34,870 nucleotides of DNA from Nevskia sp. (GTDB taxonomy: Bacteria; Pseudomonadota; Gammaproteobacteria; Nevskiales; Nevskiaceae). Shown here in pieces: positions 1 to 34,870 of this stretch; the first letter of the stretch is position 1, and each line of letters begins with the position of its first letter. The position numbers and the translations under genes are program-made. The stretch lies in contig NZ_JAHFRY010000006.1 in NCBI RefSeq assembly GCF_023266035.1, positions 1-34,870 of the forward strand, read 5' to 3'. The notes below the pieces were generated by a model. The model saw nothing but the letters and a program-made list of their open reading frames with translations, was not told the origin of the DNA and made no database searches.

Positions 1-32
1 GAGTTGGTGAACTCGAGATACCGATCGCTCAT
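1..32 (-). CDS. Start of a FabG/SDR-type 3-oxoacyl-ACP reductase (partial)
   Basis: Only the first ten codons are inside the window; the gene continues leftward beyond base 1. The minus strand reads ATG at 32 and then MSDRYLEFTN. A good ribosome binding site, GGAG, lies about seven bases upstream of the ATG (around bases 39-42), which supports a real start. The peptide resembles the N-terminus of the long, high-molecular-weight FabG-like reductases of gammaproteobacteria, which commonly begin MSDRY followed by a short FANS-like stretch. That family assignment rests on memory of the N-terminus only. The rest of the protein must be checked outside the window. Confidence 0.5.
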   Translation of the reverse strand, partial: MSDRYLEFTN

Positions 33-260
33 GAATGCTCCATCAAACCGGCTGTGAAGCCGACCATCAAACAGGATTTGTCCGTCGAATCTGCGCTGGC
101 TGGGGGGCCGGGATGCAACGCCGGGCCAGCATTATCGCAGCGCATCAAGAGCAGCGTCGGCCGATTTCACATTTCAGTCAACAAGTGTTTCTTTTTGGCT
201 GTTTCTTTTTCCAAGGTCGGGGCAGCCCCTGCTGCAGCAAAGGCCGTGGATTCCACCCGA

Positions 261-289
261 TTGACGCTGCCGCCCCCGCTGCGCATAGT
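261..289 (+). promoter_or_regulatory. Candidate sigma-70 promoter for the small exported protein
   Basis: TTGACG (261-266) is one base from the -35 consensus. It is followed by a 17-base spacer and CATAGT (284-289), which matches four of six -10 bases. The downstream gene starts about 60 bases later at 358. The spacing is ideal but the -10 is weak, so this is a candidate only. The rest of the 33-357 stretch holds no convincing gene. Confidence 0.35.
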
Positions 290-357
290 TCGGGCTGCGC
301 CGGGCCATCCTGATGAAGCTCGGCCGTACAAGAAAAGCAGATTCGAGGGGAGTCCTG

Positions 358-633
358 ATGATGAACAAGACCATGATTCTGGTCGCGGTATCGCTTGCGT
401 CCGTCGCAGCGGCAGCCGGGCTGATGAGCCAGGTGAGAGTCGCTTCGGCCGCTGTAGTGCCGGTCAGTGCACCTGCCGTTGTGCAGATCGAACCGGTTGC
501 CGAAGCGCCTCCGATGAGCCGTCGCGAGCGCATGGTGCGCATCGTTGCCGAACAGGCCGCGATCACCGCTGAAGCGACTGCCCGCGCAGCGCTGGCCCGC
601 AAGGCCGCCGAGCGGGACACCGCCTCGCGATGA
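358..633 (+). CDS. Small exported or membrane-anchored protein of unknown function
   Basis: I do not recognise the family. The 91-residue product starts with two methionines, a lysine and a hydrophobic stretch (about residues 4-25, rich in V, L, A) that looks like a signal peptide or single membrane anchor. An Ala/Val/Pro-rich segment follows, then a charged helix with MSRRERMVRIVAEQAA and many Ala, Arg and Glu residues. The start at 358 is preferred over an in-frame ATG at 313 because GAGGGG lies six bases upstream and the hydrophobic segment then sits at the N-terminus. It stands alone between the upstream leftward reductase and the Ig-like protein gene. A periplasmic helical protein is likely; no enzymatic motif is visible. 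Confidence 0.6.
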   Translation: MMNKTMILVAVSLASVAAAAGLMSQVRVASAAVVPVSAPAVVQIEPVAEAPPMSRRERMVRIVAEQAAITAEATARAALARKAAERDTASR

Positions 634-733
634 GTCGAGCGCCGACGGCCTAATCCGCTGACGGTCATAGTCGTTTCGCATAAACTCCAAGAGCTTTCAT
701 GGCCGATGGCACGCTTTTGCTGCAATGTCTGGT

Positions 734-756
734 TGCCAATTGGCACGCGGTCTGCG
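734..756 (+). promoter_or_regulatory. Candidate sigma-54 (-24/-12) promoter with an overlapping palindrome
   Basis: TTGGCACGCGGTCTGCG (740-756) has GG at 742-743 and GC at 754-755, separated by exactly ten bases, with a full TTGGCACG -24 box. The -12 box is TCTGC and not TTTGC. The predicted transcript would start near 767, about 87 bases before the ATG at 854. The perfect palindrome TGCCAATTGGCA (734-745) overlaps the -24 box, so it could instead be a repressor or activator operator, and the TGGCA may be coincidental. The surrounding 634-853 stretch holds no gene. Confidence 0.4.
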
Positions 757-853
757 GGCACAATGATCAGTAACCGAAAGGCGTGACCAGCGCCTCACGA
801 AATCAACAAAAACGCGAGCGGAAACGATCCGCCCGCTTCACTCGGGGTTTGCA

Positions 854-1891
854 ATGAAACTCAGCCGCGTTGTCCTCATCGTTGTCATCACCGCCGTCGT
901 CGTCTATTTCGGACTCAACATGCTGCTGCCGCGTGGCAGCAAGACCGCCGCGCCGGAAGCCGCTGCCACCGGCGAAACGGTCAGCGAAACGCCCGTCGCG
1001 ACGGAAGGCGGCGATACGGCTGCTGTAGCAACGGAAACGCCGGCTGCCGCCAGCGAAGCCGCGCCTGAATCGGCTCCGGAGTCGGCTCCGGCCCCCGAGT
1101 CGACTGAAACTGCCGCCAGCGAGCCAGCCCCGGCACCGGCGGAGTCCTACACCGCCCTGGCGCCAGCAACCGCCGCCGCCCCGATCACCGCTAATCTGCC
1201 GACGATGTCCGACGCGGACGCCCGGAAGATCGCCGAGAACATCGGCCGTGACGAAGGTACGCAGGTCGCGGTCACCCCCGCGGCCCCGGCGGCAGGCGGC
1301 GACAACTCCTCGCTCAGCGAAGAGGAAGCCCGCAAGATTGCCGAGAACGTGGCCAGCGAAGTCGCCGCCCGCGTTGCCGGTGAATCGGCCGAGCCGGCTG
1401 CCAGCGAACCGGCCCCCGCACCTGCCCCGAAGGCCGCCAAGCCGAAGCCGGCACCGAAGCCAGAAGTGGTTGCCGCAGCACCGAGCAGCGATGCGCCGAA
1501 GGCCGCCAGCAAGCCGGCTGCCCAGCGTCCGCTCACCCGTCCGAAGACTGGCAACGGTTCCGACGTGATCTCCAGCTGGTGGTCGAAGACCGGCACTCAG
1601 GCCTCGAACAATCTCAGCCTGGTCTATGCCGGCGAAGCCTCGTCGGAAAAGGCCGTGGTGCTGATGTTCAACAACCCGGTCGATCCGACTGCGGCCGGCA
1701 CCCACATCAAGCTGGTCGATTCGCGCGGCAAGACGCCGACCGGTTCATGGTCGGCCGGCAACAACCCGCGCGTGCTGGCGTTCAAGGGCGTGGCCCCGGG
1801 CCGCTATACGGTGATCCTGCGTCCGGAACTGCCGGACAGCAGTGGCAAGACGCTGGGTGACGAGCTGGTTGGCCCGGTCTACGTCCACTAG
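854..1891 (+). CDS. Membrane-anchored Ala/Pro/Glu-rich protein with C-terminal Ig-like domain
   Basis: This 345-residue protein has one N-terminal membrane segment (residues 4-26, VVLIVVITAVVVYFGLNMLL). A long low-complexity region rich in Ala, Pro, Glu and Ser follows (about 30-235). A compact C-terminal domain (about 237-345) begins SSWWSKTG and contains VVLMFNNPVDPTAAGTHIKL and PGRYTVILRPELPD. The C-terminal part resembles a bacterial Ig-like fold of the SbsA/MG1 kind; that is a judgement by pattern. Inside the linker a motif is repeated: DARKIAENIG near 118 and EARKIAENVA near 156. The topology suggests a periplasmic domain tethered to the inner membrane across a flexible spacer. The gene ends two bases before the next start, so the two are probably co-transcribed. 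Function unknown. Confidence 0.6.
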   Translation: MKLSRVVLIVVITAVVVYFGLNMLLPRGSKTAAPEAAATGETVSETPVATEGGDTAAVATETPAAASEAAPESAPESAPAPESTETAASEPAPAPAESYTALAPATAAAPITANLPTMSDADARKIAENIGRDEGTQVAVTPAAPAAGGDNSSLSEEEARKIAENVASEVAARVAGESAEPAASEPAPAPAPKAAKPKPAPKPEVVAAAPSSDAPKAASKPAAQRPLTRPKTGNGSDVISSWWSKTGTQASNNLSLVYAGEASSEKAVVLMFNNPVDPTAAGTHIKLVDSRGKTPTGSWSAGNNPRVLAFKGVAPGRYTVILRPELPDSSGKTLGDELVGPVYVH

Positions 1892-1893
1892 GC

Positions 1894-2598
1894 ATGACTA
1901 CCGTCGTCCTGGTCCGCCACGGCCAGGCCTCGTTCGGGGAAGCCAACTACGATCGTCTGTCGCTCCTCGGTGAGCGGCAGGCGGTCGCCCTCGGCAGCCA
2001 CTGGAAGATCGGCGGCTTCAGTGCCGACCGCGCCTACAGCGGCTCGCTGCAGCGCCAGCGCAAGACCGGTGAGCAGGCACTCGCGGTGATCGGCGACAAG
2101 GCCCCCGCGGCCTTGCATACCGACCCGGCGTTCAACGAGTTCAACCACACCCAGTTGATCCGCGCCTACCTGCCGCTGATTGCCGATCAGCACCCGGAAC
2201 TGGCGGACGATCCGCATCTGGCGATGCGGGATCAGGCGGTGTTCCGGCCGGTGTTCAACACCGTGGTCGGCGCCTGGATGCAGGGGCTGGCACCGTCGAT
2301 TCCGATCGACGAAACCTGGGCCGCGTTCTCCAACCGTTGCGTGGCCGGCCTGCGCCGCGCTGCGGAAGGGGCCGAACGTCTGGTGGTGTTCACTTCCGGT
2401 GGCGTGATCACCGCGGTGATGCGCGAAGCGCTGAGCCTCGACAACCCGACGTCCCTGAACCTGGTCTGGAAGATCTGGAACGCCTCGGTGCACGAGTTCC
2501 ATATCCACCCGGAAAGCGGCAGCCTGGCGCTGGCCGGCTTCAACGATATCTCGCACCTGCGCCTGCAGCGGGACGCCGCGATCATCACCCGCATCTGA
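1894..2598 (+). CDS. Histidine phosphatase (phosphoglycerate-mutase-like) family protein
   Basis: The 234-residue product opens with MTTVVLVRHGQASFG, the RHG signature whose histidine (residue 9) accepts the phosphate in this superfamily. YDRLSLLGERQA follows, the usual LT..G..QA pattern, and a second conserved part, VVFTSGGVITAVM, occurs near residue 170. Its length fits small phosphatases of the SixA/CobC/GpmB type, but the substrate cannot be told. It begins two bases after the stop of the Ig-like protein gene and has no clear ribosome binding site of its own, which suggests translational coupling. A strong terminator follows it. Confidence 0.85.
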   Translation: MTTVVLVRHGQASFGEANYDRLSLLGERQAVALGSHWKIGGFSADRAYSGSLQRQRKTGEQALAVIGDKAPAALHTDPAFNEFNHTQLIRAYLPLIADQHPELADDPHLAMRDQAVFRPVFNTVVGAWMQGLAPSIPIDETWAAFSNRCVAGLRRAAEGAERLVVFTSGGVITAVMREALSLDNPTSLNLVWKIWNASVHEFHIHPESGSLALAGFNDISHLRLQRDAAIITRI

Positions 2599-2606
2599 AG
2601 CTGCGA

Positions 2607-2639
2607 GATGGTCACGGCTTCGGGCCGTGACCATCTTTT
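2607..2639 (+). terminator. Rho-independent terminator
   Basis: A perfect 12-bp stem, GATGGTCACGGC (2607-2618) and GCCGTGACCATC (2624-2635), with a five-base TTCGG loop is followed by TTTT. It lies between the ends of the convergent phosphatase and reductase genes. There is no T-run in the leftward direction, so it mainly serves the rightward genes. Confidence 0.85.
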
Positions 2640-2646
2640 CAGGACT

Positions 2647-3876
2647 TCAGAGCGCTTCGAACGTCAGTCCGGCGTGTTCCTTCAGGCGCTCGATCAGGCG
2701 ATCGCCCATCGCCGTCGCCGGCGTCCAGAAACCGCCCTTGAGCGCATCGCGCGGCACATCGAAGGCCAGACAGGCCACCGCTTCGCCAAGCATCTTGGCG
2801 GTCGAGCCGTAGCCCGGATCGCGATCACCGGTGAGCTTGCAGCGCAGGACGTCGCCAGTGGCGGTCTTGCCGATGAAGCGCAGATCATAGAAGCCTTTTT
2901 CCTGCGCTTCCGGCGTCGGTCCCTCGCCCGGCTTCGGCAGCACGTATCGTTCGAGCAGGGCGCGGGTCGGCTTCAGCGCACCGGCCAGCACGAAACCACC
3001 AAGCCCGGCAGTGATGCCCCAGGCGGTCGCCCTGCCCTTCAGGCCGCTGCCGGTCATCATCGCTTCGTCGTAGCGGAAATCCGCGCCATAAGCCTGGCCG
3101 GACAGGCCATTCGAGCGATGGACGATGCGGGTATTGATCGCCGCCATCACGAACGGTGCGATCCAGCTGCGCGCGTCCTCGTCGTACTCGGCCAGGTTCA
3201 CATCCGGCTGCCGCGGCCTGGGTGCCGCGCTCGGCGGCGTGATCGAGTACGGGTCGCCCAGTTCCTTGCGCAGGCCCGGGTCCTCACCGACTTCCTTCAG
3301 CACGTTCATCAGGCTGGCGACCGTGCCGCCGGAAAACCCGCCCCGGAAGGCCTTGATGCGCAGCTTCACCCGCTGCGCCGGCACGCCGAACTTCGCGCGC
3401 GCCTGGGCCTGCAGGAAATGCACGCCGAGATCGGACGGAATCGAGTCGAAGCCGCAGCAATGGACGATGCGCGCACCGCTCTTCTGCGCAGTCGCTTCGT
3501 GGGCGGTGATCATCCGGCGGATCCACTGCACTTCGCCGGTCAGATCGCAGTAATCGGTGCCGGTTTCGGCGCAGACCTTGACCAGCGGCGAGCCGTAGAA
3601 GGCGTAGGGACCGACGGTCGACACCACCACGCGGGTAGTGCTGCACAGCTCGCGCAGCGCGGTTTCGTCGGCCGCGTCGCAGACGATCATCGGCAGGTTG
3701 CGGCCATCCGGCCCTAGCGACTGGCGGACCTGATCGAGCTTGGCCGTCGAGCGACCGGCGATCGCCCACTTCACCTCGCCGCCGATGCCGTAGCGCTGAT
3801 ACAGGTAGCGGGTCAGCAGCTGGCCAACGAAGCTGGTGGCGCCAAAGACGACGAAGTGATGGCTTTGCTGAGGCAT
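2647..3876 (-). CDS. Saccharopine-dehydrogenase-like NAD(P)-binding reductase (trans-acting enoyl reductase family)
   Basis: The product is 409 residues from the ATG at 3876 (MPQQSHHFVVFGATSFVG). I prefer this start to a TTG at 3903, which only adds nine unlikely residues. The N-terminal GATSFVG is a Rossmann NAD(P)-binding glycine motif. The following text (WAIAGRSTAKLDQVR, VSTVGPYAFYGSPLVKVCAETGTDYCDLTGE, CCGFDSIPSDLG) is characteristic of the saccharopine-dehydrogenase-like family. That family includes mycobacterial trans-acting enoyl reductases and eukaryotic SCCPDH-like proteins. The true substrate is probably lipid-related and unknown. The gene stands alone, convergent with the phosphatase and divergent from the Oxidored-like gene. 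Confidence 0.8.
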   Translation of the reverse strand: MPQQSHHFVVFGATSFVGQLLTRYLYQRYGIGGEVKWAIAGRSTAKLDQVRQSLGPDGRNLPMIVCDAADETALRELCSTTRVVVSTVGPYAFYGSPLVKVCAETGTDYCDLTGEVQWIRRMITAHEATAQKSGARIVHCCGFDSIPSDLGVHFLQAQARAKFGVPAQRVKLRIKAFRGGFSGGTVASLMNVLKEVGEDPGLRKELGDPYSITPPSAAPRPRQPDVNLAEYDEDARSWIAPFVMAAINTRIVHRSNGLSGQAYGADFRYDEAMMTGSGLKGRATAWGITAGLGGFVLAGALKPTRALLERYVLPKPGEGPTPEAQEKGFYDLRFIGKTATGDVLRCKLTGDRDPGYGSTAKMLGEAVACLAFDVPRDALKGGFWTPATAMGDRLIERLKEHAGLTFEAL

Positions 3877-4041
3877 CCGGGCACTCTCACATTGAATGAT
3901 CAAGCCGGCAGCTTAGCCGCAATTGCCGCCGCTGCCGGTGACGCGAAAGCGCCTTGCCGTCAGCCCCTCCGGGCGGCAAAGTGCGCGGGACTCGCCCCCG
4001 CTTGACACTGTGTCCAGCGACCCGCCAACTCCACGCCGCCG

Positions 4042-4233
4042 ATGAACGCCGAAGCACTGCCGAACCTGCCTCCGAAACCGGAGCGCCCGCTTGATGGCGA
4101 CTGCTGCGACAACGGCTGCGAGGTCTGCGTGTTCACCGCCTACGCGGAGGACTTGCGCCGCTGGCAGGAAGCCGTCATTGCCATCACGGCGGAGGCGCGC
4201 GCCGCCGAAGCGGATGGCAACGACCTCAAGTAA
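4042..4233 (+). CDS. Oxidoreductase-like (OXLD1-type) small cysteine protein
   Basis: This 63-residue protein contains PPKPERPLDGDCCDNGCEVC followed by VFTAYAEDLRRWQEA. That is the pattern of the short Oxidored-like domain (PF09791): a CC..GC..C cysteine cluster and then an aromatic helix. The cysteines at about residues 21, 22, 26 and 29 could bind a metal or be redox active. No biochemical role is established that I know of. It lies 41 bases upstream of the esterase gene, reads the same way and probably shares its transcript. Confidence 0.75.
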   Translation: MNAEALPNLPPKPERPLDGDCCDNGCEVCVFTAYAEDLRRWQEAVIAITAEARAAEADGNDLK

Positions 4234-4274
4234 ACGAACAACACGCAAACCACAACAGCACCGAGGAGAACACG

Positions 4275-5213
4275 ATGCCGCTCAACCCACAGGTCCAGGG
4301 CTTCCTGGGCACGCTCGCCGCCGCCGGCGCCCAGCCGTTCCATACGATGGAACCGCCGCAGTGCCGCCAGGCGATCAACATGCTGATGAGCATGATGCCG
4401 CCGAGCGCGGCGCAGATCGCCGGCGTCCGCGACAGCCACATCGCCGGCCCGGCCGGCGAGCTGAAGCTGCGCATCTACAGCCCCAACGGCAAAGGCCCGT
4501 TCCCGATCCTGATGTACTTCCACGGCGGCGGCTTCGTGATCGGCGATCTCGATACCTTCGATTCGCTGTGCCGCGAAACCTGCGCCGGTGCCGGTGTCGT
4601 CGTGGTCTCGGTCGACTACCGCCTCGGGCCGGAACATCCGTTCCCGGCCGCGACCGACGACTGCCTTGCCGCCACCCGCTGGGCCGCTGCGCATGCCGTC
4701 GAGATCAACGGCGATGCCGGCCGCCTCGGCGTCTCCGGTGACAGCGCCGGCGGCAATCTCGCGGCGGTGACCGCACTGCGCCTGCGCGATGAGGGCGGCC
4801 CGGCGCTGAAGGCGCAGCTGCTGGTCTACCCGGTCGTCGACATCGATCCGGACGCTTATCCGTCGATGACCGAGAACGCCGAGGGCTATCTGCTCGGCCG
4901 CAAGGACATGGACTGGTTCTTCGGTCATTACGTCAAGGACGCTGCGGCGCTGACCAGCAACTTGCTGCGCCCGATCAAGGCCGAATCCCACAAGGGCCTG
5001 CCGCCGGCGCTGGTGATCACCGCCGAATTCGATCCGCTACGCGACGAAGGCAATGCCTACGCGGCGAAGCTGAAAGCGGCTGGCGTCGCCGTCGAATCGA
5101 AGTGCTACGACGGCGCGATCCACGGCTTCTACACCTTCTTCAGCGGGCTCGACGTCGGCCGTCAGGCCGTCGATCAGGGCATTGCCTGGCTCAAGAAAAC
5201 GCTGGTGGCATGA
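4275..5213 (+). CDS. Alpha/beta hydrolase, hormone-sensitive-lipase (family IV) esterase
   Basis: The 312-residue product carries the HGGG oxyanion motif at residues 83-86 (MYFHGGGFVIGD). The nucleophile serine is in GDSAGG (S157), a catalytic acid lies in EFDPLRDEG (around D253), and the histidine is in GAIHGF (H283). Order and spacing are those of bacterial HSL-family carboxylesterases, which hydrolyse short to medium acyl esters. There is no signal peptide, so it is cytoplasmic. Its ribosome binding site is GAGGAG, eight bases before the ATG. Its stop overlaps the start of the thioesterase gene (ATGA), showing an operon. Natural substrate unknown. Confidence 0.9.
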   Translation: MPLNPQVQGFLGTLAAAGAQPFHTMEPPQCRQAINMLMSMMPPSAAQIAGVRDSHIAGPAGELKLRIYSPNGKGPFPILMYFHGGGFVIGDLDTFDSLCRETCAGAGVVVVSVDYRLGPEHPFPAATDDCLAATRWAAAHAVEINGDAGRLGVSGDSAGGNLAAVTALRLRDEGGPALKAQLLVYPVVDIDPDAYPSMTENAEGYLLGRKDMDWFFGHYVKDAAALTSNLLRPIKAESHKGLPPALVITAEFDPLRDEGNAYAAKLKAAGVAVESKCYDGAIHGFYTFFSGLDVGRQAVDQGIAWLKKTLVA

Positions 5214-5680
5214 ACGACACGGCGCGCGGTACTGGAGCAACCGCGCCGCCGTCCGCAGCCTTCTGCTATCGCCTGCGGGTGCGTTACGCCGAGTGCGATG
5301 CGCAGAAGGTGGTGTTCAACGCCCGCTATGGCGATTACGTCGATCTGGCGACCACCGAATACCTGCGCGCGCTGGGCTTCGGCAAAGAACTGATCGATGG
5401 CCGGCTCGATTACCAATTGGTCAAGCAGACCACCGAGTGGAAGGCGCCGGCCCGCTTCGATGACGTGCTGTGTGCCAGCGTGAGCACCCTGCAGTTCGGC
5501 AATACCTCGTTCGTGCTGGCGGTGGAGTTCCGTCGCCGTGGCGAAGCCAGCCTGCTGGCGCGAACCGAAACGGTCTACGTGATGGTCACGCCGGCGCTCG
5601 CCAAGAAGCCACTGCCTGCGGATTTTCGGGCCGCGCTGGAACGCGGCGCGCCGGACATCATCGTCAGTCATGCTGGCTGA
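5210..5680 (+). CDS. Acyl-CoA thioesterase, 4HBT hotdog family
   Basis: The product has 156 residues. The start is set at the ATG that overlaps the esterase stop (ATGA at 5210-5213). The core reads FCYRLRVRYAECDAQKVVFNARYGDYVDLA, the typical 4HBT/YbgC opening in which the Asp of ECD is the usual catalytic residue. A hotdog strand follows (FDDVLCASVSTLQFGNTSFVLAVEFRR). These enzymes hydrolyse acyl-CoA thioesters. Pairing with the esterase suggests a shared role in acyl or ester turnover, but this is inference. Confidence 0.85.
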   Translation: MNDTARGTGATAPPSAAFCYRLRVRYAECDAQKVVFNARYGDYVDLATTEYLRALGFGKELIDGRLDYQLVKQTTEWKAPARFDDVLCASVSTLQFGNTSFVLAVEFRRRGEASLLARTETVYVMVTPALAKKPLPADFRAALERGAPDIIVSHAG

Positions 5681-5812
5681 GCGGGGCTGTGCTGTTTGAC
5701 ACGGCATCGCCTCACAGACCCGTTTATCATCGTTTCCTGAAGACGCTTTTCCGGCGTCCCGATCAACCACCGCTCGCCGCAGCCTTCATCGGTATCCGCA
5801 ACTCCTGACGTC

Positions 5813-7081
5813 ATGAACGGCGACCCGCGGATCCGTCCGCATTCCAACAAGAACCAGCGCCGCCAGTTGCTGCGCCTGCGCTTCGACGAGCCTCTGGAAG
5901 CCCTGTTCCGCGAAACCTTCGAGCACAACGCCCGCGGGCCGCGGACGATGATCCTGTTCATCGGCATGCTGATGATCGGCGTCACCCCGCTGTACGACGA
6001 CTGGGTGATGCACGCGCCGGACGGCTTCCTGAAGATGTCGCACTTCCTGCAGTTCTGCGTGCAGATTCCGGCGATCCTGCTGTCGCTGCTGTTCACCGTA
6101 CGGCCCGCCCTGCAGCGCTGGTCGCCGGCGATGCTGATCATCACCTGCGTGATCATTGCCAATTGCGTGATGGCGCAGCACATCTTCGGCCGGCTGCTCG
6201 GTTTCGACATGCCGCACGATTTCGCGGCGATCACGGTCACCGCGATGCTGATCCTCGGCCGGCTGCGCTTCTGGGCCGTGCTGCCCTGGGCGCTGGCGAC
6301 CATGGTCATCACCACCTGGGCGCAGATGGAAGCGCTGGGCCTGTCGGCGTTCTATGACGCCGTATCGGCCTGGATGCTGGCGGCCATCTCCGGGGTTACC
6401 GCCTACCTGCTCGAATATTCCTCGCGACAAAGCTGGTATCGCGGCCGGCTGCTGGAATTCCAGGCCACCCGCGATGGCCTGACCGGCCTGCCGAATCGTC
6501 GCTATTTCGATCTGGAACTGCGCAAGCTGATCCGTGAAGCGGCGCGCCAGCAGCAGAATGTCGCGCTGCTGATGCTCGATATCGATCACTTCAAGGACTA
6601 CAACGATCTTTATGGTCATCCGGCCGGCGATCAATGCCTGCGGCTGGTCGGCGGTTCGCTCGGCAAGGCGATGCGCCGGCCGCATGATTTCTGTGCCCGC
6701 ATCGGCGGCGAGGAATTTGCCGCCGTCTGGTTCGATGCCCTGCCGGACAAGGCCAGCGAACTGGCCGAAGCGCTGCGCGACAGCGTCCACGGCTTGCGCA
6801 TTCCGCGCTCGCTCGATGGCAGCAGCTTCGTCACCGCGTCCGGCGGCTTCGCCCAGGTGATCGCGCCAACCGCCGGTGACTCGCCGCGCCGCATCGCCGC
6901 CGATCTGGTTCGCCGCGCCGACGCCGCGTTGTATGCGGCAAAACGAGTCGGCCGCAGCCGCATGGTGATGTCCGGAGACCACAGCCGCCCCGAATCGGCC
7001 AACGATTCCCTGGGCGCAACCATCGCTGCCGTCATGGCCGATGCCCGGCAGGCACCGTCCCCGGAAGCACGCGCGCCTTGA
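5813..7081 (+). CDS. Membrane diguanylate cyclase (GGDEF) with I-site
   Basis: The 422-residue protein has several hydrophobic segments between about residues 45 and 200 (for example TMILFIGMLMIGVTP and AITVTAMLILG), forming a membrane sensor of unnamed type. It is followed by a GGDEF domain. That domain starts with DGLTGLPNR (221-229), holds LDIDHFKDYND, and has the active-site motif GGEEF at 298-302. An inhibitory-site motif RPHD (289-292) lies exactly five residues before GGEEF, so product inhibition by cyclic di-GMP is expected. All key cyclase residues are present. Its stop TGA overlaps the TTG start of the following histidine kinase, which points to co-expression and perhaps shared signalling. 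Confidence 0.92.
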   Translation: MNGDPRIRPHSNKNQRRQLLRLRFDEPLEALFRETFEHNARGPRTMILFIGMLMIGVTPLYDDWVMHAPDGFLKMSHFLQFCVQIPAILLSLLFTVRPALQRWSPAMLIITCVIIANCVMAQHIFGRLLGFDMPHDFAAITVTAMLILGRLRFWAVLPWALATMVITTWAQMEALGLSAFYDAVSAWMLAAISGVTAYLLEYSSRQSWYRGRLLEFQATRDGLTGLPNRRYFDLELRKLIREAARQQQNVALLMLDIDHFKDYNDLYGHPAGDQCLRLVGGSLGKAMRRPHDFCARIGGEEFAAVWFDALPDKASELAEALRDSVHGLRIPRSLDGSSFVTASGGFAQVIAPTAGDSPRRIAADLVRRADAALYAAKRVGRSRMVMSGDHSRPESANDSLGATIAAVMADARQAPSPEARAP

Positions 7082-9075
7082 CCGGCGCAGCACCAATCGA
7101 GCCCACCACCCGGCGCCGCAGCCTCGTCCAGCGCGCGCGCGATCTGTCGATCGGCGCCAAGCTCAGCGGCGTGGTCGCGATGTTTCTGGTCGCGATGATG
7201 GGTGCCCTGATCATCGTTGCGCTGTCGTTGTCGATGTCCTCCGGCGTGCGCGCCTATGTCAGCGCCGAAAGCCAGTCGTCGAAAGGCCAGAAGAACGCCG
7301 TCTACGCAATCACCCGCTATCTGCAGACCGGTGATCGTCGCGCCTGGACCTATTTCCAGAACGCCATCGCCGTGCCGCTGGGCGGCCGGCGGGCGCGCCT
7401 GGAACTGCTCAGGGATCAATACGACGAACTGGCCGTCTACCAGGGCTTTCTCGCCGGCGGCGTGCCGGCCGAAGACATTCCCGAGATGATTTTCCTGTTC
7501 CGCAATTTCCGCAGCCTCAGCTTCTTCGCCGAAGCGGTGGACATCTGGGGCAAGGCCGACGACTGCGTGCAGGAACTGATGAACATGTCGCGCGAGATCG
7601 CCGTGGCCGAAAACACCGCGCAGCTCGACGATCAGCGCCGACGCCTGTTCCTCAATCGCATCGATGCGATCAACACCCGCGTCACGGCGCTGCAACAGGG
7701 CTTCTCCGCGGTGCTCGCCGGCGGCGCGCGCACTGTGCAGTGGCTGCTGCTCGGCGTGATCATGACGGCCGCCGGCGTTTTGCTCGGCATCGCCATGCTG
7801 GTCGCCTGGCTGGTCTCCAATGATCTGCGCAAAAGTATCGAAGGCCTGCGCGACGGCACCGTGCGCGTGGCCCAGGGCGATCTCAGCACGATGGTGGAAG
7901 TGCGCTCCAGGGATGAACTCGGCGTGCTGGCCGGCGAACTGAACAACATGATCAGCAGCCGTCACCAGGCCGAGGTGGCGCTGAAAGCCGCGACCCAGTT
8001 CCGCGAAAAGATCATGGAACACGTCACCAACGCGATCTTCACGATGGACCGCGAAGGCCGCTTCATGACCGCCAACCGGCGCACCAGCGATATCACCGGC
8101 TATCCGGTCGAAGAACTGCTGGGGATGCCCTGGGCGGAATTGATCTCCGACGAAGCGCACCTGAAGGACGTCTACCGGCGCTACCAGCAGACCCTCGACG
8201 GCGGCGATCCGATCACCAACCACGAGGTACCGCTGACCCGCAGGAACGGCAGCGTGGTGACCGTGCAGTTCAGCATCGCCGCGCTGAGTCAGGACGGCGC
8301 GGTATTCGGCGCGGTCGGTGCCGCCGAAGACATCACCGCCCGCAAGCGCGACGAGGCGGAACTGAAGGCCCGCGCCGACGAGCTGACTCGCTCGAACGCC
8401 GATCTGGAACAGTTCGCCTACGTGGCGTCGCACGATCTGCAGGAGCCGCTGCGCACCGTGTCCGGCTTTGCGCAACTGCTGCAGAAGCGCTACGAAGGCA
8501 AGCTCGGGCCGGACGCCGACGAGTACATCGGCTTCGTCACCTCCGGCGCGCAGCGGATGAAAAGCCTGATCGAGGATCTGCTCGCCTACTCGCGCGTGTC
8601 ACGGGCGTCCGATGCCACACAGCCGGTCGATCTGAACCGGGTCGTCGCCACTGCCATGGCCAACGTGCATGGCGCGATCAGCGCCGCAGCCGCCACGGTG
8701 ACGGCCGGTGAACTGCCGACCATCCTCGGCAACGAGCGGCAGATGGTGCAGCTGTTCCAGAACCTGATCGGCAATGCCGTGAAGTTCTGCCGCCCGGACG
8801 TTGCGCCGATGGTCGAGATCGCCGCCGAGCGTCAGGGCGACGACTGGGAGCTGCGCGTGCGCGACAACGGCATCGGCATCGACGAAAAGCACGCCGAGCA
8901 GGTGTTCGGCCTGTTCCAGCGCCTGCATGCCCGTGAGAAATATCCCGGCAACGGCATCGGCCTGACCATCTGCAAGAAGATCGTCGACCTGCACCGCGGC
9001 CGGATCAGCGCCGAGCCGGCCGAGCCGGGAACCCGCTTCAGGATCGTGCTGCCGGCCAGCCTGCCGCCGGCCTGA
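7078..9075 (+). CDS. Membrane sensor histidine kinase (HAMP-PAS-HisKA-HATPase)
   Basis: The product has 665 residues from a TTG start that overlaps the cyclase stop (TTGA at 7078-7081); no better start lies ahead of the first membrane segment. Segments in order: TM1 (about 29-51), a periplasmic helical sensor (52-219), TM2 (220-246), HAMP (247-300), PAS (about 310-430), and HisKA with the phospho-acceptor H452 in ASHDLQEPLR. The ATPase domain follows, with N566 in NLIGNAVKF, the G1 box D596-N-G-I-G-I and GNGIGLTICKKIV. The ASHDLQEPLR sequence is typical of PAS-linked and phytochrome-like kinases. No response regulator lies beside it, so its partner is elsewhere. Confidence 0.9.
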   Translation: MTGAAPIEPTTRRRSLVQRARDLSIGAKLSGVVAMFLVAMMGALIIVALSLSMSSGVRAYVSAESQSSKGQKNAVYAITRYLQTGDRRAWTYFQNAIAVPLGGRRARLELLRDQYDELAVYQGFLAGGVPAEDIPEMIFLFRNFRSLSFFAEAVDIWGKADDCVQELMNMSREIAVAENTAQLDDQRRRLFLNRIDAINTRVTALQQGFSAVLAGGARTVQWLLLGVIMTAAGVLLGIAMLVAWLVSNDLRKSIEGLRDGTVRVAQGDLSTMVEVRSRDELGVLAGELNNMISSRHQAEVALKAATQFREKIMEHVTNAIFTMDREGRFMTANRRTSDITGYPVEELLGMPWAELISDEAHLKDVYRRYQQTLDGGDPITNHEVPLTRRNGSVVTVQFSIAALSQDGAVFGAVGAAEDITARKRDEAELKARADELTRSNADLEQFAYVASHDLQEPLRTVSGFAQLLQKRYEGKLGPDADEYIGFVTSGAQRMKSLIEDLLAYSRVSRASDATQPVDLNRVVATAMANVHGAISAAAATVTAGELPTILGNERQMVQLFQNLIGNAVKFCRPDVAPMVEIAAERQGDDWELRVRDNGIGIDEKHAEQVFGLFQRLHAREKYPGNGIGLTICKKIVDLHRGRISAEPAEPGTRFRIVLPASLPPA

Positions 9076-9087
9076 GCGGATCGGTGA

Positions 9088-9711
9088 TCAGGCGCCGCCG
9101 GATGACACTGGCTTGGCCTTGTCGTGAAGATCTTGGACTTCCTCGTCGATCCCTTCGAAGCATTCCCGTACCTGCGCATCGTCCAGCACCGCATAGGGCA
9201 CGAACGCCGGCACCGCAGCCGCCGCGGCCTGCTGCGCCACCTGCACGGTTTCCATCCGCTCGCACAGCTCGCGCGCCTTGACGACCAGCACCTCGGCGCC
9301 TTCACGCGCCTCGCTGCCCACATCGTCGCGGCCCTCGATCAGGCCGTCGACGACATCGCGCAAGGTATCGAAGCCGAAGCCGACACCGGCGCGGCCGAAA
9401 GCGATCGCATGGGTCTTCATCGCCACCGCCGCGGCGCTGTAGGCCTTCAGCGCGGTTCGGGCTTCCGGGCTGGTTTCGATGCCGGTCTCGCCGATGCTCA
9501 GGGCGCCATCAAGGCCGACTCGCGCAAGCGCTGGCTGGCCACCGGCTTCGATCACCACCGTGTCGCCATCGAGGCCGATCGCGCCGTCGCCCGGATCATG
9601 GTGATCGCCGTAGCTCGGCTGATGGCGTTGGTGATCATCGTCATCACAGCCGGCGAGCAGCGCGACCAGCAGCAAGGCAGCGGGGGCAATCATCAGCAGC
9701 GAGCGTTTCAT
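9088..9711 (-). CDS. YggN-like lipoprotein
   Basis: The 207-residue product begins with MKRSLLMIAPAALLL and a lipobox LLAGC (Cys22), so it should be lipidated and face the periplasm. After a His/Asp-rich stretch (DDDDHQRHQPSYGDHHD) it reads GLDGDTVVIEAGGQPALARVGLDGALSIGE and then a long helical part. That order (short beta region, then helices with a Cys and acidic residues) resembles the YggN/DUF2884-type proteins of Xanthomonas relatives; the match is from memory and moderate. The His/Asp-rich segment could bind metal. It is convergent with the histidine kinase gene and has its own upstream region. Confidence 0.6.
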   Translation of the reverse strand: MKRSLLMIAPAALLLVALLAGCDDDDHQRHQPSYGDHHDPGDGAIGLDGDTVVIEAGGQPALARVGLDGALSIGETGIETSPEARTALKAYSAAAVAMKTHAIAFGRAGVGFGFDTLRDVVDGLIEGRDDVGSEAREGAEVLVVKARELCERMETVQVAQQAAAAAVPAFVPYAVLDDAQVRECFEGIDEEVQDLHDKAKPVSSGGA

Positions 9712-9807
9712 CGGTGTTCATCCTGGGGCGTACGCCAGTTTGGATGCGCGACCGCGCACCGACGGATGCAGCTAGGCTAGCCGCACTGAAACCGGAGCCG
9801 GCTGCCC

Positions 9808-10479
9808 ATGATCGTCGTCCACCATCTCGAAAACTCCCGTTCCCAGCGCATCCTCTGGCTACTCGAAGAACTGGGCCTGCCGTACACGGTCAAGCGCTAC
9901 GAGCGCGACAAGAAAACCATGCTTGCACCACCCGAGCTGAAGACCGTGCACCCGCTCGGCAAATCGCCGGTGATCAGCGATGACGGCGTCGTGATCGCCG
10001 AAACCGGCGCGATCATCGAGCACCTCATCGAGCGTCACGGCAACGGCCGGCTGATGCCCGCAGCCGGTACGCCTGAATACATCCGCTACCGCTACTGGCT
10101 GCACTACGCCGAAGGCTCGCTGATGCCGCTGCTGGTGATGAAGCTGATCTTCTCGAAGACCACCGTCGCGCCAACACCGTGGCTGATCCGGCCGATCGCC
10201 AGGGCGATCGCCAACGGCGTCGGCCGGGGCTATCTCGATCCGAGCCTGAAACTGCACCTGACCAGCATCGAAACCGCGCTCGGCGATAGCGGCTGGTTCG
10301 CCGGCAGCGAACTGACCGCGGCCGACATCATCATGAGCTTCCCGCTCGAAGCCGCCGCCGCCCGCGGTGGCGCCAGCCAGGGCTATCCGAACATCCTCAA
10401 CTTCCTCGCCCGCATCAAGGCCCGGCCGGCCTGGCAGGCGGCGCTGGGGAAAGGCGGGCCTTATCAGCTGATGCGCTAG
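9808..10479 (+). CDS. Glutathione S-transferase family protein
   Basis: The 223-residue protein opens with a thioredoxin-fold GST N-domain: MIVVHHLENSRSQRILWLLEELGLPY, with SRS as the likely active-site serine region. HPLGKSPVISDDG and ETGAIIEHL follow, which are the conserved glutathione gamma-glutamyl binding parts. The helical C-domain ends with LTAADIIMSFPLEAA, the usual N-capping/hydrophobic staple region. It is cytoplasmic and probably conjugates or isomerises electrophiles; the class cannot be fixed. It is followed eight bases later by the dienelactone-hydrolase gene, so they likely form an operon. Confidence 0.88.
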   Translation: MIVVHHLENSRSQRILWLLEELGLPYTVKRYERDKKTMLAPPELKTVHPLGKSPVISDDGVVIAETGAIIEHLIERHGNGRLMPAAGTPEYIRYRYWLHYAEGSLMPLLVMKLIFSKTTVAPTPWLIRPIARAIANGVGRGYLDPSLKLHLTSIETALGDSGWFAGSELTAADIIMSFPLEAAAARGGASQGYPNILNFLARIKARPAWQAALGKGGPYQLMR

Positions 10480-10487
10480 AGCTAGCC

Positions 10488-11282
10488 ATGATCGACCATC
10501 TGCCGACGATTCCCGGCTTCACCCTCGCTCCGCACCGCCATCTCGGCGAAACCCGCGCGGTCTACCGGCGCGGCCACGGCCCGGCGGTGATCGTGATGAG
10601 CGAGATTCCCGGCATCACGCCGCAGGTCGCGACTTTCGCGACGACTCTGGCCGATGCCGGCTTCAGCGTCTGGATGCCGCAGCTGTTCGGCACGCCGCTG
10701 CAGCCGATCACGCTGCCCTACCTGACCCGTTCGGTGCTGCGGATCTGCATCAGCAAGGAATTCAGCGTGCTGGCCGCGAATCAGTCGAGCCCGATCGTCG
10801 ACTGGCTGCGGGCGCTGGCGCGTGAAGCGCACGAAGCCTGCGGCGGGCCCGGTGTCGGCGCCGTCGGCATGTGCCTGACCGGCAACTTCGGCCTGGCGAT
10901 GATGCTCGACGCGCCGGTGATCGCGCCGGTGCTGTCGCAGCCTTCGCTGCCAGTGCCGGTGCCCGGCCGCCGCGATGCGCTGCATGTATCGCCGAAGGAA
11001 CTGGCCGCCGCTCACGACAAGATCGACCAGCACGGCGCGCGCATTCTCGGCCTGCGCTTCCACGGCGATCCGCTGTGCGCGCCTTCGCGCTTCGAGCGCC
11101 TGCGCCGCGAATTCGGTGACGCATTCGAAGGCATCGAGATCGACGCCTGTCACGGCAACCGGGAAGGCTTCGGCACGCCGCACAGCGTGCTGACCACGCA
11201 CCTGATTGACGAAGCCGGCCAGCCGACGCGCGCCGCGCTCGATCGCACGCTGGCCTTCCTGCGCGAGCAGTTGGTGACATGA
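10488..11282 (+). CDS. Dienelactone hydrolase family protein
   Basis: This 264-residue alpha/beta hydrolase has the nucleophile in GMCLTG (C129), a cysteine in the G-x-C-x-G elbow as in dienelactone hydrolases. The fold starts with AVIVMSEIPGITPQVATFATTLADAGFSV, the oxyanion region of the family. The likely acid and base lie in the part LRFHGDPLCAPSRF and near the C-terminal HSVLTTH. It is cytoplasmic. True dienelactone activity is not implied, since many relatives act on other lactones or esters. Its stop overlaps the start of the GreA/B-like gene by four bases (ATGA). Confidence 0.82.
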   Translation: MIDHLPTIPGFTLAPHRHLGETRAVYRRGHGPAVIVMSEIPGITPQVATFATTLADAGFSVWMPQLFGTPLQPITLPYLTRSVLRICISKEFSVLAANQSSPIVDWLRALAREAHEACGGPGVGAVGMCLTGNFGLAMMLDAPVIAPVLSQPSLPVPVPGRRDALHVSPKELAAAHDKIDQHGARILGLRFHGDPLCAPSRFERLRREFGDAFEGIEIDACHGNREGFGTPHSVLTTHLIDEAGQPTRAALDRTLAFLREQLVT

Positions 11283-11773
11283 GTCGCGCCCACGTCCGCG
11301 AGGTCGACGGTGATGAACCCGAAGACCTGCCCGAACTACCGCTCAGTCCACATCCGAACTACGTCACGCCGCGTGGGCTGGCCTTGCTCGAAGCGCGCCG
11401 CGATGCGATCGAGGCTGATATCGCGGCGATTGCCGCCGATGCCGCCGATCGTCGCCAGCGCCGCGCCAGTCTCGATCGCGAACTGCGCTGGTTGCAGGCC
11501 CGCATCGCTGCCGCGCAGCTGGTCAATGGCACGACGCGCGACAGCAGCAAGGTGGCCTTCGGCGCTGAAGTCGCCGTGCTCGACGACGACAATCTCGAGA
11601 GCCGCTACCGGATCGTCGGCGAAGACGAGGCCGATCCGGACGCCGGGCTGATCAGCTGGACCTCGCCGCTGGCGCGGGCGCTGATCGGCCTGCAGGTCGG
11701 CGATGTCGCGCTGTGGCAGCGGCCGGCGGGCGACCGCGATATCGAGATCAGTGCAATCCGCTGGCCGGCCTGA
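11279..11773 (+). CDS. GreA/GreB-family RNA polymerase secondary-channel protein
   Basis: The product has 164 residues. It has an acidic N-terminal tail (DGDEPEDLPELPLSPHP), then NYVTPRGLALLEARRDAIE, an antiparallel coiled coil, and a C-terminal FKBP-like domain. The last holds KVAFGAEVAVLDDDN, YRIVGEDEADPDAGLISWTSPLARALIG and VGDVALW, which are classic GreA/GreB signatures. The coiled coil is short, and at its turn reads AADAADRRQRRASLDRELRW. The usual tip with its GDLSENAEY-like acidic residues is not seen. It may bind RNA polymerase without stimulating transcript cleavage, like Rnk or Gfh1. It overlaps the upstream hydrolase gene (ATGA). Confidence 0.8.
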   Translation: MSRAHVREVDGDEPEDLPELPLSPHPNYVTPRGLALLEARRDAIEADIAAIAADAADRRQRRASLDRELRWLQARIAAAQLVNGTTRDSSKVAFGAEVAVLDDDNLESRYRIVGEDEADPDAGLISWTSPLARALIGLQVGDVALWQRPAGDRDIEISAIRWPA

Positions 11774-11779
11774 TCGGCG

Positions 11780-14150
11780 TCATCGGCAGGGGCCGATGCT
11801 TGAAGGCAAACCGCTGCGCCAGACCTCGTCGGCCGGCGTCGACCACAGCCGCAGCGCCTTCGGTCGATAGCGTTCGCAGACAAGACGATCCCCGCTCATC
11901 TCGACCGTCACCGCGCCGTGATCGCCGGTCGAAACCTGGGCGATGCCGCGCTCTTGCATGCGCGCGACGACGACCCGCGCCGGATGTCCGAAATGGTGGT
12001 GCCAGCCAGCGCTGTGGATCGCCAGCTTCGGCTGCACGGCATCGAGGAACTCCGCGGTCGATGAGGTCCGGCTGCCGTGATGCGGCGTCACCAGCACGTC
12101 GGCGCGCAGTTTTTCCGGCATCGCTGTCAGCAGCCGCGCTTCGGCCCTGGCTTCGATGTCGCCAGTCAGCAGCAGCGCCTGATCGCCCTGCGCAACCCTC
12201 AGCACGCAGGAACCGTCGTTGTCCGACAAGCCGCGCTCGGGACCCGCGAGCAGCTCGAAACTGACGCCGTCCCAGTCCCAGCGCTCGCCGGCACGGCAGG
12301 GCGTATCGGTGCCGTAACCGCTGCGGCTGGCGATCGGCAAGACCGCGGCAACAGCCGCAACCCCACCGCGATGATCGAGATCACCGTGCGAGACGATCAG
12401 GCGATCGATCCCTCGCACACCGCTGCGCAGCAGATAGGGCACGACCACCGAACGCCCGGCATCGAAGCTGCCGGGCCAGGCCGGGCCGGCGTCGAACAGC
12501 AGCGTGTGCTCGCGCGTCTGCACGACCACCGCCAGCCCCTGTCCGACATCGAGCACGCTTAGCCGGAAGCCTTTGTCGACCGTGCGTGCCAGCGGCAAGG
12601 CCAGCGCGGACAGCGCCAGCAGGCCGAAGACTCGGGTCGGCAGACCGGCCGGCGCGAACAGGGCGATCGCACCGAGCAAGGCCAGCAGCAGCGCCGCCGG
12701 TTCCGGGCTCGCCGCCAGCCAGGCTTGCGGCGTCTGTTCGGCGATCCACAGCAGGCCGTCCTGCGCCAGCGCGAGGACATCGGCGACCCGATGCAGCAAG
12801 GGCAGCCCCAGCACCGGCACCACGGCCGCAAGCAGCAGGGCGAGCAGCAGCGCCGGCGTCAGCACGGCGGCGGCCGGCACGGCGATCAGATTGACCAGCG
12901 GCCCGGTCAGGCTGGTGCCCTGGAACCAGTACAGGGTCAGCGGCGCCAACATGACGCTGAGCATCAGCTGGATGCTCAGTGCCGCGCGCCAGCCATTGAC
13001 TGGCGCCAGCCGGCCGCCGCTGACATAGAAGATCGCCGCAACCGCCGAGAACGATAGCCACAGGCCCGGCGACAGCAGGCTCAGCGGATCGCTGGCGACG
13101 ATCACCGCCCAGGCCAGCGCCAGCGCTCGCGACGGCTGGCCGAGCCCGCCCCACCAGCCGGCCAGCACGAGCAGGCCGAGCATCCAGGCGGCGCGCTGTA
13201 CCGGCGGCTCGAAGCCGGCAAGCAGCGCGTACAGCAAGGCCGCGATCACCGAAGCCAGCAGCGCCGCGCGCGGTGCCGGCAAGCGCTGACTCAAGGAGGC
13301 CGAGCGGCTCCACAGCCAGCGGATCAGCCAGAAGACGACACCGGCGACGATCGCGACATTGAAGCCGGAGATCGCGACCAGATGCGTGGTGCCGGTCAGC
13401 CGGAAGGCCTGCCAGTCATCCTCGTCGAGCCCCGAGGTATCGCCCAAGGTCAGCGCCGCAACCATCGGCAGCGCCGGATGACCCGGCAGCCACGCGGCGA
13501 GCCGATCGGCAAAGCCTTGCCGCAGCTTGAGCAGCGCATGACCGCCACTGGCCTCGCAGCGCTCGCCGCTGCGTACCGTCGCAGTCGCCGCGATGCCTTG
13601 CCGGAACAGCCAGCCTTCGTAATCGAAACCACCCGGATTTCGGCTGCCGTGCGGCGTGCGTAGGCTCAACGTCAGCCGCCAGCAGTCGCCGCCGCGCAGG
13701 GTTTCGCGGCTGCGATACCAGGCGGCGCGGATGTGTTCGGGCAAGCCACCATCCAGCGGATCGAAGCGGAAGCGCCAGGTTCTGAGGCTGTCCGCGGCTT
13801 CATCGCCCGGCTTGTCGCCGCCATCGGGGGTGGTCGTGCTGCTGGCCTGCGGCAGGCTGGCGACGATGCCTTCGACGGTCGGCACTTCGCCGTAGCGCGA
13901 CACCGGCCAGCGCTGGTCGATCAGCTCCGAAGCACGCTGCGCGGTCAGCGCTGCACCGATCGCGAAAGCCAGCAACAGCCCGCGCCATCGCGAGCGGAAC
14001 AGCGCCGCCGCCAGCGGCAGTAGCCAGAGCCACAGTGGTGGCAGCGCCGGCAGTTGCAGCAAGGCCAGCGCGCCGATGGTGAATGCGAAGACCAGCGGAA
14101 CAGGCGAAAACGCGCGTCCCAGGCTTCGGGACGCAATCGCCAACCCAGGC

Positions 14151-14167
<17 letters not shown>
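11780..14167 (-). CDS. comEC: ComEC/Rec2 DNA-uptake channel protein
   Basis: The 795-residue protein has an N-terminal membrane part and an OB-like soluble region. The Competence domain contains [24 protein letters not shown], and a C-terminal metallo-beta-lactamase-like domain contains [16 protein letters not shown] and [11 protein letters not shown]. This is the full ComEC/Rec2 layout at the usual length of about 750-800 residues. It forms the inner-membrane channel for single-stranded DNA during natural transformation. The start is a GTG at 14167 that overlaps the end of lolD by 17 bases. The same order (lolC, lolD, comEC) is common in proteobacteria. Confidence 0.92.
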
Positions 14168-14879
<712 letters not shown>

Positions 14880-14984
14880 GCTGAATCTCCACTCATGGCC
14901 AGCTCGTGCACCTTGGCGCTCCGTCTCGCCTTGCTCGCATCCCCGCGGTGAAGCTGCGGGGCCCCTGCTCGGTGGCTCGCGGAT

Positions 14985-16244
14985 TCACTCATATCGCAGC
15001 GCCTCTGCAGGCTGCACCCGCGAAGCCCGCCAGGCCGGATACAGCGTCGACACCAGCCCGAGCGCCAGCGACAGCAGGCTGATCTGGAGCACGTCGGCCA
15101 GCTTCAGGTCCGAGGGCAGATCGCTGATGTAGTAGATGTCCGGCGACAGGAACTGGCGGCCGGTGGCGGCTTCCAGCAGCGGAACGAGCGTCTGCACGTT
15201 GAGCGCCAGCAGCACGCCGAGGCTGACGCCGATGATGGTGCCGATCACGCCGATCACCGAGCCCTGGACCATGAACACCGCCATGATCGAGCGCGGCGTG
15301 GCACCCAGGGTGCGCAGGATGGCGATGTCGGCCTGCTTGTCCTGCACCACCATCACCAGGGTCGACACGATGTTGAACGCGGCGATGCCGACCAGCAGCG
15401 ACAGGATCAGGAACATCACGGTCTTTTCGGTGGCCACGGCGCGGAAGAAGTTGGCGTGGCTGCGGGTCCAGTCGGACACGAAGTAGGCGCCGGGGGTCAT
15501 CTGGGCGATTTCGCGGGCGACTCTTGGCGCCTGGAACAGATCGTTCAGCTTGAGGCGTACGCCGGTGACGTTGCTGCCCATCCGGTACAGCGCCGCGGCA
15601 TCGTCGAGATGAACCAGCACCAGGCCGCGATCGAACTCGTACATACCGATGCGGAACACGCCGACGACATTGAAGCGCCGGAAGCGCGGCAGCACGCCGG
15701 CCGGGGTGACGCTCAACTGCGGGATCATCAGGTCGACCTTGTCGCCGATCGCCACGTTGAGCTGCTGCGCCAGTTCGTAGCCGAGCACGATGTTGTAGTC
15801 GCCGCCCTTCAGATCACCGAGCGCGCCGCTGGCCATGTGCTTGCCGATCTCGGAAACCTTGGCTTCCTCGCCGGGCAGCACGCCGCGAATCACGGTGCCG
15901 GAGATCTCCGAGCCGACCTTCACCAGCGCCTCGCCTTCGATGTACGGCGCGGTGGCGGCGACATCCGGGTTCTGCGAGGCCATCGCGGCGACGCCGCTCC
16001 AGTCCGGCAGGCCTTCACTGTTGCCGGAAATCGTCGCGTGCGAAGCCATGCCGAGAATGCGGCTGCGCAGCTCGCTCTCGAAGCCGTTCATCACCGACAG
16101 CACCACGATCAGGGTCGCCACACCGAGGCCGATGCCGAGCATCGAGGCCAGCGAGATGAAGGAGATGAAGTGGTTGCGACGCTTGGCGCGGGTGTAGCGC
16201 AGGCCGAGCAGCAGTTCGTAGCGGTCGCCGATCACGATGCCCAT
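14985..16244 (-). CDS. lolC: Lipoprotein-releasing system membrane protein LolC/LolE
   Basis: The product has 419 residues from the ATG at 16244 (MGIVIGDRYELLLGLRYTRAKRRNHFISFISLASMLGI). A GTG three codons later is an alternative with a slightly better ribosome binding site. TM1 with GVATLIVVLSVMNGFESELR and the large periplasmic domain fit LolC/E. Three C-terminal TM segments containing KQADIAILRTLGATPRSIMAVF (the FtsX-family motif) complete the fit. Only one such permease gene occurs here beside lolD, so the complex may be a homodimer (LolF-like) or the second subunit may lie elsewhere. It is divergent from the glycosyltransferase gene, with 66 bases between. Confidence 0.92.
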   Translation of the reverse strand: MGIVIGDRYELLLGLRYTRAKRRNHFISFISLASMLGIGLGVATLIVVLSVMNGFESELRSRILGMASHATISGNSEGLPDWSGVAAMASQNPDVAATAPYIEGEALVKVGSEISGTVIRGVLPGEEAKVSEIGKHMASGALGDLKGGDYNIVLGYELAQQLNVAIGDKVDLMIPQLSVTPAGVLPRFRRFNVVGVFRIGMYEFDRGLVLVHLDDAAALYRMGSNVTGVRLKLNDLFQAPRVAREIAQMTPGAYFVSDWTRSHANFFRAVATEKTVMFLILSLLVGIAAFNIVSTLVMVVQDKQADIAILRTLGATPRSIMAVFMVQGSVIGVIGTIIGVSLGVLLALNVQTLVPLLEAATGRQFLSPDIYYISDLPSDLKLADVLQISLLSLALGLVSTLYPAWRASRVQPAEALRYE

Positions 16245-16272
16245 CCACAGTTGATGGCGGGTACGGCAGACG

Positions 16273-16291
16273 TGGCAGCCTTTGGCTGCCA
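16273..16291. repeat. Short inverted repeat in the lolC/glycosyltransferase divergent region
   Basis: TGGCAGCC (16273-16280) and GGCTGCCA (16284-16291) form an 8-bp perfect dyad around TTT. It has no T-run on either side that would make it a terminator. It sits in the middle of the 66-base region between two divergent starts, where an operator could act on both genes. Function unknown. Confidence 0.4.
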
Positions 16292-16310
16292 AACAAGGTC
16301 AATCAGGGTC

Positions 16311-17891
16311 ATGAAGCGGATTAGATCACAGGCCATCGCTAGAATGCCGCGACGCAATAACCCGAAACCGACGCCCTTGGCCGCTTCCCCGATTCCGCTG
16401 CCCGCCCGTCCGCACGACACTCGCGGCCTGCTGCCGCTGCTGGCGATCATCGTCCTGCTGACGGCCTGGCGAGCGCTGGCGATCGCGGCCAGCGGCCTGG
16501 ACCTGTATGTCGACGAAGCGCAGTACTGGACCTGGTCGCAGGCGCTGGCCTGGGGTTATTTCTCGAAGCCACCGATGATCGCGGCAGTGATCGCGGCGAC
16601 GACCTCGGTCTGCGGTGACGGCGAACTCTGCGTGAAGTCCGGCGCGCTGCTGCTCTACCCGTTCACCACGATGCTGATCTGGGCGATCACCCGGCGGCTG
16701 TTCGATGCCCGCACCGCGTTCTGGGCGGCGATCGTGTTCATCACCCTGCCCGGCGTGGCGCTGTCGAGCGTCATCATCTCCACCGACGTGCCGCTGTTCC
16801 TGTGCTGGGCGGCGGCGTTGTACGCCTATCTGAAAGCGCTCGACAGCGATGCCTGGGGCTGGTGGCTGGCCGCCGGCATCGCCAGCGGCCTCGGTCTGCT
16901 GACCAAGTACACGATGGCGATCTTCGCGATCTCGGTGCTGCTGCATCTGGCGATCACGCCGGGGCTGCGCCGGCATTTCCGCAGCCCGAAGCTGTACGTC
17001 ACCGCCGCACTGGCCGCGCTGGTGTTCGCGCCGAACCTGATCTGGAACGAGCAGAACGGCTGGCCGACCTTGGGCCACACGGCTCAGATTTCCGGACTCG
17101 AAGGTGGTTTGAACGGCGGCCAGCACGGCCTGAACTGGAAATCCTTCGGTGATTTCATCGCCGGCCAGCTCGGCATTCTCGGCCCGGCGCTGTTCATCGC
17201 CTGGCTGGTGCAGCTTGCGGCTGCGCGCCAATGGATACGGGACGAGCGCTATCGCCTGCTCGCCTGCTTCGCGCTGCCGTTTCTCGGCGCGATCACCGCG
17301 CAGTCGCTGATCGGCCGCGCCAATGCCAACTGGGCGGCGATGGCCTATGTCGGTGGCACGATCTTCGTCGTCGCCGGGCTGGTCGAGACGCAACGGATGA
17401 AGCTGCTGATCGCGGCACTGGCGCTGAACCTGATCGTCACCGCCATCGCCTATCACTTCGACGCGCTGGCGCAGGTCGCCGGCATCGAACTGAACCGGAA
17501 GAATGATGTGCTGAACAAGCGGGTCCGCGGCTGGCGCGAATACGGCGAAGCGCTGGCGGCGCGGCAGGCGGCCTATCCGGACAGCATCCTGCTCGGCGAT
17601 GCCCGCGATCTGATTGCCGAAGCGCGCTACTACGCCGGCCCTGCAGGCGCCGCGATGCTCAAGTGGAACCCCGCGCACAAGGCCGATGACTACTACGCGA
17701 TGTCGACGACCATGGCCGGGCTCGAAGGCCGGGATTTCCTGTTCGTGTCGCGCGACGCGGCGCTGCCCGCAAACACTGCCGGCCGCTTCGAAGAGACGGC
17801 CGAGATCGAACCGATCCACATCGCGATTCATCCTGACTACGCGCTCGATTTCCACGTCTGGCGACTGCGCGGCTGGCGCGGCGAGCCGTGA
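16311..17891 (+). CDS. ArnT/PMT-type membrane glycosyltransferase (GT39/GT83-like)
   Basis: The protein has 526 residues with about ten hydrophobic segments. The first extracytoplasmic loop reads SGLDLYVDEAQYWTWSQALAWGYFSKPP. The DE pair and the YxxWSQ..GYFSKPP pattern are typical of PMT_2/ArnT-like transferases that use a polyprenyl-phosphate sugar donor at the periplasmic face. The C-terminal soluble part (from about 400) is short. The start is set at 16311, where AGGG precedes the ATG, though MPRRNN at 16344 is possible. The acceptor (lipid A, glycolipid or protein) cannot be told. It converges with the ABC ATPase gene, with a gap of three bases. Confidence 0.85.
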   Translation: MKRIRSQAIARMPRRNNPKPTPLAASPIPLPARPHDTRGLLPLLAIIVLLTAWRALAIAASGLDLYVDEAQYWTWSQALAWGYFSKPPMIAAVIAATTSVCGDGELCVKSGALLLYPFTTMLIWAITRRLFDARTAFWAAIVFITLPGVALSSVIISTDVPLFLCWAAALYAYLKALDSDAWGWWLAAGIASGLGLLTKYTMAIFAISVLLHLAITPGLRRHFRSPKLYVTAALAALVFAPNLIWNEQNGWPTLGHTAQISGLEGGLNGGQHGLNWKSFGDFIAGQLGILGPALFIAWLVQLAAARQWIRDERYRLLACFALPFLGAITAQSLIGRANANWAAMAYVGGTIFVVAGLVETQRMKLLIAALALNLIVTAIAYHFDALAQVAGIELNRKNDVLNKRVRGWREYGEALAARQAAYPDSILLGDARDLIAEARYYAGPAGAAMLKWNPAHKADDYYAMSTTMAGLEGRDFLFVSRDAALPANTAGRFEETAEIEPIHIAIHPDYALDFHVWRLRGWRGEP

Positions 17892-17894
17892 ATA

Positions 17895-19214
17895 TCAACG
17901 GGCGCTAGGCACCGGCTCCAGCGCAAACATCTCGGTCTGCTCGTCGTAGTCGAAGAGGTTGCCGTAGCGCGCCCAGCCGATGACTGCTTTCAGGGTGGTG
18001 TCGGCGAACTTGGCCGACATGTAGTCCTGCAGCTCTTCCTGAAAACGCAGCGCCGGCGCGACATGGCTGGGCCGATCATCAAGCACGCGGTGGATGTGCG
18101 CAGCCAGCGCGACGTAGCTGATCAGATGCTCCCTGAACAACTGCTGCCGCACCTGCGGATCGCCGACCGCGAAGCGCTGACCGCGCTCACTGAGCGTGAT
18201 GTCGCCTTCGGCCAGTTCGGCGAAGCGCAATAGCTGCAGGGTTTCGGCAATCGGCAGCAATTCATCGGATGGCATCTGCAGCGCCTCGGCGAGCGCCGGC
18301 AGATCGGCGCGCCCCGCGTAAGGCGCCGAGGCCAGTGCCTCGATGAAGCCTGACAGCAGATTGGTGGAGATCTGCGGCAGCACGGTGCCGATGCCGGTGC
18401 CCGGGAACAGTTCGTTGCGGGTGTTGCTGCGGACATCGCTGCGCGCCGTCATCCGCGTGTAGATGTCATCGACCAGACGGCGGAAGCTCGGGTCCTGACG
18501 GCTGCGCGGCTGCGGCAGCGATACCGTGATCTCGCCGATCACCCGGCCCGGGTTGGACGAGAAGATCAGGATGCGGTCGCACATCAGCACCGCTTCCTCG
18601 ATGTTGTGGGTGACCATCAGGATCGACTTGATCGGCAGCTGACCCTCGCCCCAGAGATCGAGCAGATCGGTGCGCAGGGTTTCGGCGGTGAGCACGTCGA
18701 GTGCCGAGAACGGCTCGTCCATCAGCAGGATCTGCGGATGGACGACCAGCGCCCGGGCGAAGCCGACCCGCTGACGCATGCCGCCGGACAGCTCTCGCGG
18801 ATAAGCCGATTCGAAGCCGCGCAGGCCGATCAGCTGGATCGCCGCGAGGCTGCGCTTGTGGCGCGCGGCCGGTTCGATGCCGAGCGCTTCCAGCCCCAGT
18901 TCGACGTTCTCGAGCACGGTGAGCCAGGGGAACAGCGCGAAGCTCTGGAACACCATGGCGACTTCGCTGACCGGCCCGGTGATCGGCCGGCCGTTGCATT
19001 GCACGCGGCCGCTGCTCGGGCGAATCAGGCCGGCCGCGATGCGCAGCAGGGTCGATTTGCCCGAGCCGGAACGGCCGAGCAGGCCGACGATCTCGCCGCG
19101 CCGCAGGCGCAGATCGACCTTGTCGAGCACCACCAGCGGGGTGTCGCGGCCCTTGTCGTAGTGCTGGCAGACGTCGCTCAGGTCGAGCAGGGTCTGGTCG
19201 GTGACGGTCTGCAT
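17895..19214 (-). CDS. NitT/TauT-type ABC transporter ATP-binding protein with C-terminal AAA-associated domain
   Basis: The 439-residue protein has an ABC ATPase domain at 1-265: Walker A GRSGSGKST (47-55), FQSFALFPWLTVLENVELGLEA, signature LSGGM (142-146) and Walker B ILLMDEPFSALD (162-173). A second domain (about 290-430) contains LPALAEALQMPSDELLPIAETLQLL and FREHLISYVALAAHIHRVLDDRP, the AAA-associated C-terminal domain found on some nitrate/sulfonate-type ATPases. It couples ATP hydrolysis to uptake with the permease encoded just upstream (10-base gap). The substrate is unknown; no binding protein is adjacent. Confidence 0.9.
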   Translation of the reverse strand: MQTVTDQTLLDLSDVCQHYDKGRDTPLVVLDKVDLRLRRGEIVGLLGRSGSGKSTLLRIAAGLIRPSSGRVQCNGRPITGPVSEVAMVFQSFALFPWLTVLENVELGLEALGIEPAARHKRSLAAIQLIGLRGFESAYPRELSGGMRQRVGFARALVVHPQILLMDEPFSALDVLTAETLRTDLLDLWGEGQLPIKSILMVTHNIEEAVLMCDRILIFSSNPGRVIGEITVSLPQPRSRQDPSFRRLVDDIYTRMTARSDVRSNTRNELFPGTGIGTVLPQISTNLLSGFIEALASAPYAGRADLPALAEALQMPSDELLPIAETLQLLRFAELAEGDITLSERGQRFAVGDPQVRQQLFREHLISYVALAAHIHRVLDDRPSHVAPALRFQEELQDYMSAKFADTTLKAVIGWARYGNLFDYDEQTEMFALEPVPSAR

Positions 19215-19224
19215 GGGATGGGTC

Positions 19225-20955
19225 CTAGTCGATCCGCAGACGCTGTTCGGCGTAGCGGTACAGCGGGCGCCAGAGCAGGCGATTGCAGAGAATCACGAAC
19301 ATCGACATGGTCGTGACGCCCAGCACGATGCGCGGGAAATCACCGGCTTCGGTGGCCTTGGCGATGTAGGCGCCGAGGCCATGAGCGGTCAGCTGGGTGT
19401 TACCCCAGCTGACGTACTCGGCGACGATGCTGGCGTTCCACGATCCGCCGGTGGCGGTCACCGCGCCGGTGAGATAGGCCGGGAAGATCGCCGGCAGGAT
19501 GAACTTGCGCCACCACAGCCAGCGGCTCAGGCGCAGATTGGCCGCCGCCTCGAGCAGATCGTTGGGAATGGCTCGGGCACCGGCGATGACGTTGAACAGG
19601 ATGTACCACTGGGTGCCGAGCACCATCAGCGGGCTCAGCCAGATATCCGGATGGGCGTTGAAATGGACGATGCCGACCACCGCCACCGGAAACATCAGAT
19701 TGGCCGGGAACGCCGCCAGAAACTGAGCCACCGGTTGCACGCGATCGGCCCAGCGTGGATGCAGGCCGATCCACACACCGATCGGCACCCAGATCAGGCT
19801 GGTCAGCGCCACCAGCAGCAGCACTCTGACGAAGGTGATCAAGCCAAGCCCCAGTGCGTTGAACGCATCGCCGAGCGCCAGGGTCATCGAGGCATAGGCG
19901 ACGATCGCCCATAGCGAATACAGCGCTCCGGCGATCACCGCGGCCAGCCACGCGCGGTCGATCCAGCGGTTGGTCCGCACCGAGATCACCGGCAGCGGCA
20001 GACGCTCGGCGCGAACATCGAGCCGCCGCGTCCGCAGCCAGAGCCAGCCCTTGCGCAGCGGGCTCAGCAAGCTGGCCACGGCGCGGGTGCGGCGCATCCA
20101 TTCCAGCAGCCAGCTGCGCGGGCTGTCCTGGCCGGCAGTCTGGTCGAGGCGGAACTTGTCCGCCCAGGCGACGATCGGCCGGAACAGCAGCTGGTCGTAG
20201 GCGACGATCACCAGCAGCATCGCCAGCAGCGCCCAGGCGATGCTGCTGAGGTCCTTCTGGACGATCGCCGCCGCCACATAGGAGCCGATGCCGGGCAAGG
20301 TCAGCGTCTGGTTGCCGACGGTGATCGCTTCGGCCGCGACCACGAAGAACCAGCCGCCGGACATCGACATCATCATGTTCCAGACCAGGCTCGGCGTTGC
20401 ATACGGCACTTCGAGCCGCCAGAAACGCTGCCAGGCCGACAGCTGGAAACCCTTCGACACCTCGATCAGATCGCGCGGCACGGCGCGCAGCGACTGATAG
20501 AAGCTGAAGGTCATGTTCCAGGCCTGGCTGGTGAAGATCGCGAAGATCGCCGCGCACTCCGCACCCAGCGCACTGCCCGGAAACAGCGCCAGGAAGCCAG
20601 CCACCGTGAACGACAGGAAGCCGAGGATCGGCACCGATTGCAGGATGTCCAGAGTCGGCACCAGCAGCAGCTCGGCGCGCCGGCTCTTGGCCGCGAGCGT
20701 GCCGTAGATCAAGGTGAACAGCAGCGCCAGCGACAGCGCGATCAGCATCCGCAAGGTGGTACGCAGCGCGTACTCGGGCAGCTGCCAGGGATCGAGCGCC
20801 AGCGGCGCCTGCTCCAGCTGCGCCAGCGATTCGTGGATGGCCTCGCGGGCGCCATCGGCCAGTGCGACCAGCACGCCGACGGCGATCAGCAGCACCAGCA
20901 GATCCCAGATATTGGGAAGCAGGCGGCGGTGAATCGATGCGGTGGGCTGGTTCAT
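19225..20955 (-). CDS. Duplicated (two-domain) NitT/TauT-type ABC permease
   Basis: The 576-residue protein carries two binding-protein-dependent permease domains in one chain. The first EAA loop is LIEVSKGFQLSAWQRFWRLEVPYATP (around residues 190-215). The second is LLEAAANLRLSRWLWWRKFILPAIFP (around 470-495). Each is preceded by TM segments. The middle soluble linker (about 285-330) is Arg-rich. Family members of normal size (about 260 residues) have one domain, so this is a fused dimer that can serve a whole transporter with the single ATPase. The ATG at 20955 overlaps the stop of a doubtful upstream reading frame. Confidence 0.9.
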   Translation of the reverse strand: MNQPTASIHRRLLPNIWDLLVLLIAVGVLVALADGAREAIHESLAQLEQAPLALDPWQLPEYALRTTLRMLIALSLALLFTLIYGTLAAKSRRAELLLVPTLDILQSVPILGFLSFTVAGFLALFPGSALGAECAAIFAIFTSQAWNMTFSFYQSLRAVPRDLIEVSKGFQLSAWQRFWRLEVPYATPSLVWNMMMSMSGGWFFVVAAEAITVGNQTLTLPGIGSYVAAAIVQKDLSSIAWALLAMLLVIVAYDQLLFRPIVAWADKFRLDQTAGQDSPRSWLLEWMRRTRAVASLLSPLRKGWLWLRTRRLDVRAERLPLPVISVRTNRWIDRAWLAAVIAGALYSLWAIVAYASMTLALGDAFNALGLGLITFVRVLLLVALTSLIWVPIGVWIGLHPRWADRVQPVAQFLAAFPANLMFPVAVVGIVHFNAHPDIWLSPLMVLGTQWYILFNVIAGARAIPNDLLEAAANLRLSRWLWWRKFILPAIFPAYLTGAVTATGGSWNASIVAEYVSWGNTQLTAHGLGAYIAKATEAGDFPRIVLGVTTMSMFVILCNRLLWRPLYRYAEQRLRID

Positions 20956-21101
20956 GCCATCGACTCACGAAAATCCACAAAGAATCCGCACACTGCCACG
21001 GGATTGGTGACGCCTAGACAGCCGGCTGCAACAGGCGTTCCGTATGGAAGCATCACCCCGGTTTGCCATCGACCAGGGCCATCCGTCCCGATGGCGAGAA
21101 G

Positions 21102-21309
21102 ACCATGCTCGCGCCCGGAAAAAGCCTCCGGCCCCTCGCGTTGTTCTGGGTCTTGCTGTGCCCCGCGCTGGCCTGGGCCGGGCGGCAATTTCGAAATCGC
21201 CGTCGGCGGCATACGCCAGCATCCGCAGGATCAGCGCTGGCAATCGCAGCTGCTGGTGCAAGAAAGACCCTGTTCAAGGAGAGGAGCGGGCAATGGCCGC
21301 CCCATTTGA
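21102..21309 (+). pseudogene. Possible frameshifted remnant of an exported protein
   Basis: From ATG 21102 the frame reads MLAPGKSLRPLALFWVLLCP and then ALAWAG, a very plausible signal peptide. It then becomes an Arg-rich nonsense-like stretch. Dropping one G in the run near 21178-21184 moves reading into the next frame, which gives GGNFEIAVGGIRQHPQDQRW and QSQLLVQERPC and then stops at about 21309. This composite reads more like protein than either frame alone. It may be a degraded gene, a sequencing error in a G-run, or chance. Confidence 0.22.
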
Positions 21310-21359
21310 CGCGACGATTAAGGCAGCAATGGGCAAAAACGATCCCGCCCCGAAGGGTT

Positions 21360-21387
21360 GCGGCCCCAAGTAATGTTCTTGGGCCGC
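21360..21387. repeat. Hairpin in the pre-pdhA gap
   Basis: GCGGCCCCAAG (21360-21370) pairs with CTTGGGCCGC (21378-21387) around a seven-base loop, with one bulged C. No T-run follows, so intrinsic termination is unlikely in either direction. It could be part of the pdhA leader or a remnant of an older gene's terminator. Confidence 0.4.
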
Positions 21388-21591
21388 CGGGACTTCGTTG
21401 CGAACCTTGACCACAGGTAGGCTATGGCCTGCGCTGCGCGCCTCGCCCGGCGGCCCAGTGAGACTATTTGGGACCTGCAACGCAGCGATCAAAGCAATTG
21501 ATAACAGGCCCTATTCGCGTGCTAACGTCGGCCATCGTTGAGTCGCGGTCCGCGGTCGGGGCTGCGCTCGCCCCCCAACGCGGTGAAGCTC

Positions 21592-22704
21592 TTGAACCAT
21601 GACAGCAAGGCGACAACTCGGATCGCCAGCTACGAGATTTTCCGGACCCAATACCTGAACCCCGATGGCAGCCTGATCGCCGATCCACCCGCTTTCACCA
21701 AGGATCGCGAGCAGGCGCGGGCGATGTACGCGCTGATGCTGCGCACCCGGCTGTTCGACAAGAAAGCGGTGGCGCTGCAGCGCACCGGCCAGCTCGGCAC
21801 CTATGCCGCCGTGCTCGGCCAGGAAGCGATCGGTGTCGCCATCGGTCACAGCTTGGCCGACGACGACATCTTCATTCCCGGCTATCGCGAATACGCCGCA
21901 CAGTTCGCGCGCGGCGTGCCGCTGCGCGCCATCCTGCAGTACTGGGGTGGCGACGAACGCGGCATGGACTATCCGGCCGGCACGCCGGCCCATCACGATT
22001 TTCCGCTGTCGGTACCGATCGCCACCCAGGTGCCGCACGCGATCGGTGTCGCCTATGCGATGAAGCTCAGAGGCGAAAAGCGCGTGGTGCTCGCCTCCTG
22101 CGGCGACGGCGCAACGTCGAAGGGCGATTTCTACGAAGCGGTCAGCTCGGCGAAAATCTGGAATCTGCCGATCGTGTTCCTGATCAGCAACAACGGCTGG
22201 GCGATCTCGATGCCCAGCCACCGCCAGACCGGCGCCCAGACTTTCGCCCAGAAAGGCCTGGCCGGCGGCATCAACGGCGAACAGGTCGACGGCAACGATG
22301 TGATCGCCACGCGCGCGGTGTTGTCCGCCGCGATCGAACGGGCCCGCAATGGCGAAGGCCCCAGCCTGGTCGAAGCGCTGACCTATCGCCTGCACGACCA
22401 CACCACGGCCGACGACGCCCGCCGCTATCGCCCCGAAGCCGAAGTGACCGCGGCCTGGGAACGCTGCCCGGTGAAGCGCTTCAAGGCCTACATCGAAGCC
22501 CAGGGCTTCTGGAATCAGGCGGATGAAGATGCCCTGGTTGCCGAGGGCACTGCGGCGGCGGAAGCGGCGGCGCAGGAATTCCTGAAGCTGAAACCGGCGG
22601 CGCCGGAATCGATGTTCGATCACCTGTACGCCAGCTTGCCGAAGGCACTGGAGTGGCAGCGGGATGAGGTGGCTGCTCGCGGCCCCGTGCAGGGAGCCCA
22701 CTAA
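21592..22704 (+). CDS. pdhA: Pyruvate/2-oxoacid dehydrogenase E1 component, alpha subunit
   Basis: The product has about 370 residues. The thiamine-diphosphate motif is present: CGDGATSKGDFYEA through NLPIVFLISNNGWAIS, the GDG-(x)n-NN pattern of E1 alpha. RTGQLGTYAAVLGQEAIGVAIG and HPD-type FIPGYREYAAQFARGVPL also fit E1 alpha. The start is uncertain. TTG 21592 has GGTGA five bases before it; GTG 21583 and TTG 21538 are in-frame alternatives, and the nearby ATG is out of frame. With pdhB and pdhC it forms the decarboxylase of the complex, using pyruvate or a branched-chain 2-oxoacid. The first gene of a three-gene operon. Confidence 0.9.
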   Translation: MNHDSKATTRIASYEIFRTQYLNPDGSLIADPPAFTKDREQARAMYALMLRTRLFDKKAVALQRTGQLGTYAAVLGQEAIGVAIGHSLADDDIFIPGYREYAAQFARGVPLRAILQYWGGDERGMDYPAGTPAHHDFPLSVPIATQVPHAIGVAYAMKLRGEKRVVLASCGDGATSKGDFYEAVSSAKIWNLPIVFLISNNGWAISMPSHRQTGAQTFAQKGLAGGINGEQVDGNDVIATRAVLSAAIERARNGEGPSLVEALTYRLHDHTTADDARRYRPEAEVTAAWERCPVKRFKAYIEAQGFWNQADEDALVAEGTAAAEAAAQEFLKLKPAAPESMFDHLYASLPKALEWQRDEVAARGPVQGAH

Positions 22705-22729
22705 TGAGCTCGAACGTCCTGTTCAAACA

Positions 22730-22749
22730 CCGCGCCATCCATGGCGCGG
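22730..22749. repeat. Perfect inverted repeat between pdhA and pdhB
   Basis: CCGCGCCATCCATGGCGCGG is a 9-bp stem around two bases. It is flanked by direct copies of GTTCAAA (22721-22727 and 22753-22759). It lies between the pdhA stop and the likely pdhB start at 22777. As RNA it would form a tight hairpin and could set relative expression of the two E1 subunits or protect an mRNA end. Its ATG at 22741 could wrongly be taken as the pdhB start. Confidence 0.6.
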
Positions 22750-22776
22750 ACTGTTCAAAAAAGCGGGGTGTTGCCC

Positions 22777-23763
22777 GTGCCTAACATCACTTTGATTGAG
22801 GCCGTGAACCTCGCGATGGCCAGCGAGATGCGGCGGGACCCGAATGTCGTCGTGCTCGGCGAGGACATCGGCCGCAACGGCGGCGTGTTCCGCGCCACGC
22901 TGGGTCTGCTCGACGAGTTCGGCGAAGGCCGGGTCATCGACACGCCGCTGGCGGAGACCCTGGTCGCGGCGATGGCGATCGGCCTGAGCACGCAGGGCAT
23001 CAAGGCGGTGGCGGAAATCCAGTTCTCCGGCTTTCTCTATCCCTGCGTCGACCAGGTGGTGAACCACGCGGCGCGCTACCGCAATCGCACCCGCGGCCGG
23101 ATGTCCTGCCCGCTGGTGATCCGAGCGCCGAACAGCGGCGGCATCCACGCGCCGGAGCATCATTCGGAATCGCTGGAAACCACCTTCGCGCAGATGCCCG
23201 GCTTGCGGGTTGTCTGCCCGTCGAGCCCAGCGCGCGCTTACGGCCTTCTGCTGGCGGCGATCCGCGATCCGGACCCGGTGATCTTTCTCGAACCGACCCG
23301 GCTCTACCGGCTGTTCAAGCAGCCGGTGGAGGACGATGGCGAAGCGCTGCCGCTGGACAGCTGCTTCATCGACCGCTCCGGAGCCGATCTGACCCTGGTC
23401 AGCTGGGGCGCGATGATGCACGACACCCGGCTGGTCGCCGATCAGCTGGCCGAGGAAGGCATCAGCGCCGAAGTGATCGACATCGCCACGCTGAAGCCGC
23501 TGGACATGGCCACCATCCTCGCCAGCGTGGCCAAGACCGGCCGCTGCGTGATCGTTTCGGAATCGCCACGTGCTGGCGGCTGGGCTTCGGAAGTGGCGGC
23601 GAATCTGGCCGAGCATGGCTTGCTGAGCCTGTTCGCACCGGTGATGCGCGTCGCCGGTTACGACACCGTGATGCCGCTGGCGCAGCTGGAACGCAGCTAC
23701 ATCCCCGATACCGATCGCATCCTGCGCGAAGTGCGCAAGCTGTTCGAGATGGCGCCCAAATGA
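22777..23763 (+). CDS. pdhB: Pyruvate/2-oxoacid dehydrogenase E1 component, beta subunit
   Basis: The product has 328 residues from GTG 22777 (MPNITLIEAVNLAMASEMRR). That start has GGGGTG six bases upstream. An in-frame ATG at 22741 lies inside the inverted repeat, has no ribosome binding site and adds twelve poor residues. VVVLGEDIGRNGGVFRATLGL, RVIDTPLAETLVAAMAIGLS and IRAPNSGGIHAPEHHSESLE are standard E1 beta features. The C-terminal transketolase part has EVIDIATLKPLDMATILASV. It forms the alpha2beta2 E1 with PdhA. The next gene, E2, begins 31 bases after its stop. Confidence 0.92.
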   Translation: MPNITLIEAVNLAMASEMRRDPNVVVLGEDIGRNGGVFRATLGLLDEFGEGRVIDTPLAETLVAAMAIGLSTQGIKAVAEIQFSGFLYPCVDQVVNHAARYRNRTRGRMSCPLVIRAPNSGGIHAPEHHSESLETTFAQMPGLRVVCPSSPARAYGLLLAAIRDPDPVIFLEPTRLYRLFKQPVEDDGEALPLDSCFIDRSGADLTLVSWGAMMHDTRLVADQLAEEGISAEVIDIATLKPLDMATILASVAKTGRCVIVSESPRAGGWASEVAANLAEHGLLSLFAPVMRVAGYDTVMPLAQLERSYIPDTDRILREVRKLFEMAPK

Positions 23764-23794
23764 AGTTCTCCGGGCGTCACAAAGGAGTTCAAGC

Positions 23795-24991
23795 ATGAGC
23801 ATCTTCAAACTGCCCGACCTCGGCGAAGGCCTGCAGGAAGCGGATATCCGCGAGTGGCACGTCAAGGTTGGCGATGCGGTTACGGTCGATCAGCCGCTGG
23901 TCGCGGTCGAAACCGCCAAGGCGGTGGTTGAGGTGCCGAGCCCGCAGACCGGCGTGATCAAGAAGCTGTACGGCGCGGTGGGCGACACGATGGATGTCGG
24001 CAAGCCGCTGGTGGAGTTCGAAGGAGAGGACTCAAGCTTTGCGAGCACGGCTCGCATCGAGTCCGAACGCCCGGCCAAGGATGGCATTGCCCCAGCCCAG
24101 GACACCGGCGGCGCCCGCAGCGGTGCAATCACCGATACCGGCACCGTGGTCGGTGCGATGCGCAGCAGCAATGACGTGGTTGCCGAGCAAGTGACCACGG
24201 TCGGCAGCGGCGGCGGCGGCCTGAAGGTGATCCCGGCGGTGCGAGCCCTCGCCCATCGCTTGAACGTCGATCTCACGATCGTCACGCCGAGCGGCCCGGA
24301 CGGCATGATCACCGCCGTCGACGTACAACGCGTGCACAAGATCCTCACCGAGATCGGGCCGATCGAGAAGCTGAAAGGCCCGCGCAAGGCGATGTCGCGC
24401 GCGATGAGTCAGGCGCGCGACGAAGTGATGCCGACCACCGTCACCGAGGACGCCGTCCTCCACGCCTGGACCACGCCGCAAGACCTTACCGTGCGCCTGA
24501 TCCGCGCAATCGTCGCTGGCGTCAAGGCTCAGCCGGCGCTCAACGCCTGGTACGACCAGGGCGAGATCGGCCGCCGGGTGCTGGAGAAGATTCATTGCGG
24601 CATTGCTGTCGACACCGCGGACGGGCTGTTCGTCGCCGTCCTGCAGGACGTTGCCAGCCGCACGCCGGACTCGTTGCGCCGGGGCCTGCAGAAGATGAAG
24701 GAGGCGGTGCGAGCCCGGAACGTGCCGGCCGAGGAACTGCGCGGCTACACGATCACCCTGTCGAACTTCGGCCAGTTCGGCGGCAAGTACGCCACCCCGG
24801 CGATCCTGCCGCCTACCGTCGCCATCGTCGCCGCTGGTTCGCTGCGCGATGCGGTGGTGCCGGTCAACGGCCAGATCGTGATCGCGAAGATCCTGCCGCT
24901 GTCGGTCAGCTTCGATCACCGCTGTGTCACCGGCGGCGAAGCGACCCGTTTCCTGGCCGGCTTGATCGCCGATCTGGAACTGGCGGAGTAG
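23795..24991 (+). CDS. pdhC: Dihydrolipoamide acyltransferase E2 component
   Basis: The 398-residue protein has one lipoyl domain (1-78) with lipoyl-lysine K42 in ETAKAVVEV. An Ala/Gly-rich linker and an E3/E1-binding domain (about 142-180, KVIPAVRALAHRLNVDLTIV) come next. The catalytic acyltransferase domain ends SFDHRCVTGGEATRFLAGLI, with catalytic H375. In the usual HRxxDG motif the Asp is replaced by Thr-Gly here, a variant I recall from Xanthomonas-type E2 proteins. The ribosome binding site AAGGAG precedes the ATG. No E3 (lipoamide dehydrogenase) gene follows, so E3 must come from elsewhere. Confidence 0.93.
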   Translation: MSIFKLPDLGEGLQEADIREWHVKVGDAVTVDQPLVAVETAKAVVEVPSPQTGVIKKLYGAVGDTMDVGKPLVEFEGEDSSFASTARIESERPAKDGIAPAQDTGGARSGAITDTGTVVGAMRSSNDVVAEQVTTVGSGGGGLKVIPAVRALAHRLNVDLTIVTPSGPDGMITAVDVQRVHKILTEIGPIEKLKGPRKAMSRAMSQARDEVMPTTVTEDAVLHAWTTPQDLTVRLIRAIVAGVKAQPALNAWYDQGEIGRRVLEKIHCGIAVDTADGLFVAVLQDVASRTPDSLRRGLQKMKEAVRARNVPAEELRGYTITLSNFGQFGGKYATPAILPPTVAIVAAGSLRDAVVPVNGQIVIAKILPLSVSFDHRCVTGGEATRFLAGLIADLELAE

Positions 24992-25029
24992 ACAGGCAGC
25001 AGCCAGCAAACCTCAGCGAAAACGTCCAG

Positions 25030-25063
25030 AATCCGCGCCCGCATCGCTCACGGCGCGGATTTT
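25030..25063 (+). terminator. Terminator-like hairpin after the pdh genes
   Basis: AATCCGCGCC (25030-25039) and GGCGCGGATT (25052-25061) form a 10-bp perfect stem with a 12-base loop, ending in a run of four T (25060-25063). It lies 39 bases after the E2 stop and 42 bases before nasT1, so it should separate the pdh operon from nasT1-nasS1. The loop is not an ANTAR-type hexaloop. Confidence 0.7.
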
Positions 25064-25104
25064 GCTCACAGCATTTTCACTTACGGTCATGCGGGTTTTC
25101 TGAC

Positions 25105-25674
25105 GTGCGAGTGGTCCTGGTCGATGATGATGGCGGGCGTCTCGCCCTGCTGGACGAGGCCATGCGCGCGGCTGGACATCAGGTGGTGGGCCGCCTCGCG
25201 CCGGATGGCGATCTGGTTGCCGCCGTCGACCTGCTGCAGCCGGACATCGTGCTGATCGATGTCGACAGCCCCAGCCGCGACACTCTCGAATCACTCGGCC
25301 AGATCAGCCGCGACCGGCCACGGCCTATCGTTCTGTTCGCCCAGCATTCCGATGCCGAAACCATCCGCCGGGCGATGAAGGCCGGTGTCTCGGCGTATGT
25401 CGTCGATGGCCTCAGCGCCGCGCGGCTGGCGCCGGTGATCGAAGTGGCGATCGCCCGCTTCCAGGAATACCAGACGCTGCGCGAGGAGCTGAGCTCGACC
25501 AAGCTCAAGCTCGCCGACCGCCGCGATGTCGAAAAAGCCAAGGGACTGCTGATGAAGCGCAAGGGAATCGACGAGAACGCCGCCTACGAAGCATTGCGGC
25601 GCATGGCGATGGATCGCAATCTGCGGCTCGGCGACATCGCCCGCTCGCTGATCGCCGCCGCGGATCTGCTGTGA
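25105..25674 (+). CDS. nasT: NasT-type ANTAR antiterminator (copy 1)
   Basis: The product has 189 residues from GTG 25105 (MRVVLVDDDGGRLALLDEAM). It has an N-terminal receiver domain with the acidic triad DDD (7-9) and a candidate phospho-acceptor in VLIDVDSPSRD (D52/D54). A coiled-coil linker (115-140) and a C-terminal ANTAR RNA-binding domain (about 142-189; EKAKGLLMKRKGIDENAAYEALRRMAMDRN) follow. NasT proteins bind two-hairpin leader RNAs and prevent termination when NasS releases them on nitrate or nitrite. The stop overlaps the nasS1 GTG start (GTGA), the usual nasT/nasS coupling. A paralogue occurs at 32664-33341. Confidence 0.88.
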   Translation: MRVVLVDDDGGRLALLDEAMRAAGHQVVGRLAPDGDLVAAVDLLQPDIVLIDVDSPSRDTLESLGQISRDRPRPIVLFAQHSDAETIRRAMKAGVSAYVVDGLSAARLAPVIEVAIARFQEYQTLREELSSTKLKLADRRDVEKAKGLLMKRKGIDENAAYEALRRMAMDRNLRLGDIARSLIAAADLL

Positions 25675-26726
25675 GCGGCCCGATCCCGCTGAAGCTCGGC
25701 CTGCTGCCGCTGGCCGATGCGGCGCCGCTGTTCGTGGCTCGCGAATGCGGCTATTTCGCTGGCCAGGGGCTGGATGTGAGCCTGAGCGTCGAAGCGTCCT
25801 GGGCCGGCCTGCGCGACAAGCTCGCCGCCGGCATGCTCGATGCCGCCCAGCTGCTGGCGCCGATGCCGCTGGCCGCGCAGCTCGGCGTCGACCGCCTCGG
25901 CGTGCCGTTGGAAACCGCGCTGACCCTGAGCCGCAACGGCAACGCGATCACCGTGTCGAACGCGCTGCATCGCCGGCTCGATTCCCCTGCCCCGGAACCG
26001 ATCGCCACCGGTGCGGCACTGAAGCGGGTGATCGACGAGGATCGTGCCGCCGGCCGGCCACTGCGCAGCTTCGCCCACGTGTTCCCGTTCTCGACCCACC
26101 ACTACCTGCTGCGCGACTGGCTGGCCGATGCCGGCATCGATCCGGACCGCGACGTGAAGCTGGTGGTGGTGCCGCCGCCGCTGGTGCTGAAAGCGCTGCG
26201 CGACGGCCGCATCGACGGTTATTGCGTCGGTGCGCCCTGGGGCTATGCGGCCGAGGTCGAAGGCATTGGCCAGCGCCTGCTCGCCACGCATACCATCCGC
26301 CCCGGCTGCGCCGAGAAAGTGCTTGGCGTCACTGGCGACTGGGCGAAGCACCAGCCGGACGCACATCTGGCGCTGGTCGCGGCGCTGATCGAAGCCGGAC
26401 GCTGGCTGGAACAGCCGGGCAATCGCGCGGCGGCGGCGCAGATGCTGATCGACGCCAAGCTTGTCGGTGCGCCGGACGAATGCCTGCGTGCCGCGCTGCG
26501 TGACGATCACGATGATCTGCTCAGCCCGCAGTTCATCTTTGGTGCGGGCGAGATGCTGCTGCCGCACCATGACGATGCACGCTGGTTCCTGCGCCAGATG
26601 CAGCGCTGGGGCCAGACTGGCGATGCCGTGGATATCGAAGGCACCGTGCTGGCCAGCTATCGCCTGCAATTGCACGATCAGGCCAGCAGCCGCGCCACTT
26701 CGGTCGCGACGCCGCTGCTTCAGTAG
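25671..26726 (+). CDS. nasS: NasS-type nitrate/nitrite sensor (copy 1, short form)
   Basis: The 351-residue protein belongs to the NrtA/CmpA-like periplasmic-binding-protein fold. It lacks a signal peptide (MSGPIPLKLGLLPLADAAPLFV), so it is a cytoplasmic sensor and not a transporter component. Shared family text includes FAHVFPFSTHHYLLRDWLADAGIDPDRDVKLVVVP and GRIDGYCVGAPWGYAAE. In known systems NasS holds NasT inactive without nitrate. Compared with NasS2 it lacks about 60 C-terminal residues. It starts inside the nasT1 stop and converges with apbE, leaving only 21 bases between. Confidence 0.85.
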   Translation: MSGPIPLKLGLLPLADAAPLFVARECGYFAGQGLDVSLSVEASWAGLRDKLAAGMLDAAQLLAPMPLAAQLGVDRLGVPLETALTLSRNGNAITVSNALHRRLDSPAPEPIATGAALKRVIDEDRAAGRPLRSFAHVFPFSTHHYLLRDWLADAGIDPDRDVKLVVVPPPLVLKALRDGRIDGYCVGAPWGYAAEVEGIGQRLLATHTIRPGCAEKVLGVTGDWAKHQPDAHLALVAALIEAGRWLEQPGNRAAAAQMLIDAKLVGAPDECLRAALRDDHDDLLSPQFIFGAGEMLLPHHDDARWFLRQMQRWGQTGDAVDIEGTVLASYRLQLHDQASSRATSVATPLLQ

Positions 26727-26747
26727 GCCCAAGCAGCGTCGCCGGCT

Positions 26748-27806
26748 TCAGCCAACGACGCGAATGTTCATTTCCCGCTTCCAGGACAGCTCTGCGGCGA
26801 GCATCGGCGTCACCTGTGCGTCGCCATCGCTGGTCAGCGCCAGCACCCGATCCAGACCCAACTGATGGGCCAGCGCCGGCCAGTGCTGCGGGCCGGCCAC
26901 GAACAGTGCGGCACCGGCGGCATCGGCCATCGCGCCATCGGCATGCACCACGGTCAACGAGCGCAGACCTTCCGCCGGCCAGCCGCTCAGCGGATCGAGC
27001 AGATGTGAGTAGCGGCGACCCTGATGTTCGAAAGCACGCTGCTCGTCGCCGTGGGTGACCACCGAGCGTTCGCCCGGCTGCACGCTGGCCAGCACGTACT
27101 CCTGTTCGCCGCCATCGAAAGGATCGCGGATGCCGACTCGCCACGGACGGCCATCCCGGTAGCCGCGCGCGCCGACATGGCCGCCAGCATCGATGGTGGC
27201 ATCCGGAAAGCCGGCGCGAGCCAGCAGGTCGAGCATCTGATCGACGATGAAGCCCTTGCCGATAGCCCCGAAATCCCAGGCCACGTTCGGCGCCGGGCCG
27301 TAGCTGGCGCCGCCGTCGTATTCGGGGGCCGCGTGCAGCGCCTCGATCAGTGTTTCGATGTCGTCTGCCTCGGGCGGCGCGCTGCGCAGCCGCGCTGGAT
27401 CGTCAAAGCCCCAGAGGCGGACCAGGGCGGCGACACGCGGCTCGAACTGGCCGCGACAGGCTTCGCGGATCGCCCAGGCCTTGGCGAACAGATCCTTCAG
27501 CACCGGCGGCACGGTCGCAGTGCGGCCGGCGAGCAATTTCTGGTTGAACGCCGACAGGGCACCGGGCCCCCAGGCCCAGGCATCGCGGCCGAAAGCGATC
27601 ATGTCCCGCTGCACTTCGGTCATCACCCGGTCGACTTCGCGGCGCGAGCGACGGTTCGACACCACGGTCACCGTGATGGTCGTGCCCATCGCCAGATAGC
27701 GCTGGCGATAGGTGGTCTGCCGGGCCAGGAAATGGCTGACCGCATTCGCACCGGGCTGCGTGTCCCGTGCGTGCCGCAGCTGCGGTCTGACCATGATGTC
27801 AGCCAC
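26748..27806 (-). CDS. apbE: FAD:protein FMN transferase ApbE, without visible signal peptide
   Basis: The product has 352 residues from GTG 27806 (an ATG at 27794 is equally possible). ApbE signatures: LAMGTTITVTVV (38-49), FEPRVAALVRLWGF, WDFGAIGKGFIVD (177-189), IDAGGHVGARG, HLLDPLSGWP (268-277) and the metal-binding region DGAMADAAGAALFVAGP (290-306). The enzyme moves FMN from FAD onto a Thr of target proteins. Most ApbE proteins are exported lipoproteins. This N-terminus is polar (RPQLRHARDTQPGAN) with neither lipobox nor hydrophobic core, so it may act in the cytoplasm. Its obvious target is the FMN-binding protein two genes upstream. It overlaps the PepSY gene by eight bases. Confidence 0.9.
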   Translation of the reverse strand: MADIMVRPQLRHARDTQPGANAVSHFLARQTTYRQRYLAMGTTITVTVVSNRRSRREVDRVMTEVQRDMIAFGRDAWAWGPGALSAFNQKLLAGRTATVPPVLKDLFAKAWAIREACRGQFEPRVAALVRLWGFDDPARLRSAPPEADDIETLIEALHAAPEYDGGASYGPAPNVAWDFGAIGKGFIVDQMLDLLARAGFPDATIDAGGHVGARGYRDGRPWRVGIRDPFDGGEQEYVLASVQPGERSVVTHGDEQRAFEHQGRRYSHLLDPLSGWPAEGLRSLTVVHADGAMADAAGAALFVAGPQHWPALAHQLGLDRVLALTSDGDAQVTPMLAAELSWKREMNIRVVG

Positions 27807-28683
27807 CGTTGGCCGCCTTGCGTCGGCTCTGGCGAATGCGCCACCAGGTCCAGACGCCGCTGATCGACAGCATCAGCGCCAGCACCCCGATGATGGTGAT
27901 GATCCAGGCTCCGACGACGCCGAACAGGCGGCCGCTGTGGAGATCGATCAGCACCTGTTCGACGAGGATCGATGGCCGGGCGAACTGTTCGATATTGCTG
28001 CGCTGCTCGGCCGGCAAGGGCTTAGGCTCCGACCAGGTCACCGACTGCGGCAGCACCGGCACCCAGGTATTGCCGCCGTCGCTGCTTTCATAGGCATCGT
28101 AATCCTGTACGGCGATCGCGCCGGCAGCGGTGACGCCGATGCGGCGCACCGCCGCGATCGGCAGCACCGGCGGACGCAGTTCATCGATCCGTTCACCAGC
28201 CATCGTGGTGATCACCAGACTTTCCGGCGTGCCGATATAGAGCTGCGTGCCGGCAGGCCCGGCGAGCGATACGAATCCGACCGGCGCCGGCAGCCTCGGC
28301 GATACCTCCTTGGCATCGAGCAGCGTGTTTTCCTTGGTCGCCGCCATCCAGTGACCCGCAGCCTCGAAGCCCATGCGCGGTGCTTCAGCCCGGAGGCCGT
28401 ACATCGCCGTCAGCCAATCCCAGCGCAGCCTTGCGGTATCGAAGCCAAGCTCGTTGCTGCGAGTCAACAAGGTGCCGCTGACGCCGAGCCAGAGCACGAA
28501 GAAAGCCGCCGTCAGGCCGATGCGCTGATGCCACTGGCGCAGCACCGCAGTCAGGCTGCGTTTCGGTTTCGGCCGCGCCACAACGCCCTTCGCGGAAGTC
28601 GGCGCGGCGACTCTGCGCAGACGGCGCACGAGACGCCGGGCCAGATGCGCCGGGCGCGACTTGCTGGTGGATTCGGCGGCCAT
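27799..28683 (-). CDS. PepSY-domain inner-membrane protein
   Basis: The 294-residue protein has a basic cytoplasmic N-terminus and TM1 (about 57-75), preceded by the conserved LRQWHQRIGL (H52). A periplasmic part of about 175 residues is followed by TM2 (256-281), preceded by LIDLHSGRLFG (H249). The WHQRxGL and LHxGxLFG motifs are typical of PepSY-associated membrane proteins, whose histidines are proposed to bind heme and carry electrons across the membrane. The periplasmic part has a beta-propeller-like GGNTWVPVLP turn. It lies four bases after the FMN-binding protein gene and overlaps apbE, a pattern known from extracytosolic flavinylation clusters. Confidence 0.82.
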   Translation of the reverse strand: MAAESTSKSRPAHLARRLVRRLRRVAAPTSAKGVVARPKPKRSLTAVLRQWHQRIGLTAAFFVLWLGVSGTLLTRSNELGFDTARLRWDWLTAMYGLRAEAPRMGFEAAGHWMAATKENTLLDAKEVSPRLPAPVGFVSLAGPAGTQLYIGTPESLVITTMAGERIDELRPPVLPIAAVRRIGVTAAGAIAVQDYDAYESSDGGNTWVPVLPQSVTWSEPKPLPAEQRSNIEQFARPSILVEQVLIDLHSGRLFGVVGAWIITIIGVLALMLSISGVWTWWRIRQSRRKAANGG

Positions 28684-28687
28684 GGCC

Positions 28688-29290
28688 TCAGGCCGCTGCC
28701 ATGCTGTCGAGCACCAGGGCCGTTGCTGCCATGCGTTCCATCATCTTGACCGACAGGGTGGCGCCGGAAATGTTGTCGACGGTCTTGTCGAGCTTGGCAC
28801 CGGCCAGCTTGGCGCCGGTGATCTTCTTCAGCCACGAGGCTTCGGCAATCTGCTCGCCGCGCGATTCGCGATAGATCAGCACCCGGGCGGAATCGATGCT
28901 GCCGTCCTTGACGACGAAACCGGAGGTGGTCAGCTGATAGCCGACCTTGCCGATGTCATCGAGGATCCAGGCGCTGCGGCCATCGGCTTTCCAGTAGCGA
29001 AGCTGCGCCTGCGGATAGGCGCGACCGAAAGCGGCACTGAGCTTGCCCTGCGCCGCAGCATCGAGCATCAGCACCTTGGGCGCAGGCGGCGTGCTGCCGA
29101 AGACTTCGGTCAGGAAGGCAGTCGGCGTCTGGAAGGTCGTCCACAGATCGGTGGCTCTGCCGAGCGACGGCAGCATCAAGCCCGCGAAGAGGCCGCCGAC
29201 AGTCCGCAGCAGCGAACGGCGAGATACGGGTTCCAGACCAGTGACGAGGTCCGGAACGGGAAATTGGATGTCTCTGTTTCTGTTGGTCAT
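28688..29290 (-). CDS. Tat-exported FMN-binding domain protein
   Basis: The product has 200 residues from ATG 29290. The N-terminus reads PVSRRSLLRTVGGLFAGLML (21-40), a twin-arginine signal (SRRSLL at 23-28) with a hydrophobic core. The body ends in an FMN-binding domain with the flavinylation motif SGATLS at 175-180, where T178 would carry FMN through a phosphoester bond made by ApbE. KVGYQLTTSGFVVKDGSIDSARVLIYRESRG is the beta core of the domain. It is probably a periplasmic one- or two-electron carrier. A terminator-like hairpin separates it from the globin gene upstream, and PepSY follows at four bases. Confidence 0.87.
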   Translation of the reverse strand: MTNRNRDIQFPVPDLVTGLEPVSRRSLLRTVGGLFAGLMLPSLGRATDLWTTFQTPTAFLTEVFGSTPPAPKVLMLDAAAQGKLSAAFGRAYPQAQLRYWKADGRSAWILDDIGKVGYQLTTSGFVVKDGSIDSARVLIYRESRGEQIAEASWLKKITGAKLAGAKLDKTVDNISGATLSVKMMERMAATALVLDSMAAA

Positions 29291-29387
29291 GATCTCTGGT
29301 TCTTTATTTTTAGTGGTGTCCACGGATACGTGGATCGTTTGATTCCATTCGACGCTTGCCGACCGTTCTCGACCGAAATCCGATTGC

Positions 29388-29426
29388 AAAAGGCCCGGAC
29401 GCTGCCGACCAGCGCAGAGTCCGGGC
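29388..29426 (-). terminator. Terminator-like hairpin between globin and FMN-binding genes
   Basis: On the minus strand GCCCGGAC and GTCCGGGC form an 8-bp stem (29419-29426 with 29393-29400). It extends inward after a mismatch by CTGC/GCAG, with an eight-base loop, and is followed by C and then TTTT (29391-29388). It lies 51 bases after the globin stop and about 100 bases before the FMN-binding start. It probably ends or reduces transcription after the globin gene. A second small hairpin, TCCACG/CGTGGA, follows nearer the FMN-binding start. Confidence 0.65.
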
Positions 29427-29477
29427 AAACGGGTTTCAACGATGCCTAGGGGCTGGCCAGAGCCTTCAGCGACTATT

Positions 29478-29957
29478 TCAGCGGGTAACGATGGAACGCT
29501 TGAACGGTGCTAGAGCAGCAATCAGCTGGTTGCAGGTGTGATACGGGGTACGAAGGTCTTCGCAAGCCAGATAGGCATCTTCGACGACCGCGTTGAACTG
29601 GGTCAGGGTGATGCCCATTTCGGCATGAGCCGCACTCATGCTGGCGCCCTGATACTCCACTCCTGGCGCGCCCAGCATCACGGCAACAAGCTGCTGATTA
29701 AGCTTGATCTGACGATCAATCTTGCCGTGAGCGGTGAAGATGTAGTTGATGCGGTTGTCCAGCATGATGTACTTGAACAGGCCCTCAACCCAGCGATCCA
29801 TTCCATACTTGCCACCGAACTTCTCGTACGCGTCCGACGAGATCGGCGGAAAGGTGGACTGGACCTTACCTTCCGGCGTTTCCGAACCAGCGGCGAAGGC
29901 CGACAATGACGACAGGCTGAAAGCCGTCGCGAGTACCAATTTGTAGAACGACTTCAT
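29478..29957 (-). CDS. Exported group I truncated hemoglobin
   Basis: The product has 159 residues from ATG 29957 (AAGGAG eight bases upstream; an earlier in-frame start is rejected). A classic signal peptide, MKSFYKLVLATAFSLSSLSA (with FA before the cut), is followed by a 2-on-2 globin. It shows YEKFGGKYGMDRWVEGLFKYIMLDNRINYIF (helices A-B and C-E) and MSAAHAEMGITLTQFNAVVEDA with H111 as the proximal heme ligand. Two cysteines (132, 142) near the C-terminus could form a disulfide. Truncated globins bind O2, NO or nitrite; periplasmic forms are uncommon. It lies 59 bases after the DUF3034 gene and is probably co-transcribed with it. Confidence 0.87.
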   Translation of the reverse strand: MKSFYKLVLATAFSLSSLSAFAAGSETPEGKVQSTFPPISSDAYEKFGGKYGMDRWVEGLFKYIMLDNRINYIFTAHGKIDRQIKLNQQLVAVMLGAPGVEYQGASMSAAHAEMGITLTQFNAVVEDAYLACEDLRTPYHTCNQLIAALAPFKRSIVTR

Positions 29958-30016
29958 GATGACTTCTCCTTGAATGAACAGCACTTAGATTGGGCGATTG
30001 GATTCGGATTGGCGAC

Positions 30017-31090
30017 TTAGAAGCTCGCCTGCACCGAGAAATACGCACCGGTCTGCTTAGGGGTCAGAGTGATGTTTCCGAGGTTGGCGTATGCAGCGAC
30101 GAATGACAGGTTCTTGTTCGGGAAGTAGGCGAAGAACACGTCGTACCAATCGCTTTCGCGCTGGGTCAGCGTGCTGTTGAGGTTGTTCGCCAGATTGCCG
30201 ACCGGGCCGCCGACGCCGATGTTGTTCAGAGCACCGGTGATCGAGCCAAGCACGGAGGTATCGATGCCGCCGCCTACGGCAACGCCGCGACCGTCAGTGT
30301 TCTTGCCGTGCGCTGCGTACTCGGCACCGATCGCCACATTCTTGGCGAGCAGGTAGGCGAACGACACTTCAGGACGGAATTCGCGGCTGTTCTTGTTCGG
30401 GCCACCGAAACCGGTCAGACCGGTCTGGTTCGCCGCCGTGTAACGCACAGTGACGTTGAACAGAAGATCGAGCGGGAAGAAGATCTTGGTGATCGCGACA
30501 TAGGCTTCGAAATCCTTGCGCTTGTTGGCAAGGAGAGTATCCATCAGCGCGCCGTTGTGGTTGATCTTGTAGAAGCCACCGATGGCGACCTGCGGAATCA
30601 GCGTGTCCGAGTCATAAATCGATTCACCAAGCACGCGCAGCTTCGCGCCGAAGATATCCATCCGGATCGCCGTGTTGAACGGATCGATGCCGCTATCCTG
30701 GATCGCGACGCCAGCCAGCGTGTTGGTCAGCAAGCCAACGGTGTTGAACGTGCTGCCGGTCGGCAACAGATCATAGGCGTAGGAGAGTTCCAGACGATCG
30801 TAGAAACCGACCGCGACACCGAGCGAATTCAGACTGTAGTTCGGCAGGTTCGCATAGGTGTAGTGGATGCTGCCGTTGATGCCCTGGTTGGTTTCGTAAC
30901 CGGCAATGACTGCCCATGGCGTGATACCGCCGCCGGCCGCGCCGTCAGTGATATTGACGCCGCTGGTGGCGAGCACCTTGCCGGCATCATAGATTCCGGC
31001 CTGCGCTGCACCGGAGATGGCGAAACCAAGCGTTGCGCACGCGAAGGCAATCGCCGCTTTTTTCCCGCATCCCCTGCTGTAACCGTTCAT
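30017..31090 (-). CDS. DUF3034 outer-membrane beta-barrel protein
   Basis: The product has 357 residues from ATG 31090, with AAGGAG six bases upstream. The signal peptide (about 1-31) ends GAAQA. The mature part alternates polar and hydrophobic residues in strands and contains AVGFYDRLELSYAYD, DIFGAKLRVLGESIYDSDTL, PQVAIGGFYKINHNGA, ANQTGLTGFGGPN and YDVFFAYFPNKNLSFVAAYANLGNI. These are hallmarks of DUF3034 proteins. It ends in Phe, as outer-membrane barrels do. Its role is unknown; it may be a pore or a scaffold. First gene of the leftward redox operon, behind a sigma-54 promoter and an ANTAR-type leader. Confidence 0.88.
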   Translation of the reverse strand: MNGYSRGCGKKAAIAFACATLGFAISGAAQAGIYDAGKVLATSGVNITDGAAGGGITPWAVIAGYETNQGINGSIHYTYANLPNYSLNSLGVAVGFYDRLELSYAYDLLPTGSTFNTVGLLTNTLAGVAIQDSGIDPFNTAIRMDIFGAKLRVLGESIYDSDTLIPQVAIGGFYKINHNGALMDTLLANKRKDFEAYVAITKIFFPLDLLFNVTVRYTAANQTGLTGFGGPNKNSREFRPEVSFAYLLAKNVAIGAEYAAHGKNTDGRGVAVGGGIDTSVLGSITGALNNIGVGGPVGNLANNLNSTLTQRESDWYDVFFAYFPNKNLSFVAAYANLGNITLTPKQTGAYFSVQASF

Positions 31091-31160
31091 GCTGACTCCT
31101 TTGATATTTTGGATGTGACAATCGATGTAGCTATAAAGACAACCCTGGCGAATCGAAGCC

Positions 31161-31204
31161 AAAAAAAAGTCCACGGACAGGCTGCATTGCCTGTGCGTGG
31201 ACTT
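31161..31204 (-). terminator. Leader terminator whose loop is an ANTAR-type hexaloop (P2)
   Basis: On the minus strand AAGTCCACG (31204-31196) pairs with CGTGGACTT (31175-31167). After a C-C mismatch, ACAGGC (31194-31189) pairs with GCCTGT (31182-31177) around the loop AATGCA (31188-31183). The transcript then has a run of eight T (31168-31161, the first two within the stem). This is a very strong intrinsic terminator lying 70 bases before the DUF3034 start codon, so it is an attenuator. The hexaloop has A at 1 and G at 4, the ANTAR recognition rule. Confidence 0.88.
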
Positions 31205-31214
31205 CGGTGTCCTG

Positions 31215-31240
31215 GGAACCAGTCAGCATTGGCTGATTCC
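31215..31240 (-). promoter_or_regulatory. First ANTAR-type leader hairpin (P1)
   Basis: On the minus strand GGAATCAG (31240-31233) pairs with CTGGTTCC (31222-31215), eight pairs including one T-G. Then, past one C-A mismatch, C31231 pairs with G31224 and closes the hexaloop AATGCT (31230-31225). A1 and G4 are present. It is separated by ten bases from the terminator hairpin that carries the second loop. Two tandem hexaloops with A1/G4 are the known binding site of ANTAR dimers such as NasR, NasT and EutV. Confidence 0.82.
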
Positions 31241-31280
31241 TGATGTTCGATGCCATCTTTACTGATGACGTGAGTAACCA

Positions 31281-31296
31281 AGCAATCCGTATGCCA
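31281..31296 (-). promoter_or_regulatory. Sigma-54 promoter of the DUF3034-globin operon
   Basis: On the minus strand TGGCATACGGATTGCT has GG and GC exactly ten bases apart and differs from the consensus TGGCAC-N5-TTGCW at one position only. The predicted start is near 31270, about 30 bases before hairpin P1. Sigma-54 promoters need an activator such as NtrC; I could not identify a convincing activator or IHF site in 31297-31395. The same pairing of sigma-54 promoter and ANTAR leader is known for the Klebsiella nasF operon. Confidence 0.75.
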
Positions 31297-31395
31297 CAAA
31301 ACATTGGAAACTTAGTAAAGCAGTAAATTCTGTGCCACTACTCCATTTCTTCTGACGAACGGTTCAGAGAGCCGCCGTAATCGATCAGAAACAAT

Positions 31396-32646
31396 CTAGG
31401 GAGCGACATTCGCCAGCAGCAAGGAAGCCTGGCCGACTGCCGGCAAGCCCAAGGTCTGGCGAGTCAGCCAGCCAATGGGATCGACGGGATCGAATACCGA
31501 ACCATCGAGCATTCCATCTGCACCAAGACGGATCGATCGACCATCGGCGGAGGGCATGACTGAACCATCTCGGCCATCACCTTCCGTCTTGTAGTCACCG
31601 CGTGGACAAGGCTCGCCAATGCTGGCGGCCACTTCGCGATAAAGCTCGCAGCGATAGACCTCGGCAGCGACATCGCTGAAGTTCGGCGCCATCCAGCATT
31701 GCCGCCAGCGCAGCATCTGCAACATGAACCACACCGCATGAGAGCGCCACGGAAAGGTCGCTGCGCCACGATGGAACACGATGCCGCCGGTGCGCATTTC
31801 CAGTGCCGCTTTCAGGGCCGATGCCGGTGCATCGATCACGCCATCGGCAATCATCTGTTCAGCGGCAACGATGCGGTTCTCCGGTTGATCGAGCCAGCGT
31901 GCGGTCTCGATCAGGGCCGCCACCATCGCGCGATGGGTGTTCGGATGGGCGTATGCCCAATCACGGGTCACGCCAAGCACTTTTTCGGGGCTGTTGTTCC
32001 AGATCTCGTGCTTGGTGGCCACCGTCATGCCGATACCACGCTGACGTGCCACTTCATTCCAGGGCTCGCCGACGCAATAACCGTCGACCCGCCCGGCATC
32101 CAGTTCCTGAACCATCTGCGACGGCGGCACCACACAGAGCTGCACATCGTTGTCGGGATCGATGTTGGCGCTGACCAGCCACATGCGCAGTTCATAGTGA
32201 TGCGCCGAGAACGGAAACACATGCGCGAACACCAGACGACGATTGCCCTGGGCACGATCGGCCGCAATCAGCTTGGCCAATGCTATCGCCGAGTTGCCGG
32301 CATCGACCGGCCCCTCGACCAGTTCCGCGATCCGTTCATGCAGTGAGCGCGACACGATGATCGCGTTGCCATTCAGGCTCAGGTTCATCGCCGTGACCAT
32401 CGGCACCGCCACACCATCCAGACCGAGCGTTGCCGCGATCGGCATCGGCGCCAGCATCTGGCCACCATCGAGCACGCCGGCAGCCACCTTGTCACGCAAG
32501 GCAGCCCAGGCGCGTTCGACACTCAACTCCACATCGAGTCCGTGGCGAGCGAAGAAGCCGTGAGACTTGGCGATCACCAGCGGTGCGGCATCGGCCAGCG
32601 GCAACAGCCCCAACCTGAGAGATGTCTTTTCGAGTTTGCTGTGCAT
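31396..32646 (-). CDS. nasS: NasS-type nitrate/nitrite sensor (copy 2, full-length form)
   Basis: The product has 416 residues from ATG 32646 (MHSKLEKTSLRLGLLPLADA); a TTG at 32667 overlapping the nasT2 stop is an alternative start. There is no signal peptide, so it is a cytoplasmic member of the NrtA/CmpA-like family. Family text: LVFAHVFPFSAHHYELRMWLVSANIDPDNDVQLCVVP, GRVDGYCVGEPWNEVARQRG and SPEKVLGVTRDWAYAHPNTH. Its C-terminal part (about 355-416, SVFDPVDPIGWLTRQTLGLP) is absent from NasS1. It should bind nitrate or nitrite and control NasT2. Its stop lies 100 bases before the operon promoter, so regulator and target are adjacent. Confidence 0.87.
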   Translation of the reverse strand: MHSKLEKTSLRLGLLPLADAAPLVIAKSHGFFARHGLDVELSVERAWAALRDKVAAGVLDGGQMLAPMPIAATLGLDGVAVPMVTAMNLSLNGNAIIVSRSLHERIAELVEGPVDAGNSAIALAKLIAADRAQGNRRLVFAHVFPFSAHHYELRMWLVSANIDPDNDVQLCVVPPSQMVQELDAGRVDGYCVGEPWNEVARQRGIGMTVATKHEIWNNSPEKVLGVTRDWAYAHPNTHRAMVAALIETARWLDQPENRIVAAEQMIADGVIDAPASALKAALEMRTGGIVFHRGAATFPWRSHAVWFMLQMLRWRQCWMAPNFSDVAAEVYRCELYREVAASIGEPCPRGDYKTEGDGRDGSVMPSADGRSIRLGADGMLDGSVFDPVDPIGWLTRQTLGLPAVGQASLLLANVAP

Positions 32647-32663
32647 AAGGCGCCCGCGGCCTT

Positions 32664-33341
32664 TCAAAGCACGTCGGAGGCGGCAAGCAGCAGCCTCGCG
32701 TAATCACCGATCCGCTGCTTGCGGTCCATGGCCATCTTGCGAAGCATTGCGTATGCCTCGCCTTCGTCGAGCTTGCGCCGCTTCATCAGCAATCCCTTGG
32801 CGCGTTCGATATCACGCTGATCGGCGAGCCGGGCGTTGGCGACGGTCAGTTCCTGGCTCAAGGCCTGGTGCACTTCGAAACGGGCGATCGCAACATCGAG
32901 CAGCGCGCTGAGCCGGGTCGGATGCAGGCCGTCGACGACATAGGCGCTGACGCCGGCATGCACGGCACGGTGTGCAGTTTCGGCATCGCTGCGTGCTGCG
33001 AACAAAACGATCGGCCGGGGTCGTTCGCGATGAATCTGACCCAGTGATTCCAGCGTGTCACGGCTCGGGGCATCGACATCGATGAAGATCACGTCGGGCT
33101 GGTGCACGGTGACGCCGGCCAGCAGATCGGCCTGGGTATCGAGCCGCACGACGATCACATGCCCTTCCGCGACCAGGGCCTGTTCGAGCATCAGCAACCG
33201 CGAGGCATCGTCATCGACAAGCATCACCCGCAGACCGCGATGCGCCATCTTGCTTGACGGCGACTTGTCGCTGTAGCTGCTGCTTCGCTGAGGCTTCGGC
33301 GAAGCGGGTGGCTGCGATGCTTCCAATTTATTGACCTTCAT
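32664..33341 (-). CDS. nasT: NasT-type ANTAR antiterminator (copy 2)
   Basis: The product has 225 residues if started at ATG 33341 (MKVNKLEASQPPASPKPQ). ATG 33365 and ATG 33248 (MAHRGLRVMLVDDD) are alternatives, and the polar N-terminal tail makes 33248 plausible. The receiver has DDD and VIFIDVDAPSRDTLESLGQI. The ANTAR domain reads IERAKGLLMKRRKLDEGEAYAMLRKMAMDRKQRIGDYARLLL. It is closely similar to NasT1 across the whole length (for example APSRDTLESLGQIHRERPRPIVLFA against SPSRDTLESLGQISRDRPRPIVLFA). It is the natural candidate to bind the leader at 31161-31240. It overlaps or abuts nasS2. Confidence 0.87.
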   Translation of the reverse strand: MKVNKLEASQPPASPKPQRSSSYSDKSPSSKMAHRGLRVMLVDDDASRLLMLEQALVAEGHVIVVRLDTQADLLAGVTVHQPDVIFIDVDAPSRDTLESLGQIHRERPRPIVLFAARSDAETAHRAVHAGVSAYVVDGLHPTRLSALLDVAIARFEVHQALSQELTVANARLADQRDIERAKGLLMKRRKLDEGEAYAMLRKMAMDRKQRIGDYARLLLAASDVL

Positions 33342-33381
33342 GTCCTGAGGGATCCACGCAGTCATCAATGCCAATCAGCTA

Positions 33382-33444
33382 GCTGCCGCCCTTGCGGGCG
33401 GCAGCGTCCGAACGCTGCAACTGCTGGATACCGGTCGGGTATCC
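33382..33444 (-). repeat. Two tandem hairpins between the OmpA-cupredoxin gene and nasT2
   Basis: Going leftward, GGATACC/GGTATCC (33438-33444 with 33426-33432, five-base loop) comes first. A perfect 10-bp stem, GCTGCCGCCC/GGGCGGCAGC (33396-33405 with 33382-33391), with a GCAA tetraloop follows. No T-run follows, so they are not textbook terminators. Neither loop is an A1/G4 hexaloop. They lie 25-119 bases after the OmpA-cupredoxin stop and may cap its mRNA or moderate read-through into nasT2. Confidence 0.6.
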
Positions 33445-33468
33445 ACCACCCCATTCCGATATCCGAAC

Positions 33469-34845
33469 TCAGGGAGCAACCACTACAACCGTGCCGAACA
33501 TCGTCGGGTGGATGCCACACTTGTATTCGAAAGTGCCGGCAGCCGGATAAGACTTGGTGAACGACTCGCCCTGCTTGATCTTGATGTCCTCACCGGAGAA
33601 GGTGACCGTGTGGGTGACGCGATCATTGTTGGTCCAGGTGACCGTGCCGCCAGCAAGCACGGTGACCGTTTTCGGGCTGTACTCGTAGTCGATGATCGAT
33701 ACCGCAGCCGTGGCCGATGCCGCGGCCACCGGTGCTGCGGAAGGCGCGATCACTGCTGCGAGGGCGGTATCGGCAGGCGCCGATTCGGCTCCCGGCGTGA
33801 TCTCCGGCGGCGCACCCGGCTGCAGCGATTCGACGGCGCCAGCTTCGGGGTTGGAATCGGTCACCGTCAGCTCGACACGGCGATTCAACGCACGGCCTTC
33901 GTCGGTATCGTTGCTGGCGATCGCCACGATCTTGCCGTAGCCGACCGAGGTCATGCGATCGGCGCTGATGCCCTTCTGCATCAGGTAGGTACGGACCGAC
34001 GCTGCACGCGCATCGGACAGCTTCTTGTTGTACTTCACCGAACCCTTGGCGTCGGTATGACCGCCGATCTCGACCTTGATGTCCGGACGCCGCGTCAGTG
34101 CTTCCGAAACCTGATCGAGAAGAACCGTGGCGTTGGGTGTCAGCACGGCTTTATCGAACTCGAAGTTGACGCCGCGGAGGACGATGTTGTCGCCCTTCTT
34201 GCAACCATCCAGCGAGATCGCCTGGCCTGCCGCAGGCGGCGTGCATGGCGGCGGCGGCGGTGGCGGAGCCGGTGCCTCGACCGCAACCACTTCAACCGGT
34301 GGTGGCGGCAGTGGTGGTGCCGGCATGGCCGGCTTCGGCGGATTGCTGCCGAACGGAATACGCAGGCCGATGTTGACTTGCGGCTCGTGATGCTCGAACT
34401 GCTGATTGCGGATCAGGCCTTCGGCGCGGATGCCGAAGTACTTGCCGACCATCAGGTCATAGCCAAGACCGTAGTGGTAGTAGGTCTTGCCGCTGCCGAG
34501 CACGTCGCCGTGGATGAACAGGCCGCTGCCGGCATCGGTACGAAACAGATAGATATTGGCGCCGATGCCGCCGGCGCCCTGGCTCATGCTGCTCTGCTGA
34601 TCCTTGGCGCCGAACTTGATGTAGCTGCCCAACAGTTCGAGATCGAAATTGCGGCCCAGATGTGCGCCGACCGCCACGGTGCCACCGATGCCGTCCTTGG
34701 TTCCGCGGCCGTCATCGGCGAACACATAGGACCCCATGGGCGCAAAGTAGAACGGCAACACTTCATCGGCGGCGTGAACAACACTCGGGGCGATCATCGT
34801 GGTCGCGATCACAGCGGGTATCAGGCGACGGCAAAGATGTTTCAT
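33469..34845 (-). CDS. OmpA-family protein fused to a C-terminal cupredoxin domain
   Basis: The product has 458 residues with GGAG five bases before the ATG. Order: signal peptide (1-25, ending VVHA), a beta-barrel-like domain (26-165), a Pro-rich hinge (169-205) and a Cys pair (201, 215). The OmpA peptidoglycan-binding domain spans 222-330 (VNFEFDKAVLTPNA, GGHTDAKGSVKYNKKLSDARAASVRTYL; likely contacts D265 and R280). An Ala/Pro linker (331-381) leads to a plastocyanin/amicyanin-like domain (382-458). That domain has H412 in THTVTF and C443, H446 and M449 in YKCGIHPTM, the full type I copper ligand set. It would hold a copper electron carrier at the cell wall. The fusion is unusual. Confidence 0.9.
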   Translation of the reverse strand: MKHLCRRLIPAVIATTMIAPSVVHAADEVLPFYFAPMGSYVFADDGRGTKDGIGGTVAVGAHLGRNFDLELLGSYIKFGAKDQQSSMSQGAGGIGANIYLFRTDAGSGLFIHGDVLGSGKTYYHYGLGYDLMVGKYFGIRAEGLIRNQQFEHHEPQVNIGLRIPFGSNPPKPAMPAPPLPPPPVEVVAVEAPAPPPPPPPCTPPAAGQAISLDGCKKGDNIVLRGVNFEFDKAVLTPNATVLLDQVSEALTRRPDIKVEIGGHTDAKGSVKYNKKLSDARAASVRTYLMQKGISADRMTSVGYGKIVAIASNDTDEGRALNRRVELTVTDSNPEAGAVESLQPGAPPEITPGAESAPADTALAAVIAPSAAPVAAASATAAVSIIDYEYSPKTVTVLAGGTVTWTNNDRVTHTVTFSGEDIKIKQGESFTKSYPAAGTFEYKCGIHPTMFGTVVVVAP

Positions 34846-34870
34846 AAGGCTCCAATGGACTCGATCTGTA

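Follow-up and report, generated by a model that had tools for sequence, protein, structure and literature searches.

Locus and gene content

The window, the whole stretch of 34,870 nt analysed here, comprises bases 1–34870 of a 62,510-base contig from a single genome. On its minus strand, genes for an OmpA-cupredoxin protein, NasT2 and NasS2 are followed by a leader region and then by genes for a DUF3034 protein, a globin, an FMN_bind protein, a PepSY_TM protein and ApbE. The nasT1 and nasS1 genes are located on the opposite strand, converging toward the DUF3034 operon (Table 1). An earlier note on this DNA placed NasT genes on both sides of the leader, and this is borne out: NasT1 and NasT2, each accompanied by a NasS, are recognized by Pfam, with PDB matches additionally supporting NasT2 and NasS2. 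An NrtA-like sensor adjoining a receiver-ANTAR protein is the arrangement of a NasS-NasT pair. NasT1 and NasT2 are 61 % identical over 189 residues. NasT2 aligns with EutV almost full-length and, by hand count against the RNA-contact residues listed in the available text of PMC8934654, 6 of 11 are identical (K149, E160, Y164, R168, M172 and R177), 4 similar and 1 different, the changed positions being K143R, K147R, N173D, R175K and R142Q.

Table 1. Genes and leader features of the DUF3034 locus (window positions in nt)
Feature	Position	Strand	Basis
Sigma-54 −24/−12 promoter TGGCATACGGATTGCT	31281–31296	−	Sole TGGCAYN5TTGCW match within the window
P0, 5′ hairpin near expected transcript start, loop AGTAAA, non-ANTAR type	31252–31269	−	Fold of promoter-P1 stretch
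P1 hairpin, hexaloop AATGCT (A1, G4), C-G top pair	31215–31240	−	Comparison of relatives
P2 hairpin GGAC-ACCGAA-GTCC (A1, G4), predicted antiterminator hairpin	31199–31212	−	Single window match, conservation
Intrinsic terminator stem-loop, tip loop AATGCA (31188–31183)	31169–31202	−	Fold z −7.65; basal pairing in relatives
Terminator T-run, eight T	31161–31168	−	Sequence
DUF3034 gene, predicted outer-membrane beta-barrel	30017–31090	−	Pfam PF11231, 263 bits
Exported group-1 truncated globin	29478–29957	−	PF01152, 22.7 bits, slightly over cut-off
FMN_bind protein, SGAT flavinylation-type motif	28688–29287	−	PF04205; motif from translation
PepSY_TM membrane protein	27799–28683	−	PF03929
ApbE flavin transferase	26748–27806	−	PF02424
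NasS2, nitrate/bicarbonate-binding-protein-like sensor	31396–32646	−	PF13379; PDB NrtA, nitrate and CmpC transporter chains
NasT2, receiver + ANTAR	32664–33242	−	PF00072 and PF03861; PDB 1s8n (putative antiterminator), 6wsh/6ww6 (EutV response regulator)
NasT1, receiver + ANTAR	25021–25674	+	PF00072 and PF03861
NasS1	25671–26726	+	PF13379

Architecture of the leader

The earlier note proposed a sigma-54 promoter plus an ANTAR attenuator in front of DUF3034. That overall reading stands, with a promoter motif, two hairpins (P1 and P2) and a terminator that are conserved in relatives. The −24/−12 element carries GG at −24 and GC at −12 at the correct spacing, and only 2 of 100 shuffles of the window contain any match to the pattern that it alone matches here. 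The Klebsiella nasF promoter is likewise said to be of the sigma-54 type. A search for an NtrC-like enhancer above the window promoter turned up nothing convincing: the best site has 3 mismatches and is equalled in 63 of 100 shuffles.

P1 (GGAATCAGCC-AATGCT-GACTGGTTCC) is, as described before, a hairpin that pairs throughout apart from one C·A mismatch. Its energy alone is ordinary (z −1.20, matched by 24 of 200 shuffles), RNAfold closes the window loop with an A1-U6 pair to leave a tetraloop rather than a hexaloop, and an alternative pairing displaces part of P1 in the fold of the 116-nt leader. The evidence for P1 comes from comparison with relatives. The stretch downstream of P1, previously taken for a ten-base linker, contains P2, a 4-bp stem with a hexaloop that is nearly invariant in relatives. 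The P2 pattern GGACANNGNNGTCC has no other match in the window, and any match occurs in 4 of 100 shuffles.

The terminator with its eight T and AATGCA loop is present as described. Terminator plus T-run fold with a z of −7.65 and the 116-nt leader with −4.28. A sigma-70/terminator consensus scan missed this main terminator, its terminator count in the window being 4 versus 6.5 in shuffles. The four bases GTCC at 31202–31199 form the 3′ arm of P2 and also begin the terminator stem; P2 and the terminator are mutually exclusive because these bases are common to both. The pair of hexaloop hairpins with stems of 3 bp or more that marks ANTAR leaders is present in the window and in relatives, subject to the RNAfold tetraloop in P1. 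In the window both loops have A1 and G4 and are closed by C:G, and P2 overlaps the terminator. An Rfam scan returned no family at gathering score.

Conservation and covariation

In a family search, 22 of 41 genomes had DUF3034 matches and 20 of these yielded loci; a leader was placed by script in 19 of the 20 loci, the window's own copy being L008. L001, whose DUF3034 shows just 26 % identity, lacks a leader. Seven leaders from named genomes on other contigs bring the set to 26; this count leaves out L001, L089 (a variant tandem leader) and three leaderless Zhongshania loci. The script required a sigma-54 motif, GTCC, at least three P2 pairs and a T-run, such that the presence of the sigma-54 motif in the 26 is preset, and it rewarded A1, G4 and pairing, for which reason the letter counts lean upward. 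An NtrC-like palindrome with one mismatch occurs in L005 and L076 only.

P1 and P2 together have a covariation score of 0.379, against 0.169 ± 0.020 in shuffles, of which 0 of 500 score as high; slid alignments reach at most 0.142. Across 18 distinct aligned rows, 86.3 % of cells in the two hairpins are paired. In P1, 8 of 10 pairs have two-sided changes (a count equalled in 27 of 500 shuffles), the top pair is C-G in all 18 rows, and the second pair below the loop is open in 10. In P2, 98.6 % of cells are paired with zero two-sided changes, and the top pair is C-G in 15 rows and U-G in 3. On this alignment, P1 is backed by covariation and P2 by conservation without covariation.

Both A1 and G4 are present in the P1 loop of 21 of the 26 leaders and in the P2 loop of 20, with G4 alone in 24 for either loop; among only the seven added leaders the figures are 7/7 and 6/7. 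In P1, position 1 is G in three leaders and C in two, and position 4 is A in two; in P2, position 1 is G in four and position 4 is A in two. No convincing P1 hexaloop is seen in L012 or L013, and G4 is missing from P2 in L016 and L079. In the comparison of relatives that had been proposed as a check, compensatory changes in P1 are seen, A1/G4 is not fixed in either loop and P2 lacks two-sided changes. L002, L004 and L007, from related genomes, show a parallel change to G1 in both P1 (GACGAA) and P2 (GACGAC). In the EutV-RNA structure, as given in the available text of PMC8934654, A1 is uncontacted and G4 stacks on Tyr164, so G1 loops need not break recognition. The C-G top pairs of P1 and P2 are resembled by the NasR SELEX consensus (PMC7496416, available text).

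P2 has a near-fixed placement relative to P1. The loop starts are 21–23 nt apart in 23 of 26 leaders and 24, 25 and 28 nt apart in the remaining three; the window value is 22. At the base of the terminator, 7 or 8 of 8 pairs form in each of the 26 leaders (counted at the best offset, chosen by script), with two-sided changes at pairs 5–8. A T-run of 8 or 9 T is present in all 26, at least six T having been a search condition.

The stretch between promoter and P1, which in the window forms P0, averages a fold z of −2.46 and falls below −1 in 21 of 26 leaders, while its sequence varies, and P0 perhaps contributes to transcript stability. A structured 5′ end of this kind, varied in sequence and present in most leaders, would also suit an attenuator that acts constitutively, or an ordinary sigma-54 promoter with an unregulated terminator, in which the hairpins served RNA stability only. 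Stability alone would not lead one to expect the loop letters, the C-G top pairs, the near-fixed spacing or the co-occurrence with ANTAR proteins described below, and such an unregulated leader is considered highly unlikely.

The terminator tip loop

The earlier note took the tip loop of the terminator as the second ANTAR hairpin, nested in the terminator stem itself, and from this suggested a mechanism different from that of EutV-type leaders. Under this reading P1 and the tip hairpin (AATGCA) would form the ANTAR pair and NasT would act on the terminator itself. In the window the tip forms an A1/G4 hexaloop, and 11 of the 26 leaders show one. Among terminators without an upstream sigma-54 element at the scanned loci the count is 0 of 54, 6 of which had a hexaloop of any kind. 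In addition, the P2-to-tip spacing is 20–21 nt where read, similar to that from P1 to P2. Against this, the tips of the other 15 leaders are not A1/G4 hexaloops (tip loops range from 3 to 9 nt), P2 already lies at a near-fixed distance from P1, and binding of the tip alone would not undo the terminator. Mapped on the DUF3034 tree, the trait requires five changes, three of them forced by well-supported branches; a change count as low arises in 7 of 500 label shuffles, indicating that the trait is clustered by kinship. A conserved A1/G4 tip across relatives, which this reading would call for, is not found, and a better second hairpin precedes the terminator. P1 and the tip as the ANTAR pair is thus improbable.

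As a rule the tip loop was rejected as the second ANTAR hairpin; it is retained as an optional third loop. The enrichment and the 20–21-nt spacing suggest that it may be a third NasT site in the lineages that carry it. The proposed difference in mechanism is not upheld, because P2 and the terminator are alternatives here, just as they are in the eut, amiE and nasF leaders (Ramesh 2012; PMC3369931, available text). When reading ANTAR leaders, P2 should be sought at the 5′ base of the terminator and not at its tip.

Distribution of the leader and operon

A wider search across the taxonomic order covered 85 genomes and gave 49 DUF3034 rows in 45 genomes, or 48 after one of two single-gene pieces from G025 was dropped. 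A covariance model of the leader (R1) has 75 matches in 41 of the 85 genomes. An R1 leader lies upstream of 39 of the 48 DUF3034 matches (37 genomes), 188–338 nt ahead of where the profile match begins. Of these 39, 19 are training leaders; outside the training set, a leader is found at 20 of 29 DUF3034 matches. R1 was scored on 76 (85-genome search) or 150 (41-genome search) of the thousands of first-look candidates per genome, and its misses are not equivalent to absences.

The nine DUF3034 matches without an R1 leader are of several kinds. Three are from one genus (G038, G087 and G092), where upstream stretches of about 1 kb contain neither a sigma-54 pattern nor a six-T run. Two (G010 and G063) are at contig ends, and the G066 miss is a tandem second copy. 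The remaining three (G025, G057 and G058) have variant leaders by eye, the contig of G058 starting within the leader.

Among the matches listed, DUF3034-globin-FMN_bind-PepSY is present in 17 of 36 named loci, 7 of the 17 being on the same contigs as genomes of the 85-genome search. Among the same matches, a sigma-54 element is upstream in 17 of 17 flavin-module loci versus 0 of 19 others (Pseudomonas, Acidithiobacillus, Hydrogenophaga and others; several on short contigs), which lack one within 500 nt and also lack any match to the window FMN_bind or PepSY. An R1 leader is present in 13 of the 17 flavin-module loci among the matches listed, six of them training leaders; the remainder are the variant tandem leader of L089 and three Zhongshania loci (L077, L085 and L088), which have the operon and a sigma-54 site and no leader by model or by eye. 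The refuting case named in the earlier note, relatives that carry the operon and lack the paired hexaloops or terminator, is seen at these three loci. Because Zhongshania has the operon without it, the leader is, on the loci compared, a clade-specific addition rather than universal to the operon, and the operon can exist without it. The three Zhongshania genomes each have an ANTAR protein, and the one inspected adjoins an ORF that is NasS-like by eye.

Named relatives of the operon are from the Nevskiaceae (Solimonas, Panacagrimonas and Stenotrophobium among them) and related MAGs, and ApbE was not found adjoining the operon in every one. In place of hairpins or a terminator, the Zhongshania loci share a common stretch ending ACGCGGGGC before the start codon. 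In a Salinisphaerales MAG (L039, reverse strand; L089:5727–6000), tandem ANTAR-like attenuators precede DUF3034 beside two NasT-like genes, with loops AATGAC, AACGAC and AATGGC and a P2 stem of GGC/GCC.

Regulators and putative regulon

An ANTAR protein is present in 21 of 22 genomes with an R1 match versus 10 of 19 without (Fisher p 0.0025, kinship ignored). The genome of the window encodes three receiver-ANTAR proteins, the third on another contig (L116:4522–5112, plus strand). A second sigma-54 plus ANTAR leader (L021:37–78, minus strand; contig 34907–34948) sits just beyond the window end and a gap of 10 N, before OmpA-cupredoxin-nasT2-nasS2, and the L024 copy of it has a T-run. The regulator's own operon (nasT2-nasS2) seems, on this layout, to be under the same control.

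Further along the same contig, a sigma-54 plus ANTAR-like leader is seen by eye at L021:9026–9200 (plus strand), with loops AAAGAC and AAAGGC and a terminator GCGCCC...GGGCGC. It is followed by a porin and then by NMT1_2, BPD_transp_1, ABC_tran, MFS, NirB-type and molybdopterin-reductase genes (Pfam), read as nrtABC-narK-nirB-nasA. R1 missed this leader, perhaps through wider separation of its hairpins. With a similar leader preceding nitrate-assimilation genes of this contig, control of the DUF3034 operon seems to be shared with nitrate assimilation. The previous description of the target as 'non-assimilatory' stands in part: the operon consists of DUF3034, globin, FMN_bind, PepSY and ApbE genes and is not nitrate reduction itself, as claimed, whereas its contig also encodes, behind a similar leader, a nitrate-type ABC transporter together with NirB and a molybdopterin reductase. 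In the genome of the window (96.8 % complete; screened for NirK, NirS and NarG), neither NirK nor NirS was found, and for NarG there were just two weak matches under the cut-off, consistent with assimilation rather than denitrification by this organism. The leaders on this one contig look like a NasT regulon of several members.

With the promoter motif, P1, P2, the terminator and its overlap with P2 all legible in the sequence and conserved, P1 and the terminator base covarying, and NasS/NasT genes adjacent, the leader is read as a transcription attenuator of the canonical ANTAR type, downstream of a sigma-54 promoter and placing the DUF3034 operon under nitrate/NasT control (probability about 0.85). 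The assignment to nitrate and NasT follows from the flanking NasS-NasT genes and from the similar leaders at nasTS and at the nitrate-assimilation genes. In the proposed course of events, nascent RNA would in the uninduced state fold P1 and then the terminator, and transcription would halt before DUF3034. Binding of nitrate or nitrite by NasS would release NasT, as in the NasS-NasT pairs that have been studied, and freed NasT would bind the P1 and P2 hexaloops. With GTCC held in P2 the terminator could not form, and DUF3034-globin-FMN_bind-PepSY-ApbE would be transcribed. NasT binding, nitrate as the signal and the direction of control are predictions of this scheme.

The same attenuator could in principle answer another signal or another ANTAR protein, e.g. 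the third receiver-ANTAR protein on its separate contig (C177). The genome has three candidate proteins, and some other genomes retain the leader with no nasS/nasT detected next to the operon. However, NasS2-NasT2 is encoded directly upstream, its own operon has a similar leader, and the nitrate-assimilation genes are on the same contig, which leaves such an alternative a minor possibility beside nitrate/NasT control.

Several further leaders were noted. Sigma-54 plus ANTAR leaders precede short ORFs at L021:8634–8676, L023:3324–3365, L027:12072–12112, L028:11735–11776, L032:13596–13637 and L076:4291–4330. The ORFs are of about 36–67 codons (36–54 for the L021 ORF), have a single-span membrane look by eye with a pattern around a conserved Gln, and could possibly be a nitrate-regulated microprotein family. 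The L021:8634–8676 leader, which belongs to the contig of the window, has no T-run and its P2 abuts an ATG, a layout that would fit translational control.

One Solimonas-type lineage of three loci (G023, L082 and L083), with nasT between globin and FMN_bind, has an extra, weaker leader (25–27 bits) before FMN_bind (L037:6896–6939, minus strand; L082:9099–9142; L083:9272–9315). Its placement suggests that both operon halves need the same control. In the window, the gap between globin and FMN_bind holds a strong hairpin at 29393–29426 (minus strand; GCCCGGAC...GTCCGGGC, then CTTTT) to which R1 has no match. It is possibly an internal terminator, or a relic of the Solimonas-lineage extra leader.

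Comparison with known systems

The eut leaders of Enterococcus, governed by EutV/EutW (Ramesh 2012, PMC3369931; Walshe 2022, PMC8934654; available text), resemble the present leader in having two A1/G4 hexaloop hairpins with P2 overlapping the terminator base. The eutP loops start at 29 and 53 (PMC3369931), a spacing of 24 nt compared with 22 here, and the gap between stems is 5–12 nt in eut leaders compared with about 2–3 nt here, where P1 is longer. The target genes and the sigma-54 promoter also differ, and the receiver protein, kinase-controlled in the eut system, is here thought to be NasS-controlled. The nasF leader of Klebsiella oxytoca (PMC3369931, PMC7496416; available text) is likewise a two-hairpin ANTAR attenuator, and nasF answers nitrate; unlike here, the regulator NasR is a one-component NIT-ANTAR protein and nasF is assimilatory. 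The build of the leader is well supported as standard, on an unusual, conserved and uncharacterised target, and the newness lies in the target and the possible third loop rather than in the mechanism.

NasT acting on non-assimilatory genes has a precedent in Bradyrhizobium, where NasS-NasT controls nos/nap and narK-bjgb-flp-nasC (PMC6759348, PMC4724949; available text). There, Bjgb-Flp is a haemoglobin and flavoprotein pair for NO detoxification that is tied to nitrate assimilation and counteracts the NO arising from it (PMC4724949), a parallel to the globin and flavoprotein here. In one study of a nasT mutant, narK-bjgb-flp expression was higher, not lower (PMC6759348, available text). Bjgb-Flp is cytoplasmic, whereas the present globin has a signal-like N-terminus, a predicted electron path through FMN_bind and PepSY, and an outer-membrane barrel for company. 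By this parallel the operon may carry out NO detoxification in the periplasm, as a possible periplasmic counterpart of Bjgb-Flp.

PepSY-type flavinylation clusters (Meheust 2021, PMC8238504; PMC11334425; available text) combine a PepSY membrane protein, ApbE and a flavinylated secreted protein, as here; their usual partner is DUF2271 and their proposed role iron reduction, unlike here. 'Globin' does not appear in the available texts of either paper, and 'hemoglobin' and 'DUF3034' do not appear in that of PMC8238504. Within the open-access literature as available, no related work on DUF3034 was found by title, none of the papers listed joins FMN-binding/PepSY/ApbE proteins with a globin, and no report of an ANTAR leader on a DUF3034-globin operon was found; the supplementary hit tables of Ramesh 2012 may contain one.

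Operon proteins and proposed function

The model of the DUF3034 protein is of low confidence (pLDDT 60.5, pTM 0.65) and has the strand pattern of a barrel, with the FapF, NanC and KdgM barrels as nearest Foldseek matches. The globin matches group-1 truncated haemoglobins in the PDB (best E 9.6e-10), and its N-terminus is signal-like by eye. In a hand-read alignment, the residue presumed to be B10 appears to be Phe, not Tyr, which weakens a guess of NO dioxygenase activity. The SGAT of the FMN_bind protein fits the flavinylation motif [S/T]GA[S/T] (PMC8238504, available text), and a PepSY-like protein of solved structure has two haem sites (PMC11334425, available text). Electrons would pass from the membrane to PepSY, to the flavoprotein and on to the globin, a donor relay suggested by gene neighbourhood.

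The most likely role of the operon would be one in which a periplasmic group-1 globin, reduced by the PepSY/flavoprotein relay, clears NO, or a related nitrogen oxide, produced during nitrate assimilation. A fuller picture is offered tentatively and is more doubtful than not: an undescribed envelope system of barrel, exported globin and flavinylated shuttle fed by a PepSY cytochrome would remove NO or another nitrogen oxide, being switched on together with nitrate assimilation by sigma-54 and NasT antitermination, and in some lineages the terminator tip would be a third NasT hexaloop (P3), completing a three-loop array at about 21-nt spacing. The proposed tie between an unstudied DUF3034-globin-flavin operon and nitrate sensing gives these proteins a first testable function. 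At L097:3423–7220, in Pseudomonas, a distant DUF3034-globin pair is located after a dCache-HAMP-GGDEF-EAL gene, and elsewhere the pair may be tied to cyclic-di-GMP.
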